Part shown: one piece after another, positions 1-64,000 of the stretch
Position numbering within the stretch: position 1 is the first letter of the stretch
Layout of the letters: every line of letters starts with the position of its first letter
Assembly: GCF_019711615.1 (NCBI RefSeq)
Contig: NZ_JAIGNS010000002.1
Span: forward strand, 979,501-1,043,500
DNA length: 64,000 bases
Direction: 5' to 3'
Source of the DNA: Qipengyuania intermedia
Lineage (GTDB): Bacteria > Pseudomonadota > Alphaproteobacteria > Sphingomonadales > Sphingomonadaceae
The notes under the pieces: generated by a model
The model's database searches: none
What the model saw: only the letters and a program-made list of their open reading frames with translations
Told to the model about the DNA's origin: nothing
Translations under genes and position numbers: made by a program

Positions 1-1
1 T

Positions 2-55
2 GCTCAATACATCGAGCGCAAGCTTATGGAGTCTGGAATTATCGACGTATCTTGA
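2..55 (+). CDS. C-terminal end of an unidentified protein (cut by window edge)
   Basis: The second forward frame is open from the window edge to a TGA at 53-55 and reads AQYIERKLMESGIIDVS. The composition looks like a real protein tail, but 17 residues are too few to name a family. It lies upstream of the surface-polysaccharide genes on the same strand and could belong to them. The first forward frame is also open here, to 108, so the choice of frame is uncertain. Confidence 0.35.
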   Translation, partial: AQYIERKLMESGIIDVS

Positions 56-483
56 AGTTTACGACTTTCTGGATGAAAAGAATTCGTTGCCGAAAGCGGG
101 GTGATTAAAAATTTGAGCGTGCGCATTGAAAAGCAGCGGTGGGGTTTAGAAAATCGTAAATACAATTTTATCGCTCACGAAGCCCCTAGCATCGATTGGT
201 TATCCACTTCTGCTAAACCGGTAATCCACCAGGGTCAGCTTTCCTCACTGAACGCTTTTGCCCGCGTCGGTCAAAACCTTCGCCTCACTTAAGATGCTGG
301 CGGGTTGGTCATGGAATTCAACGTCGCTAATATCGTGCAAAACGCAGCCCAAGACTGCTCAACTAGCGGAATCGATCAGATTTCGAGAGGAGTGTGGGGC
401 GAATACGCAGGGGCGTGAGAATTCAGGCTCCGATTGAAATGCGGGATTGCATAGGTTGTCCCCTGATACAAAGGCATGCCGCA
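56..483. other. Intergenic, AT-rich stretch without a convincing gene
   Basis: This stretch is visibly AT-richer than the core genome to the right. It contains one open frame, 101-292, starting at GTG and encoding 63 residues. That frame has no clear ribosome binding site, domain or membrane segment, so I do not call it a gene. I see no tRNA, clear terminator or long inverted repeat. It may carry the promoter of the following membrane-anchored protein. Confidence 0.4.
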
Positions 484-1005
484 ATGAATTTCGCTCAGTT
501 TCAGAAACGAAGTTGGATTGGGGCCGCTGGGGTGTGCTTGATCGTGGTTGGCTATCTCCAGATTTGGGCTGATGATGAACGAAGAGAGGAAATCCTGATG
601 GATAGAAACGCGTTCGCTTCAGCTTCTCAAAGACCAGCCGAAAATTACATTGTTGCGAGAACGCCCGATGGAATTATTTTCGAGTTGGATCCAAAATCAG
701 TAACTGGGAACCGTAATAACCGCAGAGCTGCGCTTGTAATTCATTCAGGCCGGACCTTTCCGAGCGGCGCCCGGAATCTACGCGAAAATAGATGGTTTAA
801 TTGCGAACGAGGGACATCGAGAACCCTCCTTCGTATAAATTATGATCCAAAATGGCGCGTTACGGGCTCGACGATGTTCCAAAAGGACGAAATGATCGAA
901 CGATCTTATAGCGATGGTACTGTCGGCGCGGCGATCCTTCGCGCGGTCTGCGAAGGCTTCTATGACACCGCTCGAAAAAGTGGCGAACCTCCGTTCAATA
1001 TGTGA
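484..1005 (+). CDS. Unrecognised membrane-anchored protein
   Basis: A 173-residue protein with one hydrophobic segment near residues 12-28 (WIGAAGVCLIVVGYLQIW). A charged stretch (DDERREE) follows, then a roughly 130-residue soluble part expected outside the cytoplasmic membrane. I chose ATG 484 because AAAGG lies about nine bases upstream. In-frame GTG 394 and ATG 439 would add residues with no obvious function. I recognise no family. The tail has two cysteines (WFNCERG and RAVCEGF) that could form a disulfide. The gene is AT-richer than the core genes and precedes the SGNH hydrolase in the same direction, so a surface or periplasmic role in the polysaccharide region is possible but is only inference. 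Confidence 0.6.
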   Translation: MNFAQFQKRSWIGAAGVCLIVVGYLQIWADDERREEILMDRNAFASASQRPAENYIVARTPDGIIFELDPKSVTGNRNNRRAALVIHSGRTFPSGARNLRENRWFNCERGTSRTLLRINYDPKWRVTGSTMFQKDEMIERSYSDGTVGAAILRAVCEGFYDTARKSGEPPFNM

Positions 1006-1153
1006 TCAGCACGTATGCTTATTTAAGCCGGGCTAGCCTCCGTAACCTTTAATTATTCCATGCACGATCATTGGCGGCGATACGATCCCTTGCGGCGACA
1101 AGCGGTTCCGCCTGCTGTGAACCAAATACGTCGCGCGCGGACGCGTCGTTAGC

Positions 1154-1906
1154 GTGGCGGGATTCGGTGACAGCATTATTGAAGGAAGGGCAACATACCT
1201 TGGCGAAGGCTTCGGCTTTCCCGCCTGTGTCGCCATGTCGAGCAATGCGAGCGGCGTCCCATTCGAATGGTCGAACCTCGGCTGGGCGGGACAGGGTGCC
1301 AGCCAGACAATCCTTCAGCTGCAGGACTGTCTCGAAGCCCGATTGGTACCGGGTGTGGCCGTACTGCCGGTTTTCACCCCGAACGGCTTCCTTTCCGCCC
1401 CGTCCGAGGCGGCTATCGAGAGCATGCGCCTCTACTTCGGCCAGGCGATCGATCTTCTGGAAAAGGCGGGCGTGGATGTAATCCAGTGGACCGGGGTTTC
1501 CTCTTCCCCCTCGCTGTTTCCCGTAGGTACTGCCGATGGCCTGCGCCGGGCCTTGAACCGCGAGCTTCTCGACGCAGCCGCGCGGGGCGTCACCGTCTGC
1601 GATTTTGCCGGCCGGCTCGACGGAGAGGTCGATAGTAGCGGCCAGACGCAACCGCGACCCGGCGTGCTCGTCGACGGCATCCATCCAAGCGATGCCGGTA
1701 ATGCGTCGATGGCCAAGGCTCTGCAGCAGGCCCTGCGTGCGCGGATCGAACTTCCGCAAGGCTTGCGCGCGGCTTGGCGAATACCGCGGAAAAAGGGGCT
1801 CTCCGGTTGCCGAAACCTGCCTGCCTGTCTAGCAGCAGGCCGACGCAACCGGAGGCCACGTCTTGTCAGAAAACCCGCGAATCCTGTGTGTTCACCAAGG
1901 GGGTGA
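1154..1906 (+). CDS. SGNH/GDSL-type hydrolase, probably 5'-truncated by a frameshift
   Basis: SGNH hydrolases are serine esterases. In polysaccharide loci they often add or remove acyl groups. Block I (GFGDSIIEG, catalytic Ser about residue 6) and block V (DGIHPSDAGN, catalytic Asp/His about residues 174-177) are both present. As called, the protein starts at GTG 1154, only a few residues before block I. The usual first strand, RVVSVAG, is encoded upstream of the GTG in the same frame, and a TGA closes that frame at 1118. A second frame, ATG 1060 to TAG 1150, encodes a plausible basic N-terminus (MHDHWRRYDPLRRQ...). One extra base in the GC-rich run near 1131-1142 would separate the two halves. 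The last 44 bases overlap the next glycosyltransferase gene. Confidence 0.7.
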   Translation: MAGFGDSIIEGRATYLGEGFGFPACVAMSSNASGVPFEWSNLGWAGQGASQTILQLQDCLEARLVPGVAVLPVFTPNGFLSAPSEAAIESMRLYFGQAIDLLEKAGVDVIQWTGVSSSPSLFPVGTADGLRRALNRELLDAAARGVTVCDFAGRLDGEVDSSGQTQPRPGVLVDGIHPSDAGNASMAKALQQALRARIELPQGLRAAWRIPRKKGLSGCRNLPACLAAGRRNRRPRLVRKPANPVCSPRG

Positions 1907-3011
1907 ACTCTACGGGTCGGATCGCACTTTCCTGCAAAGCGTCGAAGCCATGCGGGACGCCTGGCCCCATGCTTCGATCAAGGTCGTTCTGGCTGCCGAC
2001 GGGCCTTTGCGCGGCCTTCTGGAAGGGCCCGCGGATGAAGTCGTAGTGCGACCACTGGGAGTTCTCCGCCTGGCGAACCCTTTGCTCACGCTCTTCAAGA
2101 TGACGCTGGGGCTGCCCTACTTCGCGGGCAAGGCCGCGATGGACATCGCGGCAGCAGATGTCGCGTATATCAATACGACCGTGATTGCGGATTTCCAGAT
2201 CGCAGCGCGTTTCTTTCGCGATCGCTGCGTCGTCCACGCGCACGAGATACCCAAGCGACGCGCGATGCCTGTCATCCGCTCCTTGCTGAAGTGGAGCCGG
2301 GCGCATGTCATCATGAATTCGCGCGCCACTGGAACGGCGCTGGCCCTTCCGGATAGGCAGGCTACGGCCCTGGTCTATAACGGCGCTGCGGCGGTCGAGA
2401 ACCCACAAGCTCTAAAACTGCCCGGCGTGTTTACGCAGGAACGTCCCTTGCGGCTCGCAATGTTGGGCCGGCTGAGCAACCAGAAGGCGCAGGACCTCCT
2501 GATCGACGCCATCGCTCTCTTGCCGAAGGATGACGCCGCACGGCTCCGCCTGCGCATAGTGGGCAGTGCCTATCTCGACCGTGAAGAGCCCGTGCGCGAA
2601 CTCGAAGCGCAAATCCGCGAAGCGGGGCTGGAGGGCGTCGTCACTCTCGAACCGTTTACGGATGATCCTCTCGAGGTCTATCGCTGGGCGGATATCTGCG
2701 TGATCCCCTCGCGCCTGCCGGAATCGTTCGGCATGGTCGCGATCGAGGCGATGGCGGAGGCTCGTACGGTCATCGCATCCGCCCACGGCGGACCGGTGGA
2801 GATCGTGGTCGACGGGGAAACGGGATGGCTGATCGAACCCGACAATGCTTCCGCGCTGGCCGTTGCCATAGCCGCTGCGCTGGCTGATCCTGCGCAGGTT
2901 CGGAAGCGGGGCGATGCTTCGCTTCGGCGTTTCGACGAAACCTTCTCTTCGCGATCGATGGCGCAATCGCTGCGCGACACCCTTTCCCGCTGGTTCGCTG
3001 CGCTCGCCTGA
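1863..3011 (+). CDS. Glycosyltransferase family 4 (GT-B fold)
   Basis: This 382-residue protein should move a sugar from a nucleotide donor onto a growing surface glycan at the cytoplasmic face. The N-terminal half opens with a glycine-rich acceptor-side motif (LCVHQGGELYGSDR). The C-terminal half has the GT4 donor-site pattern LGRLSNQKAQDLLIDA, then PSRLPESFGMVAIEAMA (E-x7-E type) and GGPVEIV. The start is TTG 1863, fixed by a GGAGG about seven bases upstream at 1852-1856. It follows and overlaps the SGNH hydrolase, so the two are probably cotranscribed. Donor and linkage cannot be told from sequence. Confidence 0.88.
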   Translation: MSENPRILCVHQGGELYGSDRTFLQSVEAMRDAWPHASIKVVLAADGPLRGLLEGPADEVVVRPLGVLRLANPLLTLFKMTLGLPYFAGKAAMDIAAADVAYINTTVIADFQIAARFFRDRCVVHAHEIPKRRAMPVIRSLLKWSRAHVIMNSRATGTALALPDRQATALVYNGAAAVENPQALKLPGVFTQERPLRLAMLGRLSNQKAQDLLIDAIALLPKDDAARLRLRIVGSAYLDREEPVRELEAQIREAGLEGVVTLEPFTDDPLEVYRWADICVIPSRLPESFGMVAIEAMAEARTVIASAHGGPVEIVVDGETGWLIEPDNASALAVAIAAALADPAQVRKRGDASLRRFDETFSSRSMAQSLRDTLSRWFAALA

Positions 3012-3017
3012 GGTTGC

Positions 3018-3040
3018 GGGCATGGGGAAGGGGCATGCCC
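3018..3040. terminator. Hairpin between convergent glycosyltransferase genes
   Basis: A perfect 7-bp stem (GGGCATG at 3018-3024, CATGCCC at 3034-3040) with a 9-base G-rich loop sits in the 44-base gap between two convergent genes. No T run follows on either strand, so intrinsic termination is uncertain. Confidence 0.35.
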
Positions 3041-3055
3041 CCTCCAGCCAGGAGC

Positions 3056-4267
3056 TCAGGAGGCCGGAGCCACGATTGTTTCCGCCTCGGCCAGCGACCG
3101 GCGAAAACCTTCCAGTCCGAAATGACGGGAGACCGTGGCGATCCGCCGGTCGCGCGCGGCCTCGGCTTCCGGTTCGGCAAGGCTTGTCACGATAGCTTGC
3201 GCCATGCCGTCTGCGTCATCCGCAATTGCCAGCAGCTCCACGATCTCGGGCGGTAAGCCCCGAGTGCCGATTAAAGTGGACACGACACGCCGCCCCGATG
3301 CGAGCATGTCGATCATTTTCACGTTCACGCCCGAGCCGTGCAGGATCGGGTTGATGGCGACTTCGCAGCCGAGGAGGATCGGCTCCATATGCTCGGGGTT
3401 GGCGATAAGTTCTCCGCCGGCTGCAGTTACGCGACAGGAAAGGTCGCTCGACGGGTTTCGCCCGGCTACGACGAGCGTCGTCTGCGGACGCTTGGCGATC
3501 ACGTTGGGATGGACCTGTGACAAATACCACTCGAGAGCCGCGACATTGTTCGGCAGCGAGAGGCTTCCGGTAAAGGCAATATCGGAAGGGACAAGTCTGT
3601 CGGTGCCGCGCTTGGCAAGGTCAAGCATCTCCCTGTCGGCCATGGTGGAGAGAAGACGGCCATTGTCGAAGCCCGCAGCACGCCAGGTGGCAAGGTCTTC
3701 GAAGGAGATGTCGTAGAACAGGGCTGCGTCGCGCAGCACACTCGTCTCCAACCGCTTGAGCCCGGCCAGATTTCCCATCACCGAGAGCTTGTTCAACCCG
3801 GTGGCGAGACTGGCTTGCTCTGCATTGTAGCGATACTCGATATTGTGCGAGCGGTAGAAATACGGAACGCCGAGTTGGTCGGCCAGCCATCGGCCGAGCG
3901 GCGCGGCATGAATGCCATCAATCCAGATCGCCTCGAATCCGGGACTCGCAGACCGGTATTTCTGAAGCAGCCGCTCTCGCTCAGCGCGTGAGGGCCAGCG
4001 GCCGGCTGCTTGCGAGGGCCAGCGGAGCATGTTCAGGACGCGCCTCGCGCCTCGATCGAGCTTCAGAAGTTCGAGATCGGCGACGACGGAATTCATGCGG
4101 GCGATGTCTGCCTCGCGAATGGGCGCCTCAAGCCTGCCGCCGGTCCATGTTATCGCGTGTACGTCCCAGCCAAGCTCCTGGAATGCTTCCAGCCGCCGGG
4201 AAATATCGCAGCGCGCCCCGTGGTTGGCGGGATACGGAAGTTCGACAAGGACCGCGAGAAGCTTCAT
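3056..4267 (-). CDS. Glycosyltransferase, GT4-like (GT-B)
   Basis: A 403-residue protein starting MKLLAVLVELPYPANHGARCDIS, the usual first strand and loop of a GT-B transferase. The middle has YFYRSHNIEYRY, seen in GT4 proteins that act on surface sugars. The donor domain includes FTGSLSLPNNVAALEWYL and NPILHGSGVNVKMIDMLASGRRVVST, with the donor-binding acidic region partly replaced. ATG at 4267 overlaps the stop of the upstream GT2 gene by four bases (ATGA), which supports this start and translational coupling. A longer open frame to 4822 exists but is only an upstream extension antiparallel in logic to the GT2 gene. It is the last gene of the leftward operon that includes the pyruvyl transferase. 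Confidence 0.85.
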   Translation of the reverse strand: MKLLAVLVELPYPANHGARCDISRRLEAFQELGWDVHAITWTGGRLEAPIREADIARMNSVVADLELLKLDRGARRVLNMLRWPSQAAGRWPSRAERERLLQKYRSASPGFEAIWIDGIHAAPLGRWLADQLGVPYFYRSHNIEYRYNAEQASLATGLNKLSVMGNLAGLKRLETSVLRDAALFYDISFEDLATWRAAGFDNGRLLSTMADREMLDLAKRGTDRLVPSDIAFTGSLSLPNNVAALEWYLSQVHPNVIAKRPQTTLVVAGRNPSSDLSCRVTAAGGELIANPEHMEPILLGCEVAINPILHGSGVNVKMIDMLASGRRVVSTLIGTRGLPPEIVELLAIADDADGMAQAIVTSLAEPEAEAARDRRIATVSRHFGLEGFRRSLAEAETIVAPAS

Positions 4268-5283
4268 GAGGAGCCGGGGATCCTTACCAGACCGGTCGCC
4301 GCCATGAGAATGCCTTTCGCTTGCCCGAAGCGTCCGCGGACGATCGCGCGCAGGAAATCCTTGGCGATCGTCAGTCGAAGAGAGCGCGAACCACGCCGGC
4401 CGAACCGTTCGGCAAGCTTGATGCGGCTGCGATAAAGGAGACCTGCAGAAAAGGCGGAAACGCCTTCCGTAAGCGAGCCGGCACTTGCTCCGACCTTGTG
4501 ATAGACTACGCTTTGCGGAGCGATGGCGACGTCGAACTGTCCTTCGGCGCGCAGCACCCAGTCGGCTTCCTCGTAATAAAGGAAATAGTCCTCCTCCATC
4601 AGGCCTACCTGTTCGAGGAACGCCCTGCTGGCGAGCATGGATGCGCCGACTGGATAGAGGACCTCGTCGCTCTTCGGGGGATCGGCGCACATGGCCTGTT
4701 CGGGGCTGTCGCTCGGCATGCCTTCGGCAAGGTGACGGGCCCCGAATGTCGTGCGATCGAGCGCGCCAGCATAAGCCTGCAACATAGAGGGCTGCCCGTA
4801 AACCGCCATGACCGACCCGCACAGGCCGACATTGGGATGGGACGCCATGAAGCCAACCATCTGCGCCAGCGAATCCGGCGGGACGACGGTATCGTTATTG
4901 AGCAGCCACGCATGGCTCGCGCCCCGCTTCAGAGCCCAGCGCAGTCCCACATTGTTGCCCCCCGCAAAGCCGAGGTTCGCCTCGGTGCGCACTATGACCA
5001 GTTGTGCGTTTGCGCCATCTTCGCCCGCCTCGGCCTCGGCACGGTCCAGGATTGCTACACTTTTCGGGAGAAGCTCTTCGGAAAGGGGCACGGGACTGTC
5101 GGGATCGGCCGGGACGGATAAATCGCCTCTCGCCCAGGCGGCGATCTTTTCGACCGAACCGTCAGCGGAGGCGTTGTCGCACACCACGATCCGTGCCTCG
5201 ACGCCTTCGAGGGCGAGGCAGGTGCGGACGCAGTCGACGGTGTCCTGCCAGCCGTTCCAGTTCACGAGGATGATGGCGATCAT
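4264..5283 (-). CDS. Glycosyltransferase family 2 (GT-A fold)
   Basis: A 339-residue inverting transferase of the rhamnosyltransferase-like GT2 type. The N-terminus (IAIILVNWNGWQDTVDC) and VCDNASADGSV give the nucleotide-binding part. A roughly 30-residue insertion follows. Then come NLGFAGGNNVGLRWAL and WLLNNDTVVPPDSL (the metal-binding DxD-type site), and FLYYEEADWVLRA supplies the catalytic acidic residues. It probably adds one sugar of the repeat unit. It sits between the FrhB-like gene and the GT4 gene on the same strand, and its stop codon overlaps the GT4 start. Confidence 0.9.
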   Translation of the reverse strand: MIAIILVNWNGWQDTVDCVRTCLALEGVEARIVVCDNASADGSVEKIAAWARGDLSVPADPDSPVPLSEELLPKSVAILDRAEAEAGEDGANAQLVIVRTEANLGFAGGNNVGLRWALKRGASHAWLLNNDTVVPPDSLAQMVGFMASHPNVGLCGSVMAVYGQPSMLQAYAGALDRTTFGARHLAEGMPSDSPEQAMCADPPKSDEVLYPVGASMLASRAFLEQVGLMEEDYFLYYEEADWVLRAEGQFDVAIAPQSVVYHKVGASAGSLTEGVSAFSAGLLYRSRIKLAERFGRRGSRSLRLTIAKDFLRAIVRGRFGQAKGILMAATGLVRIPGSS

Positions 5284-5319
5284 GGTCAGTCTATTTCTTT
5301 CGCCGGAGCCTCGGCCAGC

Positions 5320-6519
5320 TTAGCCCCGCGGCCTCTTGATCCGCTTGAACGTACCCCAGAAATTGCGCGCGAGTTCGACCGGCGAGGTCCGCAACGAAAG
5401 CGCTGGTAGCTTGAGGCCCGAGAAACGCGGTCCGTTGCCGCGCTTCGCCCAGAGCGCGGAAGAGCGCGCCAGGGAGTTGCGCTTCCTGTTCGCCTGATAG
5501 GGCTGCATCGCCTCGATTTCCTCGACGGCCAGCGGCTCGGTGGCCAGTGCTCCGGCTTGCTCTGCGAGTTCGAGCAGCCTTTCCCCGGCCTCGGTACGCG
5601 CCACGATCAGGCTGCGACCATCGCGTTCGGTAAAGTCCGGGTAGCCGTCCTTGCCGTACCAAGCGTCGGCACAGGCTATGTCGGAAAACTCGCCAGTCCC
5701 GTCCGGGCAGATCTTGCAGCGGAACTGGAGGTGGCGATTGAGAATTTTGCCCCAGCTGTCGTTGTAGGTCATGCTGGCATCGCTGCCGTCCTTGCGCACC
5801 ACTCGCGCCATGCCCGGCCATCCGTCGCCGCGATACTGGAAGCGCTCGACATCCTCTTCGCGGGTTTCGAGCGAAGAGAGTACTTCGACTGTTCCCTTGC
5901 GGCTCGGCACGCCCGCACAGAAAAAGGCGAGCTTGTAGGGGATTAGGCGGTCGATCCGCGGATCGTGGCGGGCCATGCGGCGCAAGGACGCGACGTCGCA
6001 CGGTTTCCCGATGAATGCGAACCTCTTGCCCCTCGCCAGATGCCTTTCGAGATCGGCAAGCGGGGAAGAGGGGGCGTAGCGCGAACCGGCCGCGCCAAGA
6101 ATGTCCTTGCGCTCCGCACGCGTTGTCGTCGCCGTGCCGATGGGATCGTGAGGATCGGAGCTGGTCGACAGGACGAAATCGACTTCGCCTCGCTCGACGA
6201 GAAAAATCTGCAGGGCGGAAAGAACGCCGCCCGAAGATCCGCGATAGCGGGTTTCGGGATCAGTTGCGTGCCCCGTCGCCAGCCTGCGGATCGGACCCCA
6301 CAGCGGATGGTAGTCTGCCTCAACCCGGTCGTGTTCCAGTGCGATCCCTGAACAGAAGGCTTGGGCAGCGCCTTCTTGGATGGCTTTGCTATCCTTTGTT
6401 TCCGGGCGCAGAAATCCGGGTTTTTGAAGCTCCATGCGGACTTCCGGAAGCGCCGATGCGCAGGCGCCGCACCCGTGGCAGAGGCCAAGTTCAACGATCT
6501 GCTCGAGCGTGTCTGTCAT
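5320..6519 (-). CDS. FrhB-like (coenzyme F420 hydrogenase beta-subunit family) protein of a polysaccharide locus
   Basis: A 399-residue member of the family named after the F420-hydrogenase beta subunit. It has an N-terminal cysteine cluster (LCHGCGACAS, about residues 13-22), a central GKPCDVASLRRM and a late cysteine pair (FRCKICPDGTGEFSDIACADAW) with the DAWYG motif typical of the C-terminal domain. Members without a hydrogenase partner commonly sit beside polysaccharide pyruvyl transferases, as here, where the start overlaps that gene's stop by four bases. A redox or iron-sulfur role in surface-sugar modification is inferred. There is no sign of F420 hydrogenase subunits nearby. Confidence 0.82.
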   Translation of the reverse strand: MTDTLEQIVELGLCHGCGACASALPEVRMELQKPGFLRPETKDSKAIQEGAAQAFCSGIALEHDRVEADYHPLWGPIRRLATGHATDPETRYRGSSGGVLSALQIFLVERGEVDFVLSTSSDPHDPIGTATTTRAERKDILGAAGSRYAPSSPLADLERHLARGKRFAFIGKPCDVASLRRMARHDPRIDRLIPYKLAFFCAGVPSRKGTVEVLSSLETREEDVERFQYRGDGWPGMARVVRKDGSDASMTYNDSWGKILNRHLQFRCKICPDGTGEFSDIACADAWYGKDGYPDFTERDGRSLIVARTEAGERLLELAEQAGALATEPLAVEEIEAMQPYQANRKRNSLARSSALWAKRGNGPRFSGLKLPALSLRTSPVELARNFWGTFKRIKRPRG

Positions 6520-7685
6520 CGCGCAATCTCGCCGATGATACGTGCGAGGGTGTCCTCGTAGGCATCGAGCCTGGAATCGGCAATTTTCGATCCGCGCACC
6601 ATCGCATTGGATAGCTCGGCGCGCTTTTCACAGGCTTCGGTGATAGTGGCAAAGGCCTCGTCGGTCGAAGCTGTCTTTCCGTCTACAAAATGGGGATAGT
6701 CCAGCGTCCCGAACAACCCGTTGAATTTGCGGCTATAGGCAATCGGCACAACCGGAGTGTGGGACGAGAAAGCACCGATACAAGCATGCATGCGCCCACC
6801 GGTCACGAAATCGAGGCCGGAAATGTAGCTTTTCGCTTCCGATGCGCTGGCAAATACTGTTGGCATGACGAGGTCTGGATAGCGATCCAGTAATGCGGGC
6901 ACGACAGCGAGGTCGCCATCATTACCGGCCCGGCCAACCACATGCGGCAGCAAGTGCACCTCATAGCCGACACCTTGCCAGTGTTCGATCAGGCGATGCG
7001 TCAATTCCTTGTAGTCGATTGTGAGGCCGAATTCGTTCCGCCCGGTATAGCCGCCTTGATAAAGGAGGCCAGAAACGTTGATGCCGACCTGTGTCCTGTC
7101 TTGTGCCCGGTCTTGCCGATCGTATGGGAGGCGGAAGGCTACATCGATAAACTCGTCAATCTCTGCCTTGATCGCCTTGTCCTCGAGGAACCGGAACGAC
7201 AAGTCGTCGCGCGCGAATACTGCGCGGGCGCGGTTCATGATCGCAACGGCGGCACGTCGCCGCAGGATATTATCGAACGGCCCGATCGTTTGAGGCGCGA
7301 GTACAAGCGGCTTGCCTAGCAAATGCGCCGCAATCTTGGTCCCGGCGTGAAAAAGGAAACGGGTGCCGCCGTAGATATCGGCCCAACTATCGCCTTCCCC
7401 GATGTCGATGACGAGATCTGCTTTTCTTAGGAAGGCAAGGAATTCGGAATTGCCGCGCAGCATTTGCTTCAGACTCGGCATCGGACCGATCTCGACGTTT
7501 GCGGGAACGGTCGCAGGGTCCGGACAAACATCTGCACAAAGGGTCGTGAAGTCGACTGTCACCCCTACGCGCTGTGCGGCGCTTTCGACGATGGCGATGT
7601 TCGAACGGGTCAGAGCGTCGATACCCAGATTGCCGTGCCCCAGCGCGTGCCAAGGCAGTGCGATTTGTAGATGTTCTTTTGTCAT
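6516..7685 (-). CDS. Polysaccharide pyruvyl transferase family protein (WcaK/CsaB type)
   Basis: Members transfer pyruvate from phosphoenolpyruvate onto a sugar as a ketal, giving the polymer negative charge. The 389-residue protein shows the family features: an N-terminal GT-B-like half (HALGHGNLGIDALTRSNIAI), DLVIDIGEGDSWADIYGG in the middle and LVLAPQTIGPF. The C-terminal half has VHLLPHVVGRAGNDGD, DFVTGGRMHACIGAFSSHTPVVPIAYSRKF and a distal YPHFVD. ATG 7685 is the first start. It is coupled by a four-base overlap to the FrhB-like gene. Weak similarity to other WcaK-like proteins means the acceptor and even the pyruvyl activity are predictions. Confidence 0.85.
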   Translation of the reverse strand: MTKEHLQIALPWHALGHGNLGIDALTRSNIAIVESAAQRVGVTVDFTTLCADVCPDPATVPANVEIGPMPSLKQMLRGNSEFLAFLRKADLVIDIGEGDSWADIYGGTRFLFHAGTKIAAHLLGKPLVLAPQTIGPFDNILRRRAAVAIMNRARAVFARDDLSFRFLEDKAIKAEIDEFIDVAFRLPYDRQDRAQDRTQVGINVSGLLYQGGYTGRNEFGLTIDYKELTHRLIEHWQGVGYEVHLLPHVVGRAGNDGDLAVVPALLDRYPDLVMPTVFASASEAKSYISGLDFVTGGRMHACIGAFSSHTPVVPIAYSRKFNGLFGTLDYPHFVDGKTASTDEAFATITEACEKRAELSNAMVRGSKIADSRLDAYEDTLARIIGEIAR

Positions 7686-7709
7686 GATCTCAGAAAGGAT
7701 TGGATTTGC

Positions 7710-7907
7710 TTATTCCAGAGCGGTCTGAAAGGTGAGAGGGCGGGACGAAACGAGCTCTGGATAAGCTTTGACGATTTCGCGCGGTACCTTGGTCGGCCAC
7801 TGAATCGCTTCACTTTGCACAATGACGGGATCTTCTAAATTGTGATGGGGACCTGAGCGAGGTGTCGGCAATGATGGCACAGGTGGGAACCGGCTCGGAG
7901 CCGTCAT
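7710..7907 (-). CDS. Small unrecognised ORF in the polysaccharide operon (possible gene remnant)
   Basis: A 65-residue frame whose ATG overlaps the stop of the preceding small frame by four bases (ATGA at 7904-7907). The first 22 residues are proline-rich and low in complexity. The rest (LEDPVIVQSEAIQWPTKV, then PREIVKAYPELV) looks more like a folded protein tail. It fills the gap between the flippase and the pyruvyl transferase genes and is AT-rich. I recognise no family. It could be a short real gene, or with the next entry the decayed end of a lost gene. Confidence 0.3.
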   Translation of the reverse strand: MTAPSRFPPVPSLPTPRSGPHHNLEDPVIVQSEAIQWPTKVPREIVKAYPELVSSRPLTFQTALE

Positions 7908-8062
7908 ACGATACAGGTGGATAGAAAGGAAACGTTTCTGTAGCGCCCGTTTATCATTGCCTTGTTGTCGTACTTTTCGATCAAAGCTTCGCCGATCGAC
8001 TGGTTTACCCGTGTAGTTTCTCCGTTAAGCTCCCGCATCGATGGTCTTGCCGGTCGAATCAT
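7904..8062 (-). CDS. Small unrecognised ORF following the flippase gene
   Basis: A 52-residue frame starting at ATG 8062, eight bases after the flippase stop and without a clear Shine-Dalgarno. A second start lies at residue 9. It has no hydrophobic segment. The reading (RELNGETTRVNQSIGEALIE) is compatible with an acidic/basic helical peptide. Its stop overlaps the next small frame. The spacing suggests translation coupled to the flippase, but a remnant of a deleted gene is equally possible. Confidence 0.3.
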   Translation of the reverse strand: MIRPARPSMRELNGETTRVNQSIGEALIEKYDNKAMINGRYRNVSFLSTCIV

Positions 8063-8070
8063 TTTGCTGG

Positions 8071-9384
8071 TTACCCGATTAGCATACCGACAGAGGCGAT
8101 GAGCGGAATTCCGAAAAAGGACAGAATCACGACCGGATGTCGGTCCACCTCGCGTAAGAGGCCGATACCGAGGGCGATAAACGAGCTCAACCCCATTGCC
8201 GCCATAACAGTGGATGCGGCGTTGAAGCCATACAAAGGTATCAAGATGAACGCGGCGATGAAAAAGGCAGTCATAGCTATAACTTGGCTGTAAATGCGCG
8301 TGCGGATCCGACCGAGAGCGACCAATTGGATGCCGAATCCCGAAGCAATAAATCGATGCAGGACATAAAAAGCAAACGCTGGCCATAGTTGGTTAAGCGC
8401 CCCGAACTCCGGACCGTAGATATATTGTGTCACCAGTGGGCCGAGGAGTAGGAACATCAGGCTTCCTATCAACGCTAGCAGTGAAAACTCTATTGTCATC
8501 CTTCCGGAGAGTGACCGGAATTCACGATGCGGATTGGAGTTGACACGGGATGCAGAAAGAGCGGGAAGGTAAACGCTCGATAGCATGACTGAAAATGGCA
8601 CTATGACCTGAACCAAGCGTGCGCCCGCCTGATAGGTGCCGAGCTCTGCCAGGGTGAGCATGGTTGCAAACACTATCACATCGATCTGGCTGCTGACCAT
8701 GGTCAGTATGCTGTCCAGTGCATAGGCCCCGGCGCTTCGTAGCGTTCGAACAAGGTCGGATAGCGATCTGCCGAATTGCTTGAGAGGTTGCAGCAAGCGG
8801 CGCAGTTCGAAGCGCGCGAACACGAGGTAACCGAGCCTTGTCGCGGCGAAGGCGATTGCCACGGCCAGCAGGCTCTTGGTAGCCGCAGCAACCGCTGCCA
8901 CCACCCCGAACATCGCGATGCCGGTCAGCACCACGATCCGTGCCTCCAGAAAGAACTGCCTGTTCACCCGCGCTGCGACCATCGCGAGGTCGGCCAGCGA
9001 GTAAGCGATCATGCCGACCAGCAGCAGCAGGAAGACCAGCCACTCGTCCCCGCTGACGACGAGCAGGGCAGAGCCACCTGCAATCAGCGTCGCCAGCAGG
9101 CTGAATCCGACCTTGAGGGCCAGCGCGTCGCCGACAATCTCCGCGCTACGGGCACGATCCATGGAGGCCGCACGCAGGGAACTGGTGGCCAGCCCGAAAT
9201 CGGTGAGCGCCGCAATTACGCTCGCGACCGCGATGCATGCTGCGTAGAAGCCGAAATTGGCCGGCCCGAGATATCTGACGATGACAACGAACGTCGCGAG
9301 CGAGAGGACCATGCGAGCGCCCGTCGCGACAAGCATGTAGAACTTGTCGGAAGTTTTAACTCCTCCTTGGAGGCTCACCGCCAC
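8071..9384 (-). CDS. Polysaccharide/oligosaccharide flippase, Wzx-type (MOP superfamily)
   Basis: A 437-residue integral membrane protein with about 12 hydrophobic helices. The first follows SDKFYMLVATGARMVLSL, and RYLGPANFGFYAACIAV is the classic loop of polysaccharide transport proteins. It should flip lipid-linked repeat units across the inner membrane. It lies directly downstream of the polymerase/ligase-like gene (three-base gap) in the leftward polysaccharide operon, which supports a Wzx/Wzy-dependent route. Its 3' half is AT-richer than its 5' half. Confidence 0.88.
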   Translation of the reverse strand: MAVSLQGGVKTSDKFYMLVATGARMVLSLATFVVIVRYLGPANFGFYAACIAVASVIAALTDFGLATSSLRAASMDRARSAEIVGDALALKVGFSLLATLIAGGSALLVVSGDEWLVFLLLLVGMIAYSLADLAMVAARVNRQFFLEARIVVLTGIAMFGVVAAVAAATKSLLAVAIAFAATRLGYLVFARFELRRLLQPLKQFGRSLSDLVRTLRSAGAYALDSILTMVSSQIDVIVFATMLTLAELGTYQAGARLVQVIVPFSVMLSSVYLPALSASRVNSNPHREFRSLSGRMTIEFSLLALIGSLMFLLLGPLVTQYIYGPEFGALNQLWPAFAFYVLHRFIASGFGIQLVALGRIRTRIYSQVIAMTAFFIAAFILIPLYGFNAASTVMAAMGLSSFIALGIGLLREVDRHPVVILSFFGIPLIASVGMLIG

Positions 9385-9387
9385 GGC

Positions 9388-10764
9388 TTAAGTCCTGATC
9401 ATCCCGCCGCCCTTGCTGGCAGGGAGACGGTTTGTACCGTTATTGTGGAGACGCTTGGGGATTTTCTGCTCAATTGCGCGACGACCTGCAATTGCAACTG
9501 CATAGCCTGAGAACAAGAGAGCGAAGAAGTATGCATCGGTGCTTGAAATAATTAAAAGGCCGACGTTTGCAGCGACTAACATTGCGGTTGTGGATGCTAA
9601 CAGGCCACGCTCGGTCGTTGATGCTGATGACAATGCTTGGCGCACCGAAAAGATGATCAGCGAGATTTGCATTAATACGAAGAGCGCCAAGCCGACATAG
9701 CCCGTTTCGACAGCCGTTTTGATATAAAAGCTGTCCAGCGTGCGAACACCTTTGCGTCCATCCACCCCAGCAATCGCGACTGCGGTTCCTGCACCAAATC
9801 CCAAGATTGGTTTATATTCAAGGGCTGAACGAGCTTTTGCCAACTGCACCTTGCGAACATTGTTACTCTGCTGATCGCGTTTGCTTTCACCAACGGCGAC
9901 ATCAAGAATGGCACTTACTGCGGGGGGAAGTGCGGCCATGCCTAAGACCGCTCCGGCGACAAAAACGCTAAGACGTCTTGGGGACCTCAGATCAAGATAG
10001 AAAACGGCCGCATAAATGCCCATTGCAGCGAACATTACGACCAACGGAGACCGCGACTGACAAAGATAAATGCTTACTATCGTTGCAACCAGGAAGCTGG
10101 CCCCGATCAGCCGCCGAAAGCCTTTGTTGTTCACAATCAGGTGAAGCGCCAAAGGAGAGAGCAGCGCCATAACTTGGCCAAAAATGATCGGGTGGACGAA
10201 TACCGATTTAATCCTAAGAGATGCTGTGTCTGATGAAGCGAAGGCAATTGCATCTAGGTCTTCGCGATCTCCGGCTGCAAGGTTGGTGAGACCGAGCCCA
10301 TCCAAAAGTGGTTGCTGCGTCACAAACTCGAAAATTCCGAAGAGAAAAGCTCCGAAGCCGCATGCAATAGTCACGATAGGAAGCAAGCGAGATGCGTCTC
10401 GGTTGGACAAATATAAAGCAGCGATGATTATCCACGCGTGGCCAAACAGTGTTGCCTGAAGCACAAATTTTACGGATTCAGAAGGGTAACGACTGTTGAA
10501 CGCGGTAAGGATTTCCCAGCCGAGCAGCATTAGCATGGCGGTCAAAGGAATGATTGCTCGGGCCAAACCACTTAAAAAATTCTGCTGCTCGTAACGCGAC
10601 ACCGAAATATACACGATCCCAAGCCCCAGAAGGGCGATGGTGCCTAGCGTGAAGCCACTTATACCGACACCCCCAACACTAAGGAAAAAGTACCGCGGCC
10701 AGAGGAACGAGATCACAACCACGATCAAGAAAACTCTAGAGAATGCTCCGATGCCGCTGCGCAT
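9388..10764 (-). CDS. O-antigen polymerase/ligase-type membrane protein (Wzy/WaaL family)
   Basis: A 458-residue protein with around 12 predicted membrane segments. It has a large loop in the second half (roughly residues 290-350) carrying YKPILGFGAGTAVAIAG, the glycine-rich motif typical of Wzy/WaaL proteins, and R-rich stretches such as CQSRSPLVV. It should join repeat units into a polymer or ligate them to a lipid carrier. Family members cannot be split into Wzy and WaaL by sequence alone, but the neighbouring flippase favours Wzy. It is the first gene of the leftward operon, and the divergent DUF1972 glycosyltransferase lies 169 bases away. The gene is AT-rich relative to core genes. Confidence 0.85.
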   Translation of the reverse strand: MRSGIGAFSRVFLIVVVISFLWPRYFFLSVGGVGISGFTLGTIALLGLGIVYISVSRYEQQNFLSGLARAIIPLTAMLMLLGWEILTAFNSRYPSESVKFVLQATLFGHAWIIIAALYLSNRDASRLLPIVTIACGFGAFLFGIFEFVTQQPLLDGLGLTNLAAGDREDLDAIAFASSDTASLRIKSVFVHPIIFGQVMALLSPLALHLIVNNKGFRRLIGASFLVATIVSIYLCQSRSPLVVMFAAMGIYAAVFYLDLRSPRRLSVFVAGAVLGMAALPPAVSAILDVAVGESKRDQQSNNVRKVQLAKARSALEYKPILGFGAGTAVAIAGVDGRKGVRTLDSFYIKTAVETGYVGLALFVLMQISLIIFSVRQALSSASTTERGLLASTTAMLVAANVGLLIISSTDAYFFALLFSGYAVAIAGRRAIEQKIPKRLHNNGTNRLPASKGGGMIRT

Positions 10765-10828
10765 TGTGGATTACGAACCCTTAAACCTTAAATTGACTGA
10801 CTATCCGCGCGGAGTTCTCGAGCTGCCG

Positions 10829-10853
10829 AGCCGAACGGCTATTTTTAGAGCCG
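10829..10853. promoter_or_regulatory. Inverted repeat cluster in divergent promoter region
   Basis: AGCCG-AA-CGGCT (10829-10840) is followed by another AGCCG at 10849-10853, so CGGCT can pair with either copy. It lies between the divergently transcribed polymerase-like gene and the DUF1972 glycosyltransferase gene. It could be an operator or alternative RNA hairpins. There is no further evidence. Confidence 0.25.
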
Positions 10854-10933
10854 AGTAATACGAGGAAGCAAAATATGTGCCTCGCAAATTGCCTCTACGT
10901 TCGTTACGGACGCGCCGCAACGGAAAGGACCCC

Positions 10934-12043
10934 ATGCATCTAAATATCCTTGGAATTCGCGGCATTCCAGCCGCACACGGCGGCTTTGAAAGTTTTGCCG
11001 CGCGCTTTGCCCCCTATATGCGGGATCAAGGACATACAGTGCTGGTATATTGCCAGGCCGATGAGCCACGCGGCGGCGAAACTGCTTGGCAAGACGACTG
11101 GCATGGCATCCACCGTGTCCATTTCGCCCCGAAGCGGCAAGGCGCAGTGGGGACCATGGAATTCGATGCCGCCTGCGTGCGCGACGTGGTCAAGCGTCCC
11201 GGCATCGATCTCGTTCTCGGTTACAACACCGCCATTTTCAACGCTGCCGAGCGCCTCAAGGGGCGTCGCATAGCCATGAATATGGACGGGATCGAATGGA
11301 AGCGGGACAAGTGGAGCCTGCCGGCCAAGGCATGGTTCTTCATGAACGAAATTGCCGGGGCCAACCTTTGCGACCTGCCGATTGCCGATCATCCGGAAAT
11401 CGCCAGGCACGTGTCGCGCAGGACATTCCGAAAGGCGGTAATGATCCCGTACGGTTCCGACGTGGTGACCGACGCACCGGCCCAGCTGGTCAAAGACCTT
11501 GGCCTCGAGCCGGACCGTTACTGCGTTTCCATTGCCCGCATCGAACCCGAAAACTCGATCCTCGAGATCGTAGAGGCTTTCTCTTCCGCGACGCGGGGCA
11601 TGAAACTGGCGGTTCTCGGCAAGCTCGACGATTCAAACGGGTACCACCGCCGCATCCGATCGGCCGCGAGCACGGAGGTCATCTTCCCCGGAGCGATCTA
11701 CGACCAGCCGGTCGTACAGGCGATCCGCTTCCACGCGCGTGCCTACATGCACGGGCACACCGTCGGCGGCACCAATCCGTCGCTCGTGGAAGCCATGGGC
11801 GCAGGCAATGCTGTCATTGCGCATGACAACCGCTTCAATCGCTGGGTGGCGGGGCAGGACCAGTTCTATTTCGCAGACATCGACGGCCTGAAGTCGATAC
11901 TCGATCGGATCGCCAACGAGGGTGAGGCAGCGCTGATCACTGCACGACAGGCCTCGCGTGAACGCCATGCCCAGGAATTCACTTGGGAAAAGGTGCTGTC
12001 GGCTTACGAACGGGTACTGGTCGAACTTGCATCCAAAGCCTGA
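10934..12043 (+). CDS. DUF1972-type glycosyltransferase (GT4/GT1)
   Basis: A 369-residue transferase with the signature N-terminus MHLNILGIRGIPAAHGGFE that marks DUF1972 rhamnosyltransferase-like proteins. The C-terminal GT-B domain shows VSIARIEPENSILEIVEAF, FPGAIYDQP and HGHTVGGTNPSLVEAMGAGNAVI, the donor-binding segment. ATG 10934 is preferred over upstream frames because AAGGA precedes it by five bases. It runs opposite to the polymerase operon and converges on fcl, with a 40-base overlap of the two 3' ends. It probably adds an early deoxy- or hexose residue. The exact sugar is unknown. Confidence 0.9.
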   Translation: MHLNILGIRGIPAAHGGFESFAARFAPYMRDQGHTVLVYCQADEPRGGETAWQDDWHGIHRVHFAPKRQGAVGTMEFDAACVRDVVKRPGIDLVLGYNTAIFNAAERLKGRRIAMNMDGIEWKRDKWSLPAKAWFFMNEIAGANLCDLPIADHPEIARHVSRRTFRKAVMIPYGSDVVTDAPAQLVKDLGLEPDRYCVSIARIEPENSILEIVEAFSSATRGMKLAVLGKLDDSNGYHRRIRSAASTEVIFPGAIYDQPVVQAIRFHARAYMHGHTVGGTNPSLVEAMGAGNAVIAHDNRFNRWVAGQDQFYFADIDGLKSILDRIANEGEAALITARQASRERHAQEFTWEKVLSAYERVLVELASKA

Positions 12044-12972
12044 GGGGGCAGGGCGGCCAAGGCTGCGCGGATACCATCTTCCAGACCGATCTGCGCGTGC
12101 CAGCCCATGGCATTGATGCGGCTGGAATCGAGCAGTTTGCGCGGCGCGCCATCGGGCTTCGACCTGTCGAATTCGATTTCGGCCTCGATGCCGGCAACAT
12201 CGATGATCAACCTCGCAAGCTCGCCAATCGCAATTTCTTCACCGGACCCGACATTGATCGGGTCGGCGCCCGAGTAGTTGCTGAGGAGAAACAGGCAGGC
12301 ATCTGCGAGATCGTCGACATGAAGGAATTCCCGCATGGGTGACCCGCTGCCCCAGACCTCGATCGACCTTGCGCCACTTTCCCGTGCTTGTGCCACTTTC
12401 GCGAGAAGGGCGGCCAATACGTGGCTGTTTTCGGGATGATAATTGTCGCCGGGCCCGTACAGATTGGTTGGCATTACACTGATGAAGTCGCAGCCGTATT
12501 GCCGGCGGTAGGCCTCGCACAGTTTAACACCCGCGATCTTCGCGATGGCATAGGCCTCGTTCGTAGGCTCGAGTGGGCCGGTCAGGAGGCGATCCTCGGT
12601 GATGGGCTGGCTGGCTAGCCGCGGGTAGATGCAGGAAGAACCCAGGTAGACGAGCTTTGCGACGGCCGTTTTGCGCGCTGCTTCGATGACGTTCGCCGAG
12701 ATCATCAGATTGTCGTAAATGAATTGGCCGGGGTAGGTGTCGTTGGCGAGGATGCCCCCGACCTTGGCAGCCGCCAGGAGAACGACGTCCGGGCGGTTTT
12801 CAGCAAACCAGGTCTCCGTGCCTGCCTGGTCGCGCAAATCGAGGGAGCGGGGTGCCGTCAACACATGGCAGGGCTCCCGCTCTAGCCTGCGGACCAGCGC
12901 CCCTCCGACCATTCCTCCATGTCCCGCTACATAGACGCGCTTGCCGGTGAGGTCGAAACCATTGGCGCTCAT
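12004..12972 (-). CDS. fcl: GDP-L-fucose synthase
   Basis: This NADPH-dependent epimerase/reductase converts GDP-4-keto-6-deoxy-mannose to GDP-L-fucose. The 322 residues have the Rossmann motif [15 protein letters not shown] near the start and a Ser/Tyr/Lys triad (LGSSCIYP, then [10 protein letters not shown] with Tyr-x3-Lys). [20 protein letters not shown] is diagnostic of this family. The ATG overlaps the gmd stop (ATGA, 12969-12972). Together they supply fucose for the surface polymer. The C-terminal 13 codons overlap the convergent glycosyltransferase gene. Confidence 0.95.
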
Positions 12973-14030
12973 GGGCGAAAGTCGCCCGGCCGGGCTTTCA
13001 TCGCAGCCAGATCGCTTTCGACCATCTGACGGGCGAGTTCGCGGACTTCGGTCTCGTGCTTCCAGCCCAAGATGCGTTCCGCCTTGCTGGCATCCCCGAG
13101 AAGGTTGTCGACTTCGGTCGGGCGGAAATAGCGCGGATCGATCTCGATCAGCGTACGCCCGTCGGACTGCGCGACCCCCTTTTCATCCAGCCCTTCGCCA
13201 ATGAAATCGATCGGTACGCCTGCATCTTCGAAAGCCCAGCGGGCGAATTCACGCACCTTGGTGGTTTTACCTGTCGCCAGCACAAAGTCGTCGGGCGTGT
13301 CCTGTTGAAGCATGAGCCACATGGCGCGCGCATACTCGCGGGCGTGACCCCAGTCGCGCGAGGCGTCCAGATTGCCGAGGAACAGCTTGTCCTGGCGCCC
13401 CAGCGCAATCGCGGCTGCTGCGCGCGTGATCTTGCGGGTGACGAATGTCTCGCCGCGCAAGGGGCTTTCGTGGTTGAAAGCTATGCCGTTGGACGCGTGC
13501 ATGCCGTACGCCTCCCGGTAATTTACGGTGATCCAGAAAGCATAGAGTTTCGCAACCGCGTAGGGGCTGCGCGGGCGGAAAGGGGTGTCTTCGTTCTGCG
13601 GACACTCGGCGACCTTGCCGTACATTTCGCTGGTCGATGCCTGGAAAAAGCGGCTCTTCTGTTCGAGGCCAAGGATGCGCATTGCCTCGAGCAGGCGCAG
13701 AGTGCCGGTGGCATCGGCATTTGCCGTGTATTCGGGTGTTTCGAAGCTGACGCGCACATGGCTCTGGGCAGCCAGGTTGTAGATTTCATCCGGCTGGATT
13801 TCCTGCATCAAGCGGATGAGGTTGGTCGCATCCGTCATGTCACCGTAATGCAGGAAAAGGCTGGGATCCGGCGCATGCGGATCTTCGTAAATGTCCTCAA
13901 TACGCGCAGTGTTGAACGAGGAGGACCGCCTTTTGAGGCCGTGGACCTCGTAGCCTTTTTCCAAGAGGAGCCGCGCCAGATAGGCACCGTCCTGACCCGT
14001 GATGCCAGTTATCAGAGCCCGTTTGGTCAA
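12969..14030 (-). CDS. gmd: GDP-mannose 4,6-dehydratase
   Basis: First committed step from GDP-mannose to GDP-fucose or rhamnose: it makes GDP-4-keto-6-deoxymannose. The Rossmann fold opens with [16 protein letters not shown]. It is followed by [31 protein letters not shown], the catalytic STSEMYG plus [10 protein letters not shown] (Tyr-x3-Lys), and [19 protein letters not shown] start it at TTG 14030 ([14 protein letters not shown] 11 bases upstream), which gives 353 residues, the usual size. In-frame ATG 14096 and a start at 14129 would add 22-33 residues with no family support. The stop is coupled to fcl. Confidence 0.93.
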
Positions 14031-14242
14031 AGCACTTAGTCCCTGGTTTGCGACACCGAATGGATGCGTCCGACTTTGCCGGTACGCGTCAGCCATGGAA
14101 ACCAAACGCGCCGAACGCAACCTTGGCAATCGGATGCAGTGTCGATTTCAGGCTGTTTTGACCAGTTTTCCTGGTGGTCAGCCAAACCGAAGGAGACCCC
14201 GCTGGGCCTTGTCGTTTCAATATTTGGTTATCGGGGGTTCGA

Positions 14243-14317
14243 TGGTGGGCGTACCAAGGTTCGAACTTGGGACCCCTACGATGTCAACATAGTGCTCTAC
14301 CACTGAGCTATACGCCC
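14243..14317 (-). tRNA. tRNA-Val (anticodon GAC)
   Basis: The minus strand folds as a complete cloverleaf. The acceptor stem GGGCGTA pairs with TACGCCC, the D arm is GCTC/GAGC, and the anticodon stem CTATG/CGTAG encloses TT-GAC-AT. The T arm CCAAG-TTCGAAC-CTTGG follows, then discriminator A with CCA encoded. It sits at the boundary between the polysaccharide genes and conserved core genes. Confidence 0.96.
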
Positions 14318-14330
14318 ACGCTATCGAACG

Positions 14331-14347
14331 TGCCGGGATAACCGGCA
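14331..14347. terminator. Short hairpin downstream of cpdR
   Basis: TGCCGG (14331-14336) and CCGGCA (14342-14347) form a perfect 6-bp stem with a 5-base loop, between the cpdR stop and the tRNA-Val gene. There is no T run. It may terminate or protect the cpdR transcript. Confidence 0.35.
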
Positions 14348-14402
14348 GGCGCGCCCATTAGCGGGGCCTATCGGGCCGCGCAAGGGGCAAATCGGTCCAG
14401 CT

Positions 14403-14795
14403 TTACAAAAGTTGCGCGCTGACCTGCCCGCCTAGCACCCGCTCCACTTCGAGAACGAGATCGCGCAGGTGGAAAGGCTTCGACAGGACCTTCGCGTTAG
14501 GCTGCTCTGCGCTTGCCTTCAGCGTGACTGCGGCAAACCCGGTAATGAACATGACCTTCGTGCCAGGGCTGATCTCGTTACAACGCTGCGCCAGTTCGAT
14601 GCCGTCCATTTCGGGCATCACGATGTCGGACAGAAGGAGATCGTAGTCATTGGCTTCCAGAAGCGGCACCGCGGCAGTCCCGCGATCTACCGAATCGACG
14701 ACATAGCCCGCATTCTCGAGGGCACGCTCCAGATAGGTGCGCATCGCGTCGTCATCTTCTGCAAGCAGGATTCTCTGGTGGTTCGCCTCACTCAT
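14403..14795 (-). CDS. cpdR: Single-domain response regulator CpdR
   Basis: A 130-residue receiver-only protein. Acidic residues DDD lie near 14-16, the phospho-acceptor Asp57 is in LLLSDIVMPEMDG, Thr is in MFITGF and Lys in LSKPFH. In Caulobacter, unphosphorylated CpdR guides ClpXP to the pole and promotes degradation of cell-cycle substrates, while the CckA-ChpT relay phosphorylates it. The DIVMPEMDGIELAQR core matches that family closely. It is divergent from an N-formylglutamate amidohydrolase gene. The protein ends SAQLL. Confidence 0.9.
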   Translation of the reverse strand: MSEANHQRILLAEDDDAMRTYLERALENAGYVVDSVDRGTAAVPLLEANDYDLLLSDIVMPEMDGIELAQRCNEISPGTKVMFITGFAAVTLKASAEQPNAKVLSKPFHLRDLVLEVERVLGGQVSAQLL

Positions 14796-14907
14796 GCCAA
14801 TCGTCCTAACCGAAATCGCTTAACAAATCTTGATGCGATTTCGTTCGTGTCCCTGTTTGGCGCAGTCGCTTTTGACTTGTCTAATGCGGTCGGCCATCCC
14901 TGACGCC

Positions 14908-15840
14908 ATGACATCGCAAAAGGGCAAGGCCGGAAGGCAGGATTCGGGGCAGGCCAAGGGTAATTCGGCCGCGTTCGAGCTATCGATGCCCTTGCAACCT
15001 ACGATCCCGGTGCTGATTGCAGCGCCGCATGGCGGCAGGGAATATCCACCGGCACTGGACAGCCAGTTTCGTGATCCCGGGTCCAAGGTGCGGCTCGAAG
15101 ATCGTTATGTCGATGTATTAGCTGAAAGCGTTGCCGAAATGAGCGGCGCAGCACTGCTGATCGCCCGGGCTCCGCGCGCGGAAATCGATCTCAACCGCGC
15201 GCCTGACGACGTGGATTGGGGAATGGTTTCCGGGAACAAGGAGCGCAACCTGCCGCATTCCCTCGCGAACCGGCGCGCGCGTAGCGGCCTTGGTCTGGTC
15301 CCGCGGCGATTGCCGGGTCTCGGGGAGATATGGAAGGAGCCGATCGAGCGCACCGAGCTCGATCGCCGGATAGAAACCGTGCATCGGCCCTATCACGCCG
15401 AACTGGGAAGGGCGCTGGAAACCTTGCGAGACCAATGGGGTGCGGCACTGCTCGTCGATTTGCACTCGATGCCGCCCCTGAGCGCCAAGGCCTATGGCGG
15501 CGCGCAGCCGGAGTTCGTCATCGGAGACCGGTTCGTTACGAGCTGTAGTGGCAGGCTTTCGGCTGCCGCGTTGAGCTATTTTTCCCAAAACGGGAGGCTG
15601 GCGACCCATAACCGCCCTTATTCGGGCGGGTATGTTCTCGATCGCCACGGAATGCCGAAGCGAGGATTGCACGCGCTTCAACTGGAGGTGTGCAGGTCGA
15701 TCTATCTCGATGCGCGTCTGGACCTTCCAAGCGCGCGCCTTGCCGGGATTGCGCGCCTGATCGCCGGAATGGTCAGAATACTGGGGAGCGAAGTCGCGAC
15801 GATGAGGCCGGGCGGCCAATTCGCCGAGGCCGCCGAGTAA
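14908..15840 (+). CDS. N-formylglutamate amidohydrolase family protein
   Basis: Predicted zinc hydrolase releasing formate from N-formylglutamate or a related N-formyl amino acid. Over 310 residues it shows PVLIAAPHGGREYP (first metal His), RYVDVLAE, ARAPRAEIDLNRAPDD, and later AALLVDLHSMPP and THNRPYSGGYVLDRHGMP, all characteristic of the family. ATG 14908 is taken as the start because the 26 residues upstream in frame look like shadow sequence. It is divergent from cpdR. No hut genes are nearby, so it may act on formyl groups from another source rather than in histidine breakdown. Confidence 0.9.
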   Translation: MTSQKGKAGRQDSGQAKGNSAAFELSMPLQPTIPVLIAAPHGGREYPPALDSQFRDPGSKVRLEDRYVDVLAESVAEMSGAALLIARAPRAEIDLNRAPDDVDWGMVSGNKERNLPHSLANRRARSGLGLVPRRLPGLGEIWKEPIERTELDRRIETVHRPYHAELGRALETLRDQWGAALLVDLHSMPPLSAKAYGGAQPEFVIGDRFVTSCSGRLSAAALSYFSQNGRLATHNRPYSGGYVLDRHGMPKRGLHALQLEVCRSIYLDARLDLPSARLAGIARLIAGMVRILGSEVATMRPGGQFAEAAE

Positions 15841-15864
15841 AGGGCCAGGCCTTGACGGGCCAGG

Positions 15865-16854
15865 TTATTCTTTCTCGATGAGGAGCGGCTGGAAATGGCT
15901 TCGCCAATCCGCCTTGCCATCAACTGCAACAGCTTCGATTTTCGGCAGTTCGGCCGCGATGAATTCGACCCTTTCATCCCACCCGTCATGGCTCCGCTTA
16001 CGCAATATGCCGCCGCCGTGCCTGGGACCCCATTCCTCCATGAATTCGACTGCGGCCTGCGGGTCGTAACCTGCATTGAACAAGAGCCAGGGCATTAACC
16101 TGTCTGCATCCCGCTCGCTAGCGCGGACGCGACCGCCGCCCCGACCATACCGTTCGAGATAGTCGAGATGGCCAAGCAGATTGTGCGCCATCTCATGGGC
16201 GAGGGCCGCCGCAAACTTTGGCGTCGAATAGGAGAATGCCGGGAAGGAATCCCCGATCAGAACACGCTCGCCGTCCGCGCTTGCCTTCGAGGTGCCGCTG
16301 CGAAGTTCGAACCGGGAAGAGCACAGTTCGACCGGAGCCAGTTCGATTTGCGACTTTTCAACCTGCGCGTTTCGGAAAGAAACACGCAGCTTTCCATCGA
16401 TCGCCGGTGATTCCAGCAATTTGGCGATGCGCGCGGCGCGAGCCCATGCCTCGTCACCGTGCCTTGCTAGGCTCTCCACCTCCTGTCCGGAGACGGAAAG
16501 GAGAGTGTCGTTCTGCCGGATTCCGGCTGCTTCGGCAGGGGACCCCATAGCGACCGATTGCACGCCGATGTCGCCCAGAAGGTCGAAATGCGCTCGGACC
16601 GCCTCTGGCTGTCCATAGGACGCAGCATCGTGGACCAGCAATCCGAGGCTGAAGGTCCGCCTGTCGCAGAAGGGAGCGTTCTCCTTTGCGAGGCGGTATC
16701 CGGTCTGGAAGAGAAGATCTTCCTGCTGCTGGAAAATGTCGAGCGGGGAAGGGGCGTCGCTCGTTTCCGCAAATGCAGAAACGGGCAGGGTCGCCGCGCA
16801 GACGAACAAAATTGCGTGGCCGAGCGCGCGAAGGCGGCCCGGCCACGCAAGCAT
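15865..16854 (-). CDS. Secreted M48-like metallopeptidase with PDZ domain
   Basis: A 329-residue protein with a signal peptide (RALGHAILFVCAATLPVSAFA, cleavage near residue 29). A PDZ-like region near residues 95-150 (SVAMGSPAEAAGIRQNDTLLSV) follows. Then comes a zinc peptidase core AAALAHEMAHNLLGHLDY (HExxH) with a third ligand in ASERDADRLMPWLL. It probably acts in the periplasm. I start it at ATG 16854, just after the sapC stop. An in-frame GTG at 16875 would overlap sapC by 17 bases. It follows sapC on the same strand. Confidence 0.85.
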   Translation of the reverse strand: MLAWPGRLRALGHAILFVCAATLPVSAFAETSDAPSPLDIFQQQEDLLFQTGYRLAKENAPFCDRRTFSLGLLVHDAASYGQPEAVRAHFDLLGDIGVQSVAMGSPAEAAGIRQNDTLLSVSGQEVESLARHGDEAWARAARIAKLLESPAIDGKLRVSFRNAQVEKSQIELAPVELCSSRFELRSGTSKASADGERVLIGDSFPAFSYSTPKFAAALAHEMAHNLLGHLDYLERYGRGGGRVRASERDADRLMPWLLFNAGYDPQAAVEFMEEWGPRHGGGILRKRSHDGWDERVEFIAAELPKIEAVAVDGKADWRSHFQPLLIEKE

Positions 16855-16858
16855 GCGA

Positions 16859-17647
16859 TTAGACGTTTGCGGCACCGTTTTCCGAAATTGCTTCCGGTTT
16901 CCAGCCCTGCTGGACCTGACGCGAGAAGATCGTGCGCATGTTGTCGAGCGAGAACAGGTGTGCGTGGATCAGCATCAACAGGCCGTTCTTGTTGAATTCC
17001 TCGACCTTGGCGGCAGGCAATTCGCGAACCTTGTCCTGGTCCACCATCTTGAAGCCGCGATAGAGGAAGGGCTTGTCCGAACCGTCGGTCTGGATCGAAA
17101 CTTCGCCGTCCATGAGCAGGTCGTTTTCGATAAGCTGGCCAATGAAGGACTGCGTGCGCTGGGCTGCGCTTTCGAAGTTCTGGCAGAAGTCGAGGATCTG
17201 CTGGGTCGCTTCGGCGGCTTCGCCGTTTTCGAACAGCGGACGCCCTTCGTCGAATTCACCCACGGCATCGCTGGTCGGGTCGAAACACAGCGACAGCTGG
17301 TCGCTATCCTTCTGGAGACGCGCGAGCATGAAAGGGTAGCGGCGAATATACGCCGGGATGTAGACGGGATCGGTAACCTTGCCCTCGGCGTCGACAAAGG
17401 TGTTCACGCCTTCGTTGAGGCCCATCAGGGCGAGGGGCAGGGGAGCTTCGCCGGTCGAAAAGACGATCGGAAAATTGCGCTGGGCCTGGACGAACTCTTC
17501 CACGGTCAGCGGGATCGCATGGGCCTTCGACAGCCAGGGAGCCGAATCCACCGAACGCGACTTGTAATTCGCGTGATCCTTGCTGTTCAGCGGCATGAGA
17601 TCATTAAAGAAAAGGGGCAGTTGAGGCTGCTGCGGCGCGCTCGCCAT
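16859..17647 (-). CDS. SapC family protein
   Basis: A 262-residue protein with the SapC pattern: LPLFFNDLMPLNSKDHANYKS near the start, then AHAIPLTVEEFVQAQRNFPIVF, GLNEGVNTFVDAEG, YIPAYIRRYPFML and CFDPTS. The family is named from a Campylobacter surface-array gene, but its biochemical role in alphaproteobacteria is not settled. Often it is linked to SusC/TonB-type uptake regulation. ATG 17647 is preceded by GGAG at good spacing. An M48-like peptidase gene follows directly. Confidence 0.9.
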   Translation of the reverse strand: MASAPQQPQLPLFFNDLMPLNSKDHANYKSRSVDSAPWLSKAHAIPLTVEEFVQAQRNFPIVFSTGEAPLPLALMGLNEGVNTFVDAEGKVTDPVYIPAYIRRYPFMLARLQKDSDQLSLCFDPTSDAVGEFDEGRPLFENGEAAEATQQILDFCQNFESAAQRTQSFIGQLIENDLLMDGEVSIQTDGSDKPFLYRGFKMVDQDKVRELPAAKVEEFNKNGLLMLIHAHLFSLDNMRTIFSRQVQQGWKPEAISENGAANV

Positions 17648-17692
17648 GAAATTTCTCCGAAAGTCGTTTTGATATATTTGGGATGAGACGCA

Positions 17693-17707
17693 GGTTCGTG
17701 GTGAACC
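17693..17707. terminator. Hairpin downstream of the FAD-linked oxidase gene
   Basis: GGTTC (17693-17697) and GAACC (17703-17707) form a stem flanked by additional GC pairs, between the oxidase stop and the sapC start. It could separate the two transcripts. There is no T run. Confidence 0.3.
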
Positions 17708-17730
17708 CGCATGCGCCCTCGAGTGGGGCT

Positions 17731-19194
17731 TTAGGCGTTCGAATCGCCTTTCGCAAGCGGGACCAGCTTGCCCGGATTGAGCAATCCCCGGGGGTCGAGA
17801 GCGTGCTTGATCGCCTGCATCAGCGACAGGGAAACCGGATCGCCGAGCCGGCCCAGTTCGTCGCGCTTCATCTGTCCTATGCCGTGCTCTGCACTGATCG
17901 AACCACGCCATTGTGTCACGAGGTCATGGACGAAGGCGCTGATCTCCTTGCCCTGACCCTCCTCCCATTCTCCGCGCACCGCATCCTTCGGCGCGAGGAC
18001 ATGGAAATGGACGTTCCCGTCGCCCAGGTGCCCGAAAGCAACGGCCCGTGTGCCGGGGAACCTCGCCTCTATGAGAGGGGAGGCGTGCTCCACGAATTGC
18101 GCCATGGTCGCGACGGGGACCGAGATATCATGCTGCATCGCGGGTCCGATCGCGCGTTCGGCCGGTGAAATCGAATCGCGCAGGAGCCAGAAAGCATCGG
18201 CCTGGCTTTCGTTCGACGCGATTGCCGCGTCTTCGAGCAGTTCCTTTTCCATTGCTGCGGCGAGCATGGTCTCGGCCAGCGGCTGGAGACCGTCGACCCT
18301 ATCCGGCTCGGCGACCAGTTCGATCAGGGCGTGCCACGGGTGTCGGCCCCCGAGGGGCTCGCGGGCATCGGGCAAATAATCGAGGACGGCATCGAGACAA
18401 TGCGAGGGTATGACCTCGAAGCCTTCCAGTTCGTCCGCCGCCAAAGCCTCGCAATGCAGCAACAGTTCGCGGGCCTGGATCAGCGAAGCCAAACCAGCCC
18501 ATATTACACATCGGCCGCCGATCTCCGGAAGAAGGCGCAATGTCGCCGCCGTCACGATTCCGAGCGTGCCCTCCGACCCGATCAGCAGCTGTTTGAGGTC
18601 GAACCCGCGGTTGTCCTTCTTGAGCGGGGTCAGCGTATCCATGACGCTGCCATCGGCCATCACCGCTTCCAGCCCCAGCACCTGGGCGCGCATGGTTCCA
18701 TGTCGCAGGACCTGGGTGCCCCCGGCATTGGTGGAGATAAGTCCGCCGATGGTCGCCGAACCCTTTCCGCCAAGCGTAAGGGGGAAGCGCAACCGATGCT
18801 TCGCTGCCTCTTCGTGCAAAGTCTGGAGGACGGTGCCAGCCTCACAGGTTACCTGCCGCGATTGTTCGTCGAGGCCCCTGATCGCATTCATGCGACGCAG
18901 GGAAAGGATGAGCGCCCTGCCACTTTCGTCCGGCGTCGCGCCGCCCGACATTCCGCTGTTGCCACCCTGCGGTACGATCGGAACGCCATGCTTGGCACAT
19001 AGGCCGACGAGACGGGAAACCTCTTCGGTCGTCACCGGAGATGCAAGACCGAGGGCTGCCCCGGTATAACGTCCGCGCCAGTCCGTGAGCCATGGCTCGA
19101 TCAACTCGGAGTCCTGCGTGAACCCGCGCGAGCCGAGAAGGGCTGCAGCCTCGTCGACAAAGGAAAGTGCCATCGTATTCATCGATGCATCCAT
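17731..19194 (-). CDS. FAD-linked oxidase, GlcD/D-2-hydroxyacid dehydrogenase family
   Basis: A VAO-type flavoprotein that should oxidise a D-2-hydroxy acid (D-lactate, glycolate or D-2-hydroxyglutarate class). The PP-loop is VPIVPQGGNSGMSGGATP, near residue 75. GGKGSATIGGLISTNAGG and LLIGSEGTLGIVTAATLRL complete the FAD domain. The C-terminal domain has AFGHLGDGNVHFHVLAP and SISAEHGIGQMKRDEL, which carry substrate and metal-binding histidines. I use ATG 19194. ATG 19182 and 19173 are close alternatives and a longer frame to 19284 is unlikely. It is a single-gene unit, so the substrate is not indicated by neighbours. Confidence 0.88.
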   Translation of the reverse strand: MDASMNTMALSFVDEAAALLGSRGFTQDSELIEPWLTDWRGRYTGAALGLASPVTTEEVSRLVGLCAKHGVPIVPQGGNSGMSGGATPDESGRALILSLRRMNAIRGLDEQSRQVTCEAGTVLQTLHEEAAKHRLRFPLTLGGKGSATIGGLISTNAGGTQVLRHGTMRAQVLGLEAVMADGSVMDTLTPLKKDNRGFDLKQLLIGSEGTLGIVTAATLRLLPEIGGRCVIWAGLASLIQARELLLHCEALAADELEGFEVIPSHCLDAVLDYLPDAREPLGGRHPWHALIELVAEPDRVDGLQPLAETMLAAAMEKELLEDAAIASNESQADAFWLLRDSISPAERAIGPAMQHDISVPVATMAQFVEHASPLIEARFPGTRAVAFGHLGDGNVHFHVLAPKDAVRGEWEEGQGKEISAFVHDLVTQWRGSISAEHGIGQMKRDELGRLGDPVSLSLMQAIKHALDPRGLLNPGKLVPLAKGDSNA

Positions 19195-19332
19195 GCCACA
19201 CTGGATAGCTAAGTCACCAGCTATTGCCATCGCTCGCGATACAATTAAGCCGGTATTCAATTGTCGGAGGGCAAAGGGGCGCACACACGTCGCTGCTCGA
19301 TCGGCGTGGACACGAGGAAACCTATCGCCCCG

Positions 19333-19920
19333 ATGCCCAGCTTGTTTTCACTGACCGCGCCGCTGGCGCTGTTGCTTGCGCCCACTTCGGCGCAGGAAGA
19401 AACGGCTGGACGCGCGACGTGCGATGCGCCGGTATGGCAGCAGGCGCGCTCCGACCGGTCCTCATCGACACCCCTGCCATTGTCCGCCAGCGGCGATGCG
19501 TGGAATTCCATTTTCGATGCGCCCCGACCGCCGCAAGCGAACCAGGTAAGGATCGAGAGCAGGGTGATCCTGCGTGTTTCCCCTGCGCGTGCGCCAGCCC
19601 GGCAAAGCCTGATGGCCGAAAGCGTCGAGCCGCAGCGTCGCCAGCTTGTCGAACGCCCGTTCGGGAACTGCATCGACGCCAAGCGCATCGGCGGTGTCGC
19701 CGACCAGGGCAGCCGGTTGATGCTGTTCCTGCGCGACCGGAGGATGCTTGCCGCCCAGCTTGAAAAGGGCTGCAGCCCGCGCGAATTCTACCAGGGCTTT
19801 TACATGGAGCCGTCCGAGGATGGCCTCTTGTGCGTCAACCGCGACCGGCTGATGAGCCGCTCGGGGGCCAAGTGCAAGGTTGCACGCTTGCATCAGATGG
19901 TGCTCGAAACGGTCGAATAA
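19333..19920 (+). CDS. Unrecognised secreted protein
   Basis: A 195-residue protein with a signal peptide (MPSLFSLTAPLALLLAPTSA, cleavage near QEE). The mature part is basic and contains cysteines at CDAP, NCID, GCSP, LCVN and KCKV, which may form disulfides. One segment reads LVERPFGNCIDAKRIGGVAD with SRLMLFLRDRRMLAAQLEKG, a conserved-looking core. ATG 19333 is chosen because it begins the signal peptide. A longer frame from 19261 adds no support. It precedes the helicase gene on the same strand. I do not recognise the family. Confidence 0.7.
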   Translation: MPSLFSLTAPLALLLAPTSAQEETAGRATCDAPVWQQARSDRSSSTPLPLSASGDAWNSIFDAPRPPQANQVRIESRVILRVSPARAPARQSLMAESVEPQRRQLVERPFGNCIDAKRIGGVADQGSRLMLFLRDRRMLAAQLEKGCSPREFYQGFYMEPSEDGLLCVNRDRLMSRSGAKCKVARLHQMVLETVE

Positions 19921-20030
19921 CCGCGCTTTTCCTTGACTGTTCAGGGCAAACCGTCAAAGGGCGCAACCGGAAAAAGCTGCATCTCGCGGCGCTTTCCTTT
20001 TTCCTAATTCTTGGGGCACCCGGAACTCGC

Positions 20031-21395
20031 ATGAACTTTGCCGATCTCGGCCTTTCACCTGACCTGCTCAAAGCCGTCGCCGATGCCGGCTATACGGAGC
20101 CGACGCCGATCCAGGCGCAGGCCATTCCTCCCGTTCTGATGATGAAGGACATCATCGGTATTGCGCAGACCGGCACGGGGAAGACCGCAAGCTTCGTGCT
20201 TCCCATGATCGATGTCATGGCCAGCGGTCGTCGCCGCGCGCTGATGCCGCGCTCGCTCATCCTCGCGCCGACACGCGAACTGGCAGCGCAGGTGGCCGAA
20301 AACTTCGAAAAGTACGGCAAGAACCATGACCTCAAGCTCGCGCTGCTTATCGGCGGTGTGCAGATGGGTGACCAGGTCAAGGCCCTGAACGAGGGCGTCG
20401 ACGTGTTGATCGCCACGCCGGGCCGCCTCATGGACCTGTTCGAGCGTGGGAAGATCCTGCTCAACGGCTGCGAACTTCTGGTCATCGACGAAGCGGACCG
20501 GATGCTCGACATGGGCTTCATCCCCGACATCGAATTCATCTGCGACAAGCTGCCCGAAAGCCGACAGACGATGCTGTTCTCGGCGACGATGCCGCCGCCG
20601 ATTGAAAAGCTGGCGAAGAAATTCCTCAAGAACCCCAAGCGCATCGAAGTCAGCCGTGCGGCGACGACGAACAAGGATATCACCGCCTTCAAGATCCCGG
20701 TGCAGCAGCGCCAGAAGCGCGAGACCCTGCGCTGGCTGCTCCGCCACGACCAGGTCGAAACGGCTATCATCTTCGCCAATCGCAAGACCACCGTACGCGA
20801 GCTCAACAAGAGCTTGCAGAGCCATGGTTTCGCCAGTGGTGAAATCCACGGCGATATGGACCAGTCCAGCCGCATCAAGGAGCTGGACCGGTTCAAGTCC
20901 GGCGATATTAACATCCTTGTGGCCAGCGATGTCGCGGCACGCGGCCTCGACATCAAGGGCGTCAGCCACGTATTCAATTTCGACACGCCATGGCACCCCG
21001 ACGATTACGTCCACCGGATCGGTCGGACCGGCCGCGCGGGGGCGAAGGGTCGCGCGTTTACACTCGTCGCCGGTGACGATGCCGAAGCGATCGCCAATGT
21101 CGAGAAGCTGACCAAGTCGGAAATTCCGGTATTCGGCAAGAAAGATGTGCGCGTCGAACTCGTCGAGCCGGATTCGAAATCGAAGGCCAAGACTGATCGC
21201 GGCGGTTCCGGTAAAAATTCGGAGCCAAGGAAGGCCGCCGACAAGGCAAAGCCGGAGAAGCGCGCCAAAAAGGCCGATCAGTCTGAAAAACCTGCCAAAT
21301 CCAAAGCTCCCAGGCCAAAGGCGGATCACGCCGCCGAAGACGCGGGCGAATGGAACGGTCCGGTCCCGGGATTCCTCGACGTTTCGGCGTGTTGA
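20031..21395 (+). CDS. DEAD-box RNA helicase (RhlE-like)
   Basis: ATP-dependent RNA unwinding enzyme, 454 residues. It has a Q motif (GYTEPTPIQAQAIPPVL), Walker A AQTGTGKTASF, PTRELAAQV, TPGRLMDLFE and VIDEADRMLDMGF (DEAD). SATMPPP, IIFANRKTTVRELN, VASDVAARGLDIKGVSHVFN and HRIGRTGRAG follow. The C-terminal roughly 90 residues are rich in Lys, Ala and Pro, a typical RNA-binding tail. ATG 20031 (MNFADLGLS) is the family start. The frame upstream to 19830 is not protein-like. It should act in ribosome assembly or RNA decay. Confidence 0.94.
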   Translation: MNFADLGLSPDLLKAVADAGYTEPTPIQAQAIPPVLMMKDIIGIAQTGTGKTASFVLPMIDVMASGRRRALMPRSLILAPTRELAAQVAENFEKYGKNHDLKLALLIGGVQMGDQVKALNEGVDVLIATPGRLMDLFERGKILLNGCELLVIDEADRMLDMGFIPDIEFICDKLPESRQTMLFSATMPPPIEKLAKKFLKNPKRIEVSRAATTNKDITAFKIPVQQRQKRETLRWLLRHDQVETAIIFANRKTTVRELNKSLQSHGFASGEIHGDMDQSSRIKELDRFKSGDINILVASDVAARGLDIKGVSHVFNFDTPWHPDDYVHRIGRTGRAGAKGRAFTLVAGDDAEAIANVEKLTKSEIPVFGKKDVRVELVEPDSKSKAKTDRGGSGKNSEPRKAADKAKPEKRAKKADQSEKPAKSKAPRPKADHAAEDAGEWNGPVPGFLDVSAC

Positions 21396-21438
21396 CTTAA
21401 CGTCTCCCTAACTACAATCTCGTAGTGATGGGGACGTG

Positions 21439-22266
21439 ATGGAAAGCTTCGAAGAACCATTCAGGTATATGGTCAGCCTGCTGCTTTTGGCGGGGCTGTT
21501 CTTTGGAACGCTGGCGCTCATCATGAAGCGCGGCAGGATCTTCGATGCGATGAAGCGCGGTCGCAGGGAATTCACCACCAACCTCGCGCTGACTTTCGTC
21601 AATCTGGTGATCCTCGCGCCGTTTCTCGCTCTACCCAGCGGAGCGGTTCGCGATTTCATCGGCATGTCAGAAAACTTCGCCGGCTTCTGGGACGACGTGC
21701 CCGGGTGGTTGACCGTAATCATCGCCTTCGTGGCGTTCGATTTCGTGATCTACTGGCGCCACCGGTTCGAGCATTCGCCCCTGCTGTGGCGCATCCATGC
21801 CACGCATCATGCCGACACGGCCCTGTCTTGGCTGTCGGTGCAGAGGAAGCACCCGTTGAGCAAGCTGCTCAGCGTGTGCGTCGATCTCAGCCTCTTGCTG
21901 CTCATGGGTATCCCCGAATGGGCGATCGGGACTGCCGGCCTCGGGATTACCTTCTGGGGATTCCTGGTTCACTGCGACGTCGACTGGACATTCGGCCCGC
22001 TGCGCCACTGGCTCATTTCACCGGCTGCTCACCGCCTCCATCACATCCGCGACGAACGCCTGATGGGTACGAATTTCGGCAATACGCTGACCGCCTGGGA
22101 CCGGATGTTCGGGACGTTTTGCGATCCAACGCCCTACGTTGGTTGCGAAACGGGGATCGAGGAAGGGACGCGCGGCATTGCCGGTGAGCTCGCACGCCCC
22201 TTCGAGAAACGCTATTGGCGCCGCAAACCCGTCGCGAGAGAAGAGGAAAGGGAAGCCGTCGCCTAA
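21439..22266 (+). CDS. Sterol desaturase/fatty acid hydroxylase family membrane enzyme
   Basis: A 275-residue di-iron membrane oxygenase-like protein. Four or so hydrophobic segments surround the histidine clusters HRFEH, HATHH (with DTALSWLSVQRKHP) and HRLHHIRDE, which bind the metals. The exact lipid substrate (fatty acid, sterol-like or carotenoid) is not predictable, although erythrobacters make hydroxylated carotenoids and lipids. ATG 21439 follows GGGG at suitable spacing. The annotated GTG three bases upstream is unnecessary. Its stop overlaps that of the convergent uvrD gene by four bases. Confidence 0.88.
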   Translation: MESFEEPFRYMVSLLLLAGLFFGTLALIMKRGRIFDAMKRGRREFTTNLALTFVNLVILAPFLALPSGAVRDFIGMSENFAGFWDDVPGWLTVIIAFVAFDFVIYWRHRFEHSPLLWRIHATHHADTALSWLSVQRKHPLSKLLSVCVDLSLLLLMGIPEWAIGTAGLGITFWGFLVHCDVDWTFGPLRHWLISPAAHRLHHIRDERLMGTNFGNTLTAWDRMFGTFCDPTPYVGCETGIEEGTRGIAGELARPFEKRYWRRKPVAREEEREAVA

Positions 22267-24575
22267 TCGGACACCGGCTTTACGAAGCTGTCGAGGACCC
22301 GTTTCTCGCCGGAAGTTTCGAATTCGATGGTCAGCTTGTTGCCTTCCTGGTCCATCACATATCCGTACCCGAACTTGTCGTGAAACACGCGTGCACCGAC
22401 CGCCACGTCGGTTCGCGGCTTGGCGGCGAAGCTCGCGGCGCTCTTGCCGGGTTCGGCGAGCCGCTTGGGCGTGGTGTCGTAGCCCGAAGCAAGTGCGCGC
22501 TGCCACCCGGGACCGCGCGCTGAAGAGCGTCCGGGTCGATTACTGGATACATGGGCGAAGGGATCCTCGTTCTCCGTCCAGTTCGCGCGCCACAGGGACG
22601 CACCGCCGCTCATCGTGGTTTCGCTCTCGACATAGTCGTCGGGCAGTTCCTCGATGAAGCGGCTGGGAATGGAGCTGGTCCACTGCCCGTAAATGCGCCG
22701 ATTGGCGGCATGGTAGATCGTGCAGCGCCGTTTCGCGCGGGTGATCGCCACGTAGGCAAGGCGCCTTTCCTCTTCGAGGCTGGCGAGGCCGCCCTCGTCG
22801 ATTGCGCGCTGGCTCGGGAAGACGCCTTCCTCCCACCCGGGCAGGAAGACGTGATTGAACTCCAGCCCCTTGGCGGCGTGCATCGTCATGATGGTGACCT
22901 TTTCACCGTCATTGGCCCGATCGTTGTCCATCACGAGCCCGACATGCTCCAGGAAGTCGCCGAGCGTCTCGTAGTCTTCCATCGCGCGCGCAAGTTCGGT
23001 GAGGTTCTCCAACCGGCCGGCACTCTCGGCACTGCGATCCTTCTGCAGCATCTCCTCATAGCCGCTTTCCGCCACGACCATGCGCAGGAGCTCGGAAGGC
23101 GTGACTTTTTCGGATTGTTCGCGCCAATGCACGAACTGCGAAAGCAATCCGACCAGCGTATTACGGGCACGGGCAGGGAGTTCGTCCGTTTCGGCGAGGT
23201 CCAGCGATGCAGCGGCCAACGGTGCCTGCGTCCGGCGGGCATGGCGCTGCATCATCTCCAGCGTCTTGGCACCCAGGCCGCGCTTTGGTTGATTGTAGAT
23301 ACGCTCGAAAGCGAGATCGTCAGCAGGCTGCGAAATGACCCTCAGATAGGCGAGCATATCGCGGATTTCGGCGCGTTCGTAAAACCGGAAGCCGCCGACG
23401 ATCCGGTAGTTGAGGCCGATCTGGATAAAGCGGTCCTCGAACTCGCGTGTCTGGTATTGGGCGCGCACGAGTATGGCGATTTCGTCGAGCGGGGCGCCTT
23501 CGGATTCGAGCCGTTCGATCGCTTCGCCGACGCGGCGCGCTTCTTCCGGACCGTCCCAGACACCGACAACGCGGACCTTCTCGCCTGCGGGAAGTTCGGT
23601 CCAGAGAGTCTTGCCGAGCCGTTCGCTATTGGCGTTGATGAGCCCCGATGCCGCAGCAAGGATTTGCGGCGTCGATCGGTAATTCTGCTCCAGCTTGACG
23701 ACCGCAGCGCCGGGAAAGTCCTTTTCGAACTTCAGGATATTCGCGACTTCCGCGCCGCGCCAGGAGTAGATCGACTGGTCGTCGTCACCCACCACGCAGA
23801 TATTCTTGCGCTCCTGCGCGAGCAGGCGCAGCCACAGGTACTGGACCTGGTTGGTATCCTGATATTCGTCCACGAGGATGTATTTGAAGCGCTTTTGGTA
23901 CTGCGCGAGCACATCGTGGTGCTGGCGGAAAATGTTCAGCATATGCAGCAGAAGATCGCCGAAATCGCACGCGTTGAGCGCCTTCAGTCGCTCCTGGTAC
24001 AGCTTGTAGAACTGCGTCCCGCGGCCATTGGCATAAGCCTCGTTCTCAACCGCATCGAGATCGCCGGGATTGAGACCGCGGTTCTTCCAGCGATCGATCA
24101 GCGCGGCGAGCTGGCGGGCTGGCCAGCGCTTCTCGTCCAGTTCCTGATCACGGATAAGCTGCTTCAAGAGACGAAGCTGGTCGTCGGTATCGAGAATTGT
24201 GTAGTTCGACTTCAGGCCGACCAGTTCGGCATGGCGGCGGAGCATTTTCGCACCAATGGAGTGAAAGGTGCCAAGCCATGGCATACCTTCCACCGCGTCA
24301 CCGATATGCCGGCCGACCCGCTCGCGCATTTCGCGCGCTGCCTTGTTGGTGAAGGTGACGCACAGGATTTCCGACGGCCAGGCCCTGCGTGTAGCAATCA
24401 GGTGAGCCAACCGGGCTGTGAGCGCTGCGGTCTTTCCCGTGCCCGCACCCGCAAGCATAAGCACCGGTCCTTCGGTGGTCAGGACGGCCTGGCGCTGCGG
24501 CTCGTTCAACATCGCGGCATAGGCCGGAATGTCGCGATTTTCCGTTAGATCTTGCGGGGAAGGGGGTGTAGTCAT
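22263..24575 (-). CDS. uvrD: ATP-dependent DNA helicase UvrD/PcrA
   Basis: Superfamily 1A helicase of 770 residues, acting in nucleotide-excision and mismatch repair and in removing proteins from DNA. It has the Q motif LNEPQRQAVL, Walker A AGAGTGKTAAL (about residues 42-52), TFTNKAAREMRERV and VDEYQDTNQVQYLWLRLL (Walker B). GDDDQSIYSWRGA, KLEQNYRSTPQIL, TMHAAKGLEFNHVFLPGWEEGVFP and YVAITRAK complete the core. The C-terminal roughly 45 residues (VGARVFHDKFGYGYV...) form the Tudor-like domain of PcrA-type enzymes that contacts RNA polymerase. It is a single-gene unit. Confidence 0.95.
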   Translation of the reverse strand: MTTPPSPQDLTENRDIPAYAAMLNEPQRQAVLTTEGPVLMLAGAGTGKTAALTARLAHLIATRRAWPSEILCVTFTNKAAREMRERVGRHIGDAVEGMPWLGTFHSIGAKMLRRHAELVGLKSNYTILDTDDQLRLLKQLIRDQELDEKRWPARQLAALIDRWKNRGLNPGDLDAVENEAYANGRGTQFYKLYQERLKALNACDFGDLLLHMLNIFRQHHDVLAQYQKRFKYILVDEYQDTNQVQYLWLRLLAQERKNICVVGDDDQSIYSWRGAEVANILKFEKDFPGAAVVKLEQNYRSTPQILAAASGLINANSERLGKTLWTELPAGEKVRVVGVWDGPEEARRVGEAIERLESEGAPLDEIAILVRAQYQTREFEDRFIQIGLNYRIVGGFRFYERAEIRDMLAYLRVISQPADDLAFERIYNQPKRGLGAKTLEMMQRHARRTQAPLAAASLDLAETDELPARARNTLVGLLSQFVHWREQSEKVTPSELLRMVVAESGYEEMLQKDRSAESAGRLENLTELARAMEDYETLGDFLEHVGLVMDNDRANDGEKVTIMTMHAAKGLEFNHVFLPGWEEGVFPSQRAIDEGGLASLEEERRLAYVAITRAKRRCTIYHAANRRIYGQWTSSIPSRFIEELPDDYVESETTMSGGASLWRANWTENEDPFAHVSSNRPGRSSARGPGWQRALASGYDTTPKRLAEPGKSAASFAAKPRTDVAVGARVFHDKFGYGYVMDQEGNKLTIEFETSGEKRVLDSFVKPVSD

Positions 24576-24690
24576 CTGCCAGAACAGCTAGGGAACGCGG
24601 GGCCTCAGCACAAGGGGGCGGTTGACTGTTTCGGAACCTTGCACACTCTCTTTGCGTAGTGTCGGCAATGAAGACAAAAGGAGAAGTCCC

Positions 24691-25284
24691 TTGAAAAGGT
24701 TCATTTTTGCCAGCGCCGCAGCGCTCGCTTTTACCGCCGCTCCCGCTATCGCCGACGATCATATGGATGGCGAAGCCACGGCCTATGTGCTGACTGCCGA
24801 CCAGCAGTCGACCTATGATAGCTGGCCGGGTGACCGCCGCAGCATTTACGACGCGTGGCCGGCTGGGGCCCAGGAATATTACTGGACTCTCGAACCGGAA
24901 CAGGAAGCCGGTTGGTGGGTGCTCAACGACGCCCAGCGCGTACGCATCTACGAAATGAACACGGAACAGCGCGCGCAGGCCTGGACCGCGATCGCAGCCC
25001 AGATGCAGAATTCGAATGCCACGTCGACCGCAGCGCGAACGGCATCGAGCTCGGCCACGACCGGTCCGCGGTTCGTACGCAGCGAAGTGGTCCAGACCAC
25101 TCCCGCCGATGCTGGACCGCCGGACGGCGAACTGCCGATCTGTTCCAGCGATGCGCAGGACAACTGCATCAACGCTTGGGAAGCTGGCAAGCGCGGCCCC
25201 GGTGTGAACCGTCCGCTCGAATACTGGCCCGGACGTCCGGCCAGCGAGATCGACGGACCGCTTCCGGCCACGCGTGACGACTAA
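24691..25284 (+). CDS. Secreted protein with aromatic YDxWP repeats, unknown function
   Basis: A 197-residue protein with a signal peptide (LKRFIFASAAALAFTAAPAIA). The start is TTG 24691, fixed by an AAAAGGAG at 24677-24684. The mature N-terminus has two near copies of a unit, STYDSWPGDRRS and SIYDAWPAGAQE. Further Trp/Tyr-spaced segments follow (YYWTLEPEQEAGWWVL, RIYEMNTEQRAQAW), which suggests an aromatic repeat fold. The second half is low-complexity (Thr/Ser/Ala) followed by PPDGELPICSSDAQDNC and a proline-rich end. It is probably periplasmic or on the surface. I recognise no characterised family. It is monocistronic, with a strong hairpin downstream. Confidence 0.78.
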   Translation: MKRFIFASAAALAFTAAPAIADDHMDGEATAYVLTADQQSTYDSWPGDRRSIYDAWPAGAQEYYWTLEPEQEAGWWVLNDAQRVRIYEMNTEQRAQAWTAIAAQMQNSNATSTAARTASSSATTGPRFVRSEVVQTTPADAGPPDGELPICSSDAQDNCINAWEAGKRGPGVNRPLEYWPGRPASEIDGPLPATRDD

Positions 25285-25333
25285 GTTACGATAATTTCGT
25301 CCCTGCCGTTTGAACCGGCGGAGACGCTTGGAG

Positions 25334-25368
25334 GGGGCAAGGTTGCCATGGTGACCTTGCCCCTTTCC
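25334..25368. terminator. Strong hairpin between convergent genes
   Basis: GGGGCAAGGT (25334-25343) and ACCTTGCCCC (25354-25363) form a perfect 10-bp stem with a 10-base loop, followed by TTTCC on the plus strand. It lies between the secreted-protein gene and rsmD, which converge, so it may stop transcription from both sides. Confidence 0.75.
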
Positions 25369-25375
25369 TATGCGC

Positions 25376-25921
25376 TCAGTCGGCGAGGCGAAGAATGGTA
25401 AGCTTGGCCTTGCCGACCGCGCGCTCGGCCTCGATCGCAAGACCGTGCAACTTTATCTCTTCGCGCTTGTGCGTTTCGAGAGCGATCCATGTGGCAGGGC
25501 CTATCCAGCCCAGCCTCAGCATCCGGTCGAGCGCGACTTGTCCTGCACCGGTATCGTACGGCGGATCGAGCAGGATGAGGTCATGCGTCGCCTTGGCAGG
25601 GCCAAGGCTCATGACCGAACCGGCCTGCACGGTTGATCGCTTGCGGGCATCGAGCGCCGCGATGTTCGCCTTGATCGCCTTTACCGCTTCCGCGTCCTGT
25701 TCGACGAAGAGGCAGTGTTCCGCGCCGCGCGACAAGGCTTCTATGCCAAGCGCGCCGGACCCTGCGAAAAGATCGAGAACGGAGAGACCTTCGAAGCTTC
25801 CCAGCCGGCTATTCAGCATATTGAACAGCGTTTCGCGGGTGCGGTCGGCGGTGGGGCGAGTGCCTTCACCCTTGGGGGCCACCAATTTCCTGCCACGCCA
25901 ATCTCCGGCGATGACCCTCAC
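25376..25921 (-). CDS. rsmD: 16S rRNA (guanine(966)-N2)-methyltransferase RsmD
   Basis: An S-adenosylmethionine enzyme that methylates G966 of 16S rRNA in the small subunit. The 181 residues begin MRVIAGDWRGRKLVAPKGEGTRPT..., the family hallmark. SAM motif I is VLDLFAGSGALGIEALSRG (FAGSG about 52-56), and the N6/N2-type catalytic motif DPPY is at about 119-122. Its ATG overlaps the stop of the upstream pseudouridine synthase gene by four bases, so the two rRNA-modifying enzymes are cotranscribed. Confidence 0.95.
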   Translation of the reverse strand: MRVIAGDWRGRKLVAPKGEGTRPTADRTRETLFNMLNSRLGSFEGLSVLDLFAGSGALGIEALSRGAEHCLFVEQDAEAVKAIKANIAALDARKRSTVQAGSVMSLGPAKATHDLILLDPPYDTGAGQVALDRMLRLGWIGPATWIALETHKREEIKLHGLAIEAERAVGKAKLTILRLAD

Positions 25922-26682
25922 TTGATATCTCGGAGCAATTGCTTGCGGAATTGCTCGACCGCCTCACGATTAATTTCGGCCGCTTGGCCGCGCGGCAGAT
26001 CGGCCAGTTCGAACGGACCGTAGGAGATACGCATCAGGCGGTTCACCTGCAGGCCAAGGTGTTCGAGCACGCGGCGGACTTCGCGGTTCTTGCCTTCGGT
26101 CAACGTCATCTGGATCCAGCGATTCATGCCGCTGCCCCGCTCGAGATCGGCTTCGATACGCCCGTAGCGAATGCCGTCGATCTCGACACCTTCGATCAGA
26201 TCGTCGAGCATGGCCTGCGTGACATCCCCGAATGCACGCGCACGATAGCTACGCGGCACGCCGGAAGACGGCAGTTCCATCGCCCGCTTCAACTCGCCAT
26301 CATTGGTGAGCAGCAACAGGCCTTCGGTGTTGAAGTCCAGCCTGCCCACCGGCATGACCCGTCCGGCCGATTTCGGCAGCGCATTGCGCAGCGCTGCATA
26401 GATTGTCGGCCTGCCCGCGGGGTCGCGTTCCGCCGTGATGAGGCCCGACGGCTTGTGGAAGGCGAACAGGCGGGTGGCTTCGGCCTTGCCGACCGGCTTG
26501 CCATCGACACTGACGCCCTTGAGCGAGGTCAGTTTGACTGCTGGCGTGTCGAGCACTTTCCCGTCGAGCGAAACGCGGCCGTCCGCGATCATGCGTTCAA
26601 CCTCGCGACGGCTGGCGACACCAGCCCGTGCGAGCAGCTTGGCGATACGGTCGCCTTCTTCCGGAAGTCGATTGTCGGACAT
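25918..26682 (-). CDS. rRNA pseudouridine synthase, RluB/RsuA family
   Basis: Isomerises uridine to pseudouridine in rRNA. The 254 residues contain an N-terminal S4 RNA-binding domain (DRIAKLLARAGVASRREVERM). The catalytic part has LFAFHKPSGLITAERDP and VGRLDFNTEGLLLLTNDG, with the nucleophile Asp near residue 116. A C-terminal LTEGKNREVRRVLEHLGLQVNRL motif is shared by RluB, RluE, RluF and RsuA. RluB (23S U2605) is most likely given the length, but RsuA is not excluded. It is coupled to rsmD. Confidence 0.9.
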   Translation of the reverse strand: MSDNRLPEEGDRIAKLLARAGVASRREVERMIADGRVSLDGKVLDTPAVKLTSLKGVSVDGKPVGKAEATRLFAFHKPSGLITAERDPAGRPTIYAALRNALPKSAGRVMPVGRLDFNTEGLLLLTNDGELKRAMELPSSGVPRSYRARAFGDVTQAMLDDLIEGVEIDGIRYGRIEADLERGSGMNRWIQMTLTEGKNREVRRVLEHLGLQVNRLMRISYGPFELADLPRGQAAEINREAVEQFRKQLLRDIK

Positions 26683-26701
26683 AACCCGCGCGGTTAGGCG
26701 C

Positions 26702-27865
26702 TCAGTTGGCGGCGCGCAAGGCTTCCTCGACCGTCTCGTGATAGCGGCGGATTCCGCCCTCCATCGTGCCGAGCGTCAGTTCGGGGACCGCGCCTGTCTC
26801 CAGCCCCTGCTGGCCGAGCTCCGCAGCGCGGAAATCCTCGCTCGCGAAAACCCCACCGTCCAGCAATGCCCAGCTACGCTCCCAGTGATCGCGCGCCTTG
26901 TCGGTGCTCGGATGCTCGGGGATCAGCATGAAGTCCTCGACGAGCGTGCGGTTATGCGCCTGCGGCATCATCACCATCACGTTGATATAGTCCGGACTTG
27001 GGATGATCAGGGCGCCCGGCAGCAGCTGGTAGGCGAACGTGACCACACGCCGCAACTGGTCCATGTCTTCCAGGTCTACGCCTTCCATCTCCTCCAGCCT
27101 GCCGACGGCGCTGCGGGCGAAGGGACCGATCATGTCGCCGCTGGTGACCCCGTCCTTGAAGAAGGGCCCGATGGTCTGCGCATGTAGACGCGTGACGTGA
27201 TAGCTTTCGAGGAAAGCATCCATGATAAGCTTCCAGTTGCCGGCCACATCGTGGGTCTTGCGGCGGAACAGCACGTGTTCACCCAAGCCAAGCGCGTCGA
27301 AATCCTCGCCGATCTTGTCGGCATGACCGAAATCGGCGGTCGCTTCCTGCGGGCAGAACCAGATGAGACCGCCGGTTTCCTTCGATGGCAGTTCGACCAG
27401 CCCCATCTCGCCCTTGTCGAGCTCGGGGAAAGAATCGGGTCGCGGCAGCGCGAGGAGGCGTCCGTCCACCGAGTACGTCCATGCGTGATAGGGGCAGACG
27501 AGTTTTTTCGTGCATGCCACGTCAGCGCCCTCAACCAGCCTCGTCCCGCGATGGCGGCAGACGTTGAGGAAGACGTGTGCCTTGCCCTCTGCATCGCGGG
27601 TGATGAGCAGGGGGCGGCCGGTCGCGTCATGGGGGAGGGCCATCCCGGGGTCGGGCAGGACCGCGCTGGGGCACAGGATCTGCGGCAGCCGGTCATAGAT
27701 CGCAGCCTTCTCGCGCTGCCAGTGCTCCGGATCGGTATAGACGCTCGCCGGCACGCTCGATTGGCGCAGGTTTTCCTGCTTGCGATTCTCGGCGATATCG
27801 CGCGCCAGTCGCAGCATTCCGTCGGTTGGTCGCCGACCTGTCGCCAGTGTGTTCGGAACACCCAT
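26702..27865 (-). CDS. Rieske non-heme iron oxygenase, alpha subunit
   Basis: Terminal oxygenase of the aromatic-ring-hydroxylating type (387 residues). The Rieske [2Fe-2S] ligands are Cys103, His105, Cys124 and His127 in NVCRHRGT and LVCPYHAWTY. The mononuclear iron site shows NWKLIMDAFLESYHVTRLHAQTIG (two His), with a later acidic ligand expected. The family covers aromatic, choline/carnitine and steroid substrates. No reductase, ferredoxin or beta subunit lies beside it, so electron donors must be elsewhere and the substrate is unknown. It is divergent from the AmpG-type gene, with a 73-base gap. Confidence 0.88.
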   Translation of the reverse strand: MGVPNTLATGRRPTDGMLRLARDIAENRKQENLRQSSVPASVYTDPEHWQREKAAIYDRLPQILCPSAVLPDPGMALPHDATGRPLLITRDAEGKAHVFLNVCRHRGTRLVEGADVACTKKLVCPYHAWTYSVDGRLLALPRPDSFPELDKGEMGLVELPSKETGGLIWFCPQEATADFGHADKIGEDFDALGLGEHVLFRRKTHDVAGNWKLIMDAFLESYHVTRLHAQTIGPFFKDGVTSGDMIGPFARSAVGRLEEMEGVDLEDMDQLRRVVTFAYQLLPGALIIPSPDYINVMVMMPQAHNRTLVEDFMLIPEHPSTDKARDHWERSWALLDGGVFASEDFRAAELGQQGLETGAVPELTLGTMEGGIRRYHETVEEALRAAN

Positions 27866-27938
27866 CGGACCTGTTCCTTTCTCCTTCTCTCGCGGCTAGT
27901 GTCGCAAAAAACAGACCATAACAAAAGGACGCTAGGGA

Positions 27939-29693
27939 ATGGCCGAAGCGGTTGCCGACGAAAAGAAAAAGAAAATATCGACCTGGCGCGCTCTAGGCCT
28001 GGCACTTTCGAACCGGAAAAGCGGCTTTATGGCGCTGTTCGGTTTCGCCCAGGGCCTGCCGCCGGCACTCTTTTTAGGCACCCTTTATGCGTGGTTGAGC
28101 GAGGCGGAAGTCGACCTCGAAACGATGGGCGTCTTTTCGCTCGTCGGCTTGGCCTATGCCTTCCAGTTCCTGTGGTCCCCGCTGCTCGACAAGGTCGATA
28201 TTCCGGGCTTGCGCAAGCTCGGCAAGCGCAAGCAATGGATCGCGCCGATGCAGTTGATCGTGGGCATTGCCTTACTGATCATGAGCTTACTAGATCCCAA
28301 GAGCGCGCTGGGCTGGTTCAGCCTGCTCGCCGCGATCGGCGCTTTCGCCAGCGCAACGCAGGATATTGCGATAAATGCATGGCGCATCGACGTCGCCGAC
28401 GAAACGGCGACCCTCGATATCCTGTCGACCATTACGCAGATGGGCTTCCGTCTGGCCGCGCTGATCGGCGGTGCTCTGGGCCTCATTATCGCGGAACGGA
28501 TCGGCTGGCCGCAGACCTATGTCATTATGGGCGCGATCATGCTCGGCATCGGCATCGCAGGGCTGTTTGCGCCCGATGCCAGCGTCGAAAAACGCTCTGC
28601 CGCGACGGTTGCCGCGAACGAGGACGAAGTTGCCGAACTCTACAATGCGGGCGAGGTTACCGAGAAGGTTCGCAATCGGGCGTTGCTGGCAGTCGGATTG
28701 CTGTGGGGCTGGGCAATCGCGACGGTCGTGGTCTTCATGGTCCGCTCGATGACCGCTACTCCTGAAAACCGCCCCGATGTGACGGAATTCACCACGACAT
28801 TCGGTCCCCTGGTCGTGATTGCTACCGTGGTCCTGCCGGCGTTCATCGCTGCCTGGATCGCCAAGCAGAAGCAGGTCGGAAGGAATGTCATCGTGTCGGC
28901 TCCGGGCGTTGGCGCAGGGCATCGCGTCAAGTTCACCGACCACCTGTATCGTGCGCTCGTCCTGCCGCTGGTCGAGTTCGTGGGCCGCATGGGCTGGTCG
29001 CTGGTGCTGATCCTCGCGCTGGTGCTGACATATCGCATTTGCGACTCGATTTGGGGCGTGTTCGCCTACCCGTTCTATCTCGGCGAATTGAACTATTCCG
29101 GCGACCAGGTGGCATTCGCTTCCAAGTTCTTCGGAGTATTTGCAATCATCCTGGGACTGGCGCTTGGCGGCTGGATCATTACCCAGTTCGGACGAATGTT
29201 CACGCTGACGCTGGGCGCCGCGCTCGCTGCAGCGACGAACCTGCTCTATGCCGATCTCGCCATCGGCGGAGAGCTCATGCAGGCGGGAAGCGACGCCATC
29301 GGGTTTACCGCGCTCGTCAACTTCATCGCCGGTGTCTTCCAGATGTCCGAGATCGAAGGGCTGGCGCGCCTGACCTTCACAATCTTCTGGGAAAACCTCG
29401 CGATCGGTATCGCCGGAGCGGCCTATATCGCCTGGTTGTCGAGCATCGTCGCGAAAAAATACGCGGCCGTCCAATATGCGCTTCTCGCATCGCTGACGCT
29501 GCTGGTCGGCACGCTGGGCCGCGGCGCGCTGGGGCAGATGATCGAGGAGCGGGGGTACTACTTTGTTTTCATCTTCACCACGCTGATCGGTGTCATCGCG
29601 GTCATCCTGTGCCTGGCCGAATGGTATCGCGAAAGCCGGGGAAAAGCGGCGGCAGGTGTGGTCGCACCGGAATTGGGAGAACAAGCCGCCTGA
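27939..29693 (+). CDS. AmpG-type MFS permease
   Basis: A 584-residue major-facilitator protein with 12 or more hydrophobic helices. It begins with a soluble KKKK-rich tail, then SGFMALFGFAQGLPPALFLGTLYAWL and GLAYAFQFLWSPLLDKVDIP. SATQDIAINAWRIDVADE is the signature of AmpG, which imports anhydro-muropeptides for wall recycling and can influence beta-lactamase induction. A central roughly 100-residue insertion separates the two six-helix halves. In sphingomonads AmpG-like proteins may import other compounds, so the symbol is left blank. The ATG is preceded by AAAAGGA. Confidence 0.85.
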   Translation: MAEAVADEKKKKISTWRALGLALSNRKSGFMALFGFAQGLPPALFLGTLYAWLSEAEVDLETMGVFSLVGLAYAFQFLWSPLLDKVDIPGLRKLGKRKQWIAPMQLIVGIALLIMSLLDPKSALGWFSLLAAIGAFASATQDIAINAWRIDVADETATLDILSTITQMGFRLAALIGGALGLIIAERIGWPQTYVIMGAIMLGIGIAGLFAPDASVEKRSAATVAANEDEVAELYNAGEVTEKVRNRALLAVGLLWGWAIATVVVFMVRSMTATPENRPDVTEFTTTFGPLVVIATVVLPAFIAAWIAKQKQVGRNVIVSAPGVGAGHRVKFTDHLYRALVLPLVEFVGRMGWSLVLILALVLTYRICDSIWGVFAYPFYLGELNYSGDQVAFASKFFGVFAIILGLALGGWIITQFGRMFTLTLGAALAAATNLLYADLAIGGELMQAGSDAIGFTALVNFIAGVFQMSEIEGLARLTFTIFWENLAIGIAGAAYIAWLSSIVAKKYAAVQYALLASLTLLVGTLGRGALGQMIEERGYYFVFIFTTLIGVIAVILCLAEWYRESRGKAAAGVVAPELGEQAA

Positions 29694-29749
29694 CAAGCGC
29701 GCCCCAGTGGTTAGCGAATGCGCAACTATTTCACCTTACGTGACTCATT

Positions 29750-30130
29750 ATGACCACTATGCGACAATCATCGAGTGAGGAGGGTCGGAGGGATTACCTG
29801 CGCCTCGAACTCGGCGTGCTCGCGCATATCGAGACTCTGGAAGGCCGCAAGAAGGTCGAGATTATCGACCTGTCGCAAGGCGGTGCGCGCGTGAAGCTTT
29901 TAGCGCCGGTCGAAAACATCAAGGACTGCGTTCTCGTCTGGCTGGGCTTCGATACCTATGCGTCGATCGGTCGGCGCGAAGGTGACGAGCTGGGCCTTGT
30001 ATTCGATGTCCCGCTGCGGCCGGTGATCATCAAGAAAACGCGTGAGATGGCCCCGCGCATCTGGCGCAACGACAGCGCCTACCTAGGCGCGATCGCCCGC
30101 GACTTCGTCCAGGGTAATCAAGGCACCTAA
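29750..30130 (+). CDS. PilZ domain protein
   Basis: A small 126-residue c-di-GMP-type domain. EGRRDYLRLELGVLAHIE has the RxxxR-like segment before the first strand, and IIDLSQGGARVKLLAP is the D/NxSxxG motif. Only one arginine pair (RRDYLR) is present, so binding is plausible but not certain. It should be a cytoplasmic adaptor for motility, adhesion or surface polymer control. It overlaps the convergent folC stop by four bases, without a terminator in between. Confidence 0.85.
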   Translation: MTTMRQSSSEEGRRDYLRLELGVLAHIETLEGRKKVEIIDLSQGGARVKLLAPVENIKDCVLVWLGFDTYASIGRREGDELGLVFDVPLRPVIIKKTREMAPRIWRNDSAYLGAIARDFVQGNQGT

Positions 30131-31407
30131 TCCGGCATCTCTTCGTTTATGCGCAAGACCTCTCCCGCCAAGTAGAGCGAGCCTGCGATTAGCACCGGGC
30201 AATCATCTGTTGGCAGATTGCGCAGAGCTTCCTCGACTCCATCGGCACCCAGTGCATTCTCCGCAAATGCTTCGACGGGATGGGCGTCATGTCCCGGGAC
30301 CGGCACAATGGTCACCGAACGAAGCCTGTTTCCGAGCGGCTCGATCAGTGCGCGTGGATCCTTGTTGTCCAGCATTCCCAAGACGAGATGCAGCGGCCCC
30401 GGGAATGCCTTTGCGACGGCATCACCCGCATTGCGATTGTGCCCACCGTCGAGCCAGACCTGGCGCTCGCCCGCCAAGTCGGTGAGCGGGCCTTTCTGCA
30501 AAAGCTGCATGCGCGCAGGCCAACTTGCGTGTGCAATGCCTTTTTCAATCGCGGCTTCGTCTACTAAAATGCGGTTTTGGCTACGAAGCATTGCATGGGC
30601 GAGGGCGGCGTTGCGCTCCTGGTGCGGGCCGCGAATACCCGGCTCGGGATAATCCTGCGCCTCCGGGTCGATAGCCCCATTTCCATACGAGTTTGCCATA
30701 ATCAGCTGCGCGCCCACTTTGCTGGTTACGCTTTCGATCATTGCCTCCGCTTCTGGCGGATTGCTCTCAGCTATGACTGCGAGCGGCACGCCCGCCTTCG
30801 CAATGCCTGCCTTTTCGAACGCGATCCGGGCAATTGGCTCCGATGGCACGCCCTCTTCTGGAGCGAGCAGGAAACGTTCATGGTCGATGCCGAGCGCTGC
30901 GATACCGCAGGCTGCCAGCACTTCCGGTTCGAGCACATTCGTAGCATCGAACCGTCCCCCAAGTCCCACCTCGACGACGCAGGCATCGGCCGGAACGCGC
31001 GCAAACTCGGTGAAGGCGGCTGCGATCGTGACTTCGAAGAAGCTGGGGTTCAGATCCTCGCTCGCATCCAGCACCTCGGCCAGCAATTCCGCCAGCCTCT
31101 CATCGAGGATCAACTCGCTCGCTACCCGGATGCGTTCATTATAGTGAACCAGATGGGGGCTGGTTGTCATGTGGACCGAGTAACCTTGCGCCTCCAGCAT
31201 CGCGCGCAGGAACGCGCAGGTCGAACCCTTCCCGTTGGTTCCTGCGACGTGGAAAACGGGCGGTACGCGGCGGTGCGGATTGCCAAGACGTCCAAGCAAG
31301 GCGCGGATCGTTTCGAGCCCGAGCCGACCATCGGGCACGCTGAGGCGCGCCAGGCGGTCCAGCTGGGCCTGCACGGCAGCGCTTTCGGAGCGGGCAAAGT
31401 CCCGCAT
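30127..31407 (-). CDS. folC: Bifunctional folylpolyglutamate synthase/dihydrofolate synthase
   Basis: Joins glutamate to dihydropteroate and then adds further glutamates to folate. The 426 residues contain the P-loop HVAGTNGKGST (about residues 53-63) and TTSPHLVHYNERIRV. DACVVEVGLGGRFDATNVL and the C-terminal QVWLDGGHNRNAGDAV and DCPVLIAGSLYLAGEVL follow, all typical of FolC. It lies nine bases after accD in the trp-accD-folC operon and converges on the PilZ gene. Confidence 0.95.
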   Translation of the reverse strand: MRDFARSESAAVQAQLDRLARLSVPDGRLGLETIRALLGRLGNPHRRVPPVFHVAGTNGKGSTCAFLRAMLEAQGYSVHMTTSPHLVHYNERIRVASELILDERLAELLAEVLDASEDLNPSFFEVTIAAAFTEFARVPADACVVEVGLGGRFDATNVLEPEVLAACGIAALGIDHERFLLAPEEGVPSEPIARIAFEKAGIAKAGVPLAVIAESNPPEAEAMIESVTSKVGAQLIMANSYGNGAIDPEAQDYPEPGIRGPHQERNAALAHAMLRSQNRILVDEAAIEKGIAHASWPARMQLLQKGPLTDLAGERQVWLDGGHNRNAGDAVAKAFPGPLHLVLGMLDNKDPRALIEPLGNRLRSVTIVPVPGHDAHPVEAFAENALGADGVEEALRNLPTDDCPVLIAGSLYLAGEVLRINEEMPD

Positions 31408-31415
31408 GGAAGGGG

Positions 31416-32264
31416 TCAGGCCGCCTCGGCGGGTGCCAGGTAATCCAGCAGCGTCGCGATCGTGTCCTTCAGGTCATGGCGGTGGACGACCATGTCGACC
31501 ATGCCGTGCTTGTGCAGGTATTCGGCCCGCTGGAACCCGTCGGGAAGCTGTTCGCGAATGGTGTCCTGGATGACGCGCTGTCCGGCGAAGCCGATCAAGG
31601 CGCCCGGTTCCGCAATGTGGACATCGCCAAGCATCGCATAGCTTGCCGTAACGCCGCCCGTGGTCGGGTCGGTCAGCACGACAATGTAGGGCAGACCCGC
31701 TTCTTTCAGGCGCCGGGTCATCACCGTCGCCTTGGGCATCTGCATCAGGCTGAGGATGCCTTCCTGCATGCGCGCGCCGCCAGCGGCGGTCACGACGATA
31801 TAGGGAGCGCGGCGGGTGAGGGCACGCTCGGCCCCCTGGCAGAATGCGGTACCGACAGCCATGCCCATCGAGCCGCCCATGAAGGTGAAGTCCTGCACGC
31901 CGACGACGGCAGGCTTGCCCTCGATCGCACCCGATCCGACGATGAATGCATCGCGATGCGGGCTCTTGGCGCGCGCCTTTTTCAGGCGTTCCGTATACTT
32001 TTGCGAATCCTTGAATTTCAGCGGGTCTTCGCGAACCTCCGGCACGGGCAGCGTTTCGAAACCCTCGTCGAGCAATTGGCGCAGCCGCTCGTTTGCGCCG
32101 ATGCGGCCGTGATGGTCGCAGCGCGGGCAGACGTAGGCGTTTTCCTGGTATTCCTGCGCGAAAACCATCTGCTGGCAGCTGGGGCATTTTACCCAGAGGT
32201 TTTCATCTGTGCTGCGCTTGGGCAGCCAGGAGATCGAGTTACGGACGCGTGTGAACCAGCTCAT
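31416..32264 (-). CDS. accD: Acetyl-CoA carboxylase carboxyltransferase subunit beta
   Basis: Transfers CO2 from carboxybiotin to acetyl-CoA together with AccA, giving malonyl-CoA for fatty acids. The 282 residues have the zinc ribbon Cys27, Cys30, Cys46 and Cys49 (KCPSCQQM and VCPRCDHH), then the crotonase-fold body with [19 protein letters not shown] and [18 protein letters not shown]. Its ATG overlaps the trpA stop by four bases. Coupling of trpA, accD and folC is a common alphaproteobacterial arrangement. Confidence 0.96.
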
Positions 32265-33052
32265 GCAGCGCCCTTTGCCGCCGAATGGACCGCCTTGGCA
32301 AGCCCTGCGGTAAGCTCGCGCAGCTTGGCGGGAGCATCTGCGCCATGTTCTCCGACCAGTTCGACAAGCGCCGAGCCCACGACGACGCCATCGGCGACCT
32401 CTGCAATCTCTGCAGCTTGCTCGGGAGTTCGCACGCCAAAGCCGACGGCCACCGGGATATCGGTCGATTGCTTGATGCGGCTGACATTCGCCTCGATGGA
32501 TTCGATGGCGGCTTGCTGCATGCCGGTGATTCCGGCGACTGCGACGTAGTAGAGAAAGCCCGACGATCCTTCGAGGACCTGCGGCAGGCGCTTTGCATCG
32601 GTCGTGGGCGTCGCGAGGCGGATGGGGGAGATGCCTGCATCGCGCAATTGCGGCCCGAGCGCATCGTCTTCTTCCGGGGGGATGTCGACGCAGATCACGC
32701 CATCCACGCCCGCTTCCTTCGCCGCATTGGCGAACCAGTCCGGCCCGCGCCTGATCATGGGGTTGGCGTATCCCATGAGGACCAGCGGAACCTCGGGGTG
32801 CCGTTCGCGGAACTTGCGTGCGATACGCAGCACGTCGGCGGTCGTGGTCCCTGCGTTGAGCGACCGGATATTCCCCGCCTGGATAGCTGGACCATCGGCC
32901 ATGGGATCGGTGAAGGGCATGCCCAGCTCGATCACATCCGCGCCGCCCTCGACCAGTGCGTCGAGATTCGCCGCCGTGTCGCCATCGCCTGCGGTAACGA
33001 AGCAGACGAGCGCGGGGTGGGATTTGGAGAAGGCGTTGGTGAGGCGGGTCAT
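32261..33052 (-). CDS. trpA: Tryptophan synthase subunit alpha
   Basis: Cleaves indole-3-glycerol phosphate to indole, which is channelled to TrpB. The 263 residues show catalytic Glu42 in [17 protein letters not shown] (with Asp53) and a second acidic residue in [26 protein letters not shown] and the phosphate-binding [14 protein letters not shown] are also present. I start at ATG 33052, where ATGA overlaps the stop of an unusual small membrane-protein gene inserted between trpB and trpA. A longer frame to 33091 overlaps that gene and is not needed. Confidence 0.96.
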
Positions 33053-33294
33053 TTGCGGAATACAGGACGAATCTTGAAGATCATTGAGCACACGGCGAAG
33101 GCAATTGAGAACATTAGACTGAACCAGAATGCCTTATCGTATGTGACATCGCTTCGCACTAACCAGTCCCAAGCAACCGACGCAATCATAGCGATCCCAA
33201 GAATCATAAAGGCACGTTGCGTTGCCTCCCAAGCGTCCATCCTTCGCCAACCCACGATGTAATCTTTAAGATATTCGCGGTCACCTTCGCTCAC
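33049..33294 (-). CDS. Small membrane protein inserted between trpB and trpA
   Basis: An 81-residue protein with a charged N-terminus ([18 protein letters not shown]) and two hydrophobic helices (about residues 29-46 and 57-73). It ends KIRPVFRK, so both ends are probably cytoplasmic. Four-base overlaps join it to the trpB stop (33291-33294) and the trpA start (33049-33052), so it is translated as part of the operon. Its codons are AT-richer than those of its neighbours, suggesting later insertion. I recognise no family. A role in tryptophan synthesis is not required by the sequence. Confidence 0.8.
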
Positions 33295-34505
33295 ATCTCC
33301 ACTCCCAGCTTTTCAGCCACGGTGAAGATGTCCTTGTCTCCACGACCGCACAGATTTGCGAGGATCACGCTGTCCTTCGGCATTTCCTTCGCCCGCTTGG
33401 CCACCGCCGCAATGGCGTGGCTGGGCTCCAGCGCCGGGATGATGCCCTCGGTGCGGCAGAGGAGCTGGAAGGCCTCAAGCGCCTCCTCGTCGGTGACGGC
33501 GGTATATTCCACGCGGCCCGTGTCCTTGAGCCATGCATGTTCGGGACCGATGCCCGGATAATCGAGACCGGCGCTGATCGAATGGCCTTCGGTGATCTGG
33601 CCATCCTCGTCTTGCAACAGGTAGGTCTTGTTGCCGTGGAGCACGCCAGGGAAGCCGCCGAGGAGGCTCGCGGCGTGTTCGTCGCCATCGAGGCCGTGAC
33701 CTGCCGCTTCGACACCCAAGAGTTTGACCTCGCGGTCGTCGAGGAAGGGGTGGAACAGGCCGAGCGCGTTCGATCCGCCGCCGATGCAGGCCACGGCGAG
33801 ATTCGGCAGGCGTCCGATACGGTCGAGCATCTGCGCGCGCGCTTCCTTGCCGATGATGCTCTGGAAGTCGCGGACCATTTCCGGATAGGGGTGGGGACCG
33901 GCCGCAGTGCCGATGATGTAGAAGGTGTCTTCCACATTCGCGACCCAGTCGCGCAGGCCCTCGTTCATGGCATCTTTCAGCGTGCCGCGCCCGCTCGTGA
34001 CAGGTACGATTTCCGCACCGAGCAACTTCATCCGGAAGACATTGGGCGACTGCCGCCGCACGTCTTCCGCACCCATGTAGATCACACATGGCAGGCCGAA
34101 ACGCGCACAGACGGTCGCCGTTGCGACGCCATGCTGTCCCGCGCCGGTTTCCGCGATGATGCGGGTCTTGCCCATGCGGATCGCAAGCAGGATCTGCCCG
34201 ATGCAATTGTTGATCTTGTGCGCGCCCGTATGATTGAGCTCATCGCGCTTGAACCAGACCTGCGCACCGCCCAGCGCCTCTGTCAGGCGTTCCGCGTGAT
34301 AAAGCGGGGAGGGGCGGCCGACGTAATGCTCCAGCAGGTCGTCGAACTCGCGCTGGAATTCCGGATCGGCCTGCGCCTTGCGATATTCGCGCTCGAGATC
34401 GAGGACCAGCGGCATGAGCGTTTCCGCCACGTAGCGGCCGCCGTAATCGCCGAAATGCCCGCGCTCGTCGGGTTGGTTGCGGAAGGTGTTTGCCGTGCTT
34501 GCCAT
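33291..34505 (-). CDS. trpB: Tryptophan synthase subunit beta
   Basis: A PLP enzyme joining indole and serine to tryptophan. The 404 residues contain the Schiff-base lysine (Lys97, [12 protein letters not shown]), [16 protein letters not shown] and [28 protein letters not shown] is the phosphate-binding GGGSN, and [16 protein letters not shown] follows. ATG 34505 has GGAGG four bases upstream. The open frame upstream is antiparallel to the chorismate mutase region and is not part of it. It heads the operon trpB-x-trpA-accD-folC. Confidence 0.96.
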
Positions 34506-34596
34506 GGCGCCTCCATGACGGGGAGAATTGCCAATGTCGAGAGAGGGTTTGGTTTGCGCTCGACAAGTGCGTCTGGCTTCGCCATTCGGCGCGGCC

Positions 34597-34920
34597 ATGG
34601 ACACGTCAAAGCCTGCCGATTTCAAACTGCCCGAAGACTGCCAAAACATGCGCGAAGTGCGCATCGGCGTCGATACGACCGACCGCGAACTGATGGAATT
34701 GCTCGACCGCCGCTTCGGCTACATGCGGGCGGCGGCGCGCATCAAGACCGATCGCAACGTGGTCCGGGACGAGGCGCGCAAGACCGAAGTTATCGAAAAC
34801 GCGCGCGCGGATGCAGAAAAGCGCGACCTTCCGGCCGGGAAGATCGCGCAAATCTGGGACGATCTGGTCGAAACCTCGATCGCTTACGAATTGGGTGAGT
34901 GGGACCGCCTCAGGGGCTGA
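34597..34920 (+). CDS. Chorismate mutase, AroQ (type II) fold
   Basis: Rearranges chorismate to prephenate, the branch towards phenylalanine and tyrosine. The 107-residue all-helical protein shows the AroQ pattern [47 protein letters not shown] in split motifs (R in LLDRRF, K in RIKTDR, R in VRDEAR). It sits divergent from trpB, opposing branches of chorismate use, which may allow coordinated control. ATG 34597 is chosen over an upstream ATG at 34528 whose added 23 residues look non-coding. Confidence 0.9.
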
Positions 34921-34939
34921 TCCGAAGTCCGCGGATCAG
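34917..34939. terminator. Bidirectional hairpin over two convergent stop codons
   Basis: CTGATCCG (34917-34924) and CGGATCAG (34932-34939) form a perfect 8-bp stem with a 7-base loop. The chorismate mutase stop (34918-34920) is in one arm, and the stop of the small secreted-protein gene (34936-34938) is in the other. No T run is seen. Confidence 0.55.
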
Positions 34940-35160
34940 TTGCCGCGGTTGAATTCGATCCATTCCGCTTCGGTCATGCAGACCTTCTGCTTGCGGCGGC
35001 TGCTCATGTCGGCACGAATATACTTGCAGACTTTTTCAGCTTCCTCTTTCGCCTCTGGTTTGGGAGCATCCGCACGGGTCTCTGCGGGCACTTCCTGCTG
35101 GCCCGCGAAAGCGGGAGCGGCGAGGATGGTGAGGCCAGCGGCGATCGCGGCTAAACGCAT
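34936..35160 (-). CDS. Small secreted protein of unknown function
   Basis: A 74-residue protein with a signal peptide (MRLAAIAAGLTILAAPAFA, cleavage before GQQE). An acidic/proline spacer and a C-terminal CKYIRADMSSRRKQKVCMTEAEW motif in two cysteine-bounded halves follow. The spaced Cys pair could form a disulfide in the periplasm. Similar short proteins are common in sphingomonads but their function is not known. It converges on the chorismate mutase gene and is separated from trmJ by 73 bases. Confidence 0.8.
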   Translation of the reverse strand: MRLAAIAAGLTILAAPAFAGQQEVPAETRADAPKPEAKEEAEKVCKYIRADMSSRRKQKVCMTEAEWIEFNRGN

Positions 35161-35233
35161 GGTAATTCCTTGAGTTGAATGGATTTCGCGCTGCGCCTAA
35201 CGGCTTGCCAGTGTAGTGTCGACAGGCTTGCGA

Positions 35234-35965
35234 TCAATCCCCGCGCGGTTTTCGCTGAAGCGATGACAGCACTCCACGAAGGGTGCGAACCTCCAGGTGA
35301 TTCCAGCCCGGCTTCGTCAGCACGCCGCGCAAGGTACGGCGCGTGGAATCGGCACGCGCTTCAGGGAGGAAATACCCGTTCGGTTCCAGCATGCTTTCGA
35401 GATGGCCGATCAGCCCCTCCAGTTCCTCCTGCGGGGCAGGGGGCAAGAGATCTTCCTGCGTCGGCTGGGCAAGCGTCTCGTGCTTGCTCCATTCGTAGGC
35501 GCAAAGGATCACGGCCTGGGCGAGATTGAGCGATCCGAAATCGGGGTTGATCGGAACGGTCAGGATCGCGCGCGCCAGCGCCACATCCTCGGTCTCCAGT
35601 CCCGAGCGTTCGGGCCCGAAGAGGATCGCGCTGCGACCTGAAGCAACCGCCATCTGCGAGGCAGCTTCCTCCGGCGTCACGACCGGCTTCGTCACTCCGC
35701 GCTTGCGGACGGTGGTAGCATAGACATGGGCGCAATCCGCAACGGCCTCTGCCGTGGTCGCATAGACCTGCGCATTTTCGAGCACGGCATCGGCACCCGA
35801 TGCGGCGGGGCCGGCCGAAGGGTTGGGCCAACCGTCGCGCGGTTCGACGAGACGCAGCTCGCTGAGCCCGAAATTGAGCATGGCGCGCGCCGCTTTGCCA
35901 ATGTTCTCGCCAAGCTGGGGACGGACGAGAACGATGACCGGTTTGCGCAGGTCAGCCTCGCTCAT
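35234..35965 (-). CDS. trmJ: tRNA/rRNA 2'-O-methyltransferase TrmJ (SPOUT)
   Basis: A SPOUT-knot methyltransferase predicted to methylate the 2'-OH of nucleotide 32 in tRNAs. The 243 residues show [26 protein letters not shown] near the start, then [19 protein letters not shown] and [20 protein letters not shown], the trefoil-knot SAM-binding segments. A C-terminal helical extension follows. ATG 35965 overlaps the nrdR stop by 14 bases, consistent with one transcript rpiB-glyA-x-nrdR-trmJ. Confidence 0.9.
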
Positions 35966-36422
35966 TGGCTGCGGCTTCCTGCACCGTGCTGGCGAATTCT
36001 TCGAAATCGCGGGCCTCGCTGAAGTCGCGATAGACCGAGGCGAAGCGGATATAGGCGACCGAATCCAGCTGGCGCAGGCCGTCCATGACCATCTCGCCGA
36101 TCCGCTGGGATGCGATTTCGGCTTCGCCGGCGGTTTCGACCTGGCGCTGGATGCCGGAGACCAGCTGGTCGATCCGTTCGGGCGCGACATCGCGCTTGCG
36201 GCAGGCGAGCGAGATCGATTGTTCGAGCTTCGCGCGTTCGAACGCTTCGCGCCGGTCTCCGGATTTGACCACGGTGACTTCGCGCAGTTGCACCCGTTCG
36301 AAGGTAGTGAAACGGGCGCCACAGCTGGAACACTGGCGGCGACGGCGGATCGAGGTCGAATCCTCGGTCGGACGACTGTCCTTTACCTGGGTGTCGTCGA
36401 AAGCGCAGAAAGGGCAGCGCAT
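35952..36422 (-). CDS. nrdR: Transcriptional repressor NrdR
   Basis: Represses ribonucleotide reductase genes when dATP is high. The 156 residues have a zinc ribbon with Cys3, Cys6, Cys31 and Cys34 ([20 protein letters not shown]) and [14 protein letters not shown], the DNA-binding part. An ATP-cone ([20 protein letters not shown]) follows. The glyA-nrdR pairing is typical and links one-carbon and dNTP supply. No NrdR-box is obvious nearby. Confidence 0.96.
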
Positions 36423-36423
36423 C

Positions 36424-36648
36424 TTACGGTCTCAGGCGCTTGTAGAGCATCAGCCCGGCACCCGCGACGCCGCCGATGACCGGTCCGACCACAGGCAGGA
36501 CCCATCCGGCAACGGCACCGATGGCCGCCCCGGTCAGAACGGGCGCGGTCGAAGGATGATCGACCCCTTCCTTCATCATTGCCTTGAGCTCGTCCCGCGC
36601 GTCGGGGAGCAGGTCATGGTCCTGGTGCTTGGGTTCCTTGTCGTCCAT
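36424..36648 (-). CDS. Small protein with glycine-rich membrane segment
   Basis: A 74-residue protein. An acidic, His-containing N-terminus ([20 protein letters not shown]) is followed by a hydrophobic, glycine-rich segment ([21 protein letters not shown]) reaching about residue 65. That segment resembles those in small stress or bacteriocin-like proteins. It lies between glyA and nrdR on the same strand. ATG 36648 is used. An upstream in-frame ATG at 36693 overlaps glyA and is not needed. I do not recognise the family. Confidence 0.75.
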
Positions 36649-36659
36649 CGTCTGTATCC

Positions 36660-37973
36660 TCAGCGGCCCGGATAGACCGGGAATTGCGCACACAGTTCGG
36701 ACACGCGGGCGCGCACGCTTTCCTCGACCTGGCCGTCGCCTTCCGGACCGTTGCGCGAAAGGCCGTCGACGACCTCGCAGATCAGCTTGCCGATGGTTTC
36801 GAATTCCGCCGGTCCGAAGCCGCGCGTAGTGCCTGCCGGCGTGCCGAGGCGGATGCCGCTGGTCACGAAGGGGCTGCGCGTGTCGTAGGGAATGCCGTTC
36901 TTGTTGCAGGTGAGCCAGGCGCGGTCGAGACCGGCTTCGGCTGCCTTCCCGGTGACATCCTTGGCGGTGAGGTCGACCAGCATGGAGTGGTTGTCCGTGC
37001 CGCCGGAAACGACACGCAGGCCGTTCGCCTCGATGCCGCGTGCTAGAGCGCGGGCATTTTCGACGACGCGGTGCGCGTAGTCCTTGAAGTCGGGGCGCAG
37101 GGCTTCGCCGAACGCGACCGCCTTGGCTGCGACCACGTGCATCAGCGGGCCTCCCTGCATGCCCGGGAACACGGCCATGTTGAGCGGCTTTGTCAGCTCT
37201 TCATTGTTCCACAAGATGACGCCGGAACGCGGGCCACGCAGGCTCTTGTGGGTGGTCGTAGTGACGACATCGGCATGGGGGAAGGGCGATGGGTGCGCGC
37301 CGCCGGCGACGAGGCCGGAGATGTGGCTCATGTCGACCATCAGGATCGCGCCGACTTCATCGGCCACCTTGCGGAATGCTTCCCAGTCCCAGACGCGCGA
37401 ATATGCTGTGCCGCCTGCGATGATGAGCTTGGGCTTATGCTCCTTCGCCGTCGCCATCACCTCGTCCATGTCGATCAGTTCGTCGTCCTTGCGAACGCCG
37501 TAGCTGACCGGATTGAACCACTTGCCGCTCATGTTGACCGGCGAGCCATGGGTGAGGTGCCCGCCCGAGTTGAGGTCCAGGCCCATGAATGTGTCGCCGG
37601 GCTGCAGCAGAGCCAGGAAAACGGCCTGGTTCATCTGACTGCCCGAATTGGGCTGAACATTGGCAAAGTTGCAGCCGAACAATTGCTTGGCACGCTCTAT
37701 TGCCAGCGTTTCTACGACATCGGCATAATCGCACCCGCCGTAATAGCGCTTTCCCGGGTAGCCTTCGGCATACTTGTTGGTGAAGACACTGCCGGTCGCT
37801 TCGAGCACTGCCGTCGAGGCGATGTTCTCGCTTGCGATCAGCTCGATCTTGTCCTGTTGGCGGGCCAGTTCGTTGCGGATCGCTGCGTGAACTTGAGGAT
37901 CCGCCTGTTCCAGCGTGTCGTGCCAGAAACGGTCCATCGGGTCGCGTTGGGTGTGTGCTGCCTGGGTTGCCAT
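36660..37973 (-). CDS. glyA: Serine hydroxymethyltransferase
   Basis: A PLP enzyme converting serine and tetrahydrofolate to glycine and methylene-tetrahydrofolate. Over 437 residues it shows LIASENIAS and [20 protein letters not shown], then [38 protein letters not shown] carries the active-site Lys, and [16 protein letters not shown] follows. It lies two bases after rpiB. Confidence 0.97.
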
Positions 37974-37975
37974 GA

Positions 37976-38413
37976 TCAGTCTTCCGGGTTGGAGAGCTTG
38001 TCGACGCGGCGCTGGTGACGCCCGCCTGCGAATTCGGTTTCGAGGAATGCGGTCACGCAGGCCTTGGCCATATCGCTACCTGTGAGGCGCGCGCCCATCG
38101 CGATGCAATTGGCGTCATTGTGCTCGCGAGCGAGGCTAGCCGAGAGAGGCTCTGACACAAGCGCGCAGCGCACGGCGGGATTGCGATTGACGGACATCGA
38201 AATCCCGATGCCCGATCCGCACAGCGCAATGCCGCGCTCTGCCGTGCCATCGGCTACGACGCTGGCCAGCTTATAGCCGAAGTCGGGATAATCGACGCTG
38301 TCGGTCGTGTCCGGGCCAAGGTCGGCGACCTCGTGTCCCTGTTCGATAAGCCAATCGCGCAGTTCGGCCTTGAGGTCGATCGCGGCGTGGTCTGAAGCAA
38401 TGGCGATACGCAT
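37976..38413 (-). CDS. rpiB: Ribose-5-phosphate isomerase B
   Basis: Interconverts ribulose- and ribose-5-phosphate in the pentose phosphate route (RpiB/LacA fold). The 145 residues begin [22 protein letters not shown] and have the catalytic Cys in [42 protein letters not shown] follows. It heads the run rpiB-glyA-x-nrdR-trmJ. Confidence 0.95.
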
Positions 38414-38481
38414 GGTGCGGCCATACGCATTTCGCGGTGAGCAATCTACCGCCTTATCCCGTCATCCACGGCGGATCGCAA

Positions 38482-38838
38482 TCAAACGCGGCTCAATCGG
38501 TTCATGGCATCTTTGATTTGGTGCATCGAGTAGGGCTTGGTCACCGTCGGCACGTTCTCGAAGCCTTCCGAATGCGCGCTGTCGCCATAACCTGTGGCGA
38601 ACATGATCGGTACGTCCCGGTCCAGCAAAGTCCTTGCAATGCCGTAGCTTTTCTCTCCGCGAACATTCACGTCGAGTATCGCAAAATCGAAGGAGGCCCC
38701 CTCGATGACCTCCGCCGCTTCGTCGAGCGCAGTGGCGAGCGAGACCTTGGCGCCTTCTTCCAGCAAGAGATCCTCCAGCCCGAAGGCGATGATCGGTTCA
38801 TCTTCGAGAATGAAAAAATGCAGTCCATCCATGGTCAC
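38482..38838 (-). CDS. Single-domain response regulator
   Basis: A 118-residue receiver protein. EDEP lies near residues 12-15, phospho-acceptor Asp56 is in FAILDVNVRGEK, Thr is in MFATGYGD and Lys in TKPYS. There is no output domain, so it probably acts in a phosphorelay with the HWE kinase whose stop (38835-38837) overlaps its GTG start by four bases. ATG 38832 is the alternative start. Such kinase/regulator pairs, without a DNA-binding output, resemble general-stress or light/redox systems. The specific signal is unknown. Confidence 0.88.
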   Translation of the reverse strand: MTMDGLHFFILEDEPIIAFGLEDLLLEEGAKVSLATALDEAAEVIEGASFDFAILDVNVRGEKSYGIARTLLDRDVPIMFATGYGDSAHSEGFENVPTVTKPYSMHQIKDAMNRLSRV

Positions 38839-40169
38839 AGTTTGGTCTCCAGGCGACAGCGCAGTCCATCGGGATGATACGTCAGCTCGCAGGAATCCCC
38901 GCGATTACCGAATGCACGGGAGATCAGCCGCGATCCGAAACCCCGGCGCGTTGGCTCACTGATTTTCGGTCCTCCGCTTTCCCGCCAATCGAAGATCAGG
39001 CGCGCCCCGTCTTCTCCAGCTTCACGGCCCCAGGTAATGGCCAGGCGGCCTTCTTCCTCGGACAGAGCGCCATACTTCAGCGCATTGGTCGCCAGCTCGT
39101 GGACCACCATAGCCAAGGCCACGGCGGATTGCGGGTCCAGCGTAACCTTCGGGCCGTCCAGCGAATATCTTCCGGATTGCGTCCCGGCAGTCGCTTCGAG
39201 GGAGGCTCTGACGATTTTCTCGACATCGGCCTTTCTCCAGGTGTTCTCGGTGAGAAGATCGTGCGCACTGGCAAGCGCGGCGATGCGGGCGAAGAAAACT
39301 TCCAAGCCTGCATGTCCGGTGTCGGATTTAAAGGACTGCTGGGCGAGGCCTTGAACGATGGCGAGCGTGTTCTTGACCCGGTGGTTGAGCTCGTTGATCA
39401 GCAACTGCTGCCGCTCTTCGGCTTCGACTTCCTCGCTGACATCGTACCCCTGGATCAGGATGCCGCTGACTTCGCCGGTTTCCTCGCTGATCGGCTGGAA
39501 GATGAATTCCAGGTAGGATTCCGTGGTGACGCCGGTTTCAGGGTCGACCAGGGCGACCAGCTCGCGATTGCCGAAATACGGCTCGGCGGTGGTCCTGACC
39601 TCGTCGAGTATCTTGACGAAGCCTTGCTCGACCACCTCGGGCAAAGCTTCAGCGACAGTCAGCCCGATCAGCTTGCGCCCTCCCAGAAGGCGGCGGTAGG
39701 CGGCATTCGCCATAACGAAAGTATGTTCCGGACCGGAGATGACCGCGACGAAGCCGGGCGCCTGCTCCAGCAGCATCCGGATACGATCGAGTTCCGCGGA
39801 AGCCAGACGGTATCGCTCTTCGACTTTCTTCGCTCGTTCGACGACGCTCGCTTCATCGATGGCGCGACGAAGGTTTTCCAGTTCAGTGATGTTCACCGTA
39901 TGCTGGAGGATATAGCGGACCTCGCCGTCATCGCCTTTCAAGGGCGTGTGTGTGGCGCTCCAGTAGTGCGTATCGAATGAGCCGTCGGGATTGGCGATGT
40001 CGTACCGGATGTGCGCGATTTCGTCGGCTTGGCCCGTCCTGAGCACGCGGTCGAGTGATTCCCTCAACTGCCTGTAACTCTCGCCTTCGCTTGGGAATGC
40101 CTCGAACAGCGGTCGCCCAAGAATGTCCTCTCGTTCGCGCATTGTGACGTGGAGGTAGGCATCGTTCAT
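38835..40169 (-). CDS. PAS-domain HWE-family histidine kinase, 5' end disrupted
   Basis: A 444-residue sensor kinase with an N-terminal PAS region (about 1-95), a second PAS (about 125-240), and the HWE kinase core. His263 is in the H-box ELNHRVKNTLAIVQGLAQQ, and the W-x-E motif is in FDWRESGGP. The core has the HWE-type N-box (VVHELATNALKYGALSEEEG) and FGSRLISRAF. ATG 40169 starts inside the first PAS domain. Just upstream, in the same frame, NPYVLLNRNLELAW continues the PAS fold, but a TAA at 40215-40217 separates it from IDFKELLAS. So this kinase is probably truncated in this strain. Confidence 0.85.
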   Translation of the reverse strand: MNDAYLHVTMREREDILGRPLFEAFPSEGESYRQLRESLDRVLRTGQADEIAHIRYDIANPDGSFDTHYWSATHTPLKGDDGEVRYILQHTVNITELENLRRAIDEASVVERAKKVEERYRLASAELDRIRMLLEQAPGFVAVISGPEHTFVMANAAYRRLLGGRKLIGLTVAEALPEVVEQGFVKILDEVRTTAEPYFGNRELVALVDPETGVTTESYLEFIFQPISEETGEVSGILIQGYDVSEEVEAEERQQLLINELNHRVKNTLAIVQGLAQQSFKSDTGHAGLEVFFARIAALASAHDLLTENTWRKADVEKIVRASLEATAGTQSGRYSLDGPKVTLDPQSAVALAMVVHELATNALKYGALSEEEGRLAITWGREAGEDGARLIFDWRESGGPKISEPTRRGFGSRLISRAFGNRGDSCELTYHPDGLRCRLETKL

Positions 40170-40319
40170 CCACGCAAGTTCGAGATTACGGTTTAGAAGG
40201 ACATAGGGGTTTGGTTAGCTGGCGAGCAACTCCTTGAAATCGATATCTGAAATGTGATGCGGTATCAGACCAACCCTCGCGAGGGCGCGCCCGGTCACAA
40301 GACCAGCTCGGACACCCTC
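40170..40319 (-). pseudogene. PAS N-terminal coding remnant with in-frame stop
   Basis: In frame with the downstream HWE kinase, 40170-40214 encodes NPYVLLNRNLELAW plus one residue. TAA is at 40215-40217, and 40218-40319 encodes 34 further residues ending IDFKELLAS. Read across the stop this gives a typical PAS start ([19 protein letters not shown]). The rest of the 271-base gap to rpoD holds no gene. It carries only a weak hairpin near the rpoD end. Confidence 0.6.
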
Positions 40320-40396
40320 TTACCGCTCGCAATCATTGCAATACAGCATGGTTCCCGAAGTTGCGGGAATTTCGCCAATTGCCAGCGTTATTTTAC

Positions 40397-40431
40397 CCGC
40401 CGGTCAATCACCTAGAAGGAAAACCCGGCGG
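40397..40431 (-). terminator. Possible rpoD terminator hairpin
   Basis: CCGCCGG (40397-40403) and CCGGCGG (40425-40431) can form a 7-bp stem with a 21-base loop just downstream of the rpoD stop on the minus strand. An A/T-rich stretch (GTAAAATAA) follows. The long loop makes it uncertain. Confidence 0.35.
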
Positions 40432-40440
40432 TGTTCAAAT

Positions 40441-42447
40441 TTACTGGTCAAGGAAAGAGCGCATTTTCCGACTGCGGCTCGGGTGCTTGAGCTTGCGCAG
40501 CGCCTTCGCCTCGATCTGGCGGATGCGTTCGCGCGTAACAGAGAACTGCTGGCCGACTTCTTCCAGAGTGTGGTCCGTGTTCATGCCGATGCCGAAGCGC
40601 ATGCGCAGCACGCGCTCTTCGCGCGGCGTCAGGCTGGCAAGGACGCGAGTGACCGTTTCCTTGAGGTTGGCCTGGATCGCTGCATCGACCGGGATGATCG
40701 CGTTCTTGTCCTCGATGAAATCGCCAAGGTGCGAATCTTCCTCGTCGCCGATCGGCGTTTCGAGGCTGATCGGTTCCTTAGCGATTTTCATCACCTTGCG
40801 CACCTTCTCGAGCGGCATGGAGAGCTTTTCCGCCATCTCTTCGGGCGTCGGTTCGCGGCCCTGGTCGTGCAGGAACTGGCGCGAACAGCGGACCAGCTTG
40901 TTGATCGTCTCGATCATGTGGACCGGGATGCGGATCGTGCGCGCCTGGTCGGCAATCGAGCGGGTGATTGCCTGGCGAATCCACCAGGTTGCGTATGTGC
41001 TGAACTTGTAGCCGCGGCGGTATTCGAACTTGTCGACCGCCTTCATCAAGCCGATGTTGCCTTCCTGGATCAGGTCGAGGAACTGCAGGCCGCGGTTGGT
41101 GTACTTCTTCGCGATCGAGATCACGAGGCGCAGGTTCGCTTCGACCATTTCCTTCTTGGCGATACGCGCCTCGCGCTCGCCCTTCTGGACCATGTTCACG
41201 ATGCGACGGAATTCGGGCAGGGCCATGCCGGTGGCGCTGGCGATGTCCGCAATTTCCGCGCGGATGCGGTCGATCGCGTCGGCTTCCTTCTCGGCGAAGG
41301 CGGCCCACTTCTTGTCCTTCTTGACCTTGTCTTGCATCCACGTGTCGTCCAGCTCGTTTCCGATGTAGGAATCGAGGAAATCGACACGCTTGACCTTGTG
41401 GCGTTCGGCCAGGCGCAACATCTGGCCGCCGAGAGCGGTCAGGCGACGGTTGAAAGCATAGAGGTTGTCGACCAGGAATTCGATCTTGGTCGCGTGGAAC
41501 TGGACGCTCTCCACTTCCGCGGTGAGCTGTTCCGAAAGCGCTTCGTACTTCTTTTCCTTGGCGGCGGGGAAATCGTCGCCGCGGCCGAGGACTTCGACGC
41601 GCTCTGCCTGGAGTTTTTCGAACTTGCCGAACAGGTCGGCGATACGCGCGAAGCGTTCGATGGCGTCCGGCTTGAGCGCGGCTTCCATCTGAGCAAGGGA
41701 CATAGTGTTGTCCTCTTCCTCTTCGTCGTCCTTCTTCGAACCTTCTTCGCCGTCTTCGTCTTCCGATTCCTCGGAATCGTCGTCGTCTTCGTCGCGAATG
41801 GTCGGACCGGCGGTTTCTTCGGAGATTTCGCCGTCGTCGTCATCGTCTTCTGCGTCGTCGTTCAGCTTATCCGCCGGGGGTTCCTTGGACAGCATGGCGT
41901 CGAGATCGAGAATCTCGCGCAGCTGCATTTCCTCGGCGTTGAGCGCTTCGGACCACTGGATGATGGCGTGGAAGGTGATCGGGCTCTGGCACAAGCCCAT
42001 GATCATCATGTCACGGCCGGACTCGATGCGCTTGGCGATGGCGATTTCGCCTTCGCGGCTGAGCAATTCGACCGCGCCCATTTCGCGCAGGTACATGCGG
42101 ACCGGGTCGTCTGTACGCTCGCCCGCGGCCAGCTTCTTGGGGCCGGTCGGCTTCTTGGCAGGCTCTTTCTCGCTGGAAGACGGCGCCGGAGCGATTTCCT
42201 CGACTTCGTCGTCCTGTTCGGCGTCTTCGTCGTTTTCGACGATCTGGACGCCCATTTCGGACAGGGCCGACTGGATATCCTCGATCTGGTCGGAGCTCAT
42301 TTCGCCCTGGGGCAAGGCGTCGTTGAGCTCGTCATAGGTGACGTAACCCTTTTTCTTCGCCTTGCTTAGAAGCTTTTTGACCGACGCTTCGTTGAGATCG
42401 ATCAGCGGTGCGTCGTCTTTGTCGCCCGACTTGGTCTTGGTGGCCAT
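40441..42447 (-). CDS. rpoD: RNA polymerase primary sigma factor RpoD
   Basis: The housekeeping sigma-70, 668 residues. Region 1.1 is at the N-terminus. A strongly acidic stretch of roughly 60 residues ([17 protein letters not shown]...) lies near residues 180-240. Region 2 has [61 protein letters not shown], split over the -10 and melting elements. Region 3 follows, and region 4 has [24 protein letters not shown] (the -35 helix). ATG 42447 is used. A TTG at 42456 would overlap the dnaG stop region and is unlikely. It follows dnaG by nine bases in a macromolecular-synthesis operon with yqeY. Confidence 0.97.
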
Positions 42448-42456
42448 AAAGAGCAA

Positions 42457-44358
42457 TCAGTCCGTACTTGCGCCGCTGCCAGGTCCCGTGTCCTGAGCGG
42501 CATCTGAATCTTTTGCGGTCGCCGAAGCGGCCTTGCGGCTTGCCATTTGCCCGAGTCGCGCCTCGAATTCCAGCTTCCGTTTCAGCAACTGCTGCTGCTC
42601 GACGAAAGCCCCTTCGGGGTCGCTCTCGAAACGCGCGGTCGCTGCTGCCAACGCGGCTTCGAGTGCCGGCCTTTCGACCAGCAGAGACACGGCTTCGGCC
42701 AATTCCTCGCGCGCATCTACCGGGTCGGTGCCTTCATCGAGAAAGGCGAAGCGGATGTTTGCCGGTGGGGCGGGTAGGCCTTCGGGTAGCGATATGGGCG
42801 ATTGCGCGTGCGAATCAAGCGTTTCCGCAGCGGCAAGCAGCGAATCTATGGCCGCGCCGACATTTCGGTCACTCTGAGCGACGCGGGCGAGGGCGGCTTC
42901 GTGGCGGGCGATCTCGCCCGGATGGCGCAGCATTCCGTGGATTACGGCACTCGCCAGCGTATCACGCGACCCGCCTTCGATCGCTCTTTTCAAGCGCCGC
43001 TCGGCTTCGGCCGAAAGTTGGGGAGAAGGTGCTTTGAAGCCCCCCTTTTTCCATTCCCCACGCGGTTTGAATTCGCGCTGGGGGCGGGGCGGGAAGGCGA
43101 AGTCGGAAAAGCGCTGGGTCAGTTCGCGCTTGTAGAGCGCCCTGATGTCGGGATGCTCGATGGCCTCGACGTGATGCATCAGGCGCGCTTTCAACCCGGC
43201 TTTCTCTTCCGGTGAAGTGAGGGGCGCGGCCGCCTTTTCGAATTCCCACAGGGTGTCGAGGAGGCTCGCCGGGCTGGAGAGCAACTCTTCGATGGCCGAC
43301 ACGCCCTTTTCGCGGATCAGGTCATCGGGGTCCATTCCGGCAGGCAGCCTGACGATCGAGAGCGAGTGCCCGGGACGCAGCATGGGGAGGGCACGTTCGA
43401 TGGCGCGCATGGCGGCGCGTTGCCCAGCATTGTCACCGTCGAAACACAGGATCGGTCGCTCGACCTGTCGCCAGAGAAGCTCGATCTGGTTCTCGGTCAG
43501 GGCCGTACCGAGTGGCGCCACCGCTTCCGCTATACCGGCGTTCGCCAGTGCGATCGCGTCCATGTACCCCTCGACGACAATAATCCGCCCGGTCTGGCGA
43601 GACGCGGGTGCGGCGCGGTGCAAGTTGTAAAGGGTGCGGCCCTTGTCGAAGAGCGGGGTGTCGGGCGAGTTGAGATATTTCGGCGCATTGGGATTGCTGT
43701 CGCTATCTAGAATGCGTCCGCCGAAAGCGATGACCCGGCCGCGGGCATCGTGGATCGGGAGCATCAGTCGCGCCCGAAAGCGGTCGTAGGGATCCTTGCC
43801 CTCGACCTCGATCCGCATACCTGCTTCGATCAGCATCTTCTCGTCGAACCGCGAGAGGGCGGCTTTCGATGCCTGCCTGTCCTGGGGAGCGTAACCGAAA
43901 CCGAATTCACGCACCGTTTTCTCGGAGAAACCCCTGCGCGAGAGGTAGGCACGTGCTGCTGCCCCGTCTGCACCCCTTAGGTTCGCTTCGAACCAGTCCT
44001 GCGCCGCTGCCGTGACGTCGTGCAGGCTGGCGCGCTTTTCGGCGCGCTTGGCGGCCTGTGGGTCGGGGGCAGGGACTTCCATGCCCGCTTCCGCCGCCAG
44101 TTCCTTGACCGCATCCATGAAGGGCATGCCGCGCTGGTCGGTCAGCCAACGGATGGCATCGCCATGCGCCTCGCACCCGAAGCAGTGGTAGAAGCCCTTC
44201 TCGTCATTGACGTAGAAGCTTGGCGTCTTCTCGTTGTGGAACGGGCAGCAGGCCTTGAACTCGCGCCCCGCCTTCGTCAGGCGCACGGTGCGGCCGATCA
44301 CAGCGGACAGAGTAGTCCGCATGCGCAATTCGTCCAGCCATTGGGGTGAGAGGGCCAT
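42457..44358 (-). CDS. dnaG: DNA primase
   Basis: Synthesises RNA primers for replication. The 633 residues contain an N-terminal zinc finger (Cys38, His41, Cys59, Cys62 in CCPFHNEKTPSF and YHCFGCEAHGD). The catalytic core has RFRARLMLPIHDARGRVIAFGGRIL, IIVVEGYMDAIAL (EGxxD) and ILCFDGDNAGQRAA (DxD metal site). A C-terminal helicase-interacting part follows. The ATG has GGGAGAGGAG upstream. It lies between the lipoprotein gene and rpoD on the same strand. Confidence 0.96.
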   Translation of the reverse strand: MALSPQWLDELRMRTTLSAVIGRTVRLTKAGREFKACCPFHNEKTPSFYVNDEKGFYHCFGCEAHGDAIRWLTDQRGMPFMDAVKELAAEAGMEVPAPDPQAAKRAEKRASLHDVTAAAQDWFEANLRGADGAAARAYLSRRGFSEKTVREFGFGYAPQDRQASKAALSRFDEKMLIEAGMRIEVEGKDPYDRFRARLMLPIHDARGRVIAFGGRILDSDSNPNAPKYLNSPDTPLFDKGRTLYNLHRAAPASRQTGRIIVVEGYMDAIALANAGIAEAVAPLGTALTENQIELLWRQVERPILCFDGDNAGQRAAMRAIERALPMLRPGHSLSIVRLPAGMDPDDLIREKGVSAIEELLSSPASLLDTLWEFEKAAAPLTSPEEKAGLKARLMHHVEAIEHPDIRALYKRELTQRFSDFAFPPRPQREFKPRGEWKKGGFKAPSPQLSAEAERRLKRAIEGGSRDTLASAVIHGMLRHPGEIARHEAALARVAQSDRNVGAAIDSLLAAAETLDSHAQSPISLPEGLPAPPANIRFAFLDEGTDPVDAREELAEAVSLLVERPALEAALAAATARFESDPEGAFVEQQQLLKRKLEFEARLGQMASRKAASATAKDSDAAQDTGPGSGASTD

Positions 44359-44390
44359 CTCCTCTCCCTACTGCCTGAAGGCGAAAGCCG

Positions 44391-45074
44391 CTAGTTGGCG
44401 GGCGTGTCCGTTGCCGGTTTTTCCTCTGCCGGGAACGGCCCCCGCGCGACAGCCTGATTGCCCAGGACTTCCAGCAAGAACGCATCGGAAGGACCAGCGG
44501 GAGGCTCAGTCGACTGCCACCAAACAGTGACGGTTGCGTTTTCCCGCCAATTCTGCCCGTCGATAACTCTCCAGATGAGACGGCCATCGTCGATCGTCAC
44601 GCCGATTGCATCCTCGCTACCGAAAGCGGCCTGCGCCTGGCTGCGCGAATAGCCCAGCGAGCCGTTGAAGCCGTGGGCGCGCTCGGTCGTCCTGAACAGG
44701 GTAGGCGGCGCTTCGACCACTTCGGGACCGGCTTCGGGTTGCGCAGTACTTACGCCGTCGAGCGTCACCTGGTGGACGTACGTATAAATCGTATCTTCCG
44801 GCATCTGGCCCGGCTCGCAGGTTTCGACGCCTTCGGGGCACGCGACGAAGCTGACCATTGTGCCGATCTGTGCGCTGCCTGCGCTCAGGACCGTTTCGAC
44901 CTCGGGCCCTTGCGGACCGACGATCTTCGCACCCAGCGTCGACAGGTCGAGATCGGCCGCGACCAGCGTGCGCGGCTGCGCAGGCGTTTGCGTGGGCGTC
45001 GGCGCAGGTTCGGGCTCGCTCGAACCGCAGGCGGCAAGGGCGAACGGCGCGGCGATCAGCAGGATACGCTTCAC
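44391..45074 (-). CDS. Putative lipoprotein
   Basis: A 227-residue protein with a lipoprotein signal (MKRILLIAAPFALAACGSS, lipobox Cys16). A proline/threonine-rich linker (PEPAPTPTQTPAQP) follows, then a soluble domain with a Cys pair (FVACPEGVETCEPG) and a region ending in TDTPAN. It is predicted to be anchored to a membrane on the periplasmic side. I recognise no family. It overlaps the yqeY stop by four bases and precedes dnaG, so it is expressed with replication and translation-related genes, which does not by itself say what it does. Confidence 0.8.
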   Translation of the reverse strand: MKRILLIAAPFALAACGSSEPEPAPTPTQTPAQPRTLVAADLDLSTLGAKIVGPQGPEVETVLSAGSAQIGTMVSFVACPEGVETCEPGQMPEDTIYTYVHQVTLDGVSTAQPEAGPEVVEAPPTLFRTTERAHGFNGSLGYSRSQAQAAFGSEDAIGVTIDDGRLIWRVIDGQNWRENATVTVWWQSTEPPAGPSDAFLLEVLGNQAVARGPFPAEEKPATDTPAN

Positions 45075-45523
45075 GAAAGGGCCTCCTTCACGAGGCCACT
45101 GGCCTTGCTCATGTCTAGCGTCGCGCCGTGACGGGCTTTCAGTTCGCCCATAACCTTGCCCATGTCCTTCATGCCCTCGGCACCGGTATCGGCCTTGATC
45201 TGGGCGATGGCCGCGCGGGTTTCGTCCTCGCTCATCTGCTTGGGGAGGAACTCCTCGATCACGACGAGTTCGGCCTTCTCCTTGTCGGCCAGTTCCTGCC
45301 GCCCGCCGTCTTCGTACATGGCGATCGATTCGCGGCGCTGCTTGGCCATTTTCATCAGCACGTCGGTGACGAGCTCGTCGTCTTCAGGCTTTTTGTCCGC
45401 AGTGCGCAGTTCGATATCGCGATCCTTGATCTTCGCACCGATCAGGCGGAGCGCGGCGGTGCGCTCCTTGTCCTTGGCCTTCATGGCGGTGACGGTTTCG
45501 GTCTGGATCTTTTCGCGGAGCAT
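45071..45523 (-). CDS. GatB/YqeY domain protein
   Basis: A 150-residue YqeY-like protein with the helical GatB-type tail. LRLIGAKIKDRDIELR opens it, then VLMKMAKQRRESIAMYEDGGRQELADKEKAELVVIEEFLPKQM and ADTGAEGMKDMGKVMGELKARHG complete the family pattern. Paralogues in the amidotransferase bind tRNA, but free YqeY has an uncertain role. It is the first gene of yqeY-lipoprotein-dnaG-rpoD and is divergent from carA. Confidence 0.93.
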   Translation of the reverse strand: MLREKIQTETVTAMKAKDKERTAALRLIGAKIKDRDIELRTADKKPEDDELVTDVLMKMAKQRRESIAMYEDGGRQELADKEKAELVVIEEFLPKQMSEDETRAAIAQIKADTGAEGMKDMGKVMGELKARHGATLDMSKASGLVKEALS

Positions 45524-45598
45524 GAGGCCTCGTAAACGCTAATCTGTGGATGGTTCGGGTCCCATGTAAGGCAAGCTGCCGCAAAGCCAAGTGTTCCG

Positions 45599-45625
45599 CT
45601 TGACGGGCGCGCGCTGCACCTATAG
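45599..45625 (+). promoter_or_regulatory. Candidate sigma-70 promoter of carA
   Basis: CTTGAC (45599-45604) and CTATAG (45620-45625) match the alphaproteobacterial -35 and -10 elements, with a 15-base spacer, shorter than the usual 17. The -10 lies about 50 bases before the carA start. It is based only on motif match. Confidence 0.4.
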
Positions 45626-45675
45626 CGGCCATGGCTTAGCGACATCGCCGGAAACCCCTGACTCGGAGAGCCCCC

Positions 45676-46851
45676 ATGGCCCTGCCCGCATTCTCGCACG
45701 CGCAACCCAAAAGCGCGACGGGAGTCCTCGTCTTCGCGGACGGTACCTGCATCTGGGGCAAGGGCTTCGGCGCTTCCGGATCGGCCGTCGGCGAAGTGTG
45801 CTTCAATACGGCGATGACCGGATACCAGGAGGTGATGACCGATCCCTCCTATGACAGCCAGATCGTCACCTTCACTTTCCCGCATATCGGCAATGTCGGC
45901 GCGAACGAGGAAGACCACGAAAGCCGCGGCCTTGGTGCCGTCGGCTGCGTCGTGCGGCAGGAAGTGACGCCGCAGTCCAATTTCCGCGCACAGCAGGAAT
46001 TCGTCGACTGGATGACCGCCCACGGCAAGATCGGCCTTTCGGGCGTCGACACTCGCGCGCTCACCCGCCGCATCCGCCTCAACGGCGCACCGAACGCAGT
46101 CATCGCGCACAATCCACGCGGTGAGTTCGACATGAAGGCGCTGAAGAAGCAGGCCGCAGAGTGGAGCGGGCTGGAAGGCCTCGACCTGGTTCCCGGCGTG
46201 ACCCGCGATGGGCAGGAAGACTGGAAGGGCGGCCACTGGCAGCTCGGCTTCGGCTATGCCGAAGGGACCGCCGACAAGCCGCACGTCGTCGCTATCGATT
46301 ACGGGGCGAAGGACAATATTTTCCGCAACCTCGTGAAGGCAGGGGCTAAGGTTACCGTCGTGCCCGCGCGCACCTCGCTGGACGAGGTGATGGCGCTGAG
46401 GCCTGATGGCGTGTTCCTTTCGAACGGACCGGGCGATCCGGCGGCAACCGGCGAGTATGCCGTGCCGGTGATCAAGGGCCTGCTGGACGCCGACGTGCCG
46501 CTGTTCGGCATTTGCCTCGGCCACCAGATGCTCGGCCTCGCGGCTGGCGCGAAGACCGCCAAGATGTTCCAAGGCCACCGCGGCGCCAACCACCCCGTCC
46601 AGCGCGTCGGCGGCGAGTGGGGCGACAGCGAAGGCCTCGTCGAGATCACCAGCATGAACCACGGTTTCGCGGTCGATGTGGACACGCTGCCGGACGGTGT
46701 GGAGCAGACCCACGTCTCGCTGTTCGACGGGACGAACTGCGGCATTTCGATCAAGGGCAAGAAGGCGTTCGGCGTGCAGTATCACCCCGAGGCCAGCCCC
46801 GGCCCGCAGGACAGCTTCTATCTGTTCGAGAAATTCGTGGGGATGCTTTGA
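45676..46851 (+). CDS. carA: Carbamoyl-phosphate synthase small subunit
   Basis: The glutamine amidotransferase half of carbamoyl-phosphate synthase. The 391 residues have the N-terminal domain GEVCFNTAMTGYQEVMTDPSY and the class I amidotransferase with GVFLSNGPGDPAAT. The catalytic Cys is in FGICLGHQMLGLA, and the His/Glu pair is in VQYHPEASPGP. The final TGA overlaps the ATG of a lipoprotein gene by one base. That gene separates carA from carB, an unusual interruption of the usual carAB pair. Confidence 0.96.
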   Translation: MALPAFSHAQPKSATGVLVFADGTCIWGKGFGASGSAVGEVCFNTAMTGYQEVMTDPSYDSQIVTFTFPHIGNVGANEEDHESRGLGAVGCVVRQEVTPQSNFRAQQEFVDWMTAHGKIGLSGVDTRALTRRIRLNGAPNAVIAHNPRGEFDMKALKKQAAEWSGLEGLDLVPGVTRDGQEDWKGGHWQLGFGYAEGTADKPHVVAIDYGAKDNIFRNLVKAGAKVTVVPARTSLDEVMALRPDGVFLSNGPGDPAATGEYAVPVIKGLLDADVPLFGICLGHQMLGLAAGAKTAKMFQGHRGANHPVQRVGGEWGDSEGLVEITSMNHGFAVDVDTLPDGVEQTHVSLFDGTNCGISIKGKKAFGVQYHPEASPGPQDSFYLFEKFVGML

Positions 46852-47297
46852 TGTTCTCACCGGATCGGAAAACCTTCGCGTTTCCAATTCTTTGCGTGGC
46901 CCTACTGTCGGCCTGCGCGAACGAAACCGATCTGGACCAGGATCTGTGCTTTGACGGGGGAACGGCTGAAGCCGCGGAGAGCGAATGGAAAGTTGCCTTC
47001 ATCGATCTTAGCGCTGCACCCGCTTCGACCGTCGCCCGCTACCGGGATACCGAAGTGACCGACGGGTGGGGTGCTCCCAGTCAGTGGATACAGTCCGCAG
47101 ATTTCGATGCGGGGCGCCAGCGCTTTATCGAAAGCGGAATCCATCCCGCAGGCACGCTCTACACGGACGAGGAGGGATTGGTTCTGTACCGTTCTCCGCC
47201 AACCCAAGATTCACTTGAGGCAGTGTGCGCGGCATTGCCTTCGGAAGCCAAACTGATCCTCCTGAAACCGACTGCGGCACCGGACGAAAGCAATTAA
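46851..47297 (+). CDS. Small putative lipoprotein between carA and carB
   Basis: A 148-residue protein with a lipoprotein signal (FAFPILCVALLSACANE, lipobox Cys22) and a mature domain holding a Cys at CFDGG and another at VCAALP. It runs from the carA stop (one-base overlap) to immediately before the carB ATG (no gap). It must therefore be cotranscribed with both. I recognise no family. Base use resembles the flanking genes, with little sign of recent transfer. Most relatives carry carA and carB adjacent, so the insertion is worth noting. Confidence 0.82.
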   Translation: MFSPDRKTFAFPILCVALLSACANETDLDQDLCFDGGTAEAAESEWKVAFIDLSAAPASTVARYRDTEVTDGWGAPSQWIQSADFDAGRQRFIESGIHPAGTLYTDEEGLVLYRSPPTQDSLEAVCAALPSEAKLILLKPTAAPDESN

Positions 47298-50200
47298 ATG
47301 CCCAAAAGAACCGACATCTCCTCGATCCTCGTTATTGGCGCCGGTCCGATCATCATCGGCCAGGCCTGCGAGTTCGACTATTCCGGCACGCAGGCGATCA
47401 AGGCGCTGAAGGAAGAGGGCTACCGGGTCATCCTGGTCAACTCCAACCCCGCTACGATCATGACCGATCCGGAAATGGCCGATGCTACCTATGTCGAGCC
47501 GATCACTCCGGAAATTGTCACCAAGATCATCGAGAAAGAGCGCCCCGACGCGGTGCTGCCCACGATGGGCGGGCAGACGGCATTGAACTGTGCGCTCAAG
47601 CTCGACGAGCTGGGCGTGCTGGAGAAGTACGGCGTCCAGATGATCGGCGCCAAGGCTGACGCCATCGACAAGGCGGAAAACCGCCAGCGTTTCCGCGAGG
47701 CGATGGACAAGATCGGCCTGGAAAGCGCGCGCAGCGGTATTGCGAACACGGTGGACGAGGCCTTTGCGGTGCTCGAACGCACCGGTCTGCCCTCGATCAT
47801 CCGGCCCAGCTTCACGCTCGGCGGGACGGGCGGGGGCATCGCCTACAACAAGGCCGAATTCGAGCGGATCGTGCGAGAAGGCCTCGACGCATCGCCCACC
47901 ACCGAAGTCCTGATCGAGGAATCGCTCCTCGGCTGGAAAGAATACGAGATGGAGGTGGTGCGCGACCGCAAGGACAATTGCATCATCATCTGTTCGATCG
48001 AAAACGTCGATCCGATGGGCGTCCACACGGGCGATTCCATCACCGTCGCACCGGCGCTGACGCTGACCGACAAGGAATACCAGATCATGCGCACCGCCTC
48101 GATCGAGGTCTTGCGTGAAATCGGTGTGGAAACAGGCGGTTCGAACGTACAGTTCGCAGTCAATCCCAAGGATGGCCGCCTGATCGTGATCGAGATGAAC
48201 CCGCGTGTCTCGCGCTCCTCGGCGCTGGCATCGAAGGCGACCGGTTTCCCGATCGCGCGCGTCGCGGCAAAGCTGGCGGTGGGTTATACGCTCGACGAAA
48301 TCCAGAACGAGATCACCGGCGCGACGCCTGCCTCTTTCGAACCGACCATCGATTATGTCGTCACCAAGATCCCGCGCTTCGCATTCGAGAAGTTCAAGGG
48401 AGCGAAGGCTGAACTCGCCACGGCCATGAAGTCGGTGGGCGAAGTCATGGCGATCGGTCGCTGCTTTGCCGAGAGCATGCAGAAAGCGCTGCGCGGCCTT
48501 GAAACCGGCCTCGACGGGTTCAACCGCGTCCCCGAACTGGAAGGCGTGAGCCGCGACAAGATCACCGCGGCGCTCTCGCAGCGCACGCCCGATCGTATCC
48601 TCAAGATCGCGCAGGCCTTCCGCGAAGGCCTCACCGTCGATGAAATCCAGCCGATCACCGGGTTCGATCCGTGGTTCCTGCGCCAGATCGAAGCGATCAT
48701 CTACGAAGAGCAGATGCTCGGCCACAACGGCCTGCCGCGCGATGCCGAAGAAATGCGCCGCCTCAAGGCCATGGGCTTCTCCGACAAGCGCCTCGCCACG
48801 CTGGCGGTCCGCTCGGTCGGCGTTGCCGGCGGCATGGCGGAAACGCAGGCCCGCCGTTCCGGGCTCCTGCACGACGCCCTGCGCGCCATGGCCGGCGCCA
48901 CCAGCGAGCAGGAAGTGCGCAAGCTGCGCCAGAAGCTCGGCGTGAACCCCGTTTTCAAGCGGATCGACAGCTGCGCGGCCGAGTTCGAGGCGGTTACGCC
49001 CTATATGTACTCGACCTATGAAGCGCCCAGCTTCGGGGAGCCTGAGGACGAGGCGAAGCCGAGCGATCGCAAGAAGATCGTGATCCTCGGCGGCGGTCCC
49101 AACCGGATCGGGCAGGGCATCGAGTTCGACTATTGCTGCGTCCACGCCTGCTTTGCGCTTGCCGAAGCCGGGTTCGAGACCATCATGGTCAACTGCAACC
49201 CCGAGACCGTTTCGACCGATTACGACACTTCCGACCGCCTCTATTTCGAGCCGTTGACGGAGGAGGACGTGCTGGAAATCCTGCGCGTCGAAATGTCCAG
49301 GGGCGAAGTCGTGGGCGTGATCGTCCAGTTCGGCGGGCAGACCCCGCTCAAGCTGGCCGCTGCGCTCGAACGCGAAGGCATCCCTATCCTCGGCACCTCA
49401 CCCGATGCGATCGACCTTGCCGAAGACCGCGAGCGTTTCGCCAAGCTGGTTTCGAAGCTTAACCTCATGCAGCCGGAGAATGGCATTGCCAAAAGCCGGG
49501 ACGAGGCCGCAGCCGTCGCCGCGCGAATCGGATACCCGGTCCTGTTGCGCCCGAGCTACGTCCTCGGCGGCCGCGCCATGGAGATCGTCGACAGCGAAGC
49601 GCAGCTCGATGACTACATCAACACGGCTGTGAATGTGTCCGGTGACAGCCCCGTGCTGGTCGACCAGTACCTGCGCGATGCGGTGGAATGCGACGTCGAT
49701 GTGATTGCCGATGGCAATGAAGTGCGCATCGCGGGCGTCATGCAGCATATCGAGGAAGCCGGTGTCCACTCGGGAGACAGTGCCTGCACCCTGCCGCCTT
49801 ACAGCCTGCCCGACGACATCGTCGAAGAGATGGAGCGCCAGGCGACTGCCCTGGCAGAGGCGCTCGACGTGCGCGGGCTTATGAATGTCCAGTTCGCGGT
49901 GAAGCATGGCGAGGTTTATCTCATCGAGGTCAATCCACGCGCCAGTCGCACCGTACCCTTCGTCGCCAAGGCCATCGGCCAGCCCGTCGCCAAGGTCGCC
50001 GCGCGCGTGATGGCGGGCGAACCGCTTTCGAATTTCGAGCCGTTCAACCTGCGGCCCGACCACATGGCAGTGAAGGAAGCCGTCTTCCCGTTCAGCCGTT
50101 TTCCCGGCTCCGATCCGGTCCTTTCGCCCGAGATGAAGAGCACCGGCGAAGTGATGGGGATCGACCGCGATTTCCCGGCAGCGTTCCTGAAGTCGCAGCT

Positions 50201-50621
50201 GGGAGCGGGCATGATCCTTCCCGAGGGCGGCACGCTTTTCGTATCGGTCAAGGATAGCGACAAGGAAGTCATTCTCTCCGCGGTCGCAACCGTGCTGGAG
50301 CAGGGCTTCCGTGTCATCGCGACGGGCGGGACACAGCGGTTCCTCGCAGAGCAGGGCCTGAACGTCGAACCGGTCAACAAGGTGGCCGAAGGTCGCCCGC
50401 ACATCGTCGATGCGATCATCGATGGCGAAGTGGACCTGATCTTCAACACGACCGAGGGTTGGCAGTCGCTTCTGGACAGCCAGTCGATCCGTGTGGCGGC
50501 ACTCGAAAAGAAGGTCCCGTACTATACGACCGCTGCGGCCAGCCTGGCTGCTGCGCGGGCGATTGCGGAGGTTTCCACCGAGCAGCTTGAAGTGCGTTCA
50601 TTGCAAGACTATTATAGCTGA
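47298..50621 (+). CDS. carB: Carbamoyl-phosphate synthase large subunit
   Basis: The 1107-residue synthetase subunit that makes carbamoyl phosphate for pyrimidines and arginine. It has two related ATP-grasp halves. The first begins [21 protein letters not shown], with [14 protein letters not shown]. The second begins [21 protein letters not shown], with [14 protein letters not shown]-terminal MGS-like allosteric domain (from about residue 970, [20 protein letters not shown]) completes it. The start abuts the preceding lipoprotein stop. Confidence 0.97.
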
Positions 50622-50733
50622 CAAGAACACACGCCCATTTTCCCGACATACGAACATTCCAAGGCCCGCTTTTCCTGCGGGTGGGTTCGAATTGTCCCGG
50701 GAGGCAGGGCAAGCAGGAAGGATTTGGGGTTCC

Positions 50734-51201
50734 ATGGATAAAGTGCCGATGCTGGCCGAGGGCTACGAGAAGCTCACTGCCGATCTGAAGGTGCTGCGTG
50801 CCGAAAGGCCGAGGATCGTCGACGCGATCGAGGAAGCTCGCGCGCACGGCGACCTTTCGGAAAACGCCGAATACCACGCCGCGAAAGAGCGTCAGGGCCA
50901 GGTGGAAGCCATGATCGGCGACTTGGAAGACAAGATCAGCCGCGCGCAGATCATCGACCCGAGCACGCTTTCGGGCGACAAGGTCGTCTTCGGCGCGACC
51001 GTGACCCTGCTCGACGAAGACGATAAGCCGGTGAAGTACCAGATCGTCGGCCAGACCGAAGCGGATGCTTCCAAGGGCCGGATTTCCTACACCTCGCCGA
51101 TCGCGCGCGCGCTGATCGGCAAGCAGGTAGAGGAAGAGGTCGAGGTGACCGTACCCTCGGGCGACAAGTTCTACCTGATCGACAAGATCGAATTCATCTG
51201 A
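50734..51201 (+). CDS. greA: Transcription elongation factor GreA
   Basis: Releases stalled RNA polymerase by stimulating transcript cleavage. The 155 residues contain the coiled coil ([45 protein letters not shown], with the tip D/E residues). The C-terminal FKBP-like domain has [15 protein letters not shown] and [17 protein letters not shown] 50734 is used. An upstream in-frame extension to 50491 is shadow. A clear terminator follows. Confidence 0.96.
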
Positions 51202-51209
51202 GGCAAAAT

Positions 51210-51230
51210 GCCATCAGTCGATGGCTTTTT
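51210..51230 (+). terminator. Rho-independent terminator of greA
   Basis: GCCATC (51210-51215), loop AGTC, GATGGC (51220-51225) and a run of five T form a standard intrinsic terminator nine bases after the greA stop. The stem overlaps the 3' end of the convergent GNAT gene. Confidence 0.85.
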
Positions 51231-51690
51231 CCATCGCCCAGTTGTGAATCGGCACCCCGTCGATTTCGAATTCGCGTTTTTCCGTAGCCACGTAACCCGC
51301 TTCCTCGAAAGAGGGGCGGGCGAGGTCACTCGCCTCGGTGTAGAGGCGGGTGATGCCGTGATGCTTGGCATAGAGCGATGCGGTCGCCAGCAGGTTCAGC
51401 GCTAGGCCTTTGCGGGTGTGCGCCGGATCATTGTAGAGATGATCCAGATGCCCGTCCGGCTCCAGCAGCGCATAGGCGACCGGGGCGTCGTCCTCGTCGG
51501 CGGCGACGAAGATCGTCGCGCCATTGCTCACGCGCTCGCGATAGAGCGCCGCACCCGGGTGCCGCGATAGCCAGACATCCACCTGCTCGTCCGAATAGGC
51601 TTCGGGTCCAATGCCCTTGATCGCGGCCCTGCAGACCGAGGCCAAGGCCTCTGCATCCGAATCCTGGTAGGGCCGGATCGAGTAGGCCAC
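51214..51690 (-). CDS. GNAT family N-acetyltransferase
   Basis: Predicted acetyl-CoA-dependent acetyltransferase of 158 residues. The N-terminus (AYSIRPYQDSDAEALASVC) is the beta1-alpha1 of the fold. PVAYALLEPDGHLDHLYNDPAHTRKGLALNLL contains the acetyl-CoA loop (R/K-x-G-x-A-like RKGLAL). ARPSFEEAGYVATEKREFEIDGVPIHNWAMEK is the usual ElaA/YafP-like ending. The substrate is unknown. It follows the DUF4170 gene by seven bases. Confidence 0.9.
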   Translation of the reverse strand: MAYSIRPYQDSDAEALASVCRAAIKGIGPEAYSDEQVDVWLSRHPGAALYRERVSNGATIFVAADEDDAPVAYALLEPDGHLDHLYNDPAHTRKGLALNLLATASLYAKHHGITRLYTEASDLARPSFEEAGYVATEKREFEIDGVPIHNWAMEKAID

Positions 51691-51697
51691 GACCTTG

Positions 51698-51928
51698 TCA
51701 GGCCTCCGGATCGAGCAGCTTATGCAGGTGGACGATGACGTATTTCATTTCGGCATCGTCGACCGTGCGCTGCGCATTGCCGCGCCATGCGCTTTCGGCG
51801 TCTTCATAAGTGGAATAGACGCCCGCGACGTGGATGCTCTCGGGATCGCTGAACGTCACGCTGCGCGGATCGGTCACCCGGCCGCCCATGACGAGGTAGA
51901 GCGTCTGCTTGCTCTCTTTTTCTTCCAT
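51698..51928 (-). CDS. DUF4170 family protein
   Basis: A small 76-residue cytoplasmic protein of the alphaproteobacterial DUF4170 family. YLVMGGRVTDPRSVTFSD is followed by VAGVYSTYEDAESAWRGNAQRTVDDAEMKYVIVHLHKLL. The family has no assigned function. ATG 51928 is chosen. The frame is open to 52021 but the added residues are basic and not family-like. The GNAT gene follows. Confidence 0.85.
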   Translation of the reverse strand: MEEKESKQTLYLVMGGRVTDPRSVTFSDPESIHVAGVYSTYEDAESAWRGNAQRTVDDAEMKYVIVHLHKLLDPEA

Positions 51929-52035
51929 GATGTCTGTTTTCCGATCTTGGGGAGGAGATTTGCGACGCCCATAGCGAAAGCGGCGCGACAGGAAAACCCG
52001 TCGCGCCGCTTTGGCACTCAACTGCTACTTATGTC

Positions 52036-52545
52036 TTAGCGACCGACGCGCGCCTTGAGGTCGCGCACAGTGCGTGACGACTTGCGGCTCGCCTTGCGGC
52101 CGCTGGACCTGAGCGCATCACCGAGCGAATCGGCGCGATAAGCCGCATCACGCTTGAGCCTACGGGCCTGCGTGCCGGCGGCATCGGTGTAATCTTCGAA
52201 CTTGTCGCCGACTTCGTCGATGATCGAGAGGCCGTAAGCGAGGGCTGCGTCCGCTGCATAGGTTGCGAGCGAGCCGCCGCGGCGACCGAGTTCGCGGCCC
52301 CTGCGAGTCATCGCGCCGATGGCGAGACCGACTACGACTGCACCGGCGACGGTTGCGACCGGGTGCTTCTTGGCAAAGTCGACCGCGCTGTCTGCTACGT
52401 CCTTCGCCTGGTCAGCGAAGCTGCGTTCTTCATTGCGCTTCTCGCCAGCTTCGATCCGCTTGCGCAGGCGCTCGCGCTTCTGCTCGTCGCTGAGCTGGCT
52501 GTCGGCGCTGATGGGGGTGACGTTTGTGGTGGCGTTGTCTGCCAT
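52036..52545 (-). CDS. Membrane-anchored protein, YqjD/DUF883-like
   Basis: A 169-residue protein. A charged helical N-terminus (EQKRERLRKRIEAGEKRNEERSFADQ) is followed by AKDVADSAVDFAKKHPVATVAGAVVVGLAIGAM, the YqjD-like single membrane segment preceded by helix and glycine motifs. A basic Arg/Lys/Ser tail (about 130-169) comes last. YqjD in E. coli is an inner-membrane protein associated with stationary-phase ribosomes. Sequence resemblance here is only partial. It ends a group of four small membrane-protein genes. Confidence 0.72.
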   Translation of the reverse strand: MADNATTNVTPISADSQLSDEQKRERLRKRIEAGEKRNEERSFADQAKDVADSAVDFAKKHPVATVAGAVVVGLAIGAMTRRGRELGRRGGSLATYAADAALAYGLSIIDEVGDKFEDYTDAAGTQARRLKRDAAYRADSLGDALRSSGRKASRKSSRTVRDLKARVGR

Positions 52546-52605
52546 GTTTTTTCTCCGGAATTTGTGTTCGTGGAGTCAACGGTTCGAGGGGGCCGGACGT
52601 TCCGC

Positions 52606-52917
52606 CTACTCGTCGTCTTGCGCTGTCTCTTCGTCGACTTCGGGCTCGAGGCCGAAGATCGATAGGATCGGGTTGCGCGCAAACCAGACCACGACAGCTG
52701 CGAGAAGTGCCGCCAGCGCGCCCTTGTTATTTTCCGCGACTTCCACCGCTTCTTCGTAAACGTCGACGGCGCCTTCGCGGACCCGATCGAATGCGCGTTC
52801 GCCCAAGGATTTTCCGCTGAACGTCGCCTTCAGATTTTCGATGTCGGCATCGACCAGTGCTCGCGCGGAGTTTCGCAGGTGACGGTCGGCCAGCATCTGA
52901 GCCTTGCGATCACTCAT
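52606..52917 (-). CDS. Small membrane protein, YqjK-like position
   Basis: A 103-residue protein with an amphipathic N-terminal helix (KAQMLADRHLRNSARALVDAD) and a hydrophobic segment (NNKGALAALLAAVVVWFARNPIL, about 68-90). An acidic tail ends it. I choose ATG 52917: GGAGG lies six bases before it, whereas it would directly abut ATG 52923. It overlaps the upstream gene's stop by eight bases. Its place in the group resembles yqjK of the E. coli yqjDEK set, but sequence similarity is not strong. Confidence 0.72.
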   Translation of the reverse strand: MSDRKAQMLADRHLRNSARALVDADIENLKATFSGKSLGERAFDRVREGAVDVYEEAVEVAENNKGALAALLAAVVVWFARNPILSIFGLEPEVDEETAQDDE

Positions 52918-53341
52918 TGCCATCCTCCGAGAATGCTTCCCGAATTTCGTCGATGCGCGATTTCAGAAGATTGAGAAACAAGATGCCGAGAGCAACAAGC
53001 GCGAGGGTCACGATGGCCGTTGCGATCCATGGCCCCACCAGCGGAGCCAAAGCGATCACCAATCCTACTGTCATCGCGATCAGGGCCAGGTGAAGCACAC
53101 CAAAGGCGCCGAGCCCGTAAGCTACGACGCCTTTGATCCTGTTTGCCGCAAAGCCCGCACGGCTTTTCTGGTAGGCCATTTCGGCCTCGGCATAGGTCTT
53201 GCCATCGTCCAGAAGGGCGAGGACATCGTCTACAAGGGAAGGGCCGGGTGAATCGGCGCCGTCTTCTTCGGGCTCATACTCGTCCGGCAAATCGACCGGG
53301 CTTTGATACGGCGCGTTCCCGCGCTCTTCTTCTTCGAGCAT
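52910..53341 (-). CDS. Phage-holin-family (DUF1469, YqjE-like) membrane protein
   Basis: A 143-residue protein. An acidic N-terminus (LEEEERGNAPYQSPVDLPDEYEPEEDG) is followed by a helix, then two hydrophobic segments (about residues 82-110 and 112-132) and DEIREAFSEDGNE at the end. It belongs to the DUF1469/YqjE type, labelled phage holin by databases. No prophage genes are present, so lysis is unlikely. ATG 53341 has AAGGGGGG just upstream. A GTG at 53359 has none. Confidence 0.75.
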   Translation of the reverse strand: MLEEEERGNAPYQSPVDLPDEYEPEEDGADSPGPSLVDDVLALLDDGKTYAEAEMAYQKSRAGFAANRIKGVVAYGLGAFGVLHLALIAMTVGLVIALAPLVGPWIATAIVTLALVALGILFLNLLKSRIDEIREAFSEDGNE

Positions 53342-53362
53342 CGAGCCCCCCTTGCTCACCGA

Positions 53363-55609
<2,247 letters not shown>

Positions 55610-55695
55610 GGCGGCGTTGGCAATATTTCGATGTGCATTGCCATGCGGTGATGGTCTGGCTAGCCTTTCCTACCTAGGGAGAGGGCAGTTTTCGC

Positions 55696-56754
55696 ATGGA
55701 CCATATTCCGGGTCACCCGGACGACATTACTGCGGCCTGGCTGGGTGAGTTGCTCGGGGCGGAAGTAACCGATCTTAGCTGGACACCGATCGGCACCGGA
55801 CAGGTCGGCGACAGCGTCCGGATTACCTTGCAAGGACCGGAAGTGGGCGGGCGGGTACCGCGAACCCTCGCGGCCAAGTTTCCTGCCGCCGACGACACCA
55901 GCCGCGCCACCGCTGCGCTGTTCGGGCTCTATCGCAAGGAAGTCCACTTCTACCGCGAGGCCGCGCCCAAGCTGGATGTGCGGGTGCCGACAGTGCATTT
56001 CGCGGACGTGTGCGACGACGGGCAGCGGTTCTGTCTCATCTTCGAAGATCTCGGACCGGCGCGGCAGGGCGACCAGATCAAGGGTTGCTCGCTCTCGGAC
56101 GCGAAAGCGGCGATGAGGCAGGCGGCTGCAATTCACGCGCCCAGCTGGCGGAACAGCGACCTGCTTTCTGCGCAATGGATACAGCCGGCACCCGATCTCG
56201 GAGAAAAGATTGCCGCCATGTACCCGCAAGCGCAGGCGGTGTTCCGGGAGCGCTACGCGGCGCAGCTCGAGCCTGAATACATGGCGGTCTGCGATGAACT
56301 TGCAGAAATGACGACGCAGTACCACCAGAGGAACGGGGATCCCCAGTGCCTGGTCCACGGGGATTTCCGTCTCGACAACATGCTGTTCGACATCCACGGC
56401 GGTGCTGAGGCGGTCGCGATCCTGGACTGGCAGACAGTCACCATTGGCAAGGCAATGACCGACATCGGTTATTTCTTGGGCTGCGGGATCGGCGATCTGG
56501 GCCTTGAGCACGAGGACGAACTGCTCGACCTGTATCTCTACGAGATGAAGGCCCGCGGCGTGGATTTGACTCGCGCGGAAATTGACGCCGATTTGCGGAC
56601 GGGCATCCTTCATGGTGTTTCGACCGCAGTTTTCAGCGCGGCATTCGTCGAACGCACGGAGCGTGGCGACGCCAATTTCCTGTCGATGGCGCGCGGCGCT
56701 TGCGCCATGGCCCTGCGGCATGACAGCATAGGTGCGTTGAAGGAGGAGTGCTGA
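55696..56754 (+). CDS. Phosphotransferase, aminoglycoside/EcK-like kinase fold
   Basis: A 352-residue kinase-like protein. LSWTPIGTGQVGDSVRITL is the glycine-rich N-lobe loop. CLVHGDFRLDNMLFDIHGG carries the catalytic Asp, and VAILDWQTVTIGKAMTDIGYFLG the metal-binding Asp. The family includes EcKinase and acyl-CoA-dehydrogenase-linked phosphotransferases, and may phosphorylate small alcohols. The stop overlaps the next gene's start (TGATG), so both are translated together. The substrate is unknown. It is unlikely to be a drug-resistance gene, given its length and chromosomal setting. Confidence 0.85.
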   Translation: MDHIPGHPDDITAAWLGELLGAEVTDLSWTPIGTGQVGDSVRITLQGPEVGGRVPRTLAAKFPAADDTSRATAALFGLYRKEVHFYREAAPKLDVRVPTVHFADVCDDGQRFCLIFEDLGPARQGDQIKGCSLSDAKAAMRQAAAIHAPSWRNSDLLSAQWIQPAPDLGEKIAAMYPQAQAVFRERYAAQLEPEYMAVCDELAEMTTQYHQRNGDPQCLVHGDFRLDNMLFDIHGGAEAVAILDWQTVTIGKAMTDIGYFLGCGIGDLGLEHEDELLDLYLYEMKARGVDLTRAEIDADLRTGILHGVSTAVFSAAFVERTERGDANFLSMARGACAMALRHDSIGALKEEC

Positions 56755-57845
56755 TGGTTTTATCGCGTGGGGACGATTATCCGATCCATCAGACGGCCGA
56801 ACCGATCGCCTATTCAGGCACGGACAGGAATTTCTATGACCGGTATTTCTTCAACGGCTATGCCCCCGATGGCAGCGGCTTTTTCGCGCTGGCATTCGGT
56901 GTCTATCCGCAACTCGATATCGTCGACGCCCATTTCAGTTTTGTCAGGGGCGATACACAGCATTGTATCCATGCTTCGGCCGAAATGGGCATGGAACGCA
57001 TGGAATTGCGTTGCGGGCCGATATCCATCGAAATCGTCGAGCCGCTGCACGCGCTAAAGGTGACCGTCGAGGAAAGCGAAGGCATCGCGGCCGAGTTCGT
57101 CTTCACTGGCCGGGCATTCCCCATCGAAGAGCCGCGCTTCACTCATCGGCTCGGCCCGCGCGCCTTTATGGATTACACGCGCATGACGCAAAACGGCCAC
57201 CTCACGGGCTGGATTTCGCTCGACGGGGAACGTCACGCGCTGGCCCAGGGCACAGCCGGAACGCGCGATCGCAGCTGGGGCATCCGTCCGATAGGTGAGA
57301 AGGACCCTCAGCCGATCCCCGGACACCAGCTGCCCGGTTTCTTCTGGCAATGGACGCCGATCAATTTCGATGACGGCAGCCTGTTTTTCCATGTGAACAA
57401 TGACGAATACGGGGAGGCATGGAACACGCGCGCGGCATGGGCACCGGACGGGGCCGATGCGCGCGACATCGGGGAAGGGGTGGGGAGCATGCGCACCCGC
57501 CTCGCGCCGGACACGCGCTGGCCGTCGGGCGGTACGCTATCGCTAGCTTTGAAAGGTGCGCCGGAGCAGGTGACGTTCGAGCCGCTGGGCCGCTTCCAGA
57601 TGCGCGGGATCGGCTACACGCATCCCGAGTGGAGTCATGGCATGCACCACGGACCTTTGCGCGTATCGCGCGAGGATATCGACCTAGCCGAGCTCGACCC
57701 GCTCAAGCCCGAAAACGTTCACGTCCAGATTCCGGTGAGGGTCACGGGGAGCGACGGCAGGAGCGGGATCGGCGTGTTCGAGCAGCTGATAATGGGGCCG
57801 TTTGCCCCGCTCGGTCTGACAGGGATGCTAGACGGTTCTGTTTAA
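56754..57845 (+). CDS. Protein of unknown function paired with phosphotransferase
   Basis: A 363-residue cytoplasmic protein with no signal peptide or membrane segment. It has many aromatic and Gly/Asp-rich strands, as in a beta-rich enzyme or lipocalin-like fold ([71 protein letters not shown]). A Glu/Gly-rich middle includes PPMRTR-type loops. The ATG 56754 is preceded by AGGAGGAG. An upstream GTG at 56748 is unnecessary. I recognise no characterised family. The overlap with the phosphotransferase gene suggests the two act in one pathway. Confidence 0.8.
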
Positions 57846-58264
57846 CCGGCGAACCGGCCCTGCAGTTCGAGCAAAGCGATGGCGGCCTTTGCCGCCTCGC
57901 CGCCCTTGTCCTTACGGTTCGCATCTGCCCGCGCGAGAGCCTGCTCTTCGTTCTCGACCGTGATGATACCATTGCCGATGGCGATCCCGTCCATGGTCAG
58001 GGCCATGATGCCGCGCGCACTTTCGCCGGCAACGATTTCGAAGTGATATGTCTCGCCGCGAATGACCACGCCGATGGCAACGAAGCCGTCGTAGCGTCCG
58101 CTGTCGGCAGCCATGGAAATCGCGCCCGGAATTTCGAGAGCGCCCGGGACGGTAAGCACTTCGACCGAATGCCCCGCAGCTTCGAGTGCCGCGGTCGCGC
58201 CTGCAACCAGCATGTCGTTCAGATGGTTGTAGAACCGCGCTTCGACGATGAGGAAATTGGCCAT
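57842..58264 (-). CDS. ribH: 6,7-dimethyl-8-ribityllumazine synthase
   Basis: The penultimate riboflavin step, joining dihydroxybutanone phosphate to the pyrimidine intermediate. The 140 residues contain [16 protein letters not shown] and [18 protein letters not shown] (phosphate-binding). [27 protein letters not shown] carries the catalytic His, and [20 protein letters not shown] follows. It forms an icosahedral shell in most bacteria. It lies six bases after ribB. Confidence 0.95.
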
Positions 58265-58270
58265 CTGTGC

Positions 58271-59509
58271 TTACTCCGGAATGGGACGGTGATCGACGAT
58301 GTTGAGGCCGTAACCTTCGATCGCGATGACATTGGGTTGTGAATTGCTGAGCAGGATCATGTCCTCGACACCCAGGTCCGCGAGGATCTGCGAGCCGATA
58401 CCGACATTGCGCTGGGCTTCGTTTTCGCCATAGCCGCTTGCTGGCCTACCGGTAATGATGACGATGATGCCCGAACCGTGCTCGCCGACGGCCTGCATGG
58501 CGCGTTGGAGTGTGCGTTTGCGGGGGCCCGGCTTACCCAGCACATCGTCGAAGATCGAGATCGGATGCACGCGGGTGAGGGTGGCTTCGCCCTCCTTCAC
58601 GTCGCCCTTTTGAAGGACATAGGATTCGCTGCCGTCGACCGTGTTGCGATAGGTCAACATTTTCCAGTCGCCGCCGTAGTCGGATTCGAACGTGTCCTCT
58701 GCGATCCGCTCGACCAGATGGTCGTGGCGCATGCGATATTCGATCAGGTCGCGGATCGTGCCGATCTTCATGTCGTGCTTGCGCGCGAACGCGACCAAGT
58801 CGTCGAGGCGGGACATGGTGCCATCCTCGTTCATGATCTCGCAGATCACGCCCGAGGGGTTGAGGCCGGCGAGGCGCGAAATGTCGACTGCCGCTTCCGT
58901 GTGACCGGCACGAACCAGCACGCCCCCATCGCGTGCAGTGAGGGGGAAGACGTGACCGGGCGTGACGATATCATCGGGGCCCTTGGTCGCATCGATGGCG
59001 ACCGAAACCGTGCGCGAGCGGTCGGCCGCGCTGATGCCGGTGGTGACGCCAGTCTTTGCCTCGATCGAGGTGGTGAAGGCCGTCTGCATGCTCTCGCGGT
59101 TGTCGCGGCTCATGGGCTCGAGACCGAGTTCCTCGACGCGCTTGCGATCGAGCGAAAGGCAGATCAAACCGCGCCCGTGGGTGGCCATGAAATTGATGGC
59201 ATTGGGCGTCGCCATCTGGGCCGGGATGATGAGATCGCCTTCGTTCTCGCGGTCCTCGTCATCGACGAGGATGAACATCCGGCCGTTGCGGGCTTCGTCG
59301 ATGATCTCCTCTGTGCCGACGATGACGGGAGTTTCGTCATTCGCCTCCAGGAATGCCTCAAGCTTGGCCAGGGTGTCGGCAGTGGGGTTCCAGCTGTCTT
59401 CGGTGCAATCGCGCAAGGTATTGGCGTGCAAACCTGCGGCGCGAGCCAGACCGGCGCGGGTCATCAGGCCTTGGGAGACTAGGGTGCGAACTTTCTCGAT
59501 GGTGTTCAT
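58271..59509 (-). CDS. ribB: 3,4-dihydroxy-2-butanone 4-phosphate synthase with HTH-like N-terminus and degenerate RibA half (RibBX type)
   Basis: A 412-residue fusion. Residues about 1-55 (MTRAGLARAAGLHANTLRDC and NPTADTLAKLEAFLEAND) resemble an XRE/Cro-type helix-turn-helix. About 65-265 is the RibB enzyme: ILVDDEDRENEGDLIIPAQ, DRSRTVSVAIDA, TPGHVFPLTARDGGVLVRAGHTEAAVD, and CEIMNEDGTMSR with metal ligands. The C-terminal RibA-like part lacks the zinc cysteines and catalytic motif of GTP cyclohydrolase II: RVHPISIFDDVLGKPGPR replaces the Cys-rich loop. So that activity is probably absent and must be supplied elsewhere. ribH follows. A palindrome lies just upstream. Confidence 0.93.
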   Translation of the reverse strand: MNTIEKVRTLVSQGLMTRAGLARAAGLHANTLRDCTEDSWNPTADTLAKLEAFLEANDETPVIVGTEEIIDEARNGRMFILVDDEDRENEGDLIIPAQMATPNAINFMATHGRGLICLSLDRKRVEELGLEPMSRDNRESMQTAFTTSIEAKTGVTTGISAADRSRTVSVAIDATKGPDDIVTPGHVFPLTARDGGVLVRAGHTEAAVDISRLAGLNPSGVICEIMNEDGTMSRLDDLVAFARKHDMKIGTIRDLIEYRMRHDHLVERIAEDTFESDYGGDWKMLTYRNTVDGSESYVLQKGDVKEGEATLTRVHPISIFDDVLGKPGPRKRTLQRAMQAVGEHGSGIIVIITGRPASGYGENEAQRNVGIGSQILADLGVEDMILLSNSQPNVIAIEGYGLNIVDHRPIPE

Positions 59510-59521
59510 GCGGCTCGCCTA

Positions 59522-59539
59522 ATCACATTCAAATGTGAT
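59522..59539. promoter_or_regulatory. Palindrome upstream of ribBX
   Basis: ATCACATT (59522-59529) and AATGTGAT (59532-59539) are perfect 8-base inverted arms with a 2-base spacer. The nearer edge is 13 bases before the ribB ATG. The position suits an operator overlapping the -10 or leader. Because ribB has an N-terminal HTH-like domain, autoregulation is possible. This is inference only. Confidence 0.5.
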
Positions 59540-59618
59540 GTCAAATCTCAGCCACACACGCCAATGGTTTTCGCGGACGAGCGCGATGACTAATTCGCTA
59601 TGTCGATAGGGAGGAAAA

Positions 59619-59694
<76 letters not shown>

Positions 59695-59737
59695 ACTCTC
59701 ACGGTTTGACCGCGTTCCGGCCCGGTGGTGCGGGCGG

Positions 59738-59752
59738 CCCCCGACTCGGGGG
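59738..59752. terminator. GC-rich hairpin between rodA and tRNA-Lys
   Basis: CCCCCG (59738-59743) and CGGGGG (59747-59752) pair perfectly around a 3-base loop, 50 bases after the rodA stop on the minus strand. No T run follows, but it may end or stall the rodA transcript before the tRNA. Confidence 0.4.
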
Positions 59753-59801
59753 AGGCGCTCATATAGCGGGTGTCGTTCGGAATAAAAGGCCTAAATCGCA
59801 A

Positions 59802-60920
59802 TCAGGCCATCAGGCCGCGTTTCGGCGCATTGAGGTTCCAGCGGTGGACCATCATCAGAACGCCGATACAGATCATGTTCGTCATCATCGAACTGCCGCC
59901 GTGGCTGACGAAGGGGAGGGGGATGCCCACCACCGGCGCGAGGCCCATAACCATCATGAGATTGATGGAGACATAAAAGAAGATCGTTGCGGTCATGCCT
60001 GCTGCGAGCAGCTTGCCGAAGCGGTCCGAGCTGTCGCGAGCGACCCTGAAACCCCACCTCAGGATTACGGCAAATGCGCCAATCACGAAGAGGCCGCCTG
60101 CAAATCCCCATTCTTCGGCCATAGTCGCGAAAACGAAGTCCGTGTGGGGTTCGGGAAGATAGTTGAGATGGCTTTGCGAGCCTTCATTGAAACCCTTCCC
60201 GAACAGGCCGCCCGACCCGATCGCGATCTTCGACTGGGTGATCTGGTAGCCCTCGCCAAGCGGATCGCTCTCCGGGTCGAGGAAGGTGGTCACGCGGTCC
60301 TGCTGGTAGGGCTTGAGCGCAAAGAAGAATGCCAGCGGTATGGCTGCCAGCCCTGCAGCCCCCGCCATTACAAACCAGCGCAGCGGAAGCCCGGCAAAGA
60401 ACATGACAAGCCCCCCGCCAAACGCGATGGCGAGCGAGGTGCCAAGGTCCGGCTGCAGGAGCACGAATGCCATGGGCAGTACTATGATCGCACCTGCGGG
60501 AATCAACGCTCGCCAGGTCGGGATCATCCCCACAGGCAGGCTGTCGTAAAATCGTGCAAGAGCGACCACGACTGCCGGTTTCATCAACTCCGATGGCTGA
60601 ATGCGGATTGGACCGACTTCGAGCCAGCGCTGGCTGCCTCCGCCCAGCGTACCCATGATTTCCACCGCCATGAGGAGCAGGAGGACCACGATGTAGCCCG
60701 GATAGGCGAAGAATTTCACGAGGTCTTTCGAGAAACGGGAAATCACCACCGCCGCGATGAAGAATATCGCGAACCTGACAAGGTGCGACTCGGCATAGCG
60801 TGAGAAATCGCCCGCCGCCGCCGATGTGAGGACGAGCGCGCCGAACGCGATCAGACCGATCAGCGGGAAAAGCATCTGCCATGGCTGGCGTGCTACGGGG
60901 GCAGGGACGATCCCGCTCAT
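59802..60920 (-). CDS. rodA: Rod-shape peptidoglycan polymerase RodA
   Basis: A SEDS glycosyltransferase that polymerises lipid II during elongation, 372 residues with about 10 hydrophobic segments. WLEVGPIRIQPSELMKPAVVVALARF is the conserved SEDS loop with its catalytic region. ALIPAGAIIVLPMAFVLLQPDLGTSLAI and IAIGSGGLFGKGFNEGSQSHLNYLPEPHTDFVFA follow. FVSHGGSSMMTNMICIGVLM is also present. It overlaps the mrdA stop by four bases and works with that PBP2. Confidence 0.95.
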   Translation of the reverse strand: MSGIVPAPVARQPWQMLFPLIGLIAFGALVLTSAAAGDFSRYAESHLVRFAIFFIAAVVISRFSKDLVKFFAYPGYIVVLLLLMAVEIMGTLGGGSQRWLEVGPIRIQPSELMKPAVVVALARFYDSLPVGMIPTWRALIPAGAIIVLPMAFVLLQPDLGTSLAIAFGGGLVMFFAGLPLRWFVMAGAAGLAAIPLAFFFALKPYQQDRVTTFLDPESDPLGEGYQITQSKIAIGSGGLFGKGFNEGSQSHLNYLPEPHTDFVFATMAEEWGFAGGLFVIGAFAVILRWGFRVARDSSDRFGKLLAAGMTATIFFYVSINLMMVMGLAPVVGIPLPFVSHGGSSMMTNMICIGVLMMVHRWNLNAPKRGLMA

Positions 60921-63061
60921 TCCGGCACCGTACCGCTCGCAGGTGTGGCGGTTGCAGACGGAGTTGGCGCAGGCGCGGGAGCGGCTTGCGGAGGCGGCGA
61001 GGCGTCACGCACCTCTTGCGCAGTGCGTGTGTCCACGCGGGGCTGGATTGCTTCTTCGGCAAGCTGCTCGGGCTGGCGCGCAGCGACCCGTGCTTCCGCT
61101 TCGACCTGGTCGAAAATGTCTTCGTCTCGTGCGGGGACCGGCGGCACTGCTTCTCCGTTGGCCGCTGCATAAGCGCGATATTTGCGATCGAGCCGTTCCT
61201 GCGCGGTGCCGCCCCATTGTTCCTCCAGCGCGCGCAGCGCCTCCATTCCCTTTGCGGGATCGAACAGGAAGGTCATGACATCGCGCGCGATCGGGTAGGC
61301 GGCGCCCGAACCACCACCATGTTCGATCACGACAGCACCCGCGTATTTCGGTTTGTCGAAGGGTGCGAAGAACACGAACAGGCCGTGGTCGCGGTATTTC
61401 CAGGGCCCGCTTTTGCCGTCGGACACGCTGAGGGAGACGACCTGCGCCGTGCCGGTCTTGCCGGCCATAAGGATATCGTCGAACGGCAGGCGCGCGCGGC
61501 CTGCCGTACCGGGCCCGTTGACCGTATCGCTCATCGCCTGGCGAACGTAGTCGATTTCCGCCGGGGTGAAGGCGAAATGTTCGAACTTCGGCTTGTCATC
61601 CGTCAACCTGAGGCGCGGCAGAACCCGGTCGCCGGTGGCAAGGCGTGCCGCCATAACCGCCAGCTGCAGCGGATTGGTGAGATAATAGCCCTGTCCGATG
61701 GAGGAGTTCACCGTGTCGAACGGCTGCCATTCGCGCTCGAACTTGCGCTCTTTCCAGGCAGGCGACGGGACGGTGCCGTAGAACTGGCTCGTCACCGGGA
61801 GATCGAACTCCTCGCCAAGACCCATCTTCTTCGCCCAGTCTGCGACCTTCGCGAAACCGACCTGCTGGGCGAAGTGGTAAAAATAGCTGTCGCAGCTCTG
61901 GTAGATAGCCTTGGCCATGTCGACCCGGCCGTGATTGCTCCAGCAATTGAAGAAACGGTTGCCGATGCGCCGGCCGCCATTGCACATGATTGCTTCTTCC
62001 GGCTTCACCCCTGCGTCGAGGAAAGCCATGCAGTGCATCGGTTTTACGGTCGAACCCGGCGGGTAAAGGCCTTTCAGGACCTTGTTGCGCAACGGCACGC
62101 GCTCGTCGTCGCGGAGCATGGAATATTCGACGCGGCCGATCCCTGCCGAAAAGCTGTTCGGGTCGAAACTTGGCATGGAGGCCATGCACAAGAGATCGCC
62201 CGTTTCGCAATCCATGACCACGCAGGAACCGCTTTCCAGACCGATGCGACGCGCGGCATAATCCTGGAGCGGCCCGTCGATTGTCAGCCGGACGGGGTCG
62301 CCCTGAACGTCCTCGCGGGTTTCCAGGTCGCGCACGATCCGTCCTGAAGCCGTGACCTCGACGCGGCGGGCGCCGGGCTCGCCTCTCAGGTCCTGCTCGA
62401 ACTGCTTTTCCAGCGCGTCCTTGCCGATCTTGTAACCCGGCGTGATGAGGATGGGATCGGGGTTTTCTTCGTATTCCTCGGCCGAGGCAGGGCCGACATA
62501 ACCGATGAGATGTCCCACGCTTGGCCCGGTGGGATAAAAGCGGGAAAACCCCCGCTGCGGCACGACGCCGGGAAGATCCGGCAAGCGCACGCTGATTGCG
62601 GCGAACTGGTCGTAGTCGAGGCCCGTCGCCACCTCGATCGGCTGGAAACCGCGCGCGTCATCGATGCGCTTGGTGATGTCGGCAACCGTCGTAGCTTCGA
62701 GGTCGAGGATCTTCGCCAGTTCATCGATGGTCTTTTCCGCATCCTTCATCCGGTCGGGAATGACGTCGACGCGGAAATCGGCGCGGTTGGAGGCAAGGGG
62801 CGCTCCGTTCCGATCAAGGATCCAGCCACGGCGCGGCGGGATCAGCGACAGGTTGACGCGGTTGCTTTCCGATTCCAGCACCCAGCGCTCGTTCTCGGCG
62901 ATGGCGATATAGGCCATCCGCGCTGCCAGAATGGTGCCTAGGCCGCCCATTCCTGCAGCAACCACGAAGGTGCGCCGATCGAAGGCGTTTTCGAGTGTCG
63001 TCTGGCTGACCAGGTCCTTCTGGCGACCAGCAATGCGGCTCCGGCGCGAGAATATGCCCAT
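60917..63061 (-). CDS. mrdA: Penicillin-binding protein 2 (elongation transpeptidase)
   Basis: The transpeptidase that crosslinks peptidoglycan with RodA. The 714 residues have an N-terminal membrane helix (RTFVVAAGMGGLGTILAARMAYIAIA) and a pedestal/dimerisation domain (PPRRGWILDRNGAPLASN). In the transpeptidase domain the nucleophile Ser is in YPPGSTVKPMHCM (STVK), SxN-like in VNSSIGQGYYLTNPLQ, and KTGTAQ is visible. The C-terminal roughly 110 residues form an Ala/Pro/Glu-rich tail. ATG 63061 is used, coupled to the mreD stop. The open frame to 63523 is upstream of the real start. Confidence 0.95.
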   Translation of the reverse strand: MGIFSRRSRIAGRQKDLVSQTTLENAFDRRTFVVAAGMGGLGTILAARMAYIAIAENERWVLESESNRVNLSLIPPRRGWILDRNGAPLASNRADFRVDVIPDRMKDAEKTIDELAKILDLEATTVADITKRIDDARGFQPIEVATGLDYDQFAAISVRLPDLPGVVPQRGFSRFYPTGPSVGHLIGYVGPASAEEYEENPDPILITPGYKIGKDALEKQFEQDLRGEPGARRVEVTASGRIVRDLETREDVQGDPVRLTIDGPLQDYAARRIGLESGSCVVMDCETGDLLCMASMPSFDPNSFSAGIGRVEYSMLRDDERVPLRNKVLKGLYPPGSTVKPMHCMAFLDAGVKPEEAIMCNGGRRIGNRFFNCWSNHGRVDMAKAIYQSCDSYFYHFAQQVGFAKVADWAKKMGLGEEFDLPVTSQFYGTVPSPAWKERKFEREWQPFDTVNSSIGQGYYLTNPLQLAVMAARLATGDRVLPRLRLTDDKPKFEHFAFTPAEIDYVRQAMSDTVNGPGTAGRARLPFDDILMAGKTGTAQVVSLSVSDGKSGPWKYRDHGLFVFFAPFDKPKYAGAVVIEHGGGSGAAYPIARDVMTFLFDPAKGMEALRALEEQWGGTAQERLDRKYRAYAAANGEAVPPVPARDEDIFDQVEAEARVAARQPEQLAEEAIQPRVDTRTAQEVRDASPPPQAAPAPAPTPSATATPASGTVPE

Positions 63062-63612
63062 CAAACACGCTTCCAGCGGCGAAGGCGCAGCCTGTCGAGA
63101 CGGGCCACGATGCGCGCGATGAAGGGGAAGATGAGGATGGACATCAGCAATTGGGGGACGAGTGCGACAAGGGACGGCAAAGTCGGTGTGGCACCGCTCA
63201 GCAGCCAGCCCGACAGGATATAGGCGATGACGAGTAAACCGGCCGTGAACCAGTCCTGCCAGAACGCTCGCCACGGTAGGCGCAGTTCCACGAACTCGAT
63301 GACCAGCATCGATGCGGACCAGAACAGGATCGCGAAGCCGAAGGGCTGCCCGCTGAAGAGGTCGTCGAACAGGCCTAGCGGGAAGCCTGCCCAGACCGGC
63401 AGCAGCCCGGGCCGCACCAGGCGCCACGCGAGCAGGGTCAGGAAACCGAGCGGCGGCACCATCGGCAAAGCCGCGGCGATTGCGAAGACGGGCACCAGCG
63501 ATCCGAGCAGGATCGACAGCCACGGAATGATATTGGCTAGCAGGGGGGAATGCGAACGATTGATGCGGCTGCCATAGGCATCGCTACGGGCGCGCGGCTC
63601 CATCCGCTCCAT
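63061..63612 (-). CDS. mreD: Rod-shape-determining protein MreD
   Basis: A 183-residue polytopic inner-membrane protein with about five hydrophobic segments (IIPWLSILLGSLVPVFAIAA; LGFLTLLAWRLVRPGLLPVWAGFPLGLFDDLFSGQPFGFAILFW). The GLFDDLFSGQPFG loop is the MreD signature. It links the MreB cytoskeleton to the elongation machinery. Its start region overlaps the mreC stop, and its stop overlaps the mrdA start. ATG 63603 is an alternative start. Confidence 0.92.
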   Translation of the reverse strand: MERMEPRARSDAYGSRINRSHSPLLANIIPWLSILLGSLVPVFAIAAALPMVPPLGFLTLLAWRLVRPGLLPVWAGFPLGLFDDLFSGQPFGFAILFWSASMLVIEFVELRLPWRAFWQDWFTAGLLVIAYILSGWLLSGATPTLPSLVALVPQLLMSILIFPFIARIVARLDRLRLRRWKRV

Positions 63613-64000
63613 CAGTCGGTCAACTCCTCTTCGACCGGGGTCGTCGCACCGCTGGCGGCGTCGGGTTCGAAGATCGGTTCGATGGCAACGAAATCCGTAG
63701 CGGCCGGATCGCTGACGATGCGGGCAAGGCCTCCGTCGTCGGTCAGTTCGGTGACGATGGCGACGGCAATGCCCGGGGGATAATAGCCGCCGGCCCCGGA
63801 GGTGACGAACAGGTCGCCGACCTTGAGCGGATTGATCCCGAGATTGATCAGCTTGATGCGCAGCAGGCTGTCCCCGCGACCTTCGGCAAAAGCTACGGTT
63901 TCGTCGCCCGCGCGGCGGACGGGAAGGACGCTTTCGCTGTCGGTCAGCAGGAGCACACGCGAGGAATCGCTGCCGGTCTCCAGAATGCGCCCGACCACGC
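63612..64000 (-). CDS. mreC: Rod-shape-determining protein MreC (5' end outside window)
   Basis: The C-terminal part of MreC, the periplasmic scaffold of the elongasome. The window holds about 129 codons: GRILETGSDSSRVLLLTDSESVLPV, then AEGRGDSLLRIKLINLGINPLKVGDLFVTSGAGGYYPPGIAVAIV, which is the beta-domain typical of MreC. An acidic tail ends VEEELTD. The gene continues beyond 64000, so the N-terminal membrane anchor is not seen. It heads mreC-mreD-mrdA-rodA. Confidence 0.93.
   Translation of the reverse strand, partial: VVGRILETGSDSSRVLLLTDSESVLPVRRAGDETVAFAEGRGDSLLRIKLINLGINPLKVGDLFVTSGAGGYYPPGIAVAIVTELTDDGGLARIVSDPAATDFVAIEPIFEPDAASGATTPVEEELTD

Follow-up and report, generated by a model that had tools for sequence, protein, structure and literature searches.

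The locus considered here raises the question of what an HWE histidine kinase gene can still deliver when an in-frame TAA interrupts it within its first PAS domain. The window, i.e. the entire stretch of 64,000 nucleotides of Qipengyuania intermedia DNA that was analysed, carries the kinase frame followed by an overlapping response regulator gene, both located downstream of a presumed rpoD and all on the minus strand. Past the TAA the frame remains open for 459 codons, and ATG 40169 is the first ATG, GTG or TTG after the stop. Throughout the text, codons are counted from this ATG as position 0, negative numbers lying upstream, and relatives are denoted by locus labels such as L001. The features that matter for the argument are the following:

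38482..38838, minus strand: single-domain response regulator (Response_reg), whose GTG start overlaps the TGA of the kinase gene
38835..40169, minus strand: remaining open frame of the HWE histidine kinase, 444 aa, comprising a truncated PAS 1, PAS 2 and the HWE_HK core according to Pfam
40170..40214, minus strand: the 15 codons PNPYVLLNRNLELAW between TAA and ATG, corresponding to strand A-beta and most of strand B-beta of the PAS domain
40215..40217, minus strand: in-frame TAA, seen in 1 of 54 sequences, in this genome only
40218..40265, minus strand: 16 codons from AUA to the stop, the conserved kinase N-terminus as judged by comparison with L001 and L016 and by alignment
40263..40265, minus strand: candidate near-cognate start AUA, common to the four closest sequences
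40274..40278, minus strand: weakened Shine-Dalgarno-like GAGGG, anti-SD duplex of -6.4 kcal/mol
40331..40355, minus strand: promoter-like motif GGAAC-N17-ATT of the EcfG type (general stress sigma factor), found by pattern match
40441..42456, minus strand: upstream neighbour, an open reading frame which we take to be rpoD, encoding the housekeeping sigma factor; a homologue precedes the kinase gene at 34 of 54 loci

The affiliation of the gene product with the HWE histidine kinases is evident from the Pfam profile HWE_HK (PF07536), which matches residues 260-341 of the remaining frame with 82.2 bits against a Pfam cut-off of 22.8. A WxE motif is among the marks of this kinase family. In an alignment of 31 rows including the window, residues H295, E390, N394, W427 and E429 (L001 numbering) are invariant; the meaning of the phospho-acceptor histidine box and of the N-box glutamate in HWE kinases is given in PMC12148442. 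The second PAS domain and the kinase core are intact, and so is the overlapping single-domain response regulator, as the earlier sequence-only reading of this DNA had stated. In 44 of 54 loci, a homologue of this regulator overlaps the kinase end or lies just past it, the offsets ranging from -13 to +12 bases. Because the regulator starts within the kinase stop and its homologue is so placed in these loci, its translation is probably coupled to that of the kinase and would be set by the ribosomes that reach the kinase end. The regulator itself shares 82% identity with its L001 counterpart, compared with 91% for the kinase; its branch counts, in which numbers are small, amount to 7 nonsynonymous and 6 synonymous changes for the window and 6:12 for the sister, with 30 changes unpolarised.

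Protein searches detected the kinase gene in 33 out of 147 relatives (E up to 1e-60), in 28 out of 60 genomes from the genus (1e-100) and in 27 out of 249 from the family (1e-120); each count includes the genome under study, and the three sets share members. Six loci were added from a named genome collection and five duplicates were dropped, which left 54 distinct sequences: 52 relatives and one part match from Microvirga in addition to the window. Qipengyuania nanhaisediminis (L001) is the nearest relative with 91% identity, followed by the Q. gaetbuli group (L002, L016 and L017) with 83-84%. The in-frame TAA that had been reported inside the first PAS domain is indeed present in the assembly, with the frame conserved on both sides, and alignment reveals the same stop in 0 of 53 relatives, in keeping with the earlier reading of an interrupted gene. 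The codons at this position are TCG (29), TCC (9), TCT (7), TCA (6), CCC (1), GCG (1) and, in the window, TAA (1), with serine in 51 of 54 sequences; the CCC belongs to L084, in which one inserted codon has moved the register, and the GCG to L085. The single change from TTA to TAA proposed previously does not hold, since the relatives carry serine TCN instead of leucine. Moreover, the kinase match of none of the listed relatives (32 in the first search plus the genus and family rows) contains an internal stop, and the segment from codon -32 to the ATG is free of gaps in an eight-sequence alignment of the window's clade. A chance similarity of the sequence upstream of the stop was dismissed: relatives have the same protein sequence in one frame.

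The age of the stop can be approached through the pattern of base changes. With G034 as outgroup, the kinase gene shows 12 nonsynonymous against 33 synonymous changes for the window branch and 23:34 for the sister branch (Fisher p 0.21), and downstream of the ATG, with three outgroups and 54 changes unpolarised, 8:21 compared with 22:23 (Fisher p 0.09); these differences are not significant, and the counts are blind to the time since the stop arose. The tip of the window in the kinase tree has a length of 0.039 versus 0.071 for the sister. The rate ratio of the kinase is 0.117 in the window and 0.217 in the sister, and the ratio pooled over 102 genes is 0.091 in the window's genome and 0.075 in the sister. 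Across the 15 codons that separate TAA from ATG, the comparison with L001 yields 8 synonymous base differences and 0 nonsynonymous ones; if the window branch is considered by itself, the counts are 3 synonymous and 0 nonsynonymous with 2 unpolarised, a weak count that a neutral N:S of 3.16 would produce with a probability of about 0.014. Ahead of the stop, the window branch gained 2 nonsynonymous changes in codons -31 to -17, both preceding the IDF motif, and no synonymous one. Marks of a decaying pseudogene were searched for in the kinase, and neither relaxed selection nor a second stop or frameshift was found. As read from these comparisons, selection has acted on the kinase gene through most of the time since its lineage split off. 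Because the codons between TAA and ATG show no nonsynonymous difference, this segment was probably still translated until lately. The lack of decay together with the exclusively silent differences of this segment suggests that the stop is young or else an error, of which a recent stop appears probable and a sequence error the less likely alternative.

Which part of the protein is concerned depends on where translation begins. Most orthologues feature an ATG, GTG or TTG a few codons ahead of IDF, and 15 of the 54 sequences, including the window, have no standard start between codons -36 and -24. Eleven of these 15, i.e. ten relatives and the window, combine the missing standard start with an AUA, AUU or AUC behind a suitably spaced Shine-Dalgarno-like stretch: AUA in the window, L001, L002, L016, L017 and L076, AUU in L003, L004 and L034, and AUC in L041 and L067. 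The AUA resides at codon -32 in L001, L002, L016 and L017, 16 codons ahead of the TAA site, while the candidate codon is found at -32 in L034 and at -27 in L041, L067 and L076. The corresponding anti-SD duplex energies (in kcal/mol) are -11.4 in L001, -9.9 in L002, L016 and L017, -9.4 in L067 and L076, -8.6 in L003 and L004, -6.6 in L041, -6.4 in the window and -5.9 in L034. Hence, the Shine-Dalgarno of the window is weaker than in its four closest sequences, and one extra base separates GAGGG from AUA; this weakening may predate the stop and be of no consequence. The median duplex energy is -9.4 for the 10 near-cognate candidates and -4.5 for 37 standard starts (p 5e-5), a comparison biased by the fact that the candidates were recognised partly by their Shine-Dalgarno; the strongest duplex at a standard start reaches -12.7. 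In Markov resamples, the chance of encountering a near-cognate codon paired with a Shine-Dalgarno ranged from 0.0025 to 0.09 (9 of the 11 sequences tested), values that allow for the codon search and ignore relatedness.

Two further observations bear on the AUA. Since ATA accounts for merely 5.4% of the isoleucine codons in these genes (66 of 1218), its conservation at the start site is conspicuous. In addition, the window's clade displays frame-breaking gaps upstream of codon -32 and none from -32 to 0, as expected if coding begins at -32. A few sequences are ambiguous or deviate: L003 and L004 have a standard ATG or GTG further upstream at codon -41, L034 an ATG at -19, and L005, which is outside the eleven, has an ATG at -28 in addition to its AUU at -32; these standard codons may be the starts in use. 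The remaining four sequences devoid of a standard start (L032, L036, L039 and L040) are off-pattern; the CTG at -38 in L036 and L040, the GTG at -38 in L039 and the ACG at -30 in L032 were not counted as near-cognate starts. At codon -29, L032 has TCG where its close relatives L026 and L027 start with TTG. On the kinase tree, the near-cognate label takes 5 changes for the 11 sequences and 3 changes for 8 sequences if L003, L004 and L034 are set aside, counts that do not separate gain from loss of the label. The notion of at least two independent origins was dropped, given that the well supported branches are compatible with one. A TTG start at codon -54 in L001 and -53 in L002, L016 and L017 was likewise discarded: it shares bases with the -10 part of the promoter-like motif, and the distances from the motif to the ATG are unlike modulo three in the window and L003. 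On these grounds, the gene of the closest relatives probably begins at AUA.

If, by contrast, the product of the window began at ATG 40169, codons 40170..40214 (PNPYVLLNRNLELAW) would stay untranslated. Met33 of L001 corresponds to this ATG, and an AlphaFold model of L001 (mean pLDDT 81, pTM 0.40) predicts a helix spanning residues 10-15, followed by strands at 21-25 and 29-33; local pLDDT is 84-93 in blocks of 10 residues from 11 to 40 and 61 for residues 1-10. According to this model, a protein started at ATG 40169 would lack the N-cap helix, A-beta and, except for its last residue, B-beta of PAS 1, and thus more than the one PAS strand whose loss had been presumed from the sequence. Pfam points in the same direction: the PAS_4 match (PF08448) spans residues 1-98 of the remaining frame and begins at position 20 of the 110-position profile, compared with position 2 in L001 and position 1 in L016. 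Five strands are the norm for PAS domains, and both the Pfam match and the L001 model indicate that the complete five-strand fold of PAS 1 is not preserved from ATG 40169 onwards. The best matches of L001 among solved structures are 6ph4 and 5epv, named blue-light-activated histidine kinase and presumably from Brucella; the solved kinases match residues 263-468 only, structures of Rv1364c match PAS 2 (159-300), and PAS 1 of L001 has no solved-structure match. ATG 40169 itself falls within a Trp-Met-Asn stretch where strand B-beta ends, and it has no Shine-Dalgarno, with a duplex energy of 0.1 kcal/mol. Furthermore, 22 of the 54 sequences have another codon at this position (GCG 14, GCA 4, GCC 2, GTG 1, ACG 1), which together with the missing Shine-Dalgarno argues that ATG 40169 is not the start used by the family.

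The upstream region offers a hint at the conditions under which the kinase is made. The pattern GGAAC-N16-18-[GA]TT occurs in 25 of 54 upstream regions, including the window with its GGAAC-N17-ATT between kinase and rpoD, as compared with 0.48 expected and a maximum of 4 in 200 first-order Markov resamples of related sequences, the pattern having been picked after viewing the sequences. The form restricted to GTT is present in 12 of 54 regions and GGAAC alone in 35 of 54. For Sphingomonas melonis, the motif GGAAC-N17-20-GTT has been published, with ATT variants in the accompanying table (PMC6599016). For NepR, the anti-sigma factor that belongs to this response, the genome shows a strong match at G000:C2:247051 (L091) and a second, marginal match at 800369. 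Outside the window, at 248496 (L008) and about 1.3 kb from NepR, lies a homologue of the kinase core. NepR and this nearby homologue constitute the probable core of the general stress response, beside which the interrupted kinase would probably serve as a stress-regulon kinase, a role inferred from its promoter motif.

Taken together, these data favour, with moderate confidence, a recent nonsense mutation in a conserved and probably stress-induced HWE kinase gene, by which the full-length kinase would be lost or nearly lost. In the relatives, transcription would probably proceed from the EcfG-type promoter, and a single frame would be translated from ahead of the PAS N-cap helix, in the closest relatives probably from an AUA held by a strong Shine-Dalgarno. 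In the window, ribosomes departing from the AUA would come to a halt at the TAA after 16 codons, leaving little or no kinase. Re-initiation at ATG 40169, 45 bases downstream, may yield minute amounts of a kinase whose PAS 1 is broken; any such late-started kinase would probably be scarce as well as faulty in this domain.

A gene that shows no decay, whose neighbouring codons are conserved as in an open frame and in which just one codon is affected would equally be seen if the TAA stemmed from faulty base calling or assembly, or from a rare variant of the sequenced clone, in which case the real gene would be intact. This is considered unlikely in view of the apparent quality of the assembly (4 contigs, 99.98% complete) and of a control covering 108 G030 open reading frames with a G034 match over 146 kb: six, the kinase among them, are stopped in this genome, the other five are stopped in G034 as well and hence are not conserved frames, and none of the 108 has low coverage. 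Moreover, the TAA differs from the sister's codon by two bases, though one change suffices if the ancestor had another serine codon. Quite improbable, too, is a shifted start, i.e. a shorter kinase re-initiated at ATG 40169 that works with a reduced and perhaps signal-less PAS 1. The 444 open codons under purifying selection (8:21) and a kinase core that is intact by Pfam are in line with it, and in rcsD of Yersinia pestis an internal start is known to have restored a broken signalling gene (PMC10191623). Yet the signal-insensitive kinase restarted at 40169, as envisaged by the sequence-only reading, is disfavoured by the missing Shine-Dalgarno, the position of the ATG at the end of B-beta and the other codons found there in 22 of 54 sequences, and a long-standing short form is at odds with a TAA-ATG gap devoid of amino-acid differences from L001.

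Least credible, and very improbable, is that the TAA is read through often enough for a full-length kinase to be formed, acting as a brake and not as a break. A frame conserved on both sides of the TAA and free of decay would also fit such a process, but TAA is generally the least leaky stop codon, no relative has a stop at this site, and Rfam yields no match between 38000 and 41000 at E 0.5, a search that addresses known recoding elements only.

Beyond the stop itself, a wider reading can be put forward tentatively: in several lineages of the Erythrobacteraceae, orthologues of this probable general-stress kinase would use AUA, AUU or AUC together with a strong Shine-Dalgarno, keeping the kinase low and sensitive to initiation factor 3, and the window would add a stop 16 codons further on, turning the sensor down or off while the gene is kept. 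Taken by itself, one recent nonsense codon in a sensor kinase is nothing unusual, and the near-cognate starts are the more interesting part; the case gains its weight from the setting, a selected kinase, probably driven by the general stress sigma factor, with apparent near-cognate starts in several relatives. If initiation at these codons holds true, a signalling gene would join the conserved genes with weak starts, such as infC and ccpN, and gene finders confined to ATG, GTG and TTG would misplace the kinase N-terminus and clip the first PAS domain.

Among known systems, the alphaproteobacterial general-stress kinases of the HWE/HisKA2 type share with the present gene the HWE_HK domain, the PAS-PAS-kinase layout, the adjacent single-domain response regulator and an EcfG-type promoter-like motif (PMC6599016 and PMC12148442); unlike these, the window copy is stopped within PAS 1. 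Among the matches listed for the open-access literature, none deals with near-cognate initiation in HWE kinases. In Staphylococcus aureus, infC, cvfC1 and ccpN have AUU or AUA starts with strong or extended Shine-Dalgarno sequences that are kept across species (PMC13009471), as appears to be the case here, whereas the gene in question encodes a histidine kinase of the Erythrobacteraceae, its codon varies among AUA, AUU and AUC, and its start is predicted from sequence. Finally, rcsD of Yersinia pestis resembles the present locus in being a broken phosphorelay gene, the rest of which may be translatable from an internal start; in that case, according to PMC10191623, the gene is disrupted by a frameshift and an internal AUU start with a binding site was demonstrated experimentally, while the window provides a candidate at the sequence level.
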